The position numbers were made by a program, and so were the translations under genes. Shown here one piece after another: positions 1 through 64,000 of a DNA stretch of 64,000 nucleotides. The stretch is from the NCBI GenBank assembly GCA_947463095.1, contig CANHRE010000005.1, positions 1 through 64,000 of the forward strand. Reading direction: 5' to 3'. Numbering within the stretch: the stretch's first letter is position 1; every line of letters begins with the position of its first letter. This DNA comes from Flavobacteriales bacterium (lineage in GTDB: Bacteria > Bacteroidota > Bacteroidia > NS11-12g > UBA955). The notes under the pieces were generated by a model. That model ran no database searches. It was not told the DNA's origin and saw only the letters and a list, made by a program, of their open reading frames with translations.

Positions 1-2
1 CT

Positions 3-165
3 CTTACTTTTTCCTTGATGAAAAAGTAAGCAAAAAATCAAGGCTGCAAATGATGAAAGGCGCACACTTGCCATCAGCCGAATGCCAGCGGTGATCTCCT
101 CGCGTGCTCGGAGCTTCCTTGGCATTTAGCGGCTTCTTGCGGCGTTTAACGCCTCCCATCATTTG
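3..165. repeat. Intergenic palindromic element: 10-bp perfect inverted repeat CTTACTTTTT/AAAAAGTAAG (3-12/21-30), then long-range inverted repeat CAAATGATG (47-55)/CATCATTTG (157-165)
   Basis: Inverted repeats read directly; no convincing CDS here. Confidence 0.6.
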
Positions 166-303
166 AGGCCGGTCTTTTTGCGGCGTTGTTTGGATGTGGT
201 TGGTGTTATGGTTTGGAATTTGTAATGCGTTGTGGTGAGCATATAAAGTCTGTCATGGTGCCTGCCCCCACCGAGTTGCAAAGCAACGAGAAGTGTACTC
301 TTC

Positions 304-608
304 GGTCACTGAGTAGGCGGAACGCAGTGGAGCCGTATCAGCTTACACCCCTGTCATTCGCTGCGCGCTCATTTACGGGGGAGTTAAGCGAGCGGCGGGG
401 AAGCGATATTGATTATAAATTAATACGTCCGGTGCATTTCCCCAAAGCTTCGTTAATTCCGGTGCATTTCGATACACCTCCGCTTTGCGGAGGTTACTCA
501 ATGACCGGTCACTGAGTAGGCCCTACCGCAGGTAGGGCCTACTCAGCTTACCCCCCCTGTCGCTCATTGCATTCGCTTACGGGGGAGTGAAGCGAGCGGC
601 GAGGAACC
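304..608. repeat. Two diverged copies of a ~100-bp intergenic repeat (304-403 and 507-608), the second with a 16-bp perfect hairpin at 512-546
   Basis: Shared GGTCACTGAGTAGGC start and TTACGGGGGAGTxAAGCGAGCGGCGxGGAA end; hairpin CTGAGTAGGCCCTACC-GCA-GGTAGGGCCTACTCAG. Confidence 0.7.
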
Positions 609-639
609 ATGAATAATGAACGGCGCGATTGTTACCAGC

Positions 640-2139
640 TTATTTCAATCGAATGCCAAAGCGGGCCAAAGAGCGCTTCAGCATGTCATTCATGTCATCA
701 GAAACGCGGAAGGCGTAAAGCAGATAAACAAACATCAATCCTGCCGTGCCGGTGCGTAAAATCCCGTTCAGAAAGGGGTTTTCCAGGCGATATGGTATCA
801 GCGTGAGCGCAAACATGGGTATCATGATCAGCAGCAGACGCAGTTGTCCGCGGTCAAAGGGATGGATGCGCAACTTCAACCAGGTGATGTAGATGACCAA
901 GATGTGGTTGACCATAATGGTTATACTGGTAGCCATGGCTGCTCCGGTGATGCCATACAGGGGAATGAGCAGATAGTTGCCCAGCACCGCCAACACGGCT
1001 ACAATGCCAAAGTTTACAAAGGTCCAGGCGTAGTATTTTGAATTAGCCAATACCGGTCCGGAAGAGGATCCCAGCAAGTCAAACAGCCTTCCCACACCCA
1101 AGATGAGCACCACCATTTTGCCGCTGCGGTAATAATCGCCTCGGGGCATAATATCATATAAATTATCAATATTCAGCCAGATCAGATAAAACAGGGTGGC
1201 CCCGGCCAGCAACTGGTTCAGCGTGGTGCGCCGGTATAAATCCTGCACTTCCTGCATATTTCCTTCTTTCATGTGGGAAGAAATAATCGGTGCACTCACC
1301 TGCAGCAACGTGCGTTTGGGAATCTCGACGAGCATGGCCAGGTAGAAGCCGATGCTGTAAATCGCGGTATCCGACAATTGCTTCATGGAGGTGATCATCA
1401 TGAAGTCCAGCTTCGATATGATGAGTCCTGTAACACCGCCGAGAAACAGAAAACCGGTAAAGCGCAGCATCTCTTTGCGCAGTTCAGGATGTTCCCGCAG
1501 GAAGTTCAGGTCGGGAATAAGATGGATGGGGGTAAGCCGCGACAGGAACAGAATATTGCCCGCCACCGCGAGGCCATAGGCCGCCACCATCAGCCACAGG
1601 GCGGTTTGAAAATCAATCCATCCCCTGAAAAAGGCAAAACCCGCAGCAATCAGGCATACACGGATGAATATTTCCCGCAGGAAGTTGGGCACCGCAATGC
1701 GCCCGTGGTTGGCAGATGCCGATTCGGTTACCACCTGAAACAAGCTGAACAACACCAGCAGAATCAGCATGGGGTACAAGGCTTCCAGCTTCTGCGCATC
1801 CATGCGGAACAGTGCCAACAAAGGGTCTCGGAAAAACAGCAAGCCGGCGAGTACCAGCAGGTAGCCGGTGGCCGGCAGCACAAATACCCAGAAGAAAAAA
1901 CCGTGGTTGCGCCGGTCCTCTGTTTTGAAATAGGGAAAGAAGCGGTTGATGCTGTAATGGGTACCCATCAGGGCGAAGGTGGATAATACCGCTGCAGCTT
2001 CCAGCAGAAAGCGCACCGCACCCAGGTCCGTAGGTTCAAAGAACAGCGGGAACAGCAGAAACAGGCTCAAAAAACCAAGCAGGGTTCCGATATAATTGGA
2101 AGCTGTGGCCTTGATGCTCTGCCGGATGATGACGCCCAT
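640..2139 (-). CDS. Polysaccharide/oligosaccharide flippase-like membrane protein (MATE/Wzx superfamily)
   Basis: 499 aa, many predicted TM segments, flippase-like N-terminus (IRQSIKATASNYIGTLLGFLSLFLLFP). Confidence 0.8.
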   Translation of the reverse strand: MGVIIRQSIKATASNYIGTLLGFLSLFLLFPLFFEPTDLGAVRFLLEAAAVLSTFALMGTHYSINRFFPYFKTEDRRNHGFFFWVFVLPATGYLLVLAGLLFFRDPLLALFRMDAQKLEALYPMLILLVLFSLFQVVTESASANHGRIAVPNFLREIFIRVCLIAAGFAFFRGWIDFQTALWLMVAAYGLAVAGNILFLSRLTPIHLIPDLNFLREHPELRKEMLRFTGFLFLGGVTGLIISKLDFMMITSMKQLSDTAIYSIGFYLAMLVEIPKRTLLQVSAPIISSHMKEGNMQEVQDLYRRTTLNQLLAGATLFYLIWLNIDNLYDIMPRGDYYRSGKMVVLILGVGRLFDLLGSSSGPVLANSKYYAWTFVNFGIVAVLAVLGNYLLIPLYGITGAAMATSITIMVNHILVIYITWLKLRIHPFDRGQLRLLLIMIPMFALTLIPYRLENPFLNGILRTGTAGLMFVYLLYAFRVSDDMNDMLKRSLARFGIRLK

Positions 2140-2273
2140 CGTGGGGCAAAATTACCCTAAACAGCGGCGGAATCGGTTATCATGAATTTGTTTGTTCCTC
2201 TGTAACATTTCCCGACGAAAAAAGCGTCACTCGTTGACCCTTCCTATCTTTGTCCGGTACAAGGCACGCCAAG

Positions 2274-3386
2274 GTGAAGCTGATTAAGTTTTCGTCATTG
2301 TCCGGACAGATCGCCGGAATCCTGGAGCAGGAGCTGGACACAGCTTGCGATTACCGCGAAGGCCAGCGCCGCATTTATGCGCATGCCGTGGATTTTGCAG
2401 ATTTTTACAAGAAGCACCTGGAGGCCGAACAACAATGTGAAACGGAAGAGGTGCTGCTGAGTTCTGCCGGCCTGCGCAAGCGCTGGTACGCGGCACATCC
2501 ATCCTGCAAAGAAGGCGATACCCTGCAATACGCCTTGGATCAGATTGCCGAGTTTAAACCCGATGTGGTTTTTGACCAGGCCAGGGTGCTGCTGCCCGTC
2601 ATCGGCGACCTGAAGAAGAAGTTCCCTTTTATTCGCTGCACTGCCACCTGGGATGGCTGGATTGCCTCTGAACCGGCCCGCATGCATGGATATGACCTGT
2701 ATTTCACCTGCGTGCCGGAAATTCTGGAGAAGCAAGTAGCTGTGGGCCACCGCTGTACCATCAATCCATTTGGTTTTGAAACGAGCATCCTCAACCACAT
2801 TCAGGTTCCGGAATCACGCACCAACCGGGTGTGTTTTGTGGGCTCCCTTTCTTCGGGCATCCACAACCTCCGCAACCGCGTGTTAAATGAATTGCGCAAG
2901 GAGGATGTGCTCGACTGGTGGATCGGCAACATCGGTCAGGGTTTGTTCACGCGTTCCAAGTTGCGCGAGCTGGCTTATGGCAACTTCCGGGCTTTCCGGA
3001 ATAATTTTCCCTTCGAACGGGATAACCGCGGGAAGTTGTACGGGCTGGAGATGTATCAGACAATGGCCCGCTATCAGATGACCATCAACATCCACGGCGA
3101 TCAGGTGCGCAACATCGGCAACATGCGCCTCACGGAAGCCGGCGGCGTAGGCACCTGTCAGTTGATTGACTGGAAACCCAATGCGGCGGAGTACTTCAAG
3201 CCCGATGAAGAGGCCGTGTTCTTCCGAACGGTGGATGAATTGAAAAGCAAGGTGCGCTACCTGCTGGATCATCCGGAAGAAACAAGGAACATAGGCTTGG
3301 CCGCGCAGAAGCGCATCCTCCGGGAATTCTCTTTCGCCGCGCATGTGTCGCGGTTTATGAAAGAAGTGAAGGGTTTTTTGGGGTGA
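2274..3386 (+). CDS. Glycosyltransferase (CgeB/GT group 1-like)
   Basis: C-terminal NIHGDQVRNIGNMRLTEAGGVGTCQLIDWKPNAAEYFKPDEEAVFF resembles CgeB-type glycosyltransferases; likely GTG start at 2274. Confidence 0.7.
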   Translation: MKLIKFSSLSGQIAGILEQELDTACDYREGQRRIYAHAVDFADFYKKHLEAEQQCETEEVLLSSAGLRKRWYAAHPSCKEGDTLQYALDQIAEFKPDVVFDQARVLLPVIGDLKKKFPFIRCTATWDGWIASEPARMHGYDLYFTCVPEILEKQVAVGHRCTINPFGFETSILNHIQVPESRTNRVCFVGSLSSGIHNLRNRVLNELRKEDVLDWWIGNIGQGLFTRSKLRELAYGNFRAFRNNFPFERDNRGKLYGLEMYQTMARYQMTINIHGDQVRNIGNMRLTEAGGVGTCQLIDWKPNAAEYFKPDEEAVFFRTVDELKSKVRYLLDHPEETRNIGLAAQKRILREFSFAAHVSRFMKEVKGFLG

Positions 3387-3443
3387 CGATACAAGTCATA
3401 CCAGGCTAAGCGCAGCAAATGTTATGGTGCGCCTAAAAAAGCC

Positions 3444-3640
3444 TGTCATGGTGAGCCGCCTGCCCCGCCCGAGCAAAGCGAGCGGCGGGGAACCACAACT
3501 TGCCCCGCCCGTAGTTCGTAGTTCGACGGGCTCACCATGACATTTTTTTATCATTCTGAACTTGCCGAAGTACGACCATGGTTCAAGCGCCTCCCCTACC
3601 AATGTGCTACGCAGCCCGCTAGGGGGCAGGCACCATGACA
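3444..3640. repeat. Intergenic repeat cluster with TGTCATGGTGAGC/GCTCACCATGACA inverted ends (3444-3456/3530-3542), plus an inverted 19-bp copy (3622-3640) of a sequence at 251-269
   Basis: Direct reading: GGGGGCAGGCACCATGACA (3622-3640) is the exact reverse complement of TGTCATGGTGCCTGCCCCC (251-269). Confidence 0.7.
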
Positions 3641-3664
3641 GCATGTTCCCGATGGCTGATTGGC

Positions 3665-5119
3665 CTACAACTCCTTGCGCAGCCTGGCCACGGAGATATT
3701 CAGCTGTTCGCGGTATTTAGCCACGGTGCGCCGGGCAATATGGTATCCGCGTTGTTTCAGCAGTTCCATCAGCGCCTCGTCGGTGAGGGGTTTTGATTTG
3801 TCTTCCGCCTCGATGGCATCTTTCAGGATCTTCTTGATTTCGCGGTTGGACACTTCGTCGCCGTCTTCGGTGGCAATGCCTTCGCTGAAGAAGAACTTGA
3901 GTGGGATGATGCCAAAATCGGTTTCCACGTATTTGCTGTTGGCCACGCGGCTGATGGTGCTGATGTCCAGCGATACCTTTTCGGCTATGTCCTTCAGAAT
4001 CATGGGCTTCAGCTTGGCTTCATCGCCGTCTTGGAAGTACTCATGCTGCCGCGCCACTATGGCCTGCATGGTGCTGAGCAGGGTATGCTGCCGTTGCTTC
4101 ACCGAGTCAATAAACCAACGTGCGCCCTCCAGCTTCTGCTTGATGTATTGCACGGCATCTTTCATGGTGCGGTCCTTTTCAGGGGCGGCTTCGTAGGCGC
4201 GCAAGGTTTCGGCATAGGCCGGGCTAAGCCGCAGCTCGGGGGCATTCCGGGAATTCAGCAGCACTTCCAGTCGTCCTTCATCGTTGCGCACGATGAAATC
4301 GGGCACGATATACAGGGTTTTGGAGGCCCCGCCCTGGGTCATGCCGGGCTTGGGCGTAAGCTTGGTGATTTCTTTTATGGCGTCGCGGAGCTGGTCGTCG
4401 TTGATTTTCAGGGAACGCTTGATCTTCTCGTAATGCTTTTTCCCGAAGGCTTCCATATGGTCGGCAATGATGCGCTCGGCCAGAGAAAGCGCCGGGTTGT
4501 CGCCATAATCCTTCTTATACAATTGCAGCAACAGGCATTCCTGCAGGTCGCGTGCGGCGATGCCGGGCGGGTCGAAGTTCTGTATCTTGATGAGGATGCG
4601 CTCCAGGTAATCTTCCGTGGTGGTGATGTTCTCTGAAAAAGCCAGATCGTTCACGATGGCACGCAGCTCCCGGCGCAGGTAACCGTCCTCGTCAATGCTG
4701 TTGATGAGGTGTATGGCGAGCGTAAGGTCTTCTTCCTTTGGAAAGGTGGCCCGGGCCTGCTCCACCAGGTAGTCCTGGAAGCTGTATGTATTGGCGATGG
4801 GCATTTCCCGCTGCTCCTCGTCACCGTAGTCTTCATTCAGGCGGAAGCCCCCGTCATCGTCGTTGTAACGTAGCAGTTCGTCTATATCTACATCGCGAGA
4901 AAAAGGTTCTTCCTCGGGAACAAGGTCGTCTTCAGCATTAGAAAAGGGATCTTCTTCCTCATTCTTTCCCGTTTCCAAGGCAGGATTGTCCAGCAACTCC
5001 TGATCTAACTTCTCTTCAAAATCAAGTGTGTTGAGCTGTAAAAGCTTGATGAACTGAATCTGCTGCGGACTTAAGCGCTGCAGCATCTTCTGGCTCATAT
5101 GCTGTTTCATGTAACTCAT
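3665..5119 (-). CDS. rpoN: RNA polymerase sigma-54 factor
   Basis: 484 aa; N-terminal QKMLQRLSPQQIQFIKLLQLNTLDFEEKLDQEL and C-terminal RpoN-box-like GYHIARRTVAKYREQLNI. Confidence 0.95.
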   Translation of the reverse strand: MSYMKQHMSQKMLQRLSPQQIQFIKLLQLNTLDFEEKLDQELLDNPALETGKNEEEDPFSNAEDDLVPEEEPFSRDVDIDELLRYNDDDGGFRLNEDYGDEEQREMPIANTYSFQDYLVEQARATFPKEEDLTLAIHLINSIDEDGYLRRELRAIVNDLAFSENITTTEDYLERILIKIQNFDPPGIAARDLQECLLLQLYKKDYGDNPALSLAERIIADHMEAFGKKHYEKIKRSLKINDDQLRDAIKEITKLTPKPGMTQGGASKTLYIVPDFIVRNDEGRLEVLLNSRNAPELRLSPAYAETLRAYEAAPEKDRTMKDAVQYIKQKLEGARWFIDSVKQRQHTLLSTMQAIVARQHEYFQDGDEAKLKPMILKDIAEKVSLDISTISRVANSKYVETDFGIIPLKFFFSEGIATEDGDEVSNREIKKILKDAIEAEDKSKPLTDEALMELLKQRGYHIARRTVAKYREQLNISVARLRKEL

Positions 5120-5196
5120 ATACCCTTCCTCAACCTAATTGTTAATCCTCACACTAAATTTGCTGCCGGGTTTTTTCAAAACCTGATTACAGGCAA

Positions 5197-6711
5197 ATGT
5201 ACATAAAAGATTTAGCAGCAGCGGCGGAACAAACGACCACCATCAAAGGCTGGGTGACCAATAAGCGCGAAAGCAAAGGCATCGTGTTTTTGGTGTTGCG
5301 CGACGGAACGGGCTTCTGTCAGTGTGTGGTGGCCCAGGATACCTGCGGTGAGGAGGTTTTTGAACGTGCCCGCAGCCTCAGCATGGAAAGCAGCGTAGCC
5401 CTTACCGGAATGGTGGTGCGTGATGAAAAGCAAATGGGCGGCGTGGAACTTCAGGCTAGCAACGTGGAAGTGTTTCAGGTTGCCGAGGAATATCCCATCT
5501 CTAAGAAAGAGCACGGGGTTGACTTCCTGATGGATCATCGCCACCTGTGGTTGCGCAGCAGCCGTCAGTGGGCCATCATGCGCATCCGCAATACCGTTAT
5601 TTACAGCATCCACAAATATTTCCAGGAGCAAGGCTTTCTGCAGATGGATGCGCCCATCTTCACCGGCAATGCCTGCGAAGGTACCAGCAACCTGTTTGAA
5701 ACGGATTTTTACGGCGACCCTGCCTACCTGAGCCAAAGCGGTCAGCTATACGGTGAAGCCATGGCCATGGCCTTTGGCCGTATCTACACCTTCGGTCCTA
5801 CCTTCCGCGCTGAAAAAAGCAAGACCCGCCGCCACCTCAGCGAGTTCTGGATGATAGAGCCGGAGATGGCCTTCTATGACATCTTCCAAAATATGGACGT
5901 GATTGAAGGCATGCTGCATACCGTGATTCGCGAGGTGCTGCACACCAACAGGCACGAACTGGAAATGATTGGCCGCGACACCGCCATCCTGGAGAGCAGC
6001 CTGAAGCAGTTCCCCCGCATGACCTATGACGAGGCTGTGCGCATCATCCGCGGCGAGCAGGATGTGAACGGGGTGAACAGCATCACCTCGCTGCGCGAAG
6101 CCTTGACAGAAGCACAGGAGCGCCACGACGCTGTGTTGAATGATATCGAAACACGCGAAGCCAAAATTGCAAGTCCCGGCATGAAGAAGGGCGAGATAGG
6201 CTTCCACCAGAATAAAATCCAGGAGCTGCGCAACGAACTGCGCGACCTGGAAGAGGACCTGCGCAATATTCCGCAGTGGATAGAAAGCGCCGAAAACTTC
6301 CGCTATGGAAATGACTTTGGCGGCAGCGACGAAACGGTCCTCACCAGGCTGTTCGATGTGCCCGTGATGGTGTACGACTGGCCGCACGAAGTGAAGGCTT
6401 TCTACCTGAAACGCAGCGCCCAGGATTCGTCGAAGGCCCGTGGCGTAGATGTGTTGGCTCCCGAAGGATACGGTGAGATTGTGGGTGGCGGCGAGCGCGA
6501 AACGGATCTGCATCTGCTGCAGGAGAAAATCCGTGAACACCAACTGCCCATGGAAGCCTTTGAATGGTACCTCGACCTGCGCCGCTTCGGCAGTGTGCCC
6601 CACAGCGGCTTCGGACTAGGACTGGAACGTCTGGTAACCTGGGTGTGCAAGTTGAAGCATGTTCGCGAATCCATCCCCTTTGGACGCATGTACGGCCGTT
6701 TGCTCCCCTAA
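5197..6711 (+). CDS. asnS: Asparagine--tRNA ligase with an internal coiled-coil-like insertion
   Basis: Class II aaRS motifs: TFGPTFRAEKSKTRRHLSEFWMIEPE and HSGFGLGLERLVTW. Confidence 0.95.
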   Translation: MYIKDLAAAAEQTTTIKGWVTNKRESKGIVFLVLRDGTGFCQCVVAQDTCGEEVFERARSLSMESSVALTGMVVRDEKQMGGVELQASNVEVFQVAEEYPISKKEHGVDFLMDHRHLWLRSSRQWAIMRIRNTVIYSIHKYFQEQGFLQMDAPIFTGNACEGTSNLFETDFYGDPAYLSQSGQLYGEAMAMAFGRIYTFGPTFRAEKSKTRRHLSEFWMIEPEMAFYDIFQNMDVIEGMLHTVIREVLHTNRHELEMIGRDTAILESSLKQFPRMTYDEAVRIIRGEQDVNGVNSITSLREALTEAQERHDAVLNDIETREAKIASPGMKKGEIGFHQNKIQELRNELRDLEEDLRNIPQWIESAENFRYGNDFGGSDETVLTRLFDVPVMVYDWPHEVKAFYLKRSAQDSSKARGVDVLAPEGYGEIVGGGERETDLHLLQEKIREHQLPMEAFEWYLDLRRFGSVPHSGFGLGLERLVTWVCKLKHVRESIPFGRMYGRLLP

Positions 6712-6754
6712 GCAGCAGCCGGGTGCCCCTTTTACTTATCTTTGCCTACTGTAT

Positions 6755-8764
6755 ATGAAAGTATATATCTCTGTGTTCACCCTGGTGCTCCTCGGCATGC
6801 AGGCTGTTCAAGCCCAGAATCCGACCGACACCTTATTCACCTTCGGCCCTCATGTGGTCAGCGTAGAGGAGTTTGAACGAGGCTTCCTGAAAAACAAAGA
6901 CCTCAGCAACCAAAAACCTGATGCAGCAGAAGTGGATGACTACCTCAGGCTCTACCAGCGCTTCAAACTGAAGGTCCAGGATGCCTATGACCTGAAGCTG
7001 GACACCATCCCGCAATTCATCCAGGAACTCAACGGCTACCGCCGCCAGCTGGCTAAGCCCTACCTGAGCGACCGCGAAGTAACTGACCAGCTGATGAAGG
7101 AAGGCTACGAGCGCATGCAATGGGAAGTGAGTACCGCTCATATCCTCGTCCTCTCCCGCCAGGATGACTTACCCGAAGATACCCTCAAGGCCTGGAATAA
7201 AATACAGGCCATCGCCGCTGAACTGGCTAAAAATCCCGAGAAGTTCAACGACATCGCCTTCGAAAAAAGTGAAGACCCCAGCGCTAAAGAAAACCGCGGT
7301 GAACTGGGATATTTTACCGCTTTCCAGTTTGTGTACCCCTACGAAACGGTGGCCTTCAGCACTCCCGCCGGTCAGATCAGCAGGGTGTTCCGCACCAGCT
7401 ACGGCTACCACATCCTGAAAGTACTGGACCGCCGCCCGAATGCCGGTGAGATGAAGGTGGCTCACCTGATGCTGCGCCTGTCGCCCAATGCCAACGGCGA
7501 TGAACTGCAGCAGAAGAAATCCAAGATGGATGAAATTTATGCCGAAATCCGCAAGGGTACCCCCTTCGAAGAACTGGTGGCCCGCTGGAGCGAGGATTAT
7601 TCCACCAAATCCATGAACGGGGAAATGGATTACTTCTATGCCACCGCCCACCTGAATGGTGAACTTACCCCTGAGTTTACAGAAGCAGCCTTCTCCCTGA
7701 AAAACAACGGAGATGTTTGTGTGCCCTTCCGTACCCCATACGGCTTCCACATCCTGAAACGCCTTGACCTGAAGCCGCTTCCCTCGTATGAGGAAATGAA
7801 GCCTGTGCTGAAACAGAACATCTCCAGCGACAGCCGTTCCTACAAAAGCACGCAGGCCATGATTGCCAAAATCAAGCAGGAGTACGGATTTATGGAATAT
7901 CCCGAAAACCTGAAAACATTCAGCAACACATTGGATACCAGCCTCCTCAAGGCCATGTACCTGAAGGGCTCCGGTCCGGCATACAGCCTGCCGCTGTTCC
8001 GCCTGGGCAACGAAGATTTTAGCGCCGACCGCTTTGCAGGATTCCTGGTGGCCATGCAGCGTCCTTCCAAGCTGAAGCAAGTGGCTGCCGTGCTCAATAC
8101 CTACTACAAAAATTGGGTGGATGCCAGCTGCATCGATTTCCTGGACCGCCACCTCTATGAGAAATATCCTGAATTTGCAGCCCTCTATCAGGAATACCGC
8201 GAAGGCATCCTGCTGTTCAACCTGGCTCAGGATAAGGTATGGAATAAAGCCATCCGCGATACAACCGGGCTGGATGCATATTTTAAAGTCAATGCTTCCC
8301 GCTACTCCTGGGAAGACCGGTTCCACGTGAGCATCTACAATGCCCGCACCGAAAGCATCATGAAGTCGGTAGCTAAGATGATCAAGAAAAAAATCAGCGA
8401 TGATTCCATCTACCGTTACCATACCAAAGAAAGCCTGCTAAACCTGAGCATCCAGGACGGTAAGTTCGAATGGAAAGACAGCAATGCTTTTGTGCAGGAA
8501 CTGTTCGCAGCAGGCAGCAAATACCGCAACAAGAAGAATTATACCTGGATGATGGGACAGCGTGGCAACGACCAATGGCTGGTAATCCGCATCCACCAGT
8601 TCCTGCCCGCTGGCTCCAAGTCGCTTGACGAAACCCGCGGCCCCGTGATCAGCGATTATCAGACAGTGCTTGAAGATGCCTGGGTGGATGAGGTTGCCCA
8701 ACGCTATCCGCTTGTCGTGAATGAACGCGCGTTCCAACAGCTTAAGGAGCGCCTTACCCGGTAA
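6755..8764 (+). CDS. Peptidylprolyl isomerase with tandem parvulin-type (PpiC) domains, exported
   Basis: Signal peptide MKVYISVFTLVLLGMQAVQA; two parvulin-like blocks (AHILVLSRQDDLPED...YGYHILKVLDRRP and AHLMLRLSPNA...YGFHILKRLDLKP). Confidence 0.88.
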   Translation: MKVYISVFTLVLLGMQAVQAQNPTDTLFTFGPHVVSVEEFERGFLKNKDLSNQKPDAAEVDDYLRLYQRFKLKVQDAYDLKLDTIPQFIQELNGYRRQLAKPYLSDREVTDQLMKEGYERMQWEVSTAHILVLSRQDDLPEDTLKAWNKIQAIAAELAKNPEKFNDIAFEKSEDPSAKENRGELGYFTAFQFVYPYETVAFSTPAGQISRVFRTSYGYHILKVLDRRPNAGEMKVAHLMLRLSPNANGDELQQKKSKMDEIYAEIRKGTPFEELVARWSEDYSTKSMNGEMDYFYATAHLNGELTPEFTEAAFSLKNNGDVCVPFRTPYGFHILKRLDLKPLPSYEEMKPVLKQNISSDSRSYKSTQAMIAKIKQEYGFMEYPENLKTFSNTLDTSLLKAMYLKGSGPAYSLPLFRLGNEDFSADRFAGFLVAMQRPSKLKQVAAVLNTYYKNWVDASCIDFLDRHLYEKYPEFAALYQEYREGILLFNLAQDKVWNKAIRDTTGLDAYFKVNASRYSWEDRFHVSIYNARTESIMKSVAKMIKKKISDDSIYRYHTKESLLNLSIQDGKFEWKDSNAFVQELFAAGSKYRNKKNYTWMMGQRGNDQWLVIRIHQFLPAGSKSLDETRGPVISDYQTVLEDAWVDEVAQRYPLVVNERAFQQLKERLTR

Positions 8765-8788
8765 CATCTGCCGCATCTGAACCGTTTT

Positions 8789-10150
8789 ATGCGTATGAAG
8801 CCCCTGTTGTCTGTGATTGCCATCCTATTGAGCATCAGCTCATTACAGGCACAAAAAGAACGTTATGTGGATGGCATCCTGGCAGTGGTGGGCGAAAAAA
8901 TTATAACCTACAGCGACTACCTCACCGAATACGATCAGGTGAGTAAGCAAACCGGTCCCGGAAGGGATGGCGAATGTTTCGTGTTCGAACAACTGCTCAT
9001 CCGCAAGCTGCTGATGAACCAGGCCGAGCTGGACAGCCTGCCCGTAGATGAAAACCGCGTGGATGCGGAAATAGAAAACAAGCTGCGTTACTACGCCCGA
9101 CAGTTGGGCAGCGAAAAGAAACTGGAAGAATTTCTGGGGAAGTCGCTGTCGGAATACAAACGCGACATCCGTCCGCGGGTGAAGGAGCAGATGCTTTCCC
9201 GCGACATGGAGAACAAGGTGCTGGAAAATGTAAAAATCAGCCCGCGTGAGGTTCAGGAATACTATGCCTCTATTCCCCGCGACAGCCTGCCGCTGATAGG
9301 TGCCGAAGTGGAAGTTGCCGAACTGATTGTGGTACCCAAGGTTTCTTCGGAAGCTAAGGCCTATGCCAAAGAAAAAGCCGAAGAACTGCGCGGCCGGATC
9401 CTCAGGGGAGCTTCTTTCGACAAGCTGGCCTCTGCATACAGTGAAGACCCCGGTTCTGCCCTGCAGGGTGGCCTGCTGCCTGAATTTGGTCGCGGCGATA
9501 TGGTTCCGGAGTTTGAACGCGCCGCCTTCCGCCTCAAAGCAGACAGCGTAAGCAGGGTTATAGAAAGCCCCTACGGTTACCACATCATCAAGTTGATCAG
9601 CCGTCGGGGTGAACGCATCATCTGCAGGCATATCCTTGTGCGTGCGCAAATCACCTCTGAAGACCTGCTGCAGGCAAAAAGACGCGTGGACAGTGCCTAC
9701 AGCCTGCTCATGATGGACAGTCTTTCCTGGTGCAATGCCGTAAAGCGTTTTGGCGACCAGGAATCCGGCAGGAAAGGAGAGTGCGGCTTTTATTCTGATG
9801 AAAACACCGGCGTGCAGAAGGTGGCCGTAGATGCCCTGGAAAAAGACTTGGTGAAAATCATTCAGGATATGCCCGCCGGAACCTATGGCGAACCCCAGCT
9901 GAATGTTTTTCCGGATGGCGCCCGCGCCTATCGTCTGGTGTATCTGAAATCGGAAACCAAGCCGCACACGGCCAACATGATTCAGGATTACCCTAAAATA
10001 CAACAGGCAGCGCTGCAACAGAAAAAGGACGATGCCCTGAATGCCTGGGTGCGTAAAACACGCCTCAAAACCTATGTTAGCGTGAGCCAGGATTTCGAAA
10101 ACTGCCCGGTAGTGGCTGAATGGACCCGCAACAACAGCAACGAACAATGA
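8789..10150 (+). CDS. SurA-like periplasmic peptidylprolyl isomerase
   Basis: Signal peptide; VDGILAVVGEKIITYSDYL SurA-like N-terminus; parvulin block ending SPYGYHIIKLISRRGERIICRHILV. Confidence 0.88.
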   Translation: MRMKPLLSVIAILLSISSLQAQKERYVDGILAVVGEKIITYSDYLTEYDQVSKQTGPGRDGECFVFEQLLIRKLLMNQAELDSLPVDENRVDAEIENKLRYYARQLGSEKKLEEFLGKSLSEYKRDIRPRVKEQMLSRDMENKVLENVKISPREVQEYYASIPRDSLPLIGAEVEVAELIVVPKVSSEAKAYAKEKAEELRGRILRGASFDKLASAYSEDPGSALQGGLLPEFGRGDMVPEFERAAFRLKADSVSRVIESPYGYHIIKLISRRGERIICRHILVRAQITSEDLLQAKRRVDSAYSLLMMDSLSWCNAVKRFGDQESGRKGECGFYSDENTGVQKVAVDALEKDLVKIIQDMPAGTYGEPQLNVFPDGARAYRLVYLKSETKPHTANMIQDYPKIQQAALQQKKDDALNAWVRKTRLKTYVSVSQDFENCPVVAEWTRNNSNEQ

Positions 10151-11103
10151 ACGACGATGTGCAACTGGCTGAACGTTTCCGCGAATCGTTTCAGCGTCTG
10201 AAGGCGGAAACCGGCAAGGTAATTATTGGCCAGGAAGCCGTGGTGGAAGGGGTGCTCAGCGCCATCTTCTGCAATGGCCATGTGCTGCTGGTGGGTGTGC
10301 CCGGTCTGGCAAAAACACTGCTGGTGAAAACGGTGTCCCAGTCGCTGGACCTCAGCTTTAGCCGCATCCAGTTCACCCCTGACCTGATGCCCGGTGACAT
10401 CACCGGCCACGAAATCTTGGACGAAGCCCGCCAGTTTCGCTTCGAGAAGGGTCCCGTATTCGCCAACATCGTGCTGGCCGACGAAATCAACAGAACCTCT
10501 CCCAAAACGCAGGCAGCCCTGCTGGAAGCCATGCAGGAACACAATGTGACCGTTTCCGGCAAACTGCACCGCCTGCCCGACCCTTTCTTCGTGTTGGCCA
10601 CGCAGAACCCTATAGAGCAGGAGGGAACCTACCCGCTGCCCGAAGCACAGTTAGACCGCTTCATGTTCAACATCAGCCTGGGCTATCCCAGCTTTGAAGA
10701 TGAGGTACGCGTAATCCGCAATACCACTGGTGATACGCAGCAGCAGGCCCAGCCCGTGCTGAACGACCGCGATATCATCGCCTACCAGCAGCTGGTGCGC
10801 CGTGTGCCCATCACCGATCACGTGCTGGAATACGCCGTGAAACTGGTGAGCGCAACCCGCCCTGATTCGGCACACAGCACACCGCGCATCCGCGAGTTTG
10901 TAAACTTCGGTGCCGGTCCGCGCGCAGGTCAGTTCCTGGTGCTGGGCGCCAAATGTCATGCCCTGGCCAACGGTAAATACGCCCCCGATGAAGAAGATGT
11001 GCGTGCTGTGGCCCTCAACGTGTTGCGCCACCGCATTGTGCGCAACTACCGCGCAGAAGCCGAAGGGCTCAGCACCGACGACCTGATCAAAGGTCTGTTG
11101 TAA
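10147..11103 (+). CDS. MoxR-family AAA+ ATPase
   Basis: Walker A-like GVPGLAKT, Walker B-like VLADEINRTSPKTQAALLEAMQE; ATGA overlap with upstream CDS. Confidence 0.93.
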   Translation: MNDDVQLAERFRESFQRLKAETGKVIIGQEAVVEGVLSAIFCNGHVLLVGVPGLAKTLLVKTVSQSLDLSFSRIQFTPDLMPGDITGHEILDEARQFRFEKGPVFANIVLADEINRTSPKTQAALLEAMQEHNVTVSGKLHRLPDPFFVLATQNPIEQEGTYPLPEAQLDRFMFNISLGYPSFEDEVRVIRNTTGDTQQQAQPVLNDRDIIAYQQLVRRVPITDHVLEYAVKLVSATRPDSAHSTPRIREFVNFGAGPRAGQFLVLGAKCHALANGKYAPDEEDVRAVALNVLRHRIVRNYRAEAEGLSTDDLIKGLL

Positions 11104-11179
11104 GCGAACGCTTACGTTCCCTTTAGAAAAAAAATCCTTTTCCCCATTTACCCGGAGCTCACTTCCTGTATCAAGGAAC

Positions 11180-12013
11180 ATGGCTACCGTGTTTCCCTCG
11201 TTGCGCCAACAGGACCCCCGCAACTTCCAGTTGCTCTACCTTGGCCTGTTCCTGAGCTATGGCATTGCCTTTCTGGGCTGGCACCGCGACTGGTTTCAAA
11301 CGCTGGTGCTCTGGTGCTCCTGCCTGGGCACCCAATACCTGTTCTGCCGGCTGTATGGCAAGAGCCTCGATGCCCTGAAAAGCGCCATGATTACCGCGCT
11401 GGGACTCACCCTGCTCCTGCGGGCAGGTTCCCCCTGGGTCTATGCCGGAGCAGGAAGCCTGGCCATAGCCTCCAAGTTCCTCATTCGCTTCCGCGGGAAG
11501 CACCTGTTTAACCCCGCCAACCTGGCCCTGGTGGTGTGGGTGCTGCTGCTCAAACAAGCCTGGGTGTCACCAGGGCAATGGGGAAGCAGCGCCATACTCA
11601 TCTATTTCATCGGGGCCGCCGGCATGATGGTGCTTTTTCGCTCTTCCCGCGTGGATACCGCCTTCAGTTTTCTGGGCGTGCTCTTCGTGCTGGAAGCCAC
11701 GCGAAACTGTCTGTACCTGGGCTGGCCCGCCGATTACCTGTTCCACCGCTTCTCCAATGGCAGCCTGCTGCTGTTCAGCTTCTTCATGATTACCGACCCG
11801 ATGACCACGCCCGACCGACGCGCAGCACGTATGCTCTGGGCCGCCCTCACCGCGCTAATCACCTTCCTGCTGGGCAACTTCATGTACCTGCAGAATGCCC
11901 CTGTGCCCGCGCTCTTCATCATGAGCCTGTGCACCCCGCTGTTTGACAGCCTCTGGAAAGCAGAACGCTTTCAATGGCTACCACGTAAAACATCCAATTA
12001 CCAGACCATATGA
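11180..12013 (+). CDS. RnfD/NqrB-like membrane protein
   Basis: GKHLFNPANLALVV and FFMITDPMTTPDRRAARMLWAAL match NqrB/RnfD family features; predicted multi-TM. Confidence 0.75.
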   Translation: MATVFPSLRQQDPRNFQLLYLGLFLSYGIAFLGWHRDWFQTLVLWCSCLGTQYLFCRLYGKSLDALKSAMITALGLTLLLRAGSPWVYAGAGSLAIASKFLIRFRGKHLFNPANLALVVWVLLLKQAWVSPGQWGSSAILIYFIGAAGMMVLFRSSRVDTAFSFLGVLFVLEATRNCLYLGWPADYLFHRFSNGSLLLFSFFMITDPMTTPDRRAARMLWAALTALITFLLGNFMYLQNAPVPALFIMSLCTPLFDSLWKAERFQWLPRKTSNYQTI

Positions 12014-13473
12014 ACATCCTGAAAAAACTCCTGCTGCCGGTCGTTTTGACCTGCCTGAGCGCGGTTGAAACCCAAGCCTTCTGCGGCTTCTATGTGGCCA
12101 AAGCCGGCGCCTCCCTGTACAACGAAAAGAGCGAAGTAATCATGGTCCGCGACGGACAGCGCACGGTCATCACCATGAGCAACGACTTCAAAGGCGCTGC
12201 CACCGACTTTGCCATGGTGGTTCCCGTGCCCCATGTGCTGAAAGAACAGGACATCCGCGTGGTCGACCGCGGCCTGTTCGATCGCTTCGATGCTTACTCC
12301 TCTCCGCGCCTCGTGGAATACTTTGATCCCGCACCTTGCGGCTACCGGGAAGTGTCGGTGGTTACCAAGCGGATGATGCGCAGCGCCAATGAATCCACGG
12401 ATGATGTACGCGAGCAATTGTCGGAGGTAGACTATGGTGTGCACATTGAAGCCAGCTATACCGTGGGTGAGTACGACATTCTGATTCTTTCTGCGGAAGA
12501 AAGCAACGGGCTCAAGACCTGGCTCATCAAAAACGGCTATAAGATTCCGGAGTCGGCCAACGAGGTGCTGCAACCCTATATCAACAGCGGCATGAAGTTC
12601 TTTGTGGTGAAGGTGAACCTGGAAGCGGCTGCGCAAACTGGTTACCAATACCTCAGGCCCATACAGATCAGCATGAATACCGATAAGTTCATGCTGCCCA
12701 TCCGACTGGGCATGGCCAACAGCAAGGGCGAGCAGGACCTAATCATCTACGCCATCACCCGCGGCGGCGCCGTGGAAACCACCAATTACCGCAACCTGCG
12801 CATGGTTACCGGAAGAACCGTGCCCACCTTCGTGAAGACCCATTTCGACCGCTTCTATACCGACCTGTTTGCCCGGCAGCATGGCAATGAAGGGCGCAAT
12901 GCCGTGTTCACCGAATACGCCTGGGACGTCACCCCGAACTGGGGCATCAAGTGCGATCCCTGTGTTGGCAATCCCCCGCAGTACAACGACCTGATCAGCG
13001 CCGGGGTGGACTGGCTGGACATGAGCAACCCGCAGGGTGGCAACGGCGCCTTCTTCACCCGCATGCACGTGCGCTACGGCAGGGCGCAGTTCCCGCAGGA
13101 CCTGATGTTCAACACCACCTCCAACCGGGAATCCTATCAGGCGCGTTACATAATCAACTGGCCTGCCGGCGGCGACATGAGCTGTCCGGAAGCCCGCAAG
13201 TACCTGAGTGGTCTGCCCAACCGCCGCCGCATGGAGCTGATGGAACTGGGCGCCCTCACCGGCTGGGACATCAGCCTGTACAAGCAATACGAACAGGATG
13301 GCATGGATCCCGGCATCCGTGAAGGCGAACAAAAAGGCATGTTGCCCATCCGCTACAACAAGCGCAATGATCCACCGGCCGGCGGTCAGGGCCCGGTATG
13401 GTTCCTGTTGGCCGGAATCCTGGCCACGGGCCTGCTGCTGGCCTTGCCCGTGCTGAAAAGAGCGCATCCTTAA
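12010..13473 (+). CDS. DUF2330 domain-containing exported protein with C-terminal TM segment
   Basis: CGFYVAKAGASLYNEKSEVIMVRDGQRTVITMSNDFKG...FAMVVPVP as in DUF2330; C-terminal hydrophobic helix; overlaps upstream CDS by 4 nt. Confidence 0.82.
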   Translation: MNILKKLLLPVVLTCLSAVETQAFCGFYVAKAGASLYNEKSEVIMVRDGQRTVITMSNDFKGAATDFAMVVPVPHVLKEQDIRVVDRGLFDRFDAYSSPRLVEYFDPAPCGYREVSVVTKRMMRSANESTDDVREQLSEVDYGVHIEASYTVGEYDILILSAEESNGLKTWLIKNGYKIPESANEVLQPYINSGMKFFVVKVNLEAAAQTGYQYLRPIQISMNTDKFMLPIRLGMANSKGEQDLIIYAITRGGAVETTNYRNLRMVTGRTVPTFVKTHFDRFYTDLFARQHGNEGRNAVFTEYAWDVTPNWGIKCDPCVGNPPQYNDLISAGVDWLDMSNPQGGNGAFFTRMHVRYGRAQFPQDLMFNTTSNRESYQARYIINWPAGGDMSCPEARKYLSGLPNRRRMELMELGALTGWDISLYKQYEQDGMDPGIREGEQKGMLPIRYNKRNDPPAGGQGPVWFLLAGILATGLLLALPVLKRAHP

Positions 13474-13524
13474 TACCATAAACCACCATCACAAAGCGCT
13501 AAACGGCATAAACTTCATTCAAAT

Positions 13525-13558
13525 CAACAAAGACAGGGCGAAAGCCCTGTCTTTGTTG
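13525..13558 (+). terminator. Rho-independent-like terminator after the DUF2330 gene
   Basis: Perfect 15-bp stem CAACAAAGACAGGGC-GAAA-GCCCTGTCTTTGTTG. Confidence 0.75.
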
Positions 13559-14415
13559 TATGGCAGAGAACGTAAACCACGGTACGCATAAAACTTTTAA
13601 TACCTGGCATCCTGAGCCCGCCTGTCATCCTGAGCCTGTCCTTTAGACTTGCAGAAGGTTACTTAGCGGATAAAACACATCACCCAGAGAGGATTATCTG
13701 AAAGACAATAATTTTTAATATTGTCATGAGTAAGCTAAACAGCCGAACTACGAACCACCAAGGGTATGGAAAATCTTATGGTTCGATTCCTACAAGTATG
13801 GGCAATCTGCTCTGGAACCAGATCCATTTTCCATTATCAATTATCCATTCTTACCCATTCTCAAAAAAAACTCAAAAATATTCCCCACCTAACTACCTCA
13901 TAACAAAACACTTAACCCCAAACCCGCCCCCAAACTGCGCAAAATTAGCCACGCCAAACTTGTTATTGTACATCATAACCCTATACATTTATCTTCCCTC
14001 CATGTTGCACTTATACCCTTATCCTGCAAACATCTTTTTGCCGCTTGATGCCGATTGCGATGCGGGGAATCCACAAGATTATATAAAAAACCAAGGGCCA
14101 TACCGGCTTCTGGCTTATGCTGCCAACGGAAAGGATTGTTTTGCGGGTAGGGTGCTGGTTGAACAAAGGGAAAGAAAACTAGACCGTTACAACAGAATAC
14201 GGGAAATAGGGGTAGGGAAACTAGGCCTTTAAGTAAGTTATAAGCAAGGCTATGAAGACCACGCGAACAGCGGAAATCCACAGGCTGAAAAGAGACAGAA
14301 ACCCACCTAAACCAACACAGGTTTGTCTGACAGACCATTTTAGAACTCTTGAAAAGTAAACTGACTTGGAGGTAAAACGAAGACTTGTTGCACAAAAAAA
14401 AATAATATCAAAAAA

Positions 14416-14901
14416 ATGAAACATATCACAAATATTAGTTTGCTAGTGGCGTTATATTTCACTGGCAGCAGCAACGTGTTAGCTGACAAAATCAAGAAAC
14501 ACCGAGATCAATTACGGTCAGGTTATGACAAAGTAGAATCAAAGGAAATCTATATGGTTGGTGCTAATGGGGCCATGGAACACGTTCGAACAGATGTATG
14601 GTGCACAGGTGGTGGTTCACAGAAATTTAGAGCTTCTAGTATAGCGCATCCTTACCCCCTCAATGAACTTGACATCTTTGGGAACGAATACACTGTAGCT
14701 GAGAAAGCAATCGCAGAAAGTGTTCTAATTGATGGTGACACACAAATTGAAGGTGGTTCGACTTCAGGTACTACCACTCAAACTGTTCAATTTGTAAACA
14801 CATCAACAGGTCTATCATATTATAGAACATTCTCTTACGTATGGATAACTAATTCAAACGGAGCTGTTAATAGCTCGCTTGTCATTTCTGAACGGTTTTA
14901 A
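14416..14901 (+). CDS. Small exported hypothetical protein, AT-rich cassette gene 1
   Basis: Predicted signal peptide MKHITNISLLVALYFTGSSNVLA; 14 nt before the next CDS; resembles the 14916 product. Confidence 0.7.
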   Translation: MKHITNISLLVALYFTGSSNVLADKIKKHRDQLRSGYDKVESKEIYMVGANGAMEHVRTDVWCTGGGSQKFRASSIAHPYPLNELDIFGNEYTVAEKAIAESVLIDGDTQIEGGSTSGTTTQTVQFVNTSTGLSYYRTFSYVWITNSNGAVNSSLVISERF

Positions 14902-14915
14902 TTAAATTTATATTT

Positions 14916-15398
14916 ATGAAATATAAAATAATATCAATTGCCATATTGGCTTTTATGGCTTTCGATTGCTCAGCCTATGTACTGATAATTAAAAAAATCA
15001 AAGTAGGCGGTGATGGTAGTGGTAATTACGATTACGTGAACAGAACTGTAACTGATAACACTATTGATATCGAAGGAATACCAAGACTTCAATCACGAAC
15101 GATTTCAATATTTTGTGCTGGAATTGGTGGAAACGCTTGTCCAAATAATATAGCTTATATTGGAGGCGGAAATGAAGAACAACCCGTAATCTCGGAACTC
15201 TTTACATTGGAAGCAATAAATGCCGCACAGATGCTGCTCAACAATGCTGAGGTCCAAAGTTCCTCTGGGCAAGTAAGTGGCAACAACCGTGGTACTATTG
15301 TTACTCCAGACGGCAGGCAGTACCTTTATTATATATCTTGTAATACAGATGTTTCGGGTATTAAACATATTAATATGATATTTCAGGATGCTTCATAA
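14916..15398 (+). CDS. Small exported hypothetical protein, AT-rich cassette gene 2
   Basis: Predicted signal peptide MKYKIISIAILAFMAFDCSA; C-terminal half alignable by eye to the 14416 product. Confidence 0.7.
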   Translation: MKYKIISIAILAFMAFDCSAYVLIIKKIKVGGDGSGNYDYVNRTVTDNTIDIEGIPRLQSRTISIFCAGIGGNACPNNIAYIGGGNEEQPVISELFTLEAINAAQMLLNNAEVQSSSGQVSGNNRGTIVTPDGRQYLYYISCNTDVSGIKHINMIFQDAS

Positions 15399-16602
15399 CA
15401 TCAACATCTATTTAAGTTTCACTAATGTCAGAAGGAAGATTATAACAATCTTTTTTCTGATTTACCATTGTAGTGTTGTTTACTCGCAAAATTCATCCTT
15501 TCATCTCGATTCCGTGCTGTATTTTGACGAAATCCCAGTAACGTACAGCGAGGTTTCAAGGATTGTTTCATCAAAATCATACGGAGACATATTTTACATA
15601 GCTTTTATCCGTGATAACAATTTTCACCTATATACGTATAATCATTCGAAAAAGCTTCTTAAAAAAGATAATTTCAAATTAAACAGCAAACTGGCCATTG
15701 GTATGAAACCTTATGATTTTGTTGTTACTGATAATGATGTATATGTACTTTTGGATAAAAAGATACATTGTCTATCAAAGGCCAAGATGAAGGAAGTATA
15801 TTCGTTTTACTGCGGAAGAGCAGAGTATTTGTTTTTGTCGCAGGAGCATATCATTGCTGGATTTTATTATAATTATCATCCGGATGACAGCCCTTATAAG
15901 GCAGGTCTCAGAAAGTTTAATTTACAGGGTATTCAAGAAGACAGTGTCTTTTTGGACCTTCCATTTCCGGAATACACGCACTATCTTCCTAGAAACCTAA
16001 TATCGTATAATGGTAAAAAATTTGTGTTTCCGTCCTTTTGGGGGTTAAACTTCCTCTTTGTGGACAAGGACTTTAGACACATTGACACCCTCTTTTTGGC
16101 TGTTGACAAATATGACAGTACCTGGGTTTTCCCTTCTCAGGCTCTTAGTAAATCCATAGCTGAAAATATGGACAATCTCTCTTTATATTGGGGTCTACTT
16201 GATAATGCTAATTCATCTAAAGTTTCAAGAATTGAATTTGTAGAATTCACTGATTCTAATAATCTTTTGGTGCGTTGGTTCAGCCCCAACCCAAAGAGAG
16301 GGTATTCAGACAGATTTTCAATGAATCTAAAGAATATTGCAGGCTCCTGGAAACCTCAGGAAGCCGTTTCATATTTAGAGACACCCATACCATTTAATAC
16401 AAGTCTAAATATCTATGCAGGTGGTATGCCTTTGCTTTCACACAACTTTTTGACGAGTTATTCCCCAAAACATATTTATCAAATAAAGATTGATATTCCA
16501 TATGTTGAAAGTTTAACGTATAAAGAATATTATCAACGAAGGATGGAAAAGGAAAAGGTATTAGATCCAATTATATCCCTATGGGTGTTCAAATATGACT
16601 AA
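15388..16602 (+). CDS. Exported beta-propeller-like protein, AT-rich cassette gene 3
   Basis: Signal-like N-terminus ending VVYSQ; repeating beta-rich blade-like pattern as in 6-bladed propeller proteins of Bacteroidota; overlaps gene 2 by 11 nt. Confidence 0.6.
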   Translation: MLHNINIYLSFTNVRRKIITIFFLIYHCSVVYSQNSSFHLDSVLYFDEIPVTYSEVSRIVSSKSYGDIFYIAFIRDNNFHLYTYNHSKKLLKKDNFKLNSKLAIGMKPYDFVVTDNDVYVLLDKKIHCLSKAKMKEVYSFYCGRAEYLFLSQEHIIAGFYYNYHPDDSPYKAGLRKFNLQGIQEDSVFLDLPFPEYTHYLPRNLISYNGKKFVFPSFWGLNFLFVDKDFRHIDTLFLAVDKYDSTWVFPSQALSKSIAENMDNLSLYWGLLDNANSSKVSRIEFVEFTDSNNLLVRWFSPNPKRGYSDRFSMNLKNIAGSWKPQEAVSYLETPIPFNTSLNIYAGGMPLLSHNFLTSYSPKHIYQIKIDIPYVESLTYKEYYQRRMEKEKVLDPIISLWVFKYD

Positions 16603-17116
16603 ACGTTCCTTTATAATATGCCTACTCACATTCACTGGGTGTACGAATCTAAAACTGGCAACCCCTCCCATTGGTAGCCCTCAGTTACAGGTTTGCAATT
16701 TAGATAATGATACGACTGAAGTAACGCTTGTTGGGAAAGTTTCAGTTCTAGTGTTTATTAAAGAACCCAGTTGTACAGGCTGCAAGGAATATTTAGCGAA
16801 ATACCTGAATACGCTCAATAAGAAATACCATCAATATATTATTATCGGCAAGTCACAAAGTATCTTGGACAAGAAAAGCTACCGTAGCTATCTTGATTTG
16901 AGATTTAAAAACTCTTTAGGAATATACTATTCTATGAGTGAAAGCTCTATAACTATTCGCTTAAACCACAAGGATTACATTTTCGACACAAGAATAAACC
17001 CATTTGTAATGGTTATTTCAGAAAAGGGCAGCTCTGTTGATATTTACAACTACCAAGAAGTTTTCGAAAATGTGTTTGTAAAAGAATCGTTTAAGAAATC
17101 TATGAACGGATATTAG
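16595..17116 (+). CDS. Thioredoxin-like lipoprotein, AT-rich cassette gene 4
   Basis: Lipobox-like LLTFTGC; VLVFIKEPSCTGCKEYL with CxxC; possible cis-Pro segment RINPFVMVIS; overlaps gene 3 by 8 nt. Confidence 0.6.
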   Translation: MTKRSFIICLLTFTGCTNLKLATPPIGSPQLQVCNLDNDTTEVTLVGKVSVLVFIKEPSCTGCKEYLAKYLNTLNKKYHQYIIIGKSQSILDKKSYRSYLDLRFKNSLGIYYSMSESSITIRLNHKDYIFDTRINPFVMVISEKGSSVDIYNYQEVFENVFVKESFKKSMNGY

Positions 17117-17227
17117 CTTAGAAATAAGGATGAGACACATAAAAAACGAACCGTCAACCTTTAGCTGAATCTGAGGACTGGCATTGCCCATACCGCTCAA
17201 ACAACGCATCGCTTCCTGAACAAACCA

Positions 17228-17277
17228 AAAAGAACCCGGGCCGTCCTGCTCTACTGTGGGGCGGCTTCGTGTTCTTT
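17228..17277. terminator. Imperfect long hairpin downstream of the AT-rich cassette
   Basis: AAAGAACCCGGGCCGTCC ... GGGGCGGCTTCGTGTTCTTT pairs with interruptions. Confidence 0.45.
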
Positions 17278-17315
17278 AGAAGGCATCGGCGTATTCTGAC
17301 TAACTTGCCTGTCTG

Positions 17316-17645
17316 ATGATGCCCGCACTCCGACTGCACTACCTGTACCGTGATGATGCCGACAGGTTGACGCATGGCAGCTTCGATTTCAGCAATCCGG
17401 AACAACTGGGCGTGAAGCAGGCCATGGGTATGCTGGAGCCGCTGTTGATCGGTGAGGTGTTTATCATTCCCAACAGGGTAGGGCTGCCGGCGTTGGATCC
17501 TGTTGACAGTGGGGAAGACGACGACTACCACGAGGTGGAATCGCTGGAAGTTATTGAGCTGGAATCAGCCCAGGGGCCTATATTCCATGAATTCATCGAG
17601 AAGCTGCGCCGCTTTAAACAGCAAAATCCTGAAGAATACTGGTAG
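17316..17645 (+). CDS. Hypothetical protein (109 aa)
   Basis: ORF with normal composition in the gap before polA; no recognised domain. Confidence 0.5.
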   Translation: MMPALRLHYLYRDDADRLTHGSFDFSNPEQLGVKQAMGMLEPLLIGEVFIIPNRVGLPALDPVDSGEDDDYHEVESLEVIELESAQGPIFHEFIEKLRRFKQQNPEEYW

Positions 17646-17695
17646 GCGCGGCCTTCAGGTTAGTCTGCCCGGGGTGTATCTTTACCCCTCAAATC

Positions 17696-20485
17696 ATGTC
17701 TGACAAGAAACTCTTCCTGCTGGATGGCATGGCGCTGATTTACCGCGCATTTTTTGCCTTCAGCCAGAATCCGCGCATCACCAGCACAGGCATCAACGCC
17801 AGTGCCATGTTCGGATTCACAAATACCCTGCTGGATGTGCTGAATAAGCAGAAACCCACCCATCTGGCCGTGGTTTTTGATACCGATGCGCCCACGGCGC
17901 GCCATGAAGAATACGAGCATTATAAAGCCCACCGGGAGGAGATGCCAGAAGATCTGAGGGCCAGCCTGCCGTATGTATTCCGCATCATCGAAGGCTTCGG
18001 CATTCCCATCATCACCAGAGACGGCTACGAGGCCGACGACATCATCGGCACCCTGGCCTGGCAGGCCGCCGATCGGGGCTTTGAAGTGTATATGATGACA
18101 CCCGACAAAGATTTCGGGCAGCTGGTGCGCGACAAGGTATTTATTTTCAAGCCCGCACGCATGGGCAATGAGTTCGAAATCATGGGTCCTGCGGAAGTAT
18201 GCAAACGCTGGGATATCGCCCGCGTGGATCAGGTAGTGGAAATGCTGGGACTCATGGGCGACAAGGTGGATAACATCCCCGGCATTCCCGGTGTGGGCGA
18301 GAAAACCGCGCAGAAGCTGCTCGCGCAGTACGGCAGTATGGAGGGAATCTATGAACATCTGAACCAGCTTCAGGGTAAGCTGAAAGAGAAGTTCGAACAA
18401 CACCGGGAGCTGGCCTTCCTGAGCCGTCGCCTGGCAACCATTGATACGCAGGTGCCGGTGCAGCTGGAAGAGTTTGACATCACGGTTGACCCGGTGCGTC
18501 CCGAGTTGAAGGAAGTATTTGAAGAACTCGAATTCCGCACCCTCATCAAGAAGGTATTTGGCGGCGAGGAAGCCCGCCCGGCGGCATCACTGCAAACTTC
18601 CCTCTTCGATGCGCCCGCAGGGCCTTCCGCAGCAAGCATGGCCCCTGTCGAAGAAGCAGATCCGCCCGCGGAGCTGCACAACATTGAAGACACAGACCAT
18701 CACTATGAAATCTGCTCCGGCGACGATGCCTGTAAAGCGCTGGCCGCCCGCCTGGAACAAGCGGAACAGTTCTGCTTCGATACAGAAACTACCGGCCTGG
18801 ATGTGCACAGCGCGGACATTGTAGGTCTGGCCATCAGCACCGAAGCCCACAAAGGCTGGTATATCGCCTTCGGAAACGACCAACAGGAAAACCGACGCAT
18901 CCTGCATCTGTTCAAGGCTGCCCTGGAAGGCCCCGCCCTGAAAATCGGGCAAAACCTGAAATACGATATCCTTATCCTGCGCCGCTACGACATAAAAGTT
19001 CAAGGTCCCTTATTCGACACCATGCTTGCGCATTATCTGGTGGAACCCGACAAGCGTCACAACATGGACATGCTGGCCGAACACTACCTGCATTACCGTC
19101 CCGTAAGCATCGAAACGCTCATTGGTAAAAAAGGAAAGAACCAGCTCAGCATGGCGGATGTGCCCGTAGAGAAAGTAAAAGAATACGCTGTGGAAGATGC
19201 CGATATCACCCTGCAACTGCATGGGGTTTTGCATCAGGAACTAAAGGAGGGCAAAGTGGAACAGGTGTTCCGGGATGTAGAAGTGCCGCTGATTCAGGTG
19301 CTGGCCGATATGGAACAGGAAGGCATCCGCGTGGATACCAATTTCCTGAATGAATACAGCCGTCAGCTGGAGGTGGAAGCCAAAAACATCGAACAGGAAA
19401 TCTATGCACTGGCGGAAGTGCGCTTCAACATAGGCAGTCCGCGGCAGGTGGGTGAGGTGCTTTTCGATAAGTTGAAGCTGAGCGACAAGGCCAAGACCAC
19501 CAAGACAGGGCAGTATCAAACCGACGAAGAAACGCTGCTGGGACTGGCTTCAGCGCACCCCATCGTGCAGAAAATCCTTGATTACCGTCAGTTGCAGAAG
19601 TTGAAGAGCACCTATGTGGACGCCCTGCCCACGATGGTCAATCCCCAAACCGGGCGGGTGCATACCAGCTTCAACCAGGCGGTGGCGGCCACGGGGCGCT
19701 TGAGCAGCAACAACCCGAACCTGCAGAACATCCCCATCCGCACAGACCTGGGCAAGGAAGTGCGCAAGGCGTTCATCCCCCGCGATGAACATCATACCCT
19801 GCTCAGCTGTGACTACTCGCAGATAGAGCTGCGCGTGATTGCCAGCATGAGCGGTGATGAAGCCATGATGGAGGCCTTCAGGCAGGGTGTGGACATCCAT
19901 ACGGCAACGGCGGCGAAGGTGTTCGGCGTGCCGCTGGAACAGGTGGACAAGGAAATGCGCCGACAGGCCAAAACGGTAAACTTCGGCATCATTTACGGCA
20001 TCAGCGCTTTCGGACTCAGCCAGCGCATCGGCATCTCCAGGAAAGACGCCAAGGATTTGATAGACAACTACTTCCGCGAATTTCCGGGCATACGCCGTTA
20101 TATGGACGAAACTATGGATTTTGCGCGCAGCCACGAATATGTGGAGACCCTGCTGGGCCGCAGGCGCTACATCCGCGACATCAACAGCCGGAACATGACC
20201 GTGCGGGGCTTCGCCGAAAGGAATGCCATCAACGCCCCGATCCAGGGTTCCGCAGCAGATATGATTAAACTGGCCATGATAGTCATCCAAAAGATGCTGA
20301 AGGAAGAAGGATTCCAGACCCGCATGATCCTGCAGGTACATGACGAATTGCTGTTTGACGTTCCCAAGGAAGAACTGGAACGTGTCACGCCGCGCATCCT
20401 GCAGCACATGGAAGAAGCCCTGCCCCTGAAGGTGCCCGTGCTGGTTGAATCCGGGCACGGCGGTAACTGGCTGGAAGCGCATTGA
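17696..20485 (+). CDS. polA: DNA polymerase I
   Basis: N-terminal FEN domain, exonuclease FCFDTETTGLDV, polymerase motifs LLSCDYSQIELRVIAS, RRQAKTVNFGIIYG, QVHDELLFD. Confidence 0.97.
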   Translation: MSDKKLFLLDGMALIYRAFFAFSQNPRITSTGINASAMFGFTNTLLDVLNKQKPTHLAVVFDTDAPTARHEEYEHYKAHREEMPEDLRASLPYVFRIIEGFGIPIITRDGYEADDIIGTLAWQAADRGFEVYMMTPDKDFGQLVRDKVFIFKPARMGNEFEIMGPAEVCKRWDIARVDQVVEMLGLMGDKVDNIPGIPGVGEKTAQKLLAQYGSMEGIYEHLNQLQGKLKEKFEQHRELAFLSRRLATIDTQVPVQLEEFDITVDPVRPELKEVFEELEFRTLIKKVFGGEEARPAASLQTSLFDAPAGPSAASMAPVEEADPPAELHNIEDTDHHYEICSGDDACKALAARLEQAEQFCFDTETTGLDVHSADIVGLAISTEAHKGWYIAFGNDQQENRRILHLFKAALEGPALKIGQNLKYDILILRRYDIKVQGPLFDTMLAHYLVEPDKRHNMDMLAEHYLHYRPVSIETLIGKKGKNQLSMADVPVEKVKEYAVEDADITLQLHGVLHQELKEGKVEQVFRDVEVPLIQVLADMEQEGIRVDTNFLNEYSRQLEVEAKNIEQEIYALAEVRFNIGSPRQVGEVLFDKLKLSDKAKTTKTGQYQTDEETLLGLASAHPIVQKILDYRQLQKLKSTYVDALPTMVNPQTGRVHTSFNQAVAATGRLSSNNPNLQNIPIRTDLGKEVRKAFIPRDEHHTLLSCDYSQIELRVIASMSGDEAMMEAFRQGVDIHTATAAKVFGVPLEQVDKEMRRQAKTVNFGIIYGISAFGLSQRIGISRKDAKDLIDNYFREFPGIRRYMDETMDFARSHEYVETLLGRRRYIRDINSRNMTVRGFAERNAINAPIQGSAADMIKLAMIVIQKMLKEEGFQTRMILQVHDELLFDVPKEELERVTPRILQHMEEALPLKVPVLVESGHGGNWLEAH

Positions 20486-20666
20486 TGCAGGGCCTGGGTT
20501 CCCTGCAGTGTTGGAAGTCTGACGGGAACTACCGGCAGGTTCATCAATTGCTCACTTAGAAGGCTTTCCTTATGGGCAATAATGTCCAGAGAAGACGCGA
20601 GCTTCCCTTGAACATGCAGGTTTAAAAAGCCATTTGGTACAGGGTGCTGAACACCATTCGTTCAGT

Positions 20667-22238
20667 TTAATCGGCTGCCACCTGTATCCGCAGCATTTTA
20701 TCTCCCACCTGAAGCAGGTAAATGCCTGGGGAGCAGGCCCGCAGATCAACTGGCATTTCCGCAGGCTGGTGCAGCAGCGCGCGGCCGTTCAGGTCATAGA
20801 TGTGCAGGAGTTCACCCGGGGCACTTCCTGTTACGAAGAGCACCCGGTTTGCGGGATTAGGATACACCAGCAGTGATCCCTGTGACGAGGTATGTTGAAC
20901 GCCAGTGGATTGGCAGGTAGTAGCACCGCCGGTAAGGCTTTCCAGTTCGCTGCACAGGTATTGATAATGCTTTGCCGCTGTTACATCCAGTGGCGTCGCG
21001 AGCAGGTTTTTTCCTTCTCCGGGGTCTTTGGCCAGATGGTAGAACTCCTCCTTCCCATTGTCAAAGCGCAACAGTTTATAGGATTGGTCTTTAATGCATT
21101 TTCCATCGCCTGAATAGGCAGGAACCTGAAACAGTTCGCTGAAGGCCCAGGGACGTATGGAATCCTTTGCAGCGCTGATGATGGGCCACAGGCTGCGACC
21201 GTCGGTAGTCAGTCCTGCCGGTAATTTATCGTTCAGCCCCAACAGACCCGGTATGGTTTCAAACAAATCTACCGACTGCACCAGGGCGTCGGAAGTTCTT
21301 CCTGGCTGCCGTACTGATGGGCCGGAGATGATTAAAGGCACATGAATGCCATACTCGTAGATGCTGCCTTTTACCCTGGAAGTATCGGCTGTCTGGGCTG
21401 TTTGCTTGGTGTTGCCATTGTCGCCAATAAAGATGAAGTCTGTGCTGTCCAGGCGGTTCATGCTGCGCAGCGTATCCATGAGGCGTCCTATTTCGTGGTC
21501 CATGGCCTGAATCATGGCTTTGAAATAAGATTTGGGCCGGGCCTTGATGTCCTGGGCTGTGCCGCTCAGGGTGGTGTAGCTGTGCAAGCCTGCCGGGGGA
21601 AGGTGATAGGGCGAATGAGGGGCGTTAAAGGCAAGCCAGAGGAACACCGGCTTCTTTCCCTGGGTGCGCAGCCAGCTGATGGCATTGTTCACCTGCTCGG
21701 TGGTGGCGTAGGTGGTTACAGTGCTGTTTACCCCATTGGTATTCTTGGTCCAGTTGGTATAGCTGTTCAATTGCCCGATGAAAGGCCCTTCGTAGTGCTC
21801 ATAGCCGAAGAAGTTGGGCATTTTCAGGTTGCTTTGAGGCATTGGGTTGTTCAGGTGCCATTTCCCGATCTGTGCCCTTCCAATACCGGGTTTGGCATTG
21901 CGGATGCGCTGGGGGAGGGTAAACTCACTGCTGTCCATTTGTCCGCTGCCGGCGGCTACTACAGCCCCGATACCGGTGCGGAATGCATAGCGTCCGGTGA
22001 ATAGGGTAGACCGGGTAGCAGAACAATACGGGTTGGCGGTGAATTGATGGAACAGGACACCCTTCTTGAGCAGGGCGCGGATGTTGGGCACCGCCACGGT
22101 ATCACCGTGGTCAGGGTAGAAGCCTAAATAATCCGGGCTGAGGTCGTCGGCGATAATCAGCACCACACTGCGCTGTGAGAATAGGGCGGCGGCTCCTTGC
22201 GCGAGGCAAATGAACAGCAGCAGGGTAAGTTTTTTCAT
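20667..22238 (-). CDS. Sulfatase with T9SS sorting tail
   Basis: VVLIIADDLSPDYLG, Cys-type CSATRSTLFTGR, GDNGNTKQTA; C-terminal VYPNPANRVLFVTG...GIYLLQVGDKMLRIQV. Confidence 0.9.
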   Translation of the reverse strand: MKKLTLLLFICLAQGAAALFSQRSVVLIIADDLSPDYLGFYPDHGDTVAVPNIRALLKKGVLFHQFTANPYCSATRSTLFTGRYAFRTGIGAVVAAGSGQMDSSEFTLPQRIRNAKPGIGRAQIGKWHLNNPMPQSNLKMPNFFGYEHYEGPFIGQLNSYTNWTKNTNGVNSTVTTYATTEQVNNAISWLRTQGKKPVFLWLAFNAPHSPYHLPPAGLHSYTTLSGTAQDIKARPKSYFKAMIQAMDHEIGRLMDTLRSMNRLDSTDFIFIGDNGNTKQTAQTADTSRVKGSIYEYGIHVPLIISGPSVRQPGRTSDALVQSVDLFETIPGLLGLNDKLPAGLTTDGRSLWPIISAAKDSIRPWAFSELFQVPAYSGDGKCIKDQSYKLLRFDNGKEEFYHLAKDPGEGKNLLATPLDVTAAKHYQYLCSELESLTGGATTCQSTGVQHTSSQGSLLVYPNPANRVLFVTGSAPGELLHIYDLNGRALLHQPAEMPVDLRACSPGIYLLQVGDKMLRIQVAAD

Positions 22239-22319
22239 GGCTTCTTAAGAAAGACGTTAGATGCTACAGGATGCGAAAAGTTCAATGGCGACCGAACTTA
22301 TTTCGGTCCAGCGACAGGG

Positions 22320-23339
22320 TTAGAGCCTGCGGATGACCGCACAGGCTTTTTCGATCATTGCCGGAGTAACATCCAGGTGTGTTACCAGACGGATTTGGCT
22401 GGGACCGGTGGTGGCCACCCTAATGCCTTGTTGCAGGAGCTTTTGTGCAATGTCTGCGGCGGTATGCGGGGTTTTGATGTTGAAGATGACGATGTTGGTT
22501 TCCACAGGCATCACGGATTCCACGTAGCGGCATTCATGTAGTGCTTTTTCCAGTATTGAGGCGTGGCGGTGGTCTTCTTCCAGCCTGAGCACCTGGTGTT
22601 TCAGTGCATAGAGTCCTGCGGCGGCAAGGAAGCCGGCCTGTCGCATGCCTCCGCCCATCACCTTGCGGCAGCGTCTGGCTTCTTTGATGAATCCGGAAGT
22701 GCCCAGCAGCAAACTGCCCACGGGGGCGCCTAATCCTTTGCTCAGGCAAACGGAGATGGAGTTGAAGATGCTGCCCAGTTGCGCGGCGTTCTGTCCTGTG
22801 GCCTGCAGGGCGTTAAAAATTCGGGCACCATCCAGGTGCAGGGGCAGCTGGTGTCGGTAACAAAGCGCACGGATGGACTCCAGCGTGTTCATGTTGTAAC
22901 AACTCCCGCCGCCGCGGTTGGCCGTATGCTCCAGACTTACCAGCGCGGTTCTGGCGCGGTGCACATCATCAGGGTTTATAGCCTCTTCAACCTGCGCAGC
23001 CGATATTCTGCCACGGTCGCCGGGGAGCAGCCTGGGCTGCACACCACTGTTGCGCGCCATGCCGCCACCCTCATATACATAAATGTGCGAGAGGGCTTCG
23101 CAGATAACCTCATCACCAGGGCGTGTATGTACCATGATGGCAATCTGGTTGGTCATGGTGCCACTGGGACAGAACAGCGCTTCTTCCATGCCGAACAGGT
23201 TTGCGGTATAGGTTTGCAGTTCATTGACCGTTGGATCTTCTCCAAACACATCGTCGCCTACATGGGCGTTCATCATTGCCTGAAGCATGCCCGGTGTAGG
23301 ACGTGTGAAGGTATCGCTGCGTAATTCTATCAAGTCCAT
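22320..23339 (-). CDS. Low-specificity threonine aldolase (PLP-dependent)
   Basis: MDLIELRSDTFTRPTPGML, AHVGDDVFGEDPTVNEL, LPLHLDGARIFNA, SVCLSKGLGAPVGSLL. Confidence 0.9.
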   Translation of the reverse strand: MDLIELRSDTFTRPTPGMLQAMMNAHVGDDVFGEDPTVNELQTYTANLFGMEEALFCPSGTMTNQIAIMVHTRPGDEVICEALSHIYVYEGGGMARNSGVQPRLLPGDRGRISAAQVEEAINPDDVHRARTALVSLEHTANRGGGSCYNMNTLESIRALCYRHQLPLHLDGARIFNALQATGQNAAQLGSIFNSISVCLSKGLGAPVGSLLLGTSGFIKEARRCRKVMGGGMRQAGFLAAAGLYALKHQVLRLEEDHRHASILEKALHECRYVESVMPVETNIVIFNIKTPHTAADIAQKLLQQGIRVATTGPSQIRLVTHLDVTPAMIEKACAVIRRL

Positions 23340-23461
23340 TGCTGCCTGCAATATGCGCCATTTCCTTAAAAAGCGCGAATACAAGCCATTACGGGACCTG
23401 ACATATTTTTTTCAATTGATAGTGTAAAACATACACTAAGTGAAATTATTCTCTATGTTTG

Positions 23462-23567
23462 TGAACAGCAGGGCAATTTATCCCTGCTTTGAATACAGGC
23501 TTTTTTCCCTCTGGGGTTCTTCATACCAACTTGACCAAGGTCCCGGAAACGGGACTTTGGTGTTTTT
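23462..23567 (+). ncRNA. Candidate small RNA
   Basis: Hairpin AGCAGGG/CCCTGCT (67-73/82-88) and 3-prime terminator-like hairpin at 23534-23561; no + strand CDS; preceded by TATGTTTG resembling TAnnTTTG. Confidence 0.3.
23534..23561 (+). terminator. Terminator-like hairpin with GAAA tetraloop, T-run on the + strand
   Basis: ACCAAGGTCCCG-GAAA-CGGGACTTTGGT followed by GTTTTT. Confidence 0.6.
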
Positions 23568-24168
23568 AGGGATTCTGATTCGGGGCTGCTTCTTCCAAAA
23601 AGCGACGGTGCAGCGCAGTAACCTGATCGATGATTGATTGAGTTCCGTCGTTGTGAATCAGTGCGTCGGCGCGCTTGGCCACTTCGTCCTGCGGCATTTG
23701 AGATTGAATGCGGCGAAGCACTTCTTCGCGGGCCATGCCGTCGCGTTGCATCACACGCTGCACGCGCAATTCCAAGGGCGCTACCACGGCCACCACCCGT
23801 TGTACTTGTTTATAGCTGCCAGATTCGAACATGATGGCTGCTTCTTTAATAACGTAGGGTGCCTGTTGCATTGCGCACCAGCGTTCAAAGTCACGGAACA
23901 CAGCAGGGTGCACCAAGCTGTTCAGCAGATCCAGTTTTTCGGGATGGCCGAACACCGCATTAGCCAAGAAACGGCGGTTTGGTTCTGTGCCGGAATAGCT
24001 TTCGGGGCCGAAGGCATCCTTCACGGCCTGAATAAGTTCGGGGTCTTCGCGCATGAGCCTTTTGGCCGCCACGTCGGCAGCATAAACCGGGATGCCCAAA
24101 TGGGCAAATACCGAGCAAACGGTGGATTTACCGCTGCCTATTCCGCCGGTGATGCCAACGCGCAGCAA
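23566..24168 (-). CDS. coaE: Dephospho-CoA kinase
   Basis: VGITGGIGSGKSTVCSVF P-loop; LDLLNSLVHPAVF. Confidence 0.95.
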   Translation of the reverse strand: MLRVGITGGIGSGKSTVCSVFAHLGIPVYAADVAAKRLMREDPELIQAVKDAFGPESYSGTEPNRRFLANAVFGHPEKLDLLNSLVHPAVFRDFERWCAMQQAPYVIKEAAIMFESGSYKQVQRVVAVVAPLELRVQRVMQRDGMAREEVLRRIQSQMPQDEVAKRADALIHNDGTQSIIDQVTALHRRFLEEAAPNQNP

Positions 24169-24172
24169 GGCA

Positions 24173-24517
24173 TCAGGCCGATTGCTCTTCGGTTTTTTCG
24201 GCTTTGCCGGAATTTGAATCGGGATAGGAGCTTTTGGTCATCTCGAAGCTCACGGCCGCCTTTTCAAACTTGATGCGGTTTCCGCTTTCGGTTTCCAGCG
24301 TAAGGGTTTGATCCTGAAGGGACACCACTTTGCCATGCATGCCTCCTGTGGTTACCACATGGTCGCCTTTTTTAATCTCTGACAGGAAGTTGCGCTGTTT
24401 TTTCTGTTTGCGCATTTGCGGCATAATCATGAACACGTAAAAAACGGCCATGATCAGGATGAGGGGCAACATCTGCGACCATCCGCCGCTTTGTGCCTGT
24501 AAAACTATATGGTTCAT
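24173..24517 (-). CDS. yajC: Preprotein translocase subunit YajC
   Basis: FYVFMIMPQMRKQKKQRNFLSEIKKGDHVVTTGGMHGKV. Confidence 0.95.
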   Translation of the reverse strand: MNHIVLQAQSGGWSQMLPLILIMAVFYVFMIMPQMRKQKKQRNFLSEIKKGDHVVTTGGMHGKVVSLQDQTLTLETESGNRIKFEKAAVSFEMTKSSYPDSNSGKAEKTEEQSA

Positions 24518-24522
24518 TGGTT

Positions 24523-24987
24523 TTATTTCTTAACAACCAGCGCGCGGAAGGTGAGCTTCGTGGTTTCCACGGTGGAATTCTGGAAGAATACATCCACGAA
24601 CTTGGTGTTTTCTATACCATTGGGTTCGCCTCTTCCCGTGGAGTTGAATACGGTTTCTACGTAACCTTCGCCACCGGGGGGTATCACATCCCTGGACCAG
24701 TTAGGGGAAGTGCAACCGCAGGCGGCCTGTACGTCTGAAATCACCAGGTCGCCTTTGCCTACGTTAGTGAACTTGAACTTGTGGCGCACAGATTCACCAT
24801 CGGTAATCTTGCCAAAGTCGTGGTATTCCGAATCGAACTTCGCCCAGCCCCGGGTGCTTGTATCGCCCTGCGGCTTGTTGGCCGTAGCGCTGTTGTTGTC
24901 AATTTTGTCGGCGCTGATTTTACCGCCACCGGTGCAGGCTGCCACGAGGGCTGCCGACAGGATGAATATGCTGGTGCTGTATTTCAT
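24523..24987 (-). CDS. DUF1573 domain lipoprotein
   Basis: ALVAACTGGG lipobox; DFGKITDGESVRHKFKFTNVGKGDLVISDVQAACGCTSPNW. Confidence 0.92.
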   Translation of the reverse strand: MKYSTSIFILSAALVAACTGGGKISADKIDNNSATANKPQGDTSTRGWAKFDSEYHDFGKITDGESVRHKFKFTNVGKGDLVISDVQAACGCTSPNWSRDVIPPGGEGYVETVFNSTGRGEPNGIENTKFVDVFFQNSTVETTKLTFRALVVKK

Positions 24988-25037
24988 AAATTCTTCCTCA
25001 CGCAAATTTAACCGAAAAAGCCATACCCTCAGGTGGT

Positions 25038-25973
25038 TCAGTTTTCACGCAGGCCCCGGCCGGTTTTGTGCATCAGGCCTTCATCCTGCAGGCTGATGCG
25101 CAGCTTGTCCAGGATGCCGTTGATGAATCGGCTGCTGTTGGGCGTTGAATATTCCTTGGCTATTTCCAGGTATTCATTAATGCTCACCTTAGGCGGGATG
25201 TGCGGAAAGTGGAGAAATTCCGCAATGGCCATTTTCATGATGACCATGTCAACAAGTGCGATGCGTTCGGTATCCCAGTTGCTGGAAGCCTGTTTGATGT
25301 GCCGTTCAAATTCCTCCTCATGGGTGCAAACCAGGGTGAACAGTTCACAGGAAAATTCGATTTCGTCATCGGTTTTGCGCATGGTTGCCGCCAGGGTAAC
25401 CTGCTGTTCTTTTGCTGCTTCCAGCGTTTTATACACCACGCGCCAAAGCTGTTGTTCATCGTCGTACCAGGAAGGATAATGTTCTTCCATCAGATCGTTG
25501 AAGAACTCATTGGCGTTCATCAGGTAATCGAACAATTGCAGCAGGAACTCGCGCTGCATGGAAAAGTCCGGCTTGTCAAACACCAGGTAATCGCGCACAA
25601 ACTCCTGTTCTTTCAGATCATTCCATAAATGGTCGAAGGATTCCGCCGCCTGATCCCAGTTAAAGGAGCGTACCCGACCGCTTTTGCTAACGGTTTCGTC
25701 CAGCAGTCCGGCGAGTGCATTGTTGTTCAGTGCCATACATTCCCGAATACGTTCCTTGTCGGGAAAGAATTTCTGACGTTCCATATCGGCGATGCTGTTC
25801 AGAAAATCTCTGAATGCGGCCGGAAACTGCAATAAAAACAGGTAATAAGCTTCGAACCGGAACAGCTGCTGCAGCAATTGCTCCTTTCCCCTCTGCACCT
25901 GGTCAGACTCCTGTTGCTTGTAACTGTACAAAGCCTGCAGCGTCTTGATCCTGATCAACCTCCTGGAAAGCAT
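25038..25973 (-). CDS. nusB: Transcription antitermination factor NusB
   Basis: MLSRRLIRIKTLQALYSYKQ; C-terminal PPKVSINEYLEIAKEYSTPNSSRFINGILDKL. Confidence 0.93.
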   Translation of the reverse strand: MLSRRLIRIKTLQALYSYKQQESDQVQRGKEQLLQQLFRFEAYYLFLLQFPAAFRDFLNSIADMERQKFFPDKERIRECMALNNNALAGLLDETVSKSGRVRSFNWDQAAESFDHLWNDLKEQEFVRDYLVFDKPDFSMQREFLLQLFDYLMNANEFFNDLMEEHYPSWYDDEQQLWRVVYKTLEAAKEQQVTLAATMRKTDDEIEFSCELFTLVCTHEEEFERHIKQASSNWDTERIALVDMVIMKMAIAEFLHFPHIPPKVSINEYLEIAKEYSTPNSSRFINGILDKLRISLQDEGLMHKTGRGLREN

Positions 25974-26035
25974 AGAACTTTAACGGGACAAAGGTATGGG
26001 TTGAAGTGGGCTCTTATCAAATAGAATTCAGCAAC

Positions 26036-26503
26036 TTAGGTCAAAGTGCTGATGTGCAGGTGCCGCTCGCTGAGTGTAAAGGCATCTCCTGCTTTCAATC
26101 CCCGAAGTTTCTGGCCCAGGGGGCTCAGCGCCGAAACCACCAGTACGGTATGACCTTCCAACTCCAGCTTACCAATGCCGGTGGCCAGCAATATCAGCTG
26201 TCCTTCTGCTTCCAACAAAACACCCGGTTCCACGCGCAGCGGGTTCTTTGCCGGCTTCTGCAGGTGATAAAACTTCAGTTCCTTTTTGGCCTGTTCCAAT
26301 ATGGTGGCATAGCGTTCCCGGTCCAGATTGCCCATGGCCCTTCCGGTTTCATATTTGTCGCCGGCGGAGCTCTTCTCTTCGGCAAGTGAAGCCTCGGCCG
26401 CACGTTCCATTGCTGCCAGTGCCTCTTCGATGCGCTGCTGCACCCTGGCCATACAGGCCTCCCAAATACGTTCTTTCAGCAGTTGCATTGTTTTTTCTTT
26501 CAT
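26036..26503 (-). CDS. GreA/GreB C-terminal-like protein
   Basis: SSAGDKYETGRAMGNLDRERYATILEQ and SPLGQKLRGLKAGDAFTL. Confidence 0.75.
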   Translation of the reverse strand: MKEKTMQLLKERIWEACMARVQQRIEEALAAMERAAEASLAEEKSSAGDKYETGRAMGNLDRERYATILEQAKKELKFYHLQKPAKNPLRVEPGVLLEAEGQLILLATGIGKLELEGHTVLVVSALSPLGQKLRGLKAGDAFTLSERHLHISTLT

Positions 26504-26514
26504 AAGTTTATGCA

Positions 26515-27360
26515 TCAGGGTTTGATGAAGGCAGCACAGCACCAGCCTTCACGGTCCTGGGCACTGATAAAGTTCAGTCCGTTTTCAGCGAAGCGCTGCC
26601 TGATGTCGTCGAGGTCTGGGGTGAAAAAGCCACTCACCAACAGCATGGCGCCGTTTTTCATGGTGCGCACATAGGCTGCCACATCGTGCATGATGATGCT
26701 TTTCTGGATGTTGGCAATAAATACATCGAAGTGGTTGGAATAGGCGTTTAATGCCGCGGCATCGCCGAGCAGCACTTCAATGGCTTCGGCCTGGTTGAGG
26801 GCCAGATGCTCTTTGGTGTTTTCTACGCTCCAGGGGTCAAAGTCGATGGCCAGCACCGAGGCAGCTCCCAGCTTAAATGTGAGCATAGCCAGGATGCCCG
26901 TTCCGCATCCCATATCGCAAACGGCTTTTCCTGTTACATCCAGCTGAAGCAGTTGTTCGGCCACCAAAGCGGTGGTGGGATGATGACCGGTGCCGAAACT
27001 CATCTTAGGATCTACAGTAAGTTCCAGCATGGAAGCATCGGGTGCATGAGGATGAAAAGAACCTCGAATCCACAGCGTTCCTGCAAGCAGCAACGGCTGA
27101 TAGTAGTGTTTTTCCCATTCTTCATTCCAGTTGCGGTCAGCCAGTTCGCTGCGCTGCGCAGGTCCTTCCGTCCAGTTGGCAACCTCCTCCAGGGCCTCAT
27201 CCATCCAGGGTCCCAGATCTTCGGCAGCCACGTAGGCTATCACCTGATTTCCGCTGAACTCAAACCCGCTGAAGGCATAGCCGGACAACAAGCCGGAAAC
27301 TATTTCAGCATTGGCCTCGAAAGGCGGTTTCAGGTTCAGGCGCAGGCAGGTAAATGACAT
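26515..27360 (-). CDS. prmA: Ribosomal protein L11 methyltransferase
   Basis: MSFGTGHHPTTALVAEQLL and VCDMGCGTGILAMLTFKLGAASVLAIDFDPWSVENTKEHL. Confidence 0.93.
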   Translation of the reverse strand: MSFTCLRLNLKPPFEANAEIVSGLLSGYAFSGFEFSGNQVIAYVAAEDLGPWMDEALEEVANWTEGPAQRSELADRNWNEEWEKHYYQPLLLAGTLWIRGSFHPHAPDASMLELTVDPKMSFGTGHHPTTALVAEQLLQLDVTGKAVCDMGCGTGILAMLTFKLGAASVLAIDFDPWSVENTKEHLALNQAEAIEVLLGDAAALNAYSNHFDVFIANIQKSIIMHDVAAYVRTMKNGAMLLVSGFFTPDLDDIRQRFAENGLNFISAQDREGWCCAAFIKP

Positions 27361-27402
27361 GATGCAAAGAAAAGCAGGCCGGCCCGCATTGCGGTATAAA
27401 AA

Positions 27403-27434
27403 CAACAAAGCCGGACAAAAGCCCGGCCTTGTTG
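27403..27434 (-). terminator. Terminator-like hairpin downstream of the mbnH-like gene
   Basis: Near-perfect stem CAACAAAGCCGG/CCGGCCTTGTTG; minus strand continues GTTTTTAT. Confidence 0.65.
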
Positions 27435-27558
27435 CGCTATGAAAACTAAATCTACCCGCACATTAGAACGGCCTCACAGTATAAATGTTTTAGCGGACAA
27501 GAAGTATTCTATCGAACGTTGGTCGAACAAAGCATTCTGCTCCACTTGAAAGGGGCGT

Positions 27559-28665
27559 TCAGCGAAATGGGTTGCTGTATGCTTTGTTGGTAAGCAGGCT
27601 GCTGTCCGTCATGGTTTTCAGGAACGCAATCAGAGCGCTTTTCTGTGCAGCGGTAAGTTGCAGGTGCAGGTTACCGTGGTTCAGCTGCGGGCTCAGGTTG
27701 GGCGCATTGAACTTCAGGTTGTCGCTGTAGTGGTCAATTACCTGTTCCAAGGTAGTGAAGCGGCCATCGTGCATGTACGGGGCAGTATATACCAGGTTGC
27801 GCAGGGAAGGTGATTTGAATTTACCCAGATCTGAAGCTTTACCGGTGATGTTGCCATATCCTTTATCGGTAAGCACATCATCCAGGCCATTGCTTACAAT
27901 GCCGATGGAAGGGTCGATAGCCTGGGCGTGCACTCCACCGTGGCAGTGGAAGCAATCGGCACCGATAGCAGGGCGTGTTGTGCTGTCGGGTGTTCCGTTA
28001 AACAGCAGGAAACCATCGCGTTCCTGGGGGGAAAAGGCATTCAGGTTTCTGGGGAAGAACTGATCGAATTTGCTGTTGGCAGAAACGATGGTCATGAGGA
28101 ACTGCTCCATGGCCAGCGACATATGGTGCAGGTTGGGTTCTTCGCCGAAGGCTTTGCGGAAGGCTATTTGATAGCGGTCCAGTTTCCGGAGTTTTTCCTC
28201 CAGGCGAATTACATTCATCGCCATTTCGCGGTGGTCTTGGATGGGTTCAAATACCAGGTCGCGGAGGCGGCGCTGGCGAGCATCCCAGAAAAAGGTGCGC
28301 TGCCATGCCAGGTTGTATAATGGCGGAGCATTTCGGGTGCCCTGTAAACCAAACACGCCTTTACTCAGCGTTTTCGGGTCACCAAAAGCGAATTCCTGCC
28401 TGTGGCATGAGGCGCAGGAAATGCTGGAATCCAAACTCAGCACAGGATCGTAAAACAGCATCCTGCCCAGATAAATACCCTCTTCCGTAAGCGGGTTGTC
28501 TTTGGGAATCAGGGGCATGCCGAAGCTCGCCGGAAATACATCCGATGGTTTTACAGGCGTAGCTAGGAAAGAGCTTTTTACCGGCAGCGGCGCTTCCCGT
28601 TTGCAGGAATACACCCCGAAGGCCAGCAATACCGGCAACAGTAGGATGTAGTGCTGCTTCCTCAT
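27559..28665 (-). CDS. Di-heme cytochrome c peroxidase/MauG family (MbnH-like)
   Basis: Heme motifs CASCH and CFHCH; SPSLRNLVYTAPYMHDGRFTTLEQVIDHY. Confidence 0.88.
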   Translation of the reverse strand: MRKQHYILLLPVLLAFGVYSCKREAPLPVKSSFLATPVKPSDVFPASFGMPLIPKDNPLTEEGIYLGRMLFYDPVLSLDSSISCASCHRQEFAFGDPKTLSKGVFGLQGTRNAPPLYNLAWQRTFFWDARQRRLRDLVFEPIQDHREMAMNVIRLEEKLRKLDRYQIAFRKAFGEEPNLHHMSLAMEQFLMTIVSANSKFDQFFPRNLNAFSPQERDGFLLFNGTPDSTTRPAIGADCFHCHGGVHAQAIDPSIGIVSNGLDDVLTDKGYGNITGKASDLGKFKSPSLRNLVYTAPYMHDGRFTTLEQVIDHYSDNLKFNAPNLSPQLNHGNLHLQLTAAQKSALIAFLKTMTDSSLLTNKAYSNPFR

Positions 28666-29438
28666 TCCAGGGTTACATTGGTGAAGATGTCTTCCATGTT
28701 GGTGAACAGCTTATCCATCAGGCTGACTTCAGCGCCTGTGGAATGAGAAAAGCTGCCATCCTTCACAAAATTGATGGCGTAGGGATTCTTGAAATATTCT
28801 TCTGCATCAGTGCGCACCACCAGCGAATGGTTACCCGGAACCTTGGTAAAGGGGAAGAGCAGATCGATGGTACGCACATAGCGCATGGTAGCCATGTGGA
28901 AGCTGAAGGCCGACTTCTGTGTGCTGTTTTTGGGGATGTAATTGCCGTCCACCATGGAGAAGATGTATCCTCCTGCCCATCCCCAGTGCATGCCATTGTT
29001 CAGCGGGCTAAGGGGGTGGTCGGCAGGCCATTGTGCGGGGTCGCCGTGGTTGGTGGCTGAATCCAGGCCAACAGTGAGAGAAATGCCTTTGTAGCTGCCG
29101 ATGGGTACTTCGAAATATGGGGTGCTGGTAGCGCCGGCCTTGAAATCGGCATAGGCATAGCCATCACCCAGCTTCAACCGGCTTCCATCTTCACGAATCA
29201 GAGATGCATTGGAAAACAGCAGCTTGAACTGGTCAAAGATGAGTGTTTCGCCGTCGGCCTTCACAAAATCCGGATTGCCGAAGGATAGAAGCTTGGAGCC
29301 AAATACACCCTCAAAGCGCAGGGTTAGCTTAGAAGCATCTGCAGGTGCCGGTGGATTTTCAGGTTCACAGGAAGAAAGGGTCAGCAGCGCAGCAACTGCT
29401 CCCAGGCTGTATATTGATTTCATGAAGGTGTTCATCAT
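28662..29438 (-). CDS. MbnP-like copper-binding lipoprotein
   Basis: LSSCEPE lipobox; GVDSATNHGDPAQWPADHPLSPLNNGMHWGWAGGYIF; overlaps the di-heme protein start by 4 nt. Confidence 0.85.
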   Translation of the reverse strand: MMNTFMKSIYSLGAVAALLTLSSCEPENPPAPADASKLTLRFEGVFGSKLLSFGNPDFVKADGETLIFDQFKLLFSNASLIREDGSRLKLGDGYAYADFKAGATSTPYFEVPIGSYKGISLTVGLDSATNHGDPAQWPADHPLSPLNNGMHWGWAGGYIFSMVDGNYIPKNSTQKSAFSFHMATMRYVRTIDLLFPFTKVPGNHSLVVRTDAEEYFKNPYAINFVKDGSFSHSTGAEVSLMDKLFTNMEDIFTNVTLE

Positions 29439-29445
29439 ATATTAA

Positions 29446-31380
29446 TTACTGTATTTCAAATTTAGTGAAATAAACCCCACCTGATGCAGTAACCCGCATC
29501 ACATAAATCCCATTGCTGAAGGCACGCAGGTCCAGTTCGGTACCGTAGAGGCCATCGGGCAATTCTTTACTGAGCAGTTGCCGGCCTGAAAGGTCGCATA
29601 GTTCCACCAGGCTGATGCGCTGATTTTTGGAATAAACCTGCACAGCGGCTCTGCCCGGATTGGGATACACTTGTATGCTTCCGCTGCCGCCCAGGTTGGC
29701 GTTTCGTCCGGTGATGACCGATTGTGCCAGCAGCCACTGATCCGGGTCGAAGAGGGCATCTTCCACCTGGGTATTCAGGATAAACTCGAAGCTTTCGTCG
29801 CCGTCGCGTGGGGTGAGCACCAGCAATGTATCGGAGGGCAGGCCTTTGAACAGCACCGGAATCTTCAGGTCAAAATACTGCACCGACGGGTGACTGGTAC
29901 TTTGTTTTACCTGCACCTTGAGGCGGTTTCCGGTCATCAGCCAGTCGATGTTGAATGTGGGATAGCCTTCACCAATATACCAGTCGTTGAAGAAAGGGGT
30001 TAAATCCTGGCCCGACACATCTTCCAGATAGTTCTGGAAATCGAGGGTGCGGGCAAAGCCATATCGCCTTGCCGGAGACGCCAGGTAGTTGCGCACGCCG
30101 GCGAAGAACAGGCTGTCGCCCAGTTGCCAGCGCAACATATGGTACACCAGCGCGCCTTTGTTGTAGGTTAACCTGCCGTCAAAAAGCCTGCCGATGTTTT
30201 GAGTATCGGTGGGGAATACCGAACCGCCGGGCTGACTCATCACATACTTCTGCATGTCCTCCAGGCGGGCGCGAAAGGCAGAGCGGTTTTTCAGAAATTC
30301 GTAACACAGGGCATTGGCATAGGTAGCCCAGCCTTCATTCAGCCAAAGGTCTTCCCAGCTTCCGCAGGTAACGGCATCACCGAACCACATGTGGGCCAGT
30401 TCATGGGCAATCAGGTCAAAGGAAAAGTTCACCATGAAACTCATGGTTTGGTGTTCCATGCCTCCGCCCCAGGTAAATTGGGCATGGCCGTATTTTTCAT
30501 TCATGAAGGGATACTCCCCGAACAGACTGTCAAAAAGGCGCAGCATGGGCAGGGTTTGTAACGCTTCTACACGCGCTGATGAAAAGCTCTGGGGGAATAC
30601 ATAGTTCAGTACTGGTAGTGAGTCCACCCGGTTGTGGAAGTGAGCATGGTCGGTGAAGGGAACATAGTTGCTCACCGCAATGGCTACCAGGTATGGTGCA
30701 ATTGGATAGCGGTGTTTCCAGTGAAACAATACCGTGCTGTCGTTCAGTAAACGCTCATCCACGAGCAAACCATTGGAAGCTGCCCTCAGCCCCTTTGCTG
30801 TGCTTACCAGAATATCCACGGAGTCGAGCTTGTCATCGAGGGTGCTTTTACAGGGCCACCAATAGGGTGCGCCGTAGGGCTGGGAAAGGGTATGGATGAT
30901 GTTGCCCGTTTGGTGCCTGTCGCGCACATAATAGCCGAAGCCGCTACCCCGCGATGGATTTCCGGAGTAATGCACGCTGAAGGAATCATAGGCGCCGGCC
31001 TGAAGGTTGCGGTTCATCAACACAAACAACTGATGGTTGCGGTGATCCCAGCGAAGGGTATCGGAGCCATGGGTAACTTTGAACACCTGAAGTTCATCGC
31101 GCAGGTCCACCCTTACTGTGTCCATGTTGCGCATGGTCCGGAAACAGATTTGCACCACCCCTTGCAGGCGGTCGGATACATTTGGATTTACCTTCAGGTG
31201 CAGGGTTTGATGGTGCACGGAATAGCCGTAATCTGTGCCGCTGTTGCTGCGCAGGGTGCGCGATTGTGTGAATCCTCGCTGCTCGGATTTTATCAACTCC
31301 TCACCAGTGAGCAGTTGCCCCCATAGGATGCTGTGCCCCGGCAGCATGAATAAGGTAAGGAAGAAAAATGCGCGCATCAT
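29446..31380 (-). CDS. M1-family metallopeptidase with T9SS sorting tail
   Basis: HELAHMWFGDAVTCGSWEDLWLNEGWATY; C-terminal VYPNPGRAAVQVYS...GIYVMRVTASGGVYFTKFEIQ. Confidence 0.92.
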   Translation of the reverse strand: MMRAFFFLTLFMLPGHSILWGQLLTGEELIKSEQRGFTQSRTLRSNSGTDYGYSVHHQTLHLKVNPNVSDRLQGVVQICFRTMRNMDTVRVDLRDELQVFKVTHGSDTLRWDHRNHQLFVLMNRNLQAGAYDSFSVHYSGNPSRGSGFGYYVRDRHQTGNIIHTLSQPYGAPYWWPCKSTLDDKLDSVDILVSTAKGLRAASNGLLVDERLLNDSTVLFHWKHRYPIAPYLVAIAVSNYVPFTDHAHFHNRVDSLPVLNYVFPQSFSSARVEALQTLPMLRLFDSLFGEYPFMNEKYGHAQFTWGGGMEHQTMSFMVNFSFDLIAHELAHMWFGDAVTCGSWEDLWLNEGWATYANALCYEFLKNRSAFRARLEDMQKYVMSQPGGSVFPTDTQNIGRLFDGRLTYNKGALVYHMLRWQLGDSLFFAGVRNYLASPARRYGFARTLDFQNYLEDVSGQDLTPFFNDWYIGEGYPTFNIDWLMTGNRLKVQVKQSTSHPSVQYFDLKIPVLFKGLPSDTLLVLTPRDGDESFEFILNTQVEDALFDPDQWLLAQSVITGRNANLGGSGSIQVYPNPGRAAVQVYSKNQRISLVELCDLSGRQLLSKELPDGLYGTELDLRAFSNGIYVMRVTASGGVYFTKFEIQ

Positions 31381-31464
31381 ACAAAGGTAGCCTTGTTAGG
31401 GTTTCTCCAAGAAACACCTACAGACGACTTTCGTTTGTCGTTTGTCTGTTCTTCTTTTGAAGTT

Positions 31465-31833
31465 ATGACCATGACCCCGCTGCAAATCAGGGCAAAAGAA
31501 AACCTGCACATTGTATTCTGGCTGTTTAAAGATTTCTGCTGGCTGATGCTGTACAAGCCACTGGGCATGGTAATGGTGCTTCCCACCGTGTTTCTGGCTT
31601 TTTACCTCAGCTGGAAAAGTCGCCACCTGCGCAGCGAACTGTTTCACAACCTGGCAGTAACAAGTTGGATACTTGGAAACTCGATTTGGATGGCCGGGGA
31701 GTTTTTCTTCAACGACAGCACAAGGCCCATAGCATCTGTATTCTTCTATGCCGGCATAGGTTTCGTGTTGTATTTCTACCTCACGGAATGGTTAAACAAC
31801 TCAGGCGTTAAGAACGGGTCAGAACCGCAGTAG
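31465..31833 (+). CDS. Small hypothetical membrane protein
   Basis: About three predicted TM segments; fills the gap between divergent neighbours. Confidence 0.6.
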   Translation: MTMTPLQIRAKENLHIVFWLFKDFCWLMLYKPLGMVMVLPTVFLAFYLSWKSRHLRSELFHNLAVTSWILGNSIWMAGEFFFNDSTRPIASVFFYAGIGFVLYFYLTEWLNNSGVKNGSEPQ

Positions 31834-33153
31834 TTTTTCGCGAACGGCAATATTGCCATTTTCGTCGCGCAGCTCGGCATAGTAGGTTCCGCGGCTGAAG
31901 CGGCTGAGGTCCAGTCGCTGACTCATCTGTATGCAGGGTTCCGCGTCCAGTATCAGTCGGCCGTTCATGTCGGTAAGTGTCAGGAAGTACCTGTGTTTGC
32001 CAAGCAGGGCGGGTTCTATTTCAACGGTGATGATGCCATCCACGCTGGGGTTGGGGAACATACGGATGCCGCTGATGAAGGTGTCGCTGGAAATTTCCGC
32101 CTGATAGAGGCTGCTGCGGAACGTCACCAGGCAGAAGCGCATGATGTTCATCTGCTTCTTGCTGAACATGGTCTGGCAGGTGTGCGCGCTGTAATCCATA
32201 TAGTTCTCTACCTGGTCGGGTTCATCGCCGGCCCCGGTATTGCAGGTGTTGCGCGATTTGTTGCAGTCGAAACTGCTTTGGGAAGCACAAAGTGGGGTAT
32301 CGTCAATGCCATCATCTACCGCACAGCCGCTCACGCCGTTTGGCGGGTCTCCCCAAACATGGCGCAAGCCCAGGAAATGCCCAACTTCATGCACTGCGGT
32401 ACGTCCGTTGCGGCTGCTGGCAAGCGAACCAGTAGCTCTGGGGTTGTTGATGCCCACAATTTTGTAGTGAAGGGCCACCCCCTCATGCTCTGGGCTGGGA
32501 GGGAAAGAGCCTGAATTCCAGTTGGGTGCATCAACGGGAGGATAGGCGTAACCAAGCAGCGCATCTATGTTCTGAACGCTCAGGTCGCAAACCCAGATGT
32601 TTAGGTATTTAGCAGTATTCCAGGCATCGGTGCCGCCGCGGCTGCTGAACTTCATGTCGTCGTTGAGGTTAAACGACCCGAAGGTAGCTTTGGTGGTGGA
32701 AACGCGGTTGATACCGTTGGTTGCCTTCCCCGAAGGGTCTTTGGCAGCCAGCACAAACTGGATTTTTGTATCCGCTGCGCGGGGTCTGAATAAAGTGCGG
32801 ATGCTCGTGGTATCGGCATTTCTCTTGCGGAAATCCCTGTTCAGGGCAAACAGCTGACTGTAAATCAGCGAGTCGGGAATATTCTCGGCGTTGTTGTTGT
32901 ACAGCACATGGAATACCACCGGGATGGTGAACACCGTATCAGCAACAATATTTTTGCGAAGGCTGACGCCATTGGCGTAATCGGAAGCCATGCGGTACAC
33001 ACGGTCCATCTGTTCCCTGAAGCCCGGATGTTGCTGTTCCAATTGCTTTTGGTATTCCACTTGTCCGCAAGGTTCAGCAGTCTGCTGCTGTGCGTTCAGG
33101 GATGTAGTATGAAGAAGCAGGGCTCCGGAGATAAGCAGTAATGTTGTTTTCAA
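31819..33153 (-). CDS. M43-family (pappalysin-like) zinc metalloprotease with T9SS tail
   Basis: TAVHEVGHFLGLRHVWGD, ENYMDYSAHTCQTMFSKKQ; MFPNPSVDGIITVEIEP tail. Confidence 0.92.
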   Translation of the reverse strand: MKTTLLLISGALLLHTTSLNAQQQTAEPCGQVEYQKQLEQQHPGFREQMDRVYRMASDYANGVSLRKNIVADTVFTIPVVFHVLYNNNAENIPDSLIYSQLFALNRDFRKRNADTTSIRTLFRPRAADTKIQFVLAAKDPSGKATNGINRVSTTKATFGSFNLNDDMKFSSRGGTDAWNTAKYLNIWVCDLSVQNIDALLGYAYPPVDAPNWNSGSFPPSPEHEGVALHYKIVGINNPRATGSLASSRNGRTAVHEVGHFLGLRHVWGDPPNGVSGCAVDDGIDDTPLCASQSSFDCNKSRNTCNTGAGDEPDQVENYMDYSAHTCQTMFSKKQMNIMRFCLVTFRSSLYQAEISSDTFISGIRMFPNPSVDGIITVEIEPALLGKHRYFLTLTDMNGRLILDAEPCIQMSQRLDLSRFSRGTYYAELRDENGNIAVREKLLRF

Positions 33154-33314
33154 AGGGGAGGCTTAGTTACAAATTTAGGGAAAGTGGTAGATTTTATCCT
33201 GAAAAGCGTTTGGAATCTGACAATTGACCGAACACCAACATGGGGATGCTTCTTCAGGATGAACACAATTCTATCTTCCGAGCCCGGGTGCGCCAAAGGC
33301 TGTGTCCGGATTTG

Positions 33315-34097
33315 TTATCTGCCCATGAAGTTCGGCTTTCGCTTCTCGTTGAAGGCGGTAACACCTTCACGGTAGTCTTCGCTGCGGCCGGCAATTTCCT
33401 GGCATTGTGCCTCGTATTCCAGCATCTCGTTCAGGTCGGAGTAGGAGCTGCGGTTCAGCATCTTCTTCATCAGTCCGATGGCCTTGGTCGGGGCGGACGC
33501 GTAGTACGCCGCCAGTTCATTTACGGTCTGGTCCAGGGCTTCGGGCGCCACCACACGGTTCACCATGCCCCATTCCAATGCCTTGGCGGCGCTCACTTTA
33601 GAGCCCATGGTGGCCAGTTCAAAGGCGCGTTGCGTTCCTACCACCCTGGGCAGAAAATAAGAAGAGCCACTGTCCAGCACCAGCCCTACGTGCACAAACA
33701 CTTCAATAAGGGAAGCCTGTTCCGAGGCCACAATCAGGTCGCAGGCCAGGGCCAGGGAGCAACCTGCACCTGCTGCCACCCCGTTCAGGCGGCAGATGAT
33801 GGGCTTGGGCATCTCGCGCATGGCCCTGATGATGGGATTGTAGCGCTTATATAATGATTCACTCAGCGAACGTTGCCCGCTGTTGGCAATGGCCTTCAGG
33901 TCCTGTCCGCTGCAAAAAGCTTTTCCAGCCCCGGTCAGCACCACTACGCGCACCTGTTCGTCGCGGGTGGCCTGCTTCAACGCATCCTGCAGCTCATAGC
34001 TCTGCGCGTCGTTGAAGGCATTAAAAACTTCTTCGCGGTTCAGGGTGATGCGGGCTATGCCCCCTTCAACTTCGTAGCGTATGCAGGTAAATTCCAT
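33315..34097 (-). CDS. Enoyl-CoA hydratase/isomerase family protein
   Basis: RVVVLTGAGKAFCSGQDLKAI; ICRLNGVAAGAGCSLALACDLIVASEQA; GLVLDSGSSYFLPR. Confidence 0.9.
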   Translation of the reverse strand: MEFTCIRYEVEGGIARITLNREEVFNAFNDAQSYELQDALKQATRDEQVRVVVLTGAGKAFCSGQDLKAIANSGQRSLSESLYKRYNPIIRAMREMPKPIICRLNGVAAGAGCSLALACDLIVASEQASLIEVFVHVGLVLDSGSSYFLPRVVGTQRAFELATMGSKVSAAKALEWGMVNRVVAPEALDQTVNELAAYYASAPTKAIGLMKKMLNRSSYSDLNEMLEYEAQCQEIAGRSEDYREGVTAFNEKRKPNFMGR

Positions 34098-34146
34098 GGT
34101 GTAATGCTTGATGGGGCGAATATAAATGGTCGGAACTGCATACGCT

Positions 34147-34755
34147 TCAGCGCATCCATATCAAAACGGGGAGGGCGGCCATGGCTCCGCACAGCGTTCC
34201 ACTGAGCAACTCGGCCGGGCTGTGCGCTTTTAAGACCGCTCTGGAGGCTACAATCAACAGAAACAAAATACACATTGGGAACATCATTCCCGAAAAAGGC
34301 GGTATAAAGGATAAATACATCAACAGGGCACTGCCTGCCGCCGCGTGGGCACTGGCCTTATTCCACCGCAAATTTACCTGCCATAAAAGAAGCGCACTGA
34401 AGGTGTTGAGCCAAAGCAATCCATATACATGACTTTGAGTTCCAAAGGCAGGCAGCAATTGCATCATGGCGGCAAAGCTGAAAAACCAAAGCAAGGAGGT
34501 TAGATACACCACATGGCGTTCCTCACGCAGGGAGAGTAGAAGGCTATGCACCCTGCCCTGTTTTTTTAACAGAAGCAACAACAGCGAGGGAACCACGAAC
34601 ATTCCCGTGCACAGCAGAAGCTGCGTCATCGCATCAAAGGGCATACCCTGTGAGGCCTGCTCCAGAAACAATAGGGCAGCGGGCAGCAGCCATCCCAGCA
34701 ACAACGGGTGAAACAAGCCACTAACCAGCCAGGCCATTGCCTGCAGTAAAATCAT
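34147..34755 (-). CDS. Membrane protein, possibly PAP2-like
   Basis: Multi-TM with SAHAAAGSALLMYL and KAHSPAELLSGTLCG. Confidence 0.55.
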   Translation of the reverse strand: MILLQAMAWLVSGLFHPLLLGWLLPAALLFLEQASQGMPFDAMTQLLLCTGMFVVPSLLLLLLKKQGRVHSLLLSLREERHVVYLTSLLWFFSFAAMMQLLPAFGTQSHVYGLLWLNTFSALLLWQVNLRWNKASAHAAAGSALLMYLSFIPPFSGMMFPMCILFLLIVASRAVLKAHSPAELLSGTLCGAMAALPVLIWMR

Positions 34756-34827
34756 GTCGGCAATTTAAGCAGGAGCGCTGCCTGGTGATGCAGTTTTTAG
34801 CGGTGGGATTGGCTAATTTCGCGAGGT

Positions 34828-37152
34828 ATGAAAGTTGCCTATAACTGGCTGCGCTCCCTGGCTGATTTCAAGGCTTCACCGGCCGATCTTGATGCATTGC
34901 TCACCCGTGCGGGCCTCGAGGTGGAACATACCGAAACCTGGCAGTCGGTTCGGGGTGGCTTGCGTGGATTGATGATCGGGAAGGTGCTGGACGTAAAACC
35001 TCACCCCAACGCTGACAGGCTGCGCTGCACGCTGGTGGATATAGGTTCCGGCGATCCCCTGCCCATTGTTTGCGGTGCCGCCAATGTGGCCGCCGGACAA
35101 AAAGTGGTGGTGGCCGTAGTTGGTGCCACATTGCATCCGTTGAACGGGAATCCTTTCGACATCAAAGAAGCCAAAATCCGCGGTGAACGGAGTTGCGGCA
35201 TGATTTGCGCCGAAGACGAAATAGGGTTGGGCAGTTCGCATGAAGGCATCATGGTGCTGCCTGATGAGGCGCCCGTTGGCCGTGCATTTGCCGAATACCA
35301 CGGGGTGGCAGAAGATGTGGTGCTCGACATCGGGTTGACGCCCAACCGCGGCGATGCGGCTTCACACCGCGGCATCATCCGCGAGCTGAAGGCCCATATC
35401 CCGGTTTCCGAAGTAAACATCACCCTGCCAGAGCCTTCAGGCAGCAGTGTGCTGAACGTTTCGGTGGAATCACCTGAGCTGTGTTCGGTTTATATGGCCC
35501 TGCCCATCAGCGGCATCAACGTAAACCCTTCGCCGCAATGGTTGAAAAACAGGCTGCTGAGCATCGGTATCAACCCCATCAACAACATTGTGGATGCCAC
35601 CAACTTCGTGCTGCACGAAACCGGACAACCCATCCACGCCTTCAACAGGAATAAAATCCACAACAACACGCTGAACGTGCGTTTGGCTGAAGCAGGGGAA
35701 GTGCTTACTACCCTGGACAAGCAGGAGCGAAAGATGAAGGGCGGCGAATTGGTTATTGCCGACGAACAGAAGCTGCTGGCCCTGGCCGGGGTATTCGGCG
35801 GGCTGGATTCCGGCGTAGCCAATGATACTTCATCCATTGTGCTGGAAAGCGCCTGTTTCGATCCCGGACTGGTGCGCAAAACGGCGCGTACCCACGGGCT
35901 GTCTACCGACGCATCCTTTCGCTTTGAGCGGGGCACCGATCCGGAGGCCTGCCGCGAAGCCCTGCTGCGCACCGCAGCAATCATCCTGGACATCGCCGGT
36001 GGAAGCATCGAAGGGTCTCCCGCTGTTTTCGAACAGAAGCCAGAGCGGAAGCAGGTGCAATTGCGCACCTCATACTTGCGCAAAATTTCCGGCGGCGATA
36101 TTTCCGGCGCCAGGGTGTTGGAAATCCTGCAGCAGCTGGGCATGCAGCCCAACGCAACCGCTGAGGGTATCGGGGTAACAATTCCCTCCTGGAGGCATGA
36201 CCTGAGCCTGGAAATAGATTTGGTGGAAGAGGTGCTGCGTGTTTACGGCTACGATGAAATTCCCATGCCGGGGAAAATGCAACTGTCGCTCAGCTCCGGA
36301 GGCTCAGGCCTGAAGCGCGATGCCGAGCGCAGGATGCGGGAGTTCCTCACTGCCCACGGTTTTCATGAGATGATGAGCAACAGCCTTACCGCCTCGGCGC
36401 ATTACCCGGAGGCGCTGCATCCCAGGCTGGTACGGTTGAACAACCCGCTGAGCAGCGACCTGGATGTGATGCGTCAAACGCTGATTTATCAGGGATTGGA
36501 GGCCGTGGCCTACAACCGCAACAGGCAAAGCAACAGAATTCGTTTGTTTGAGTTGGGTAAGGTATATGAACGCACAGCCGAAGGCAGCAGTGAGCGTTGG
36601 GAGCTGATGATGCTGAGCGCGGGTGAGCGCTGGCCGGAAACCTGGGAACTGAAGCAGATGCCCGGAGGACCCTATGACTTGAAGACGGCGGCTCAGGGTT
36701 TGTTGCGCAAGCTGGGGGTGCCGGAAATGAATATAGCAATTCAGGCTCCTGAGCGCAGGCTGCTGGAGCGCTTCGGAATCAACCAGCCCGTATACATCGC
36801 GGTTTTTGACTGGGAAGCACTGATAGCACAGATCAAGCAACAGCGCTTCACCCTGAAGGAGCCATCACGTTTCCCGCTGATGCGCCGCGACCTGAGCATG
36901 GTATTGCCACCGGGCTGTTCATTCGAGCGGGTGGAAACGCTGATACGCGCACATGTCAGTCCTATTATGCAGGAGTATCGCTTGTTCGATGTGTATGAAG
37001 GCAAGCCACTGGAGCCGGGACAAAAATCTTTTGCCATCTCGTTCCAGTTTGGCTTGGATGAGCGCACCCTCACCGACCAGGAGTGTGACCAGGTGATGCA
37101 GCAGTACATGGAATTGTTTGAACAAGAGTTGCAGGCACAAATCAGGCGCTGA
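34828..37152 (+). CDS. pheT: Phenylalanine--tRNA ligase beta subunit
   Basis: MKVAYNWLRSLADF, KVLDVKPHPNADRLRCTLVDIG, ICAEDEIGLGSSHEGIMVL, C-terminal FDX-ACB domain. Confidence 0.97.
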   Translation: MKVAYNWLRSLADFKASPADLDALLTRAGLEVEHTETWQSVRGGLRGLMIGKVLDVKPHPNADRLRCTLVDIGSGDPLPIVCGAANVAAGQKVVVAVVGATLHPLNGNPFDIKEAKIRGERSCGMICAEDEIGLGSSHEGIMVLPDEAPVGRAFAEYHGVAEDVVLDIGLTPNRGDAASHRGIIRELKAHIPVSEVNITLPEPSGSSVLNVSVESPELCSVYMALPISGINVNPSPQWLKNRLLSIGINPINNIVDATNFVLHETGQPIHAFNRNKIHNNTLNVRLAEAGEVLTTLDKQERKMKGGELVIADEQKLLALAGVFGGLDSGVANDTSSIVLESACFDPGLVRKTARTHGLSTDASFRFERGTDPEACREALLRTAAIILDIAGGSIEGSPAVFEQKPERKQVQLRTSYLRKISGGDISGARVLEILQQLGMQPNATAEGIGVTIPSWRHDLSLEIDLVEEVLRVYGYDEIPMPGKMQLSLSSGGSGLKRDAERRMREFLTAHGFHEMMSNSLTASAHYPEALHPRLVRLNNPLSSDLDVMRQTLIYQGLEAVAYNRNRQSNRIRLFELGKVYERTAEGSSERWELMMLSAGERWPETWELKQMPGGPYDLKTAAQGLLRKLGVPEMNIAIQAPERRLLERFGINQPVYIAVFDWEALIAQIKQQRFTLKEPSRFPLMRRDLSMVLPPGCSFERVETLIRAHVSPIMQEYRLFDVYEGKPLEPGQKSFAISFQFGLDERTLTDQECDQVMQQYMELFEQELQAQIRR

Positions 37153-37442
37153 TGGAACAACTGCAGGAACGGCTGGAACGTATTGGCAGGCAGATAGAAG
37201 GTATGCTTGCGGAACGCGGTCGCCTGCAGCGCGAATTGGAACAGGCGCGACAGCGTATTTGGGATCTGGAAACCCAGGCCGAACAATTTCAGGAAGAACG
37301 AAACCGGCAGGAAGAATCAATTAAAATGCTTAAACTTGCAAAGGTTTTACAACCGGAAGGTATTGACCGAAAAGATATAAAATTGAAGGTCAACGAACTG
37401 GTACGGGAAATAGACCGATGTATCGACATGCTCAACGCATAA
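37152..37442 (+). CDS. Coiled-coil hypothetical protein between pheT and zapA
   Basis: Heptad-like MEQLQERLERIGRQIEGMLAERGRLQRELEQARQRIWDLE; tight spacing. Confidence 0.75.
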   Translation: MEQLQERLERIGRQIEGMLAERGRLQRELEQARQRIWDLETQAEQFQEERNRQEESIKMLKLAKVLQPEGIDRKDIKLKVNELVREIDRCIDMLNA

Positions 37443-37445
37443 GAT

Positions 37446-37736
37446 ATGGAACCCGATGATTACATACCCATCCGAATTGTCCTGGCAGAAAGGCCCTATG
37501 TGCTGAAAATACGCAGGAAAGAAGAGGAGTATGTTCGCCGCGCAGCAATGCTCATGCAGCGAAATCTGCAAGAGATAAAATCACAATATTCCGTTAAAGA
37601 TGATCAGGATGCTTTGGCCCTGGTTACCCTTGATGTGGCCACAGATATGGCCCGACTCAACGTCCGCAAAGACCAACACAATGATTCATTAGAGCGGGTA
37701 GTCAGTCACATGGAAAAGCTGCTCAACATCGCCTGA
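37446..37736 (+). CDS. zapA: Cell division protein ZapA
   Basis: IPIRIVLAERPYVLKIRRKEEEYVRRAAMLMQRNLQEIK; conserved pheT-zapA-rny order. Confidence 0.85.
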   Translation: MEPDDYIPIRIVLAERPYVLKIRRKEEEYVRRAAMLMQRNLQEIKSQYSVKDDQDALALVTLDVATDMARLNVRKDQHNDSLERVVSHMEKLLNIA

Positions 37737-37792
37737 ACCATATTTAGCTCGGCTGTCGTTACGTCCTATATCAACTAAAAAGGAGTAACGAA

Positions 37793-39340
37793 ATGAATGT
37801 ACAAATCATCTTATTTGCCGCCATCGGTCTCATTGCCGGTGGTGGGTTGGGATTTTTAATTTCCAACCTGTTGCAAACGAAAAAAAGCGAAAACCAAGCC
37901 CAACAAATTGTTCGCGAAGCCACACAACAGGCTGAGAACATCAAGAAAGACCGCATCCTGGAAGCCAAGGAGAAATTCCTTCAGCTGAAGGCAGAACACG
38001 AAAAAGAAGTGAACCGCCGCAATCAGGAACTTGTTTCATCAGAAAACCGACTGAAGCAAAAGGAACAAAGCCTGGATCAGCGCATCCAGAGTGCGAAATC
38101 CAGAGAGGAAGAAGCCGAGAAGCTGAAAAATAAGCTGAACCAACAGAATGATGTGCTGGCCGTGAAGCGCCAGGAACTGGAAACCCAGCGTGAACAGCAA
38201 ATCAAAGCGCTCGAAAAGATTGCAGGCCTCACTCAGGAGGATGCGAAAGAGCAGATGCTGGAAACCATCCGTGCAACCGCCCAAACCGAAGCCCTCCAGG
38301 TGGCCAAGAATATTCTGGACGAAGCCAAGGTGAGTGCCACGCGTGATGCCAAGCGTATCGTGCTTCAAACCATCCAGCGTACCGCTGCTGAAGAAGCCAT
38401 TGACAATACGGTTACAGCGGTTGCCATTGAGAACGACGAAATCAAGGGCCGTATTATCGGTCGCGAAGGCAGAAACATCAAGGCATTTGAAGCCGCTACC
38501 GGCGTGGAAATCGTGATTGACGACACCCCGGAAATGGTGATGCTGAGCTGTTTCGACAGCGTGCGCCGGGAGGTAGCCCGCCTGGCCCTGCAGCGCCTCA
38601 TCGCCGACGGCCGTGTGCACCCTGCCCGCATCGAAGAGGTGGTTGAAAAAACCCGCCGCGAAATTGAGGAAGAGGTACTGGCCTGGGGTGAACGCACCGT
38701 GATTGACTTGGGCATCAGCGGCCTGCACCCCGAGCTGATTCGCTATGTGGGGCGTATGCGCTTCCGCGCTTCTTACGGACAGAATCTGCTGAAGCACAGC
38801 CGTGAAGTAGCACGCCTTTGCGCCACCATGGCTGCCGAAATGGGCCTCAACCCCAAAATGGCTAAACGCGCCGGACTGCTTCACGACATTGGCAAAGTGC
38901 CAGACTTCGACGAGGAAACCCCGCACGCGCTGCTCAGCATGAAGCTGTGTGAGAAATACGGTGAACATGCCGACATCTGCAACGCCGTAGGCGCGCACCA
39001 CGATGAAATTGAAATGAAAACGCTCATCGCACCTATTGTGCAGGCTTGTGATGCCATCAGTGGATCACGTCCGGGTGCACGCCGTGCCGATGAATCGTAT
39101 ATGAAGCGCATCAGCGAAATGGAAACCATGGCACTGGGGTATCCGGGTGTGGAGAGTTCCTTCGCCATCCAGGCCGGTCGAGAGTTGCGTGTAATCCTCA
39201 ACGCCGACAAGGTTACGGATGAACAGGCCGATACCATTGCCTTCGACCTATCGCAGCGCATTACCAAGGAGATGAAGTTCCCTGGTCAGATTAAAATTAC
39301 CGTTATTCGGGAAAAGCGCTCCGTAGGTTTCGCTAAATAA
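37793..39340 (+). CDS. rny: Ribonuclease Y
   Basis: N-terminal TM plus coiled coil, KH region GRIIGREGRNIKAFEAATGVEIVIDDTPEMV, HD domain LLHDIGKVPDFDEE. Confidence 0.96.
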   Translation: MNVQIILFAAIGLIAGGGLGFLISNLLQTKKSENQAQQIVREATQQAENIKKDRILEAKEKFLQLKAEHEKEVNRRNQELVSSENRLKQKEQSLDQRIQSAKSREEEAEKLKNKLNQQNDVLAVKRQELETQREQQIKALEKIAGLTQEDAKEQMLETIRATAQTEALQVAKNILDEAKVSATRDAKRIVLQTIQRTAAEEAIDNTVTAVAIENDEIKGRIIGREGRNIKAFEAATGVEIVIDDTPEMVMLSCFDSVRREVARLALQRLIADGRVHPARIEEVVEKTRREIEEEVLAWGERTVIDLGISGLHPELIRYVGRMRFRASYGQNLLKHSREVARLCATMAAEMGLNPKMAKRAGLLHDIGKVPDFDEETPHALLSMKLCEKYGEHADICNAVGAHHDEIEMKTLIAPIVQACDAISGSRPGARRADESYMKRISEMETMALGYPGVESSFAIQAGRELRVILNADKVTDEQADTIAFDLSQRITKEMKFPGQIKITVIREKRSVGFAK

Positions 39341-39347
39341 GCGGCTG

Positions 39348-40220
39348 ATGGAACGGCTGCTGGTGTACTGGAATCCTAAGGCAGGCGGCGGTAAATCCGT
39401 CCGTGTGCACCGTCTGGTATGCAGCATCCTCGAAGCGGAACATCTTACGTATACCTCAACAGAACGGGCTGCAGATGCAGCCCGTTTTGCTGAGGAAGGT
39501 CCCTGCACCATCATCGCCATTGGCGGCGACGGAACCTTTAACTTCCTGATCAATCACCTGCCACTGCGCGAGGATGTAATCCTGCTGCCCATTTCCGCCG
39601 GTTCCGGCAACGACCTGGCGCGCATGCTGCATGAGTCCATGAACCCGCGCAGTCAGCTGCTGGCAGCCCTGCGCAAACCTCAATTACGCAGCCTGGATGT
39701 ATGGTCTGTAAACAAGCGATTGTTTCTGGAAGCATGCGGTATGGGTTTCGACGGCATGGTGGCCTCTAAAGCCGCTGCGCTGGCCCGTTGGTTCCCTTCC
39801 CCTTTGCGTTACAGCCTCACCGTTGCCCGGCGCATCTTCACCGCTAAATCCTTTCCTGCACGTGTGGTGGCCGATGGAACAGAAGTATGGAATGGTCCCT
39901 TGTTTATGGCGTCAATAGGCAATGGAATTTTTGCGGGCGGCGGCTATAAACTGTGGCCACAGGCCCAGGTTGACGACGGGAAGATGGATGTACTCCTGGT
40001 CGGAAAAATCAACCTCGTCCAGCGCCTGTTGTACGTAATGCTGGTGCGCAGCGGCGCCCATGTAAGGCTGCGCGTTACCCGGTACTTCACCGCAAAGAAC
40101 TTTGAACTGCACAGCAGCCAGCCTTTGCAGGTCCATACCGACGGAGAACCGATGGAAGGACAGCAGTTCAGGCTGCAACACCAAGGACGTATTGGATGCA
40201 TAGTTACGCGGACATTTTAA
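39348..40220 (+). CDS. Diacylglycerol/lipid kinase family protein
   Basis: VYWNPKAGGGKS, AIGGDGTFNFLINHL, LPISAGSGNDLARML. Confidence 0.9.
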   Translation: MERLLVYWNPKAGGGKSVRVHRLVCSILEAEHLTYTSTERAADAARFAEEGPCTIIAIGGDGTFNFLINHLPLREDVILLPISAGSGNDLARMLHESMNPRSQLLAALRKPQLRSLDVWSVNKRLFLEACGMGFDGMVASKAAALARWFPSPLRYSLTVARRIFTAKSFPARVVADGTEVWNGPLFMASIGNGIFAGGGYKLWPQAQVDDGKMDVLLVGKINLVQRLLYVMLVRSGAHVRLRVTRYFTAKNFELHSSQPLQVHTDGEPMEGQQFRLQHQGRIGCIVTRTF

Positions 40221-40399
40221 CACCTCGAAAGAATCCGAAGTCCTTTTGAAGCTGTTGAAGTGCTGCAAAGGTCAGTGAGCAGGTTTGAATCCTCTGGGGC
40301 TGATTATTTGCCTAGGAACCTTGGCACTGCGACAACTTTCTTGCGGTATGAGGGAGTGAACTGTTCCATTCAATGATCAAATTCTTAATTTGCTGCATC

Positions 40400-40852
40400 A
40401 TGCAATACGACTATTTCGAACGCATTGATCCTGAGCGTCATGATGCTTTTCTTTCTCTGTACCAAGCGGTGAAGGAGCACCTGCCTGAAGGATTTATGGA
40501 ACACGAAGGTCCTTACGGCATCAACTTCTCTGTGCCGCTGGAAACCTATCCCCAGGGATACCACTGTGACCCTAAACAACCCTTGCCATTTATCACCCTT
40601 GCCGCGCAGAAGAGCCATTTAGCCCTTTATCACATGGGCGTTTATGCCCAAAAAGACCTTCTGGACTGGTTTACCACTGCATATCAGGAGCAGTATAAGC
40701 GCAAACCCGATATGGGGAAGAGTTGCATTCGCATGAAAAAATACAACGATTTGCCCCTGGAACTCATCGGAACATTATGCAGTAAAATGACTCCCGAAGC
40801 ATGGATTGCCTGCTATGAAGCCGCATTTAGAAGTGGTGGTGGCAATAAATAA
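40400..40852 (+). CDS. DUF1801 domain-containing protein
   Basis: YGINFSVPLETYPQGYHCDPKQPLPFITLAAQKSHLALYHMGVY; GKSCIRMKKYNDLPLELIG. Confidence 0.75.
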   Translation: MQYDYFERIDPERHDAFLSLYQAVKEHLPEGFMEHEGPYGINFSVPLETYPQGYHCDPKQPLPFITLAAQKSHLALYHMGVYAQKDLLDWFTTAYQEQYKRKPDMGKSCIRMKKYNDLPLELIGTLCSKMTPEAWIACYEAAFRSGGGNK

Positions 40853-40979
40853 ACGAACCTGCTCGTCGCCAGACCTGTCCAATTTGTGTGGTTGGGATAA
40901 TTCTGGTATGCTCGGCGGCCTGTTCCCGTGGACCGTTGCTATGAACAATGCGCAACCTGCTGAAGGTTGCGAAGTTCAT

Positions 40980-41534
40980 TCAAGGCTGCTGCTCGCCCTC
41001 AAGGTTGTCGCACAGCGCAGCAGGCGGCACCGAAACTGTTGAAGGTGCTGTTGCCGGAGCGCTTTTGCCTTTTTTCGCAGCAGGAGCAGTTTGAGGAGCG
41101 GCGGGCGCCGGAACAGCGGCAGCGGTTGCCTGTGCCGGTTTTCCGGGGGTATAGGTGTTTTTTTCGCGCAGCTCAAGCAGGATTTCAAAAGTGCTTTTGC
41201 CCAAACATTCCCGGAGGGCGGCTTCACGTAGTTCCACAGCCCTCTGCTGTGCCTTCAGACGGGTATTGGCATCCCATGCTGCACAGAGTGCGAAGGAATC
41301 CAAAAAGGCGCTGTTCAGGTTCAACAGGCATTCAATGCGTGAACTTTCCAGTCCAGAGATGTTGTTGTACATCCATTCCACATTCAGTTTGGCGCGGGCT
41401 TCCGTACCTAGCTTAACCATTGCAGATTCCGGAGTAGCCACCACAGGAGGTGCGGCCATAGGAACCACGTCATCCTGGCAATATGCCCAGGCGGGAGCCA
41501 ACATCAGTAAGGCGGTGAGAAGCATTTTATTCAT
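40980..41534 (-). CDS. Secreted hypothetical protein with Ala/Pro-rich C-terminus
   Basis: Signal peptide MNKMLLTALLMLAPAWAYCQDD; low-complexity APAAPQTAPAAKKGKSAPATAPS. Confidence 0.6.
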   Translation of the reverse strand: MNKMLLTALLMLAPAWAYCQDDVVPMAAPPVVATPESAMVKLGTEARAKLNVEWMYNNISGLESSRIECLLNLNSAFLDSFALCAAWDANTRLKAQQRAVELREAALRECLGKSTFEILLELREKNTYTPGKPAQATAAAVPAPAAPQTAPAAKKGKSAPATAPSTVSVPPAALCDNLEGEQQP

Positions 41535-41635
41535 AAAGCAATAATAAGGGAAAGTTCCTAAACGACGGAAGCCTGCAGCCCCAAGGAACGGCGGTAACGT
41601 GCGAAGAACCTGCTTCAGAAACCGGTCAGGAGTGT

Positions 41636-42574
41636 TCAGCTTGCCAGCATGAAGCGAAGCGGGATAGGCAGCCGTGCACGCCAAAACTGCTCGTTGTGGC
41701 CGGTGCCAGGGAAGAATCGGCTTTGCCATTGGCCAGGTAACAGTTGCCGTACTAAAATTTGATTGGCTTTTTGCTGCCAGAGAGGATATAAGCGGTCAAG
41801 TTGCTGGTCGCCGCAGTCGAAGTAAATGCGCGAGCCATATTTCTGCAGGGTTTTAGATCTGCTTTTCAGGTAGGAGAGAAAGGATTCCGGTATTTCCGGA
41901 TAGGCGTATCTGATGCTTCCCGGCCAATGAGTTGAAAGGCAGGCCGCTGCACCAAAAACCTGCGGATATTCGCAGAGCGCATACATGGAAATCAATCCGC
42001 CAAAGCTGGATCCTGCAATCATGGTATGTTTCCTGTCGGCGAGGGTTCTGAAGCGGCGGTCAATATCCGGTTTCAGGATGTTGACAATGAACTGAAGGTA
42101 TTGGTTTGAAATGGGAGGTCCGCCAAACTCCGCGCTGATGCTGTCGCGGATGGACCTGGGAAGGGCGTCATAGCAGGCCTGCGGGCCATATTCCCTGCGC
42201 CGTTGCGGACTGTTCCAGATGCCCACCACAATGCAGGGCGGCAACATGGAGTCGAGGAATACCTCATCAACACCCCATTCTTTTCCGCCATAGGAAAGAC
42301 GACCGTCAAATAGATTTTGCCCATCGTGCATATACAATACGGGGAAATGCTGCTGTGGATTTTGTTCATATTGTGGAGGCAGCCATACATCTATAGGTCG
42401 CGGAGGTAGATTTACGGTATGGCAACTGTCAATCCGGATGAGTTTCCCTCCGGAAGGAATGGGCAACGCCTGACCATACAAACCTGTACTTCCGATGAAA
42501 AAAAGGATCATAAAGAGAACACATACGCACATGTTTAATCGTAAGATCGTAAAAGAGGGCATGTTGATCATCAT
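41636..42574 (-). CDS. Secreted alpha/beta-hydrolase (esterase D/enterochelin esterase-like)
   Basis: PVLYMHDGQNLFDG; nucleophile elbow IAGSSFGGLISMYAL. Confidence 0.88.
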   Translation of the reverse strand: MMINMPSFTILRLNMCVCVLFMILFFIGSTGLYGQALPIPSGGKLIRIDSCHTVNLPPRPIDVWLPPQYEQNPQQHFPVLYMHDGQNLFDGRLSYGGKEWGVDEVFLDSMLPPCIVVGIWNSPQRRREYGPQACYDALPRSIRDSISAEFGGPPISNQYLQFIVNILKPDIDRRFRTLADRKHTMIAGSSFGGLISMYALCEYPQVFGAAACLSTHWPGSIRYAYPEIPESFLSYLKSRSKTLQKYGSRIYFDCGDQQLDRLYPLWQQKANQILVRQLLPGQWQSRFFPGTGHNEQFWRARLPIPLRFMLAS

Positions 42575-42631
42575 AGCGTAATGTGTTGGATATTCATTCG
42601 AATTTCGTTACAATTGAAATTATTCAACGCA

Positions 42632-44893
42632 ATGAACTACAAACTTCCTACCCTTTTTGCTGCATTTGCAGTTTTAACCAACTTGGTGGCACAGGCGCCG
42701 AACGGGTTCAACTATCAGGCAGCCTTGCGGAACAATTCCGGCACGGCACTGGCCAATCAAAGCGTCAGCCTGCGCTTCACCATACGCGACGGCGGTGTTG
42801 CCGGAACCATTCTTTTCCAGGAAACGCATAATAAAACCACCAATGCGCAAGGAATGGTTTCCTGTATTGTTGGAGCGGGAAGCCTAACCCAAGGGGGCTA
42901 TCCAACAGGGATACAATGGGGTACTGGTGTAAAATTTCTTCAGGTGGAGGCTGACCCTGCGGGCGGCTCGGCATATTCAGAAATCAGCAATGCGCAGGTG
43001 ATGGCTGTTCCCTACAGCAACTTTGCGGGAACGGCGGGTGCTTTATCGCCTTCGGCCAGCATCACACCTGCGCAGATTCAATCGGGTGGCGCGAGCAACG
43101 GCCAGGTGCTGAAGTGGAACGGCAGCGCATGGGTGCCGGGAAGTGCAGGCGGCAGTTCCGGTACGGTGCCGCTCACCCAGCTGGAGCAGGGTTCGGCTAC
43201 AAACGGCCAGATTATTCGCTGGAACGGCACCAACTGGGTTCCCTCTAATGACGGTCCCAACAGCCTGGCGCCTTCACAACTAACCCAAGACGGAGCATCC
43301 AACGGGCAATATTTGAAATGGAACGGTACGAACTGGGTGCCTGCTTCGGTGAGCATCAGCAGTCTGGCACCATCTCAACTTACACAGGAGGGCGCCACCA
43401 ACGGACAGGTGTTGAAATGGAATGGCACCAATTGGGTTCCTTCAACCGATAACAATACCGTATTGACCGGAGGCACCGGAATTACCATCAGCAGCGGTGC
43501 CATCAACAGTGTATGGACCAGCAACGGCAACAATATCCACAACAACAATACCGGCAATGTGGGCATTGGAACTACGTCGCCTGCTTCGGTGCTGGATGTT
43601 TACCAGTCAACCGGAAATGCAGAAATACGCGCAAATTCAGGTTCATCAAGCGGTTATGCAGGCGTTAAGCTCGGCGGCTCTGGTGCTGCGGTTGACCTGT
43701 TTCGTTACGGCGCATCAGCAACCGGAACTGTATTGGGCTGGCCGGGTAAAAATCTTGGTATCCTGAACAACAGCAATACAGGTTCACTGATGCTGAATGC
43801 CGCTGATTCCCTCGGTTTTGCCACTGCTGCCACGGAGCACATGCGCATTACCTCCCGAGGCGTAGCGATTGGTGGCACCTATCCTTTGGGTAAACTACAT
43901 GTAAAGGGCAATGGACGCGGAATCATTGATATTCCCCAATCTGCATATTTTTTCAGCACCCCCATTTACGGTGTAGGTGATACTACAGCAACAGGTACGG
44001 CCATGCCCGGAATTCTTGGCTATGGACGAGGCTCTTCCTCCTTTAATGCAGGTGTTGCCGGCGTTGCTGGTAATTCAGGCACCTTTAATGTTGGCGGTCT
44101 GTTTGAATCCACGGCCCCCGGTATTGTCGGGAAAAGGAATTACGGTATTTATAACTCGGTTACCAGCGGGTATGTGTTCGGCGTGGGTATGTTCACCGGG
44201 TTTACGGCAACTACCAATTCCACCAACGGAAACTATGGATTGTATACCGCAATCTCCGGAACTGCTGCTGCCACAAGTATGGCTGGTTACTTTGACGCCT
44301 CGCCAACGAATTCTGCAAGCAGCAATTACGGCATCTATGCTTCGGCTGCTAATGGTGGAACCAACTATGCCGGTTATTTCAGCGGGAATGTTACCGTAGT
44401 AGGAACCCTCAGTAAATCAGGTGGTACCTTCCAAATTGATCATCCGCAGGATCCTGAAAATAAATACCTCATCCACAGTTTTGTGGAAAGTCCGGACATG
44501 ATGAACATTTACAACGGAAACATCACTACCGATGCTCAGGGCTATGCTACCGTGCAGATGCCTGATTACTTTCAGTCGCTGAACATGGAGTTCCGCTACC
44601 AGCTTACCGTAATGGGCGCTGATTTTGCACAGGCTATCGTTGCAGAGAAAATCACAGACAACCATTTTAAAATCCGCACAGACAAGCCCAATACCGAAGT
44701 AAGCTGGCAGGTTACCGGCGTGCGTAATGACCCCTGGGCACAGGCCAACAGGTTTATACCAGAGCGCGCCAAGGAACCCAACGCCAAGGGTAAATACCTG
44801 CATCCGGAATTGTACGGACAGCCGGCAAGCAAGGGAATTCACTACCAGAATAATAGTGGCATTGCTGCTCCGGCAGTGAAAACAGGTCGATGA
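42632..44893 (+). CDS. Secreted fibre/adhesin-like repeat protein
   Basis: Signal peptide MNYKLPTLFAAFAVLTNLVAQ; four repeats around NGQVLKWNGTNWVPS; C-terminal block IDHPQDPENKYLIHSFVESPDMMNIYNG. Confidence 0.8.
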   Translation: MNYKLPTLFAAFAVLTNLVAQAPNGFNYQAALRNNSGTALANQSVSLRFTIRDGGVAGTILFQETHNKTTNAQGMVSCIVGAGSLTQGGYPTGIQWGTGVKFLQVEADPAGGSAYSEISNAQVMAVPYSNFAGTAGALSPSASITPAQIQSGGASNGQVLKWNGSAWVPGSAGGSSGTVPLTQLEQGSATNGQIIRWNGTNWVPSNDGPNSLAPSQLTQDGASNGQYLKWNGTNWVPASVSISSLAPSQLTQEGATNGQVLKWNGTNWVPSTDNNTVLTGGTGITISSGAINSVWTSNGNNIHNNNTGNVGIGTTSPASVLDVYQSTGNAEIRANSGSSSGYAGVKLGGSGAAVDLFRYGASATGTVLGWPGKNLGILNNSNTGSLMLNAADSLGFATAATEHMRITSRGVAIGGTYPLGKLHVKGNGRGIIDIPQSAYFFSTPIYGVGDTTATGTAMPGILGYGRGSSSFNAGVAGVAGNSGTFNVGGLFESTAPGIVGKRNYGIYNSVTSGYVFGVGMFTGFTATTNSTNGNYGLYTAISGTAAATSMAGYFDASPTNSASSNYGIYASAANGGTNYAGYFSGNVTVVGTLSKSGGTFQIDHPQDPENKYLIHSFVESPDMMNIYNGNITTDAQGYATVQMPDYFQSLNMEFRYQLTVMGADFAQAIVAEKITDNHFKIRTDKPNTEVSWQVTGVRNDPWAQANRFIPERAKEPNAKGKYLHPELYGQPASKGIHYQNNSGIAAPAVKTGR
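43066..43470 (+). repeat. Four in-frame ~33-aa repeats (consensus GATNGQVLKWNGTNWVPSxxxxxSLAPSQLTQE)
   Basis: GASNGQVLKWNGSAWVP, SATNGQIIRWNGTNWVP, GASNGQYLKWNGTNWVP, GATNGQVLKWNGTNWVP. Confidence 0.9.
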
Positions 44894-45366
44894 TGAAGCA
44901 CTTAACCGTCATAGTGGCCTTGTTATTTCAGGCATCACTGTTACATGCCCAGGTGCTTGAACGGCATATCATTGCACCCGGTGGAGCATCATTCAGCGGG
45001 GCATTCGCAGCAGATTGGACCATGGGTGAAACTGTGGTACAGTCTGCTGTGTTGAATGGAACACAGATTCAGCAGGGATACCAACAGCCTTTGCCTGCCT
45101 CCGGATCCGGAGTAATCCGTTTTTCCGACAGGGGTGTGCTTATGTATCCGAATCCCGGCAGCAACCTTCTGTTTCTTGAGTGCAAGGGAATTCCTTTTAA
45201 CTGCAGCGTGGAAGTGTTCAACATAACGGGGGAAAGGCTGTACCAACGTTCATGGAACACCGGCATGCCCTGTAAACTAGATCTGGGCAGTGTGCCTCCC
45301 GGCAGCTACCAGGTTAGGATTACAAGCGAAATAACCAGATTTTCCGCTACCTGGATAAAGGTCTGA
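44893..45366 (+). CDS. Small T9SS type A sorting-domain protein
   Basis: VLERHIIAPGGASFSGAFAADWTMGETVVQSAV; sorting tail MYPNPGSNLLFLECKG...GSYQVRITSEITRFSATWIKV. Confidence 0.82.
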   Translation: MKHLTVIVALLFQASLLHAQVLERHIIAPGGASFSGAFAADWTMGETVVQSAVLNGTQIQQGYQQPLPASGSGVIRFSDRGVLMYPNPGSNLLFLECKGIPFNCSVEVFNITGERLYQRSWNTGMPCKLDLGSVPPGSYQVRITSEITRFSATWIKV

Positions 45367-45408
45367 ACAGCGGGCCTTGGAGTAGAATGCCGGCCATGCG
45401 CGGGGATT

Positions 45409-45831
45409 TTACAGTTGGCCGGAGTTGCGCTTCTTCATCAGTGAATCAATCAGCGCAGCCTGGCTGTTCAGCAGGTTGTGCAGTGTTTTGATTTGCTCCA
45501 CCAGCATCCTTCTTTCCTCTTCGTTCAGAGCATAGTTGTGCACAATGCCGTTGGGCGCAGAGCTGTTCATGGTGTTGATATTGAATACAATGCTGTCGTC
45601 GTATTTCAGGATATCCAAAGCCGAAATATCCAGTACGCGTGCTATCTTTTCAAGCCGGTCCAGTGATAAAGAAGATTCTCCACGCTCAATCTTCCCATAA
45701 CCGTTGGTGCTTAATCCCAATTCCCGCGCTACGGATTCCTGCTTTTTCCCTTTTAGTTCCCGTATGCGTTTGAGTCTATCTCCAATTTTAACATAAGCGA
45801 TTTGTTTTAGAAGTTCATCTTGAGTTTCCAT
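45409..45831 (-). CDS. XRE-family HTH transcriptional regulator
   Basis: IGDRLKRIRELKGKKQESVARELGLSTNGYGKIERGESSLSLDRLEKIARVL; C-terminal coiled-coil-like tail. Confidence 0.88.
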   Translation of the reverse strand: METQDELLKQIAYVKIGDRLKRIRELKGKKQESVARELGLSTNGYGKIERGESSLSLDRLEKIARVLDISALDILKYDDSIVFNINTMNSSAPNGIVHNYALNEEERRMLVEQIKTLHNLLNSQAALIDSLMKKRNSGQL

Positions 45832-45971
45832 AAACACAAATATATTCTTCGTGCTGCAATGAACAATTCAAAAAACAACCCTGGGTGTAGGTGAACTACA
45901 CTTTTAGGGAGGATTTCCCTGAAAATCAACGGATTAGAAACGTCGCTGTTCGTTGGACCAAGGGGGCAGCA

Positions 45972-48680
45972 TCAGTAAGCCAGTACCGGGCTGAGCCAGC
46001 GTTCGGCTTCTTCCATGGTCCAGCCTTTGCGGGCGGCATAATCCTGAACCTGATCCTTGCCGATTTTCCCCAAGCCGAAATAGCGTGCTTCGGGATGGGC
46101 GAAATACCAGCCACTAACGGCCGCTGCGGGCATCATGGCCATGCTTTCGGTGAGTTGAATGCCACATACTTCTTCGGCTTTCAGCAGGGAGAACAGGGTC
46201 GCTTTTTCCGTATGTTCCGGGCAGGCCGGGTATCCTGGAGCGGGGCGAATGCCGCGGTAACGTTCCCTAATCAGCTCTTGGTTGTTGAGCTGTTCAGCGG
46301 GGGCATAGGCCCAGAACTCCCTGCGTACGCGCCGGTGCAGGGTTTCCGCGAAACTTTCTGCGAGGCGGTCGGCCAGGGCCTTTACCAGGATGCTGTGGTA
46401 ATCGTCGTGTTCGGCTTCATACACAGCCACCAGCTTGTCCAGTCCTATTCCTGCCGTTACGGCAAAGCCTCCCAGGTAATCGCCCTCGGGAGCCATAAAG
46501 TCGGCCAGGCTCAGGTTGGGAACGCCGTTGCTCATTTTTCGCTGTTGGCGCAGGAAGTGGAAGTCGGCAAGTTTTTGATCGGGATGTTGCGGGTTGAAAA
46601 CAGCCACATCTTCGCCCTGGCGTTGCGCAGGCAGGATAAAGAAACAGCCGTTGGCCTGCAGCTTCTTGCCGGCGATAAGTTCATCCAGCACTCGGTTAGC
46701 GTCGTCAAACAGCTTGCGTGCTTCATCACCCACCACCGGGTCTTGCAGTATTTCAGGGTATTTTCCGGCCAGTTCCCAGGTTTGGAAAAAGGGCGTCCAG
46801 TCTATGGTTTCGCGCAACTCTTCCAGGGGGTAGTTGTTCAACACCATTGTACCCGTAAAAGCGGGAACGGCTCGGTTTTGATCGCTGAAGTCTGCATTCA
46901 GCTGCATTTTTTTAGCCTCTTCAAAGCTCAGCAGGTTTTTATCTTCCTGTCGGCGGGCATGTTCTTCGGCGAGTTTGGTATATTCAGCTTTGATGTTGCC
47001 GGAGAAAGCCGCTTGCTGTTCATCGCTGAGCAGGCTGCCAGCCACGGGTACACTGCGGCTGGCGTCGAGCACATGCACTACGGAGCCGCTGTATTTCGGA
47101 GCAATTTTCACGGCGGTATGCACCCTGCTGGTGGTAGCCCCACCGATGAGCAGTGGTTGTTTCATCCCCCAACGTTCCATCTCAGAAGCCACATAGACCA
47201 TTTCGTCCAGGCTGGGGGTAATCAGTCCGCTGAGTCCAATCAGGTCGGCGCCCCAGTCGCGGGCCTCCTGAAGGATGCGCTCGGCAGGCACCATCACGCC
47301 GATGTCTTTTATTTCATAGTTGTTGCAGGCCAGCACCACACCCACGATGTTTTTGCCGATATCGTGCACATCGCCTTTTACCGTTGCCATCAGGATTTTA
47401 CCTTTCCCTTTGCTGACCGTGCCGGTTTCGGCCATAGCGGCATCTTTGGCGGCCTGCAGGAAGGGTTCCAGGTAGGCTACCGCTTTTTTCATCACGCGGG
47501 CACTTTTCACCACCTGGGGAAGGAACATTTTACCTTCTCCGAACAGGTCGCCCACCACGTTCATTCCAGCCATCAAAGGACCTTCAATCACCTGCAGGGG
47601 AGCGCCATATTGCCGGCGCGCCTCTTCAGTATCTGTTTCAACAAAGGCGTCAATACCTTTAATCAGCGCATGTTTCAGGCGTTCTTCTACCGGAAGGCTG
47701 CGCCATACGAGGTCTTCCGTTTTCTCTTCTTTCTTCCCCTTGAAGGAATCGGCCATGCCCACCAGGCGTTCGGTGGCATCGGGTTTGCGGTTCAGAAGTA
47801 CATCTTCAACCGCTTCGAGCAGGTTTTTAGGAATGGCTTCGTAAACCTCAATCATGCCAGCATTTACAATGCCCATATCAAGACCTGCGCGGATGGCGTG
47901 ATACAGAAATGCACTGTGCATAGCCTCGCGCACGATGTCGTTGCCGCGGAAGCTGAAGGAGATATTGGAAACCCCTCCGGAAACCCGGGCATAGGGAAGG
48001 TTTTGCTTGATCCAGGCCGTAGCGCGGATGAAGTCTACCGCGTAGTTGTTGTGCTCATCTATGCCTGTTGCAACGGTGAGGATGTTGGGGTCGAAGATGA
48101 TATCCCAGGCTGGAAAATGCAGCTGTTCGGTGAGTATTTTATAGCTGCGCGTGCAAATTTCCACGCGGCGTTCGAAGCTGTCGGCCTGACCTTGTTCATC
48201 GAAGGCCATCACCACCACGGCAGCACCGTATCGGCGAACCAGGGTAGCACGACGGATAAATTCCGCCTCGCCATCTTTCAGGCTGATGGAATTGACAATG
48301 CCCTTGCCTTGCAGGCACTTCAAGCCGGCTTCCAACACCTCCCATTTGGAGCTGTCCACCATCACCGGAACCCTGCTGATATCCGGCTCGGCGGCCAGCA
48401 GGTTCAAAAAGATGGTCATGGCCTGAACACCGTCCAGCATGCCCTCGTCCATGTTCACGTCCAGCACCTGGGCGCCGTTGTCCACCTGTTGTCTGGCCAC
48501 ATCCAGTGCAGCATTGTAGTCGCCGGCCAGAATCAGCTTGGCAAACTTCCTGCTGCCGGTAACATTGGTGCGCTCACCAATATTCACAAAATTGGTTTGC
48601 GGCGTCAGCACGAATGGTTCCAAACCGCTCAAACGCAGATATGGGAGGATAAGGTTGTTTTCTGAAGAAGTAGATTCCAT
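45972..48680 (-). CDS. metH: Methionine synthase, cobalamin-dependent; pterin, B12 and activation modules only
   Basis: [38 protein letters not shown], activation domain [31 protein letters not shown]; no N-terminal homocysteine-methyltransferase module. Confidence 0.95.
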
Positions 48681-48783
48681 GCCTAAGCGGCAAAGTTCGG
48701 TAATGCGCGGCAATGTTTGCTATTCCAGTATTACGGCCCGGCTTTCGTACTTTCGCAGTCAACTTTTTGACACTATTTGCATT

Positions 48784-50364
48784 ATGAGCTGTTCCTCATG
48801 TGGTACTAAAGGAGGCGGCTGTTCGCCCAAAGGATGTCGCAACAACGGCACCTGCGGCACGGATGGCTGCAATAAATTGAATGTTTACGACTGGCTGAAG
48901 GACATGGAGCTTCCCGAAGATTATGTGCCCTTCAACATCGTTGAAGTGCGCTTTAAGGGAAGCCGCAAGGAGTTTTACCGGAATGTAGGTCAACTGCCGT
49001 TGTACGCCGGCGATTATGTGCTGGTGGAAGCCGCGCATGGCTTTGATATCGGCATGGTCTCGCTGAAAGGTGAACTGGTACGCCTCCAACTGAAAAAGTA
49101 CGGTGTAGAGGAAAATCATCCGGAGATGCGCAACATTACGCGTGTTCCGGGCGAGCGTGAGTTGCAGCGCTTTCAGGAGTTAAAGGATCTGGAAAACGAA
49201 ACCCTGGAGACGGCCCGTGGCATCAGCATGGAGCTGAAACTGGCCATGAAGATCAGCGACATGGAGTACCAGGCCGATGGCAAAAAGGCTACTTTTTTTT
49301 ATACTGCCGAGCAGCGGGTAGATTTCAGGGAACTCATTCGACGCTATGCTGAAACCTTCAAGGTGAAAATAGAGATGCGGCATATTGGCTATCGTCAAGA
49401 GGCCTCGCGCTTGGGCGGTGTAGGTTCCTGCGGAAGAGAATTGTGCTGCAGCACCTGGCTTACCGACTTCCGTCAGGTGAATGTAACAGCGGCGCGCTAT
49501 CAAAACCTGAGCATCAATACGCTGAAGCTCAGCGGGCAGTGCGGAAGGCTGAAATGCTGTCTGAACTTTGAGCTTGACAATTACATGGAAGCCTTGAGTG
49601 AGTTTCCCAAGGCCAAAACCATACGCCTGGATACCGTAAATGGACAGGCCTTATCACAAAAAACCGATGTGCTGAAGCGCATGATCTGGTTCTGTTATGA
49701 AGAAGATCAGAACTGGGTGGCACTTCCGGTGCAAAAGGTGCGCGAGCTGATGGATGCAAATGGACGTGGCGAGAAGGTTGCTGCGCTGAGTGATCTGGCA
49801 CCTGCCGCGGCCGTCCTGGAGCGTGTTAGTGCAGCCGGTGATGACCGCGGTGCCGAAGATGATGATGCAGCGCTCGAAAAAGCCGTGCGCGAGCAACTTT
49901 CCCGCAAGGAAAAAGACAAGAGAAACCAGAAAGGCCGGGGAGGAGATCGCCAGGGACGGCGGGATGTCAGGTCGGACAGAAATGTAAAGCCGGATAACAA
50001 TCAGCCTCCACGGGATAATAACCAGCCGCGCCGCGACAACAGGCCACCGCGCGACAACAGGCCGGAAAGGAATGCAAGAACGGATGGCAATCAGCCACCG
50101 CGCGACAATCAGCCACGCCGCGACAACAGGCCACCGCGCGACAACAGGCCGGATAGGAATGCAAGAACGGATGGCAATCAGCCACCGCGCGACAATCAGC
50201 CTCCACGGGATAACCAGCCTCGCCGTGACAACAGGCCACCGCGCGACAACAGGCCACCGCGCGACAATCAGCCGCGAAGGGACAACCGGCCGGACAGAAA
50301 TATAAAAGGGGGCAACAACCAGCCTCCTCTGGACAATCAACCACCCAAAACGCCTGAATCATGA
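48784..50364 (+). CDS. ricT: PSP1/RicT-like protein with long RDNxPP repeat tail
   Basis: MSCSSCGTKGGGCSPKGCRNNGTCG, MRHIGYRQEASRLGGVGSCGRELCCSTWL, KLSGQCGRLKCCLNFELDNY. Confidence 0.88.
   Translation: MSCSSCGTKGGGCSPKGCRNNGTCGTDGCNKLNVYDWLKDMELPEDYVPFNIVEVRFKGSRKEFYRNVGQLPLYAGDYVLVEAAHGFDIGMVSLKGELVRLQLKKYGVEENHPEMRNITRVPGERELQRFQELKDLENETLETARGISMELKLAMKISDMEYQADGKKATFFYTAEQRVDFRELIRRYAETFKVKIEMRHIGYRQEASRLGGVGSCGRELCCSTWLTDFRQVNVTAARYQNLSINTLKLSGQCGRLKCCLNFELDNYMEALSEFPKAKTIRLDTVNGQALSQKTDVLKRMIWFCYEEDQNWVALPVQKVRELMDANGRGEKVAALSDLAPAAAVLERVSAAGDDRGAEDDDAALEKAVREQLSRKEKDKRNQKGRGGDRQGRRDVRSDRNVKPDNNQPPRDNNQPRRDNRPPRDNRPERNARTDGNQPPRDNQPRRDNRPPRDNRPDRNARTDGNQPPRDNQPPRDNQPRRDNRPPRDNRPPRDNQPRRDNRPDRNIKGGNNQPPLDNQPPKTPES
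49985..50330 (+). repeat. Degenerate in-frame repeats encoding RDN(Q/R)PPRDN tail, including an 87-bp-offset direct repeat (copies from 50068 and 50155)
   Basis: AGGAATGCAAGAACGGATGGCAATCAGCCACCGCGCGACAATCAGCC occurs twice. Confidence 0.9.
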
Positions 50365-51116
50365 GCCGCGGAGCGGTAGTCATCAGCGGGTCGGGCAGCG
50401 GTATAGGCAGGGCCATGGCGCTGCAACTTGCCGAAGAGGGCTGGCAATGCCTGCTGCTGGGCCGCCGTGAGGAAGCCTTGCAGGAAACGCTGGCCTTACT
50501 CACTGGCACTGGCCATGCACTGGCCAGCGGAGATGTGCGCGACAGGGTCGTGATGCAGCAGATAGCGGCAAGATGGTCAGGTATACCTATCAGAGCCTTG
50601 GTAGCCAATGCCGGGCTGGGTGGTGAGAACCACTACGGCGAAGACGACCGCTGGGAAGACATCATCAGCACCAACCTCACTGGTTCCTATGAATTTGTGC
50701 AGGCTTTCCTGCCGCACCTGTGCTCGGATGCTACTTCACCTGCGCACATCCTGTTCACCAGCAGTGTGCTTGCCCGTCTTGGCGTAGCCGGATATACCGC
50801 CTATTGCGCCAGCAAGGCAGGCCTATTGGGTCTTATGCGCAGCTGGGCTGTGGAACTGGCTCCACGCAACATCCTGGTGAATGCCATCTGTCCGGGTTGG
50901 GTGGAAACGGATATGTCGCGCGCGGGTTTGGAAGGGTTGGCTGAGCATCTGGGCATTACGGTGGAAGCTTTTCACGACATAGCCATGAAATCAGTACCGC
51001 TGGGTCGTATGAGCAAACCTGAAGAAATTGCCGAACTCACAGCATACCTGTTGAAACAACGCAGCATCACAGGGCAAACGCTGGACATCAATGGCGGCAG
51101 CGTAATGAACAGCTGA
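50361..51116 (+). CDS. SDR-family oxidoreductase (3-ketoacyl-ACP reductase-like)
   Basis: VISGSGSGIGRAMALQLAEEGW; YTAYCASKAGLLGLMRSWAVELAPRNILVNAICPGWVETDM. Confidence 0.9.
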   Translation: MSRGAVVISGSGSGIGRAMALQLAEEGWQCLLLGRREEALQETLALLTGTGHALASGDVRDRVVMQQIAARWSGIPIRALVANAGLGGENHYGEDDRWEDIISTNLTGSYEFVQAFLPHLCSDATSPAHILFTSSVLARLGVAGYTAYCASKAGLLGLMRSWAVELAPRNILVNAICPGWVETDMSRAGLEGLAEHLGITVEAFHDIAMKSVPLGRMSKPEEIAELTAYLLKQRSITGQTLDINGGSVMNS

Positions 51117-51151
51117 TATGATGCTGCATGTAATGAAAAGGGAAAGCAGCG

Positions 51152-52879
51152 ATGAAGTTCCGGTATATTGTGTTTCTTGGTATCATCTTATGCACCCGGA
51201 ACGCAGCAACGCAGAATCCGTCCGGCAGTGCAGACAGCATACTTATGCTGCAATACCCCGCTCGCATTATGGGGATGGTTCGCTGGTTCCAGGGCGAACT
51301 CCGGAATGCAGATGGAAGCTTTAAGGCTGCCGATCTGGCCGGACGAAAGGCGGTAATTACCCGGTTTCAGCAGGTCGCGATACGCGCGGGCGATCCTAAA
51401 GCAGCCTTGTTTGCCCGTGTAACCCTGCACTCCCATGTGCTGCTGGATACTTCTGCACCTGTTTCTGCAGCAATACGGAATGCCGACCACATTGCATCAA
51501 TGGCCAGGAGGCTTGACTTTCCCTACGCGGAAGCCCAGGCTTACCAGGAATTGTCTTTTTTCTTCGGAAGGAAGCAACAGGCTGTAAGGCAGATTTATTA
51601 CGCACTGAAGTCTTTTGATATATATCAACCGCTTTCAGTGGATCACTATCCATTCAAGAAATACGCCCTTTACAGCCTTGCCCTCGCATACCATAGGCTC
51701 TCCAATCACACCGAAGCGAAAAAATATGCTCTGCTGGCAACGCGCACCGATGGCGGCAACAAATGGGATGACTTGTACCTGAAACACCTGATGGGCGTTA
51801 TTTACAGAGAAGAGTCTTCCTGGCAGGAAGCCCGGAAATGCTTTCAAGAAAACTATCAGCGTTCATTGATGCTGGGTTCTTCGAAATGGCTTGCCATTTC
51901 CTCCGGGCATTTGGGCATTATATATGCCCGAACAGGGCAAAGAGCCTTGGCTTTTGATTTTTTGCACCGTGCGGCAGACAGTTGTTCCGCCCTTGGCATT
52001 TTGGACAATGCCGTTATGTTCAGGTTGGAAATGGCAAGATTTCTTGAGGAAGAAGGTGATTACGTGGCTTTGGACAAGTTACTGAAGTCAGGATTGAAGG
52101 AAGACCTACTGCGCGCAGGTACCCATGCCCAGATGGCTGAGTATTTCAGGCGTGCATCACAGCTGGCCAGGTCCGAAGGAAACTTGTCTGCTGCGCTTAT
52201 CTGCAGGGATTCTCTGGAATTCTACATGGCTTTGGCCGAACACGAAAAAAACCTTCTTGCCATCGCCCAGGTGCATGTACAATTGGGGCAAGAACGATTT
52301 AGCAGCATGCTGCAAATTGAACGATTGAGCAGCAAGAACAGGCAACTCCGGTGGATGCTGCTCTCGGGTCTGGCTATGGCGGCCCTGATACTCCTTGTTT
52401 ACTCCCAGCAACGAAAGAAGAAAAGTGCGGAGCGGCGTGCCTCTTTTGCCGAACTGGAAAGGGAAAAGGTACACCTTGAACTGAAAAAGGCGCGCTTGCG
52501 CCTGGATGAGTTTATGCTAACCCTTCAGCATAAGAATATAGAGATTGATCAACTCCGACAGGAAAGGATGGGGTATTTGCATCGGCAAGTAATCCCTGCT
52601 GAAGCCCCAATGGATGAAGCATTGCGGCGTAACCCGATTATTACGGAACAGGATTGGCAGAAATTCATGGAATTGTTTGAGGGTACCTATCCGGGCTACC
52701 TGCGTGAGTTAAAACTCATTGTTCCCGATATTACGGCTGCAGAACTTCGCTTCCTGGCGTTAAGCCGCCTGCAACTCAGCACCCGTGAAATGGCGGCCTT
52801 GCTGGGTGTAGGAGAATCTGCCGTCAGGTCTGTGAAATCGAGGTTGCGCAAGAAATTACCTCCGGGCGCCGTGGACTGA
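51152..52879 (+). CDS. TPR sensor/regulator with TM helix and C-terminal LuxR-like HTH
   Basis: TPR-like helices, TM WMLLSGLAMAALILLVYS, HTH AAELRFLALSRLQLSTREMAALLGVGESAVRSVKSRLRKKL. Confidence 0.82.
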   Translation: MKFRYIVFLGIILCTRNAATQNPSGSADSILMLQYPARIMGMVRWFQGELRNADGSFKAADLAGRKAVITRFQQVAIRAGDPKAALFARVTLHSHVLLDTSAPVSAAIRNADHIASMARRLDFPYAEAQAYQELSFFFGRKQQAVRQIYYALKSFDIYQPLSVDHYPFKKYALYSLALAYHRLSNHTEAKKYALLATRTDGGNKWDDLYLKHLMGVIYREESSWQEARKCFQENYQRSLMLGSSKWLAISSGHLGIIYARTGQRALAFDFLHRAADSCSALGILDNAVMFRLEMARFLEEEGDYVALDKLLKSGLKEDLLRAGTHAQMAEYFRRASQLARSEGNLSAALICRDSLEFYMALAEHEKNLLAIAQVHVQLGQERFSSMLQIERLSSKNRQLRWMLLSGLAMAALILLVYSQQRKKKSAERRASFAELEREKVHLELKKARLRLDEFMLTLQHKNIEIDQLRQERMGYLHRQVIPAEAPMDEALRRNPIITEQDWQKFMELFEGTYPGYLRELKLIVPDITAAELRFLALSRLQLSTREMAALLGVGESAVRSVKSRLRKKLPPGAVD

Positions 52880-52949
52880 GTGTTTGTTGCAACGATTTTG
52901 CAACGGCCCGACGGCGCAACACTGCGCATATTTCCCCCATCTTTGACTT

Positions 52950-55900
52950 ATGAAATCTTTGACCTGCACATTCCTCTTTGCCTTGCTGGGATTAACGGCA
53001 GATTTACCCGCACAGCCACCAGCCGGGTCGGTGCCGGCGAAGCCGAACATCATATATTACGCCGGAGGCAGTTGCACCTTCTATGATATCAACAACAATG
53101 TGCTGCTCTCGGTAAATGCTGCCGAGGCAAGCTGGTCCGCTTCGCCGGCGAGGGCAGCCTGGGTAGTGGTAAATCCGACCAGCGGAGGGTATTATGAGTT
53201 TCCCAACTATTCCGCGAATGCGCCTACCTGCAACCTGCGGCAATACCTGCAGCCTTTCTGGAAAAGCGATACCATATTCAACGAGCTGGTGCTGCTGAAT
53301 GGGGTGAACGCTAAGGCAAGCCTGATGTATAAACCTACAAAAGTCCTTTCCGTTACCAATTACGATTTCTCGCAGGTTTATCAGGCAGGAACGGATTATG
53401 CTGTTAGCGGCAGGGTCATCACCCAGCTGAGTACCGCCGTTTCCGCCACCGTAGAGCTGAAAGTAGGCCAGAACAAACTGCTGAATACCAAACCCACATC
53501 ATGGACCTGCGTTACCTATATCCCTGACCGCAGCGACTGGCGCAGCGATGCCCTGCTGGCTTCAAAAGGAAACCTGCTGCCTAAAACCCTTGCAAAGCTG
53601 AAGGCCAAACAATCGTTGGTGGTGCAGGCCTACGGGATGAGCATCACCGCCGGTCTGAACGTGAGCGGCTTTGCGGGCGATACCAAGAATTTCCCTGTGA
53701 CCAAGCCTTATATGCACAGTTATGTGGATTTGTTCTGTGATGAACTGAGCAGGAAATACGGCTCTTCCATTACCAACATCAACGGATCCTGTGGGGGCAA
53801 AACTGCTGCCTGGGTGGATCAGTACTGTCAGGCCATGGTGAACCCCAATAAGCCCGACCTGGTGCTGCTGGATATGGGCATGAATGACATCTGGGGAACA
53901 GCAGCGGCATCCTTCCGCAGCAGTATGGCCTCCGCCATCCAGAAAATAAAAGCCGATTGTCCGGACGCTGAGTTTATCCTGATTGGCAACATGCTGCCCG
54001 ACGTAAACGGCACCGGCGCGCCATCCACCGGCGCCACCGCCATGTACGGCTTCCTTACAGAACTCAAGGGTCTTGAAGCAAACGGTGTCGCCCTTTTTGA
54101 CATGACCACCCTTAGCGATACCATATACCGTAGAAAGGGCGTTGTTCACTGCACTTCCAATGCGCTGCACCCCAATGATTATCTGGCACGCTGGTATGCC
54201 CATGGCCTGATGCAGTTGATACAGGAACCCGCCGCAGCAACGGCAAAAACCTATTACGTGAACACCACAGGCAACAATACCGACGGCCTGAGCATTGCCA
54301 CTGCCTGGACATCGCTCGATAAAGTAAACACAGCCGTTTTCAACCCCGGCGACCGCGTGTTGTTTGAAGGAGGAAAAACCTTCACCGGCAATATTGTGCT
54401 GGATCAGGCCGATGGCAACAGTGCGGCCAATCCTATTCTTTTTGGCACTTATGGAAGCGGAAAGACTACCATTAAAACAACGTTAACCTCCCTGTGTGGG
54501 TTCAAGGCCTCCAATACTCAGGGCATTGTGCTTCAGAACCTGATCTTCACCGGACCGGGCACCGGTACCCAGAAGAATATAGACGGCATTCAATTCTATA
54601 CCAATAAAAGCTCCGGTTACCTCAGCAACATACAGCTGAAGCAGGTTGAAGTGAGCGGATTTGGTTTCTGCGGTATCCAGTTTATGTCGGAATGGAACAA
54701 TACCGTGAAAGGCGGATTCCGCGATGTTTGGCTCGACAGCTGCTCTGTGCACCACTGTCGTGAAAACGGAATCGTATCCATCGGATATGATGACCAATCG
54801 CTTCAATATTATCAGCATTTTAATTTCCGCATCACCAACACTAAAGTATACAACATCACCGGCTATGCTGCGTCTATGCACAAGGGCAGCGGCATCGTGC
54901 TTTCTCAGGTTGACTCGGTGTTGATTGAGCGCTGCGAGGCATATGAAAACGGCAGTGGCAATACAGCCTGCGGCGGTCCCGGGGGAATTTGGGTATGGTC
55001 GGCCAACAGAGTAAGAATCCAGTTCTGCGAAAGCCACCATAACCGTTCAGGCAGCGGTGCCGGATGTGATGGGCTTGGTTTTGACCTTGACGGAGGTGTA
55101 ACCAACTCCATCCTGCAATACAATTATGCCCACGATAATGACGGAGCCGGATACCTGCTTGGCAATTTTCGCGGAGCCCGACCCTGGGGGAACAACATTG
55201 TCCGATACAACATCAGCGTGAACGATGCGCGAACTAATATGAGTCCCATTACCTTGTTCACCGCGCCGGGCACCACTTGGGATGGTTTGCAGTTTTACCA
55301 CAATACCGTGCATGTAACACCCGCCGCAGGTAACAAAACTCCTGAATTCTCGGTGTTCCAGATGACCGATTTCGGCAGCAGCATGGCTAATGTGGCTTGC
55401 TACAACAACATATTGTCTTCCACCGGTGGAATCAGGATGATTCATGTGCCGGCCACCTTCACGGGGCAGAATCCGAAGTTCATGGGCAACCTTTATTGGG
55501 GTTCAGGATCGGCAGCCAGTTTTTTCTACGGAAGCGCCCGCGCCTCGCTGGCAGATTTCCGTGCAGCAGGTGTATATTGTGAAAAGAACGGCGCAGTGAA
55601 TACGGGGATGGAAGGCGACCCTATGCTGAGCAATGTTTCCAAACAACCGCCTACGGTGGCTCCGTTGGCCCCGCAAACGCTGGATGCGTTCAGGCTTCAG
55701 GCCGGTAGCCCTGCGCTGAATGCTGCCCTGGACCTGAAGCAGTTTTCTGGCATACAGGCTGGCTCCCGCGATTTCTTCGGAAATCAGATTCCACAGGGAA
55801 GTGCCGCTGATATTGGCGCACATGAGTTGCCACAAGGTTTGGGTACAGCGCACATGGCCCGCCTCAATTCCTGTTTTCAGGTATTTCCCAATCCTGCAGG

Positions 55901-56102
55901 AACCATGATAAACCTGGACTTCAAGGGCCCGCTTCATGCCCGGGAAGGAAATGTGCTGCTGGCCGATGCTTCCGGAAGAACCATCGCCGTCTATCCTGCA
56001 GGAACCCGCAGTATAGATATACAGAAACTGAATCCCGGTATCTACCTGTTTATCATTCCTCTGGATGGAATTGCACAGCGGATTTCATGGATGAAGTTAT
56101 AA
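52950..56102 (+). CDS. Secreted SGNH-hydrolase-like plus right-handed beta-helix protein with T9SS tail
   Basis: VQAYGMSITAGLNVSGFAGD, LLDMGMNDIWGT, HPNDYLARW; parallel beta-helix repeats; VFPNPAGTMINLDFKG tail. Confidence 0.8.
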   Translation: MKSLTCTFLFALLGLTADLPAQPPAGSVPAKPNIIYYAGGSCTFYDINNNVLLSVNAAEASWSASPARAAWVVVNPTSGGYYEFPNYSANAPTCNLRQYLQPFWKSDTIFNELVLLNGVNAKASLMYKPTKVLSVTNYDFSQVYQAGTDYAVSGRVITQLSTAVSATVELKVGQNKLLNTKPTSWTCVTYIPDRSDWRSDALLASKGNLLPKTLAKLKAKQSLVVQAYGMSITAGLNVSGFAGDTKNFPVTKPYMHSYVDLFCDELSRKYGSSITNINGSCGGKTAAWVDQYCQAMVNPNKPDLVLLDMGMNDIWGTAAASFRSSMASAIQKIKADCPDAEFILIGNMLPDVNGTGAPSTGATAMYGFLTELKGLEANGVALFDMTTLSDTIYRRKGVVHCTSNALHPNDYLARWYAHGLMQLIQEPAAATAKTYYVNTTGNNTDGLSIATAWTSLDKVNTAVFNPGDRVLFEGGKTFTGNIVLDQADGNSAANPILFGTYGSGKTTIKTTLTSLCGFKASNTQGIVLQNLIFTGPGTGTQKNIDGIQFYTNKSSGYLSNIQLKQVEVSGFGFCGIQFMSEWNNTVKGGFRDVWLDSCSVHHCRENGIVSIGYDDQSLQYYQHFNFRITNTKVYNITGYAASMHKGSGIVLSQVDSVLIERCEAYENGSGNTACGGPGGIWVWSANRVRIQFCESHHNRSGSGAGCDGLGFDLDGGVTNSILQYNYAHDNDGAGYLLGNFRGARPWGNNIVRYNISVNDARTNMSPITLFTAPGTTWDGLQFYHNTVHVTPAAGNKTPEFSVFQMTDFGSSMANVACYNNILSSTGGIRMIHVPATFTGQNPKFMGNLYWGSGSAASFFYGSARASLADFRAAGVYCEKNGAVNTGMEGDPMLSNVSKQPPTVAPLAPQTLDAFRLQAGSPALNAALDLKQFSGIQAGSRDFFGNQIPQGSAADIGAHELPQGLGTAHMARLNSCFQVFPNPAGTMINLDFKGPLHAREGNVLLADASGRTIAVYPAGTRSIDIQKLNPGIYLFIIPLDGIAQRISWMKL

Positions 56103-56174
56103 ATCAGGCCTGAACCGTTTTTATGCCGCATTAAACTTATGTATCTGCGGTGCTTCTAATTGATTAACTTGCGT

Positions 56175-57737
56175 ATGATGAACCTGAAAAAGTTCCTGCC
56201 GGTTCTGAGCCTCAGCTTATTACCGGCTGATCCCCTCGCGGCACATAATCCCACCTGGACTGATGGTATTGCCTGCATCATCTATTCGCATTGCACCAGC
56301 TGCCACAACCCGAAAGGGATAGCACCCTTTTCGCTTGCCACCTATAACGATGTATATCAGAACCGCTACGCCGTAGCGGCTTCGGTTCAGGCGGGCAGCA
56401 TGCCGCCCTTTCCGCCTTCGCAGAAAAAACAGCGCTATGCGCATGCCAACACGCTCAGCAATCATGAAGTGAAGGAAATTGCCGACTGGGTGAACAACTT
56501 CGCTCCGCTGGGTGATGCCAACGCCATCCCAACCCCCCCGGCATATAATTCCGGTTACAGCCTGTCAAACCCCGACAAGGTGTTGAAAATCCCCACCTAC
56601 ACGGTGAACACCACCAAAGACTTGTATCGCTGCTTTGTGCTTCCCTTGAACAACAACAGCGCACAGTTCATCCGGCAGATTGAAGTAGTTCCCGGAAGCC
56701 GCGACATCGTGCACCACGCCCTCATATTTCAGGATACGTCCGGCAAACCTTTAAGTCTGGATAATGCCGACCCGCTGCCCGGTTATACTGCCTTCGGAGG
56801 CACGGGGTCGTCCAGTTCCGTGTTAATCACGGGTTATACACCCGGTCAGGGTTTGTTTGAATACCCGCAGGGCTTCGGCGCCAGGGTAAATGCCAAATCC
56901 TATATCATCATCCAAATACATTATCCCGGCGGCATCAGCAATAGAAAGGACAGCACCCAGGTGCGCATTAAATACGGAACGGGTACGCCCAGGAATATAT
57001 CCACGGCACCGATACTGAACCATTCCGTCTCGCTTAAAAATGGGCCTTTGAGCATCCCACCCAACGTGGTCAAGACCTTTTATGCGGAGTATAAAATCAA
57101 TGTCAATGTTACGGTCACGGGTGTATTCCCGCACATGCACCTGATTGGACGCAGCATCAAGGCGTATTTCCTGAGCCCTTCCCGCGATACCACCTGGCTG
57201 GTGGATGTGCCACAATGGGATTTCCACTGGCAAGGTTTTTATTCCTTCCGGAAGCCCATCCTGGTTCCCGCAGGAAGCACCCTGTATGGTGAAGCTACGT
57301 ACGACAATACCGTAAACAATCCGAATAACCCGAACAGTCCGCCCATCACCGTAAATCAGGGCGAGGGAACCGCCGATGAAATGTTCTTGGTCTATTTTAA
57401 TTATACAGGCTATGTTCCCGGAGATACGAACATCATCATCGATACAGCGTCCCATCTGGCCCATCATGCATCCTGTTTTAATACCTCGGGAAATGAGGAA
57501 TTATATACCGATGAAATCACCCTGGCACCCAATCCCGTGCGCGACTGCCTGACGGTGCGCGGACTGGAAGGAAACTTCAATGCCTGCCTGTATTCAGGGG
57601 AGGGCAGGGTTGTGCTTCAGCGCAACATGAGCGGCGCAGTTCCTTTGGATGTCAGCGCTTTGCCTGCCGGTGTTTATTACCTCCGCATACAATCTGCTAA
57701 CATCGGGGTGCGTTATGTCAAGGTGCAGAAGGAATAG
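56175..57737 (+). CDS. Copper type II monooxygenase-like protein with N-terminal CxxCH and T9SS tail
   Basis: CTSCHNPKGIAPFSL, VHHALIF, IIQIHYPGG, FPHMHLIGRSI, ADEMFLVYFNY; APNPVRDCLTVRG tail. Confidence 0.83.
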   Translation: MMNLKKFLPVLSLSLLPADPLAAHNPTWTDGIACIIYSHCTSCHNPKGIAPFSLATYNDVYQNRYAVAASVQAGSMPPFPPSQKKQRYAHANTLSNHEVKEIADWVNNFAPLGDANAIPTPPAYNSGYSLSNPDKVLKIPTYTVNTTKDLYRCFVLPLNNNSAQFIRQIEVVPGSRDIVHHALIFQDTSGKPLSLDNADPLPGYTAFGGTGSSSSVLITGYTPGQGLFEYPQGFGARVNAKSYIIIQIHYPGGISNRKDSTQVRIKYGTGTPRNISTAPILNHSVSLKNGPLSIPPNVVKTFYAEYKINVNVTVTGVFPHMHLIGRSIKAYFLSPSRDTTWLVDVPQWDFHWQGFYSFRKPILVPAGSTLYGEATYDNTVNNPNNPNSPPITVNQGEGTADEMFLVYFNYTGYVPGDTNIIIDTASHLAHHASCFNTSGNEELYTDEITLAPNPVRDCLTVRGLEGNFNACLYSGEGRVVLQRNMSGAVPLDVSALPAGVYYLRIQSANIGVRYVKVQKE

Positions 57738-57767
57738 GGTCACATCCTGGTTTACAGCGCGCTGGCA

Positions 57768-58391
57768 GTGTTTTTATTGCAATTGAAGCATACTCAAATC
57801 CTATTGTGCGCAGCTCTTTTATCTGGCTGCTCGGAGCAACCTTGGCGTCAGGGGGAGTTGCGAAAACAGGAAGTTGTGGTGGTATGTGTCCAGCCGTTCA
57901 GCGACCTGCCCGCAGCAGAAATTCAAGCCGTTACCCGCTACCTGCGTGCCTGCTTTTCGGAGGTAAAAGTGCTGAAACCTGTTCAACTTCCAGCCTCGGC
58001 GTTCTTCAGGCCACGCGGCCGTTATCGTGCAGAAAAGCTGCTTCAGTTTCTCAATGAACGCACCCCGCCGGGCAATCTTACCATCGGGCTGACAGCAAAG
58101 GATATCAGCACCAACAAGGGCTCAAACCCGGATTACGGCATCATGGGGCTCGGTTTTTGTCCGGGGAAGGCTTGTATTGCCTCCGGCTTCAGACTAAAAG
58201 GACAGAACAGATTGGAAAAATTCTGTAAAGTGGCCATACATGAACTGGGCCATACGCAGGGGCTGCCGCACTGCCCTGTTACATCCTGCCTGATGCGCGA
58301 TGCAGAAGGGAAGGATTACCTCAATGAAGAAACCGGATTCTGTACAAAGTGCAAGGCTGTTTTGTTGAAGAAAGGGTGGATGTTAAACTAA
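57768..58391 (+). CDS. Archaemetzincin-like (M54) zinc metalloprotease, putative lipoprotein
   Basis: HELGHTQGLPHCPVTSCLM then CTKC: archaemetzincin-like HExxHxxGxxHCx4CxM...CxxC; lipobox-like ALLSGC. Confidence 0.82.
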   Translation: MFLLQLKHTQILLCAALLSGCSEQPWRQGELRKQEVVVVCVQPFSDLPAAEIQAVTRYLRACFSEVKVLKPVQLPASAFFRPRGRYRAEKLLQFLNERTPPGNLTIGLTAKDISTNKGSNPDYGIMGLGFCPGKACIASGFRLKGQNRLEKFCKVAIHELGHTQGLPHCPVTSCLMRDAEGKDYLNEETGFCTKCKAVLLKKGWMLN

Positions 58392-58473
58392 CGCTACCGC
58401 CCATAACAGCCTTCAGAAGCGGTTGTGGCAAATCGACATTCATTAAGGAATCAATATCTTGCGCCGTCAGGAT

Positions 58474-59973
58474 ATGAACTTTAGAAACCACCTCTATGCA
58501 TTATTGATGTTGCTTCCTGCAGCGGCTGAAGCACAGAACACCTGCCGTGAAGTAGTGGGTTATTACGCCGGCTGGCAATGGTACGACCGGAGCAAGCTGA
58601 TGAATCCTAAATCGCTGCCGTATGGGAAATACTCCATATTGAACTATGCCTTTTTCCAGCCACAACCCGACGGAAGGTTGAAGATATCAGATCCCTGGGG
58701 CGACAAGAATCAACTGCTTGGTCCCATCAACTGGGCCACCGCACCGGCCGGTTATGATACACAATACGATTTTGGAAACCCCACTTACCACCTGTCCGGA
58801 CAGCGCCTGAGTGATTACGCGCACAAAGGAGGCTGCAAGCTGCTGGCATCCATTGGCGGCTGGACCTATTCTGCCAATTTTCCCGCCATTGCTGCAAGTG
58901 CCCCGGCAAGAGCAAACTTCGCCCACGACTGCGCAACGATGGTGGCCTTGTATGGTATGGACGGTGTGGACGTAGACTGGGAATATCCTTCCGGCAATAC
59001 CGAAAAGCAGAATTTCACTGTTCTGCTGCGACAGGTGCGCGATTCGCTGAACGCATTGGAGACCAGGCTGAGCCGCAAGCTGATGCTGACCATTGCCGTG
59101 GGCGCCGCGCCGGCGCGCATGCTCGATGTAGACTGGAGCCAGGTTACCGGCCTGGTGGACATGGTGAACCTGATGAGCTATGACTTTTACGGCTCCTGGG
59201 ATAAATTCAACAGCCACAATGCACCGCTTTATCCGGCGAAGTTTGGTGCACAAGCGGGTTTTAGCTGTTCCGAAGCAGTGAATAACATACTGGCAAAGGG
59301 TGTTCCGGCCAACAAACTGACCATGGGCGTGGCCTTCTACGGGCGCTCCCAAACAAGCGCTGCGAAGCCTGCCCTCTATCAGGCAAGTACCGGAAATGCA
59401 GATTTGGTCACGTTCGCTGCCGACGAGGGAACCCCCATGTATTATAATGTGCTGAAAGCCATGTCAGGCTTTGATTATTTTTGGGATACTGCCGCCGCAG
59501 TGCCTTATCTGATTGGCAAGCAGGCAACAACCTTCGTTTCCTTTGACGATGAAAAATCGATGGAGCAGAAAGCCATGTTTGTAAACAGCAAAAACCTGCG
59601 CGGGGTGATTGTATGGGAAATATCCGGCGACATGGTAGAAAGTACGGTTACACCGGGCACCCTCGAACGCACACCTTTGATGGATAAGTTGAATACGGTG
59701 TTCTGCAGCGGAAGCACGCCGGTACAGCATGCAGAAACACATGCTGTTGCCGTTTATCCGAATCCCGCCGCCGATGGCGTGGTTTATTTCCGCGGATTAC
59801 ATCAGGAACAGGTTGTATGTGCTGTATATAATGTCCGTGGTGCCCTGGTGAAACAGGCCGAGCTGCACAGAAGCAGAGGCTATGAACTCAACCTGTCAGA
59901 CTTCGCCAGCGGATTTTACCTGGTTCAATTAAAAAATGACACCAGAGAAATCATGCTGAAGGTGTTGCGATAA
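58474..59973 (+). CDS. GH18 chitinase with T9SS tail
   Basis: KLLASIGGWTYS, DGVDVDWEYP catalytic motif, VNLMSYDFYGSWD; VYPNPAADGVVYFRG tail. Confidence 0.94.
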   Translation: MNFRNHLYALLMLLPAAAEAQNTCREVVGYYAGWQWYDRSKLMNPKSLPYGKYSILNYAFFQPQPDGRLKISDPWGDKNQLLGPINWATAPAGYDTQYDFGNPTYHLSGQRLSDYAHKGGCKLLASIGGWTYSANFPAIAASAPARANFAHDCATMVALYGMDGVDVDWEYPSGNTEKQNFTVLLRQVRDSLNALETRLSRKLMLTIAVGAAPARMLDVDWSQVTGLVDMVNLMSYDFYGSWDKFNSHNAPLYPAKFGAQAGFSCSEAVNNILAKGVPANKLTMGVAFYGRSQTSAAKPALYQASTGNADLVTFAADEGTPMYYNVLKAMSGFDYFWDTAAAVPYLIGKQATTFVSFDDEKSMEQKAMFVNSKNLRGVIVWEISGDMVESTVTPGTLERTPLMDKLNTVFCSGSTPVQHAETHAVAVYPNPAADGVVYFRGLHQEQVVCAVYNVRGALVKQAELHRSRGYELNLSDFASGFYLVQLKNDTREIMLKVLR

Positions 59974-60037
59974 CCACCGTTAAATCATCTGCCTGATAGA
60001 AATGGTACCCGCCGCAACACTTACCACTTATCCCTTT

Positions 60038-60517
60038 TTAATCGTCATGCTCTTCCGTTCCCGGCACTGCTGTGGCGCCGGAACGGATTTCTGTATGCCT
60101 GATTTCTCCACCGCTGCTGCCTGTTTTCTGACCCATAAAGAGTGAGGCTCCGGCTGCCAAAAACACGCCTATATAAGTCAGCCTGCTGACAGGGTTCTTC
60201 CTGCGCTCCATCCAGAAGGTTGCCAGGGCCAGCACGCCGGTAAGAATAGACACAATCAAAAACACCTTGCCTTCATCTTCGTGGTGGTGGATATGCTGGT
60301 CGCTGATGCCAGCTATGCCTTCGGCAACTTCCTCCGCACCCTCACCGGTCAGGTAGGCCGGAACAGCGGTAATGGCCGTGAGCACAAACAAGGCTAAGGC
60401 CGTGTGTTTCACCGTAGAATTATTCAGTAAAAAGCCTGCAAGCAGGACCAGCGTGGCGAATACCATACCCACAATGGGCAAGTGGTTCAGCATTAAATGA
60501 ATATGTGCTCCGTTCAT
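60038..60517 (-). CDS. Membrane protein, DUF2231-like
   Basis: HIHLMLNHLPIVGMVFATLVLLAGFLL; four predicted TM segments; His-rich loop DQHIHHHEDE. Confidence 0.7.
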   Translation of the reverse strand: MNGAHIHLMLNHLPIVGMVFATLVLLAGFLLNNSTVKHTALALFVLTAITAVPAYLTGEGAEEVAEGIAGISDQHIHHHEDEGKVFLIVSILTGVLALATFWMERRKNPVSRLTYIGVFLAAGASLFMGQKTGSSGGEIRHTEIRSGATAVPGTEEHDD

Positions 60518-60613
60518 ATTTATGGAATTTCGCAGCAAGTTAAATAGTGGAATTGTTTCAGGTGCTGATGTAAATCAGATGCTGCTATGCCATTGCTGAT
60601 TTAACTTGCTGAG

Positions 60614-63091
60614 GTGGCCACATACCCGGGTTTGAGTGAAGCTGAAGCGTCACGTCGTTTGAAACAAGATGGCTTGAATGAATTGCCTGCCTCACAGCCC
60701 AAAACGCTGTGGCGTATTGCCGCAGAAGCCTTAAAAGAGCCCATGTTTCTGCTCTTGATAGCCTGTGGCGTGTTGTACATGACCCTGGGTGATTATCGGG
60801 AGGGTCTGCTTATGCTGGCCGGAATGCTGATCATCATTGGCATCACCTTCATTCAATACCGGCGCACGGAACGCGCCCTGGAAGCGCTGCGCAGCCTGGC
60901 CTCACCGAGGGCCTTGGTGTGGCGCGATGGGTACAGCAAACGCATACCAGGCAATCAGGTGGTTTGTGGCGATGTGTTGGAGTTGCATGAGGGCGACCGC
61001 ATTCCTGCCGATGCGCTGTTGCTGGAATCTGAAGGCCTGATGGTGGATGAATCGCTGCTCACGGGTGAATCGGTGCCCGTTGAGAAAAACGGTACCGGTC
61101 CCGAACAAGGCATGCTGTTCAGCAGCACCCTCATTGTTGCGGGCAGGGGCATTGCACGGGTTACAGAAACCGGCGCAGCTACGCGCTTTGGCAGTATTGG
61201 CGCTTCCCTGAACGCCATCAGGCCGGAGCCCACGCACCTGCAGATAGAACTAAAAAAGCTCATCCGCGTGCTGGGACTTGCAGGATTGGGAATTTGCCTG
61301 ATGCTGGTGTTGCTGTTCTACATCGGAGGCACCCCCTTTATCGCGTCGTTGCTGCATGGTCTGGCAGCGGCTATGGCCATCCTGCCCGAGGAATTTCCGG
61401 TGGTGATGACCGTATTTCTGGCCCTTGGCGCCTGGCGGCTTTCACATTCGCAGGTACTTACCCGTAAGCCAGCCGCCATTGAAACCTTGGGTGCCGCAAC
61501 CATATTGTGTACCGATAAAACCGGAACCATTACCCTGAACAAGATGAGTCTTCGCAGCCTGTTCCCGGGTGGACATGTCTGCAATGTTCGAGACCCGGAG
61601 GCGGCAACCCTGCTGCACGCCCTGTGGATGGCCACCCCGGCATCTTCGTCTGATCCCATGGAACATGCCATCCACCAGGCCTGGCTGGAGTTACATGGAG
61701 CGTCAGAGGTGCATCCGGAACCGGTAAGGGTGTATCCGCTGAACCACGGAACTCCTGCCATGTCGCATGTGTTTCAGGATGGCTCGGGATTCCGCATCTA
61801 TACCAAAGGCGCCCCTGAACTGCTGCTGAACCTATGCGCGATGGAAGATGCACAGCGACAAAGCTGGGAGGCGGCACTGGCTTCCATGGCTTCTGAAGGC
61901 CTGAGGGTAATCGCCGTAGCCACGGCGCTCCTGAAGTCAGGAACGCTGCCCGACGATCAGCGCAGCTTCGCATTTCAACTGCTGGGCCTTGCCGGACTGA
62001 AAGACCCCGTGAGGCCTGAAGTGCCGAGGGCTGTCGATGATTGTATCCGCGCCGGCATCCGTGTGCTGATGATCACCGGCGATTACCCCCTCACCGCGTC
62101 TATGATTGCCAAAGATGCCGGCATACCAGGCTGGCAACAGGTGCTGAGCGGTATAGAGATTGAAGCCATGAGTGAAGAACAGCTCCGCGAGCGCCTGAAA
62201 TCTGTTTCGGTATGTGCGCGGGTGGTGCCCGGGCAGAAGTTGCGCATCGTAGAAGCCCTGAAGGCCGATGGTGAAGTGGTGGCCATGACCGGCGACGGAG
62301 TGAACGACGCACCGGCGCTTAAGTCAGCACATATTGGCGTGGCCATGGGCGGCAAAGGAACCGATGTTGCCCGCGAAGCAGCTTCGCTGGTGCTCCTCGA
62401 CGACAACTTCGCATCCATCGTGGCGGCGGTGCGCCTGGGCAGGCGCATCTATGACAACCTCAGCAAAGCCATGTCCTACATCCTGGCCATCCACCTGCCC
62501 ATCATTGTGCTGACCATGCTGCCTGCCTTTATGGTTGATGCACCGGTATTGCTGCTTCCGCTGCACATTGTGTTTATGGAACTGATCATTGATCCGGTAT
62601 GCTCTGTAGCATTTGAGTCGGAACAGGAGGAGCCGAACATCATGCAGCGCCCGCCGCGTAATACCCAAAGACGGTTCTTCGGTGCCGGAGAAATAGGGAT
62701 CAGCCTGTTGCAGGGTACGCTGCTGCTGCTGGCCGTGCTCTGCGTATATGGGTATAACATCATGCAGGGGTACAGCGAAGGCATCCTGCGCGCCACCACG
62801 TTCAGCGCCCTGATTATGGGCAATATGCTGCTGATCCTCTCCGCCTTGTCGCGCAGCAGAAGCGCCTGGAAGGTGCTGGCAGAAAGGAACAAAGCCTTGT
62901 GGCTGATATTCGGCGTTGCAGGCGGTATGCTCTCCGCTATGCTGCTGGTTCCAGGCATCGGAAACCTCTTTGCACTGGAAAAACCCGACTTCCACCACTT
63001 CGTCCCCGTGCTGATGGTGCTCTCCCTGATGCTGTTCCTGCTGGAAATGATTAAACTCATGAACAAATACAACAGGCGTGCATTCACGTAA
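60614..63091 (+). CDS. Cation-translocating P-type ATPase (P2-like)
   Basis: ILCTDKTGTITLNKMSL, MTGDGVNDAPALKSAHIGVAMG, LLTGESVPV; GTG start. Confidence 0.93.
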   Translation: MATYPGLSEAEASRRLKQDGLNELPASQPKTLWRIAAEALKEPMFLLLIACGVLYMTLGDYREGLLMLAGMLIIIGITFIQYRRTERALEALRSLASPRALVWRDGYSKRIPGNQVVCGDVLELHEGDRIPADALLLESEGLMVDESLLTGESVPVEKNGTGPEQGMLFSSTLIVAGRGIARVTETGAATRFGSIGASLNAIRPEPTHLQIELKKLIRVLGLAGLGICLMLVLLFYIGGTPFIASLLHGLAAAMAILPEEFPVVMTVFLALGAWRLSHSQVLTRKPAAIETLGAATILCTDKTGTITLNKMSLRSLFPGGHVCNVRDPEAATLLHALWMATPASSSDPMEHAIHQAWLELHGASEVHPEPVRVYPLNHGTPAMSHVFQDGSGFRIYTKGAPELLLNLCAMEDAQRQSWEAALASMASEGLRVIAVATALLKSGTLPDDQRSFAFQLLGLAGLKDPVRPEVPRAVDDCIRAGIRVLMITGDYPLTASMIAKDAGIPGWQQVLSGIEIEAMSEEQLRERLKSVSVCARVVPGQKLRIVEALKADGEVVAMTGDGVNDAPALKSAHIGVAMGGKGTDVAREAASLVLLDDNFASIVAAVRLGRRIYDNLSKAMSYILAIHLPIIVLTMLPAFMVDAPVLLLPLHIVFMELIIDPVCSVAFESEQEEPNIMQRPPRNTQRRFFGAGEIGISLLQGTLLLLAVLCVYGYNIMQGYSEGILRATTFSALIMGNMLLILSALSRSRSAWKVLAERNKALWLIFGVAGGMLSAMLLVPGIGNLFALEKPDFHHFVPVLMVLSLMLFLLEMIKLMNKYNRRAFT

Positions 63092-63118
63092 TCTGCTTTC
63101 ACTGAATTTTGCAGAGAG

Positions 63119-63673
63119 ATGAAGATCCGTGAATTTTCTGAAGTACAGCGCATGCGTGTCTGGTGGGTATGGGGAATGCTGGGGGTGCTGATGCTGATGT
63201 ATCTGTATGCTGCTTTGCGGCAGTGGTATGGGCCGGGGAGCTGGAGCAACAACCGCACACCCGAGTGGATGCTGGGGGTGATATTGCTGTTTTTACTTCT
63301 TATTCCGGCATTTGTGTTTATCATGAAGCTGGAATCACGACTGCACGCCACGGGTGTGGAGTTTCGGTTTTTTCCGCTGCAACGGAAGTGGAAGAAATTC
63401 CCATGGGCTGAGGTAGAACGCGCCTGGGTACGCAAGTACAGGCCTATCTCAGAGTATGGAGGCTGGGGCATGCGAGGGCTGCCCGGAGCCAACAGCCGGG
63501 CCTACTCCATGAGTGGCGATTACGGCATACAATTGTTGTTAAAAAATGGCAAGAGCATCCTGCTGGGAACACAAAATGCACTCGAGGCAGAACAAGCGTT
63601 GCAGCATTTATCGGAGCTTGCCGGTTTTATTCCGGAAGCGCCTCCTGAGTTAAATACTAAAAACGAAAAGTAA
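63119..63673 (+). CDS. Hypothetical membrane protein with two TM segments
   Basis: Predicted TM segments followed by a soluble PH-like domain. Confidence 0.65.
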   Translation: MKIREFSEVQRMRVWWVWGMLGVLMLMYLYAALRQWYGPGSWSNNRTPEWMLGVILLFLLLIPAFVFIMKLESRLHATGVEFRFFPLQRKWKKFPWAEVERAWVRKYRPISEYGGWGMRGLPGANSRAYSMSGDYGIQLLLKNGKSILLGTQNALEAEQALQHLSELAGFIPEAPPELNTKNEK

Positions 63674-64000
63674 GCCCTTCTTCAGCTACGGCAGTGGTGG
63701 GGAACACCTCCTGCGCTTCAGCCAGCAGGCCATCGGTGCTGCGGTAGCGTGCAGAGAAGTGACCGATGAGCAGTTGCTTTACTTCAGCCGCCTGAGCCAG
63801 CATAGCGGCCTGCCTGGCGGTGGTATGAAAGGTGCTCACTGCGCGGTCCAGCAAGTCGTGCATGAACGTGGCTTCATGGTACAGCAGGTCAACACCGCGG
63901 ATGCTGTCGGCAAGGTCCGGCAGGTAGATGGTGTCGCTGAGGTAGGCATAGCTGCGCGGAGCCCTGCCGGGCCGGGTAAGCAGATTGTTCGGGATGATGA
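63657..64000 (-). CDS. rnz: Ribonuclease Z, C-terminal part (cut by window edge)
   Basis: Reverse-strand frame open to edge: RPGRAPRSYAYLSDTIYLPDLADSIRGVDLLYHEATFMHDLLDRAVSTFHTTARQAAMLAQAAEVKQLLIGHFSARY. Confidence 0.92.
   Translation of the reverse strand, partial: IIPNNLLTRPGRAPRSYAYLSDTIYLPDLADSIRGVDLLYHEATFMHDLLDRAVSTFHTTARQAAMLAQAAEVKQLLIGHFSARYRSTDGLLAEAQEVFPTTAVAEEGLTFRF

Follow-up and report, generated by a model that had tools for sequence, protein, structure and literature searches.

The window analyzed here, the whole 64,000-nucleotide stretch of DNA, contains four co-oriented genes, A to D, that form a real, co-inherited cassette with relatives across the Bacteroidota. In our reading, this is an export cassette, as yet undescribed and transferred horizontally, in which D would set the disulfide of the small proteins A and B, and C would bind them. 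We favor this reading tentatively, at slightly short of an even chance. The A/B family, with its CxGxGx3C motif, and the function of the cassette are previously undescribed; NVEALA and the TolB-like propeller, to which the cassette is compared below, are already Pfam families.

Genomic organization of the locus

Gene A (positions 14416-14901, forward strand) encodes a small exported protein of 161 residues and is followed by gene B (14916-15398, forward strand), encoding a small exported protein of 160 residues, a paralogue of A. Gene C (15388-16602, forward strand) encodes a 404-residue exported protein predicted to be a six-bladed propeller, and gene D (16595-17116, forward strand) a 173-residue lipoprotein that is probably thioredoxin-like. 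The four ORFs proposed at 14416-17116 by an earlier sequence-only reading of this DNA are all present and intact, with a 14-nt gap between A and B and overlaps of 11 nt between B and C and of 8 nt between C and D. The AT-richness claimed in that reading is borne out by a GC content of 0.36-0.39 in 1-kb bins, as compared with 0.50-0.58 around; gene by gene, the GC content spans 34-39% over the four genes and is 0.34-0.37 for B to D, as compared with 0.54 in the flank. The same holds for the claim of ordinary chromosomal neighbors. A DUF2330 protein gene lies on the left (12010-13473, forward strand), beside polA also in the same-genus genome G356, and polA lies on the right, beyond a 109-residue ORF (17316-17645, forward strand). 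Since the sequence of this ORF runs on unbroken in G356, it is part of the chromosomal flank. A sulfatase gene (20667-22238), whose product bears a C-terminal sorting domain for type IX secretion, adjoins polA.

Inspection of the N-termini reveals export signals on all four products, as had been proposed. A and B start with signal peptides of the ordinary type (MKHITNISLLVALYFTGSSNVLA and MKYKIISIAILAFMAFDCSA, respectively) ending with LA/SA, C with a hydrophobic signal peptide ending with VVYSQ, and D possesses a lipobox (LTFTGC). A type IX sorting tail was detected in none of the four products. A promoter scan returned a result no better than chance.

The small proteins A and B

The resemblance between A and B reflects true homology, as reported by hhalign (93% probability, E 3.5e-7, hhalign pair E-values having no database calibration). 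Searches of Pfam, NCBIfam, PADLOC, and PHROGs yield nothing usable for A to C, which agrees with the earlier statement that A and B match no recognized family; both are paralogues within an undescribed and unnamed protein family. The family alignment comprises 39 rows, from which two loci (L102 and L104) were excluded as apparently false or unrelated matches. A C-x3-G-x3-C pattern is found in 32 of the 39 members, with a chance expectation of 0.65% per sequence upon shuffling, and the strict CxGxGx3C motif in 21 of them. The other conserved features of these 39 members are a G-[YFW] pair near the mature N-terminus, an SG pair ahead of the last strands, and a Trp residue. In the window, gene B encodes a C-x-G-x-G-x3-C-P motif at 15114-15140, while the gene A motif (KIKKHRDQLRSGY), located 3' of the signal peptide, reads CTGGGSQKF: the second family cysteine is lost, and the single motif cysteine codon lies at 14602-14604. 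An additional 137-residue protein of locus L011 can be aligned with both A and B.

The AlphaFold2 model of B, built with the 39 sequences (pLDDT 86, pTM 0.79), predicts three β-strands, an α-helix, and three further β-strands in this order. Foldseek comparison of this model with the PDB and with viral structures returns TM-scores of at most 0.26 when normalized by the query length, and the matches with PAS and fluorescent-protein folds were rejected as noise at this level. Likewise, sequence searches of the PDB with the profiles of the small proteins and of C report only chance-level matches. Two A-type genes, those of the second cassettes of genomes G219 (L013, region 7826-8333) and G297 (L018, 7755-8240), each contain one in-frame TAG, at different positions, which would reflect either decay or recoding.

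The propeller protein C and the CxxC protein D

The AlphaFold2 model of C, built on an eight-row alignment (pLDDT 80.5, pTM 0.81), displays six four-stranded blades, as counted by reading the DSSP strand list, the N-terminal strand closing the last blade, and closure involves both the N- and C-terminal strands. With its Foldseek matches to propellers, this model lends weight to the earlier description of C as propeller-like. The top PDB hit, and nearest solved fold, is BF0058, a putative exported protein of Bacteroides fragilis (4raa, E 5.1e-8, TM 0.54/0.60); however, both proteins share only 13% identity, superimpose with an rmsd of 6.3, and 4raa is missed by the profile search. A text search of the open literature returned no paper naming BF0058. 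The comparison made with six-bladed propeller lipoproteins does not hold for the anchor, as C is no lipoprotein by its sequence. None of 35 C relatives matches PF15869 at an E-value of 0.1, and profile comparison with this family gives a probability of 7%. The C profiles of separate cassettes also reach a probability of only 7% in hhalign, the subgroups being too divergent to join, and the argument for a single C family across cassettes comes from shared position, similar length, and one model. Using tblastn, C has no match in plasmids or phages, nor has B in plasmids. In the G219:C5 cassette, gene C (L011 3023-4245) is split by a frameshift that represents either an assembly error or a pseudogene. 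Together with the TAG-bearing A-type genes of L013 and L018, this frameshifted copy suggests that some cassette copies may be decaying.

The CxxC of the window D protein is CTGC (16772-16783), and the proline of a later P-x-hydrophobic motif is encoded at 17000-17002. The CxxC (C60/C63) follows the first strand and is invariant in all 22 D relatives, most of which also possess a later proline, usually as (T/S)P, ahead of a hydrophobic strand in the fashion of thioredoxins. The best matches of the D profile are weak and correspond to Dsb/thioredoxin chains (3tdg, E 0.0048; 2l5o, E 0.052; 8pxe, E 0.083), while single D relatives weakly match the Thioredoxin, AhpC-TSA, and Thioredoxin_2 families (E ~0.003; 0.0025 for Thioredoxin_2). 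The predicted thioredoxin fold of D rests on these weak matches and on the motifs. D shares with the TlpA/Dsb-like periplasmic thiol-disulfide oxidoreductases the export or lipid anchor, the CxxC after a strand, and the later (T/S)P, but it is short, divergent, and falls under every curated cut-off. Its earlier designation as a CxxC lipoprotein is correct for the window protein, which has both lipobox and CxxC, and does not extend to the whole family, as the lipobox is not found in every relative. Moreover, a D-type CxxC gene is missing from several cassettes (L062, L064-L067, and L069-L071), and D is therefore either dispensable or supplied from elsewhere.

Conservation of the cassette

A search of 110 genomes of the order identified C relatives in seven genomes. 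Complete A-B-C-D sets amount to five relatives (L011, L013, L014, L015, and L018) spread over three further genomes from this order. In L014, L015, and L011, the A, B, and D proteins are 43-65% identical to those of the window, C being 52-54% identical in L014 and L015; the complete sets of L013 and L018 are more distant. The genome of the window itself carries a second cassette (L060, on G000:C32), of which a sister copy exists (L061). The genes around the A-B-C-D relatives differ from locus to locus. A search of genome contigs reported a single match, JAGFIU010000014.1, a relative already found.

The profile of the small proteins retrieves more loci, both within the order and in additional families that belong to the phylum but not to the class, where the succession of a small gene, a gene for a protein of ~400 residues, and a CxxC gene is found in L092, L095, L096, L098-L101, and L103. 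Nearly all small-gene loci have an exported protein of ~400 residues next, often followed by a CxxC protein. The next same-strand gene is an ORF of 340-470 residues in 26 of 30 loci, as compared with 22 of 307 other genes of the same DNA, and the third gene encodes a CxxC protein in 18 of the 30 loci by reading; these locus counts are not phylogenetically independent, and many of the genomes are fragmented drafts. Four loci depart from the next-gene rule: L063 stops at a contig end, L011 has a frameshift, L099 has one extra small ORF in between, and L091 is an orphan. The sequence-only reading had staked its case on the four genes being conserved together and on the small ORFs being conserved. 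The cassette is indeed co-conserved in the order and beyond the class, and the small ORFs are conserved and, as judged from a pair of close copies, evolve under purifying selection. These copies, G000:C32 and G356:C272, yield an omega of 0.19 for each small gene, 0.14 for C, and 0.28 for D, as compared with 0.04 for polA and 0.09 for DUF2330. The genes of the C32-type cassette are thus real coding genes under purifying selection that evolve faster than core genes, and no gene-wide positive selection is detected in this comparison.

Two further observations concern the surroundings of the relatives. In L011, the A-B-C-D cassette is immediately preceded by a divergent pair formed by a small gene and a gene for a 410-residue propeller-like protein (L011 117-1768); this pair belongs to a subgroup, also found in L065, L067, L069, and L070, that lacks a CxxC gene and shows another cysteine pattern. 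A 1483-residue Cas9-like protein (RuvC_III, HNH_4) is encoded right after the G219:C14 cassette (L013 1008-5459).

Mobility and the upstream repeat

Comparison of the window with the G356 locus (L124) by blastn shows that the matches end at 13448 and restart at 17202, leaving the segment 13449-17201 without counterpart in G356. In that genome, DUF2330 and polA are adjacent with no cassette between them, and the polA protein is 94% identical to that of the window. The cassette is therefore accessory. An insertion here and a loss in G356 are indistinguishable from one comparison, and the low GC content favors insertion. AT-richness is no inherent property of these cassettes, as the second cassette of the genome, on C32, has a host-like GC content of 0.50-0.56.

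The leader upstream of gene A (14165-14415, forward strand) is repeated with 83% identity on G000:C27 (6350-6604), where it precedes unrelated AT-rich genes. Its core of ~75 bp (about 14170-14245; CTAGACCTATACAACAGAATA...CTAGACCTATAAGCAAGTTA) occurs at five sites of the genome, the window included, the others being the C27:6350-6604 region, C14:40580-40655, C33:454-541, and C111:3891-3980. On C27, C33, and C14, the core is located directly 3' of the end of a truncated tyrosine recombinase, and the best family for the C27 and C33 remnants is the integron integrase (TIGR02249, E 2e-16). A repeat positioned behind integron-integrase-like remnants suggests an integron in reverse orientation or a similar capture site; an integrase oriented towards its cassettes is known for the Treponema integrons (PMC3607928). 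The likeness to these platforms lies in the repeat behind integrase-like C-terminal remnants at the three other sites. In contrast with them, the remnants of this genome are truncated, the window locus has no integrase remnant, and a probe made of the upstream-site sequence detects no second copy after gene D at up to three mismatches; lacking both at the window, we do not claim an integron cassette. A large serine recombinase is encoded just upstream of the G297:C4 cassette (L015 8515-10164) and would be another possible means of transfer.

Proposed mechanism and alternatives

In the mechanism that we tentatively favor, A and B would be the products which the cassette exists to export. D, as a membrane-anchored thioredoxin-like protein, would oxidize, reduce, or isomerize the CxGxGx3C disulfide of the small proteins, and C, a periplasmic or surface propeller, would bind them as a scaffold, a receptor, or a protective partner. 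The earlier idea of a paired-substrate system with redox or metal chemistry fares well on its redox side, the CxxC and later (T/S)P of D and the cysteine pair of the small family being consistent with it, while we infer the action of D on A and B. The loss of the second cysteine in the window A protein and the several cassettes devoid of D count against this disulfide mechanism. The most likely use would be that of an exchangeable exported factor acting between cells, in competition or signaling. This is the weak step of the mechanism, and cell-to-cell action is ranked first, with low confidence, because of mobility and divergence; such a factor would fit the patchy presence and fast divergence of the cassette.

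The same traits would suit an interbacterial toxin formed by A and B, with C as immunity or carrier protein and D as disulfide maturase: the cassette is mobile, patchy, fast-diverging, and present several times per genome, and its small exported disulfide proteins come in pairs. We consider this rather unlikely, as PADLOC and PHROGs report no defense or phage family, selection on the small genes is not positive on average (omega 0.19), C, which is exported, would be a large immunity protein, and the architecture is unchanged across the phylum. Copper chaperone pathways (TlpA/Sco) combine a cysteine pair with a thioredoxin-like partner, and the cysteine pair of A/B could similarly bind copper, iron, or heme, with D as reductant, C as sensor or docking protein, and a neighboring TonB receptor as partner; a TonB receptor plug protein is indeed encoded ahead of the second cassette of the genome (L060) and of its sister (L061). 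However, no TonB gene adjoins any other cassette, the 39-row alignment reveals no conserved ligand beyond the cysteine pair, D is missing from many cassettes, and such patchiness would be surprising for a core metal pathway, which makes metal or heme handling unlikely.

A structural or adhesive role of A and B at the cell surface, as matrix or appendage subunits with C and D as assembly factors, is very unlikely. Exported tandem paralogues made of a six-stranded sheet and helix module would be appropriate to this role, but neither profile nor fold searches return a credible pilin or adhesin match, and no type IX sorting tail was detected in the four proteins. Finally, the AT-rich insertion, the in-frame stops in two relatives, the frameshift in a third, and the cysteine lost in the window A protein might denote functionless remnants of a decaying genomic island. 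This is highly improbable, given that the window retains all four ORFs in intact, overlapping form, that all four genes of the sister cassette are under purifying selection (omega 0.14-0.28), and that the architecture recurs across the phylum.

Relationship with the NVEALA loci

The sequence-only reading had noted a loose resemblance to Bacteroidota loci that pair small exported peptides with propellers. PF14055 (NVEALA) matches neither A and B nor any of the 39 relatives and is absent from the genome of the window, but it is present in G073 and G108. There, the loci comprise an NVEALA peptide, a PF15869 TolB-like propeller (E 1e-78 to 1e-86), and a CxxC protein with the sequence STGCTSC, fused to DUF1573 in two of three cases and in one case matching the thiol-disulfide oxidoreductase StoA (E 8e-5). 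The NVEALA loci L118-L120 and the window thus share one order, in which a small gene precedes a gene for a propeller-fold protein and then one for a CxxC protein, and both cassette types are found several times per genome. The CxGxGx3C motif occurs in three of the 10 NVEALA peptides examined (CNGIGSLDC, CLGYGSIDC, and CYGWGDIEC), which are those of the loci with propeller and CxxC protein; each is expected in <0.1% of shuffles, the three loci being related and not independent. Profile comparison of the NVEALA and window small families yields an alignment at the motif only (69% probability). The differences are that the small proteins of the window have twice the length and lack both the NVEALA motif and any PF14055 match, that the window propeller is by sequence not a PF15869 member, and that the CxxC proteins of both types can be aligned only around the CxxC (hhalign 67%).

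The resemblance therefore holds for gene order and for the subset of peptides with CxGxGx3C, and fails for membership in PF14055 and PF15869. The window cassette is built like the NVEALA loci and, by analogy, probably works like them; as membership in both families was tested and failed, we take it as a system that works like the NVEALA loci and not as one of their members. None of the 5.4 million open papers covered by a text search names NVEALA. The window ties the NVEALA peptides and their propeller neighbors to a larger family represented in several families outside the class, and this family offers a longer, confidently modelled small protein with a clear cysteine signature. As the three- or four-gene set is compact and can be expressed heterologously, substrate, partner, and redox enzyme are directly testable, which makes the window cassette a handle on the role of the NVEALA clusters. 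A broader proposal, which we regard as possible but doubtful, is a phylum-wide modular export system in which very rapidly diverging CxGxGx3C proteins of a new fold would have their disulfide processed by a thioredoxin encoded in the cassette and be bound by a propeller specific to each cassette, the whole set being exchanged among Bacteroidota for competition or signaling between cells, with NVEALA representing a shortened branch. No S26 signal peptidase neighbor is seen for the window cassette, in contrast with the NVEALA loci, near which one is encoded in L118 (13335-14225, tested) and a similar-looking one in L120 (3293-4180); it is perhaps a dedicated maturation peptidase.
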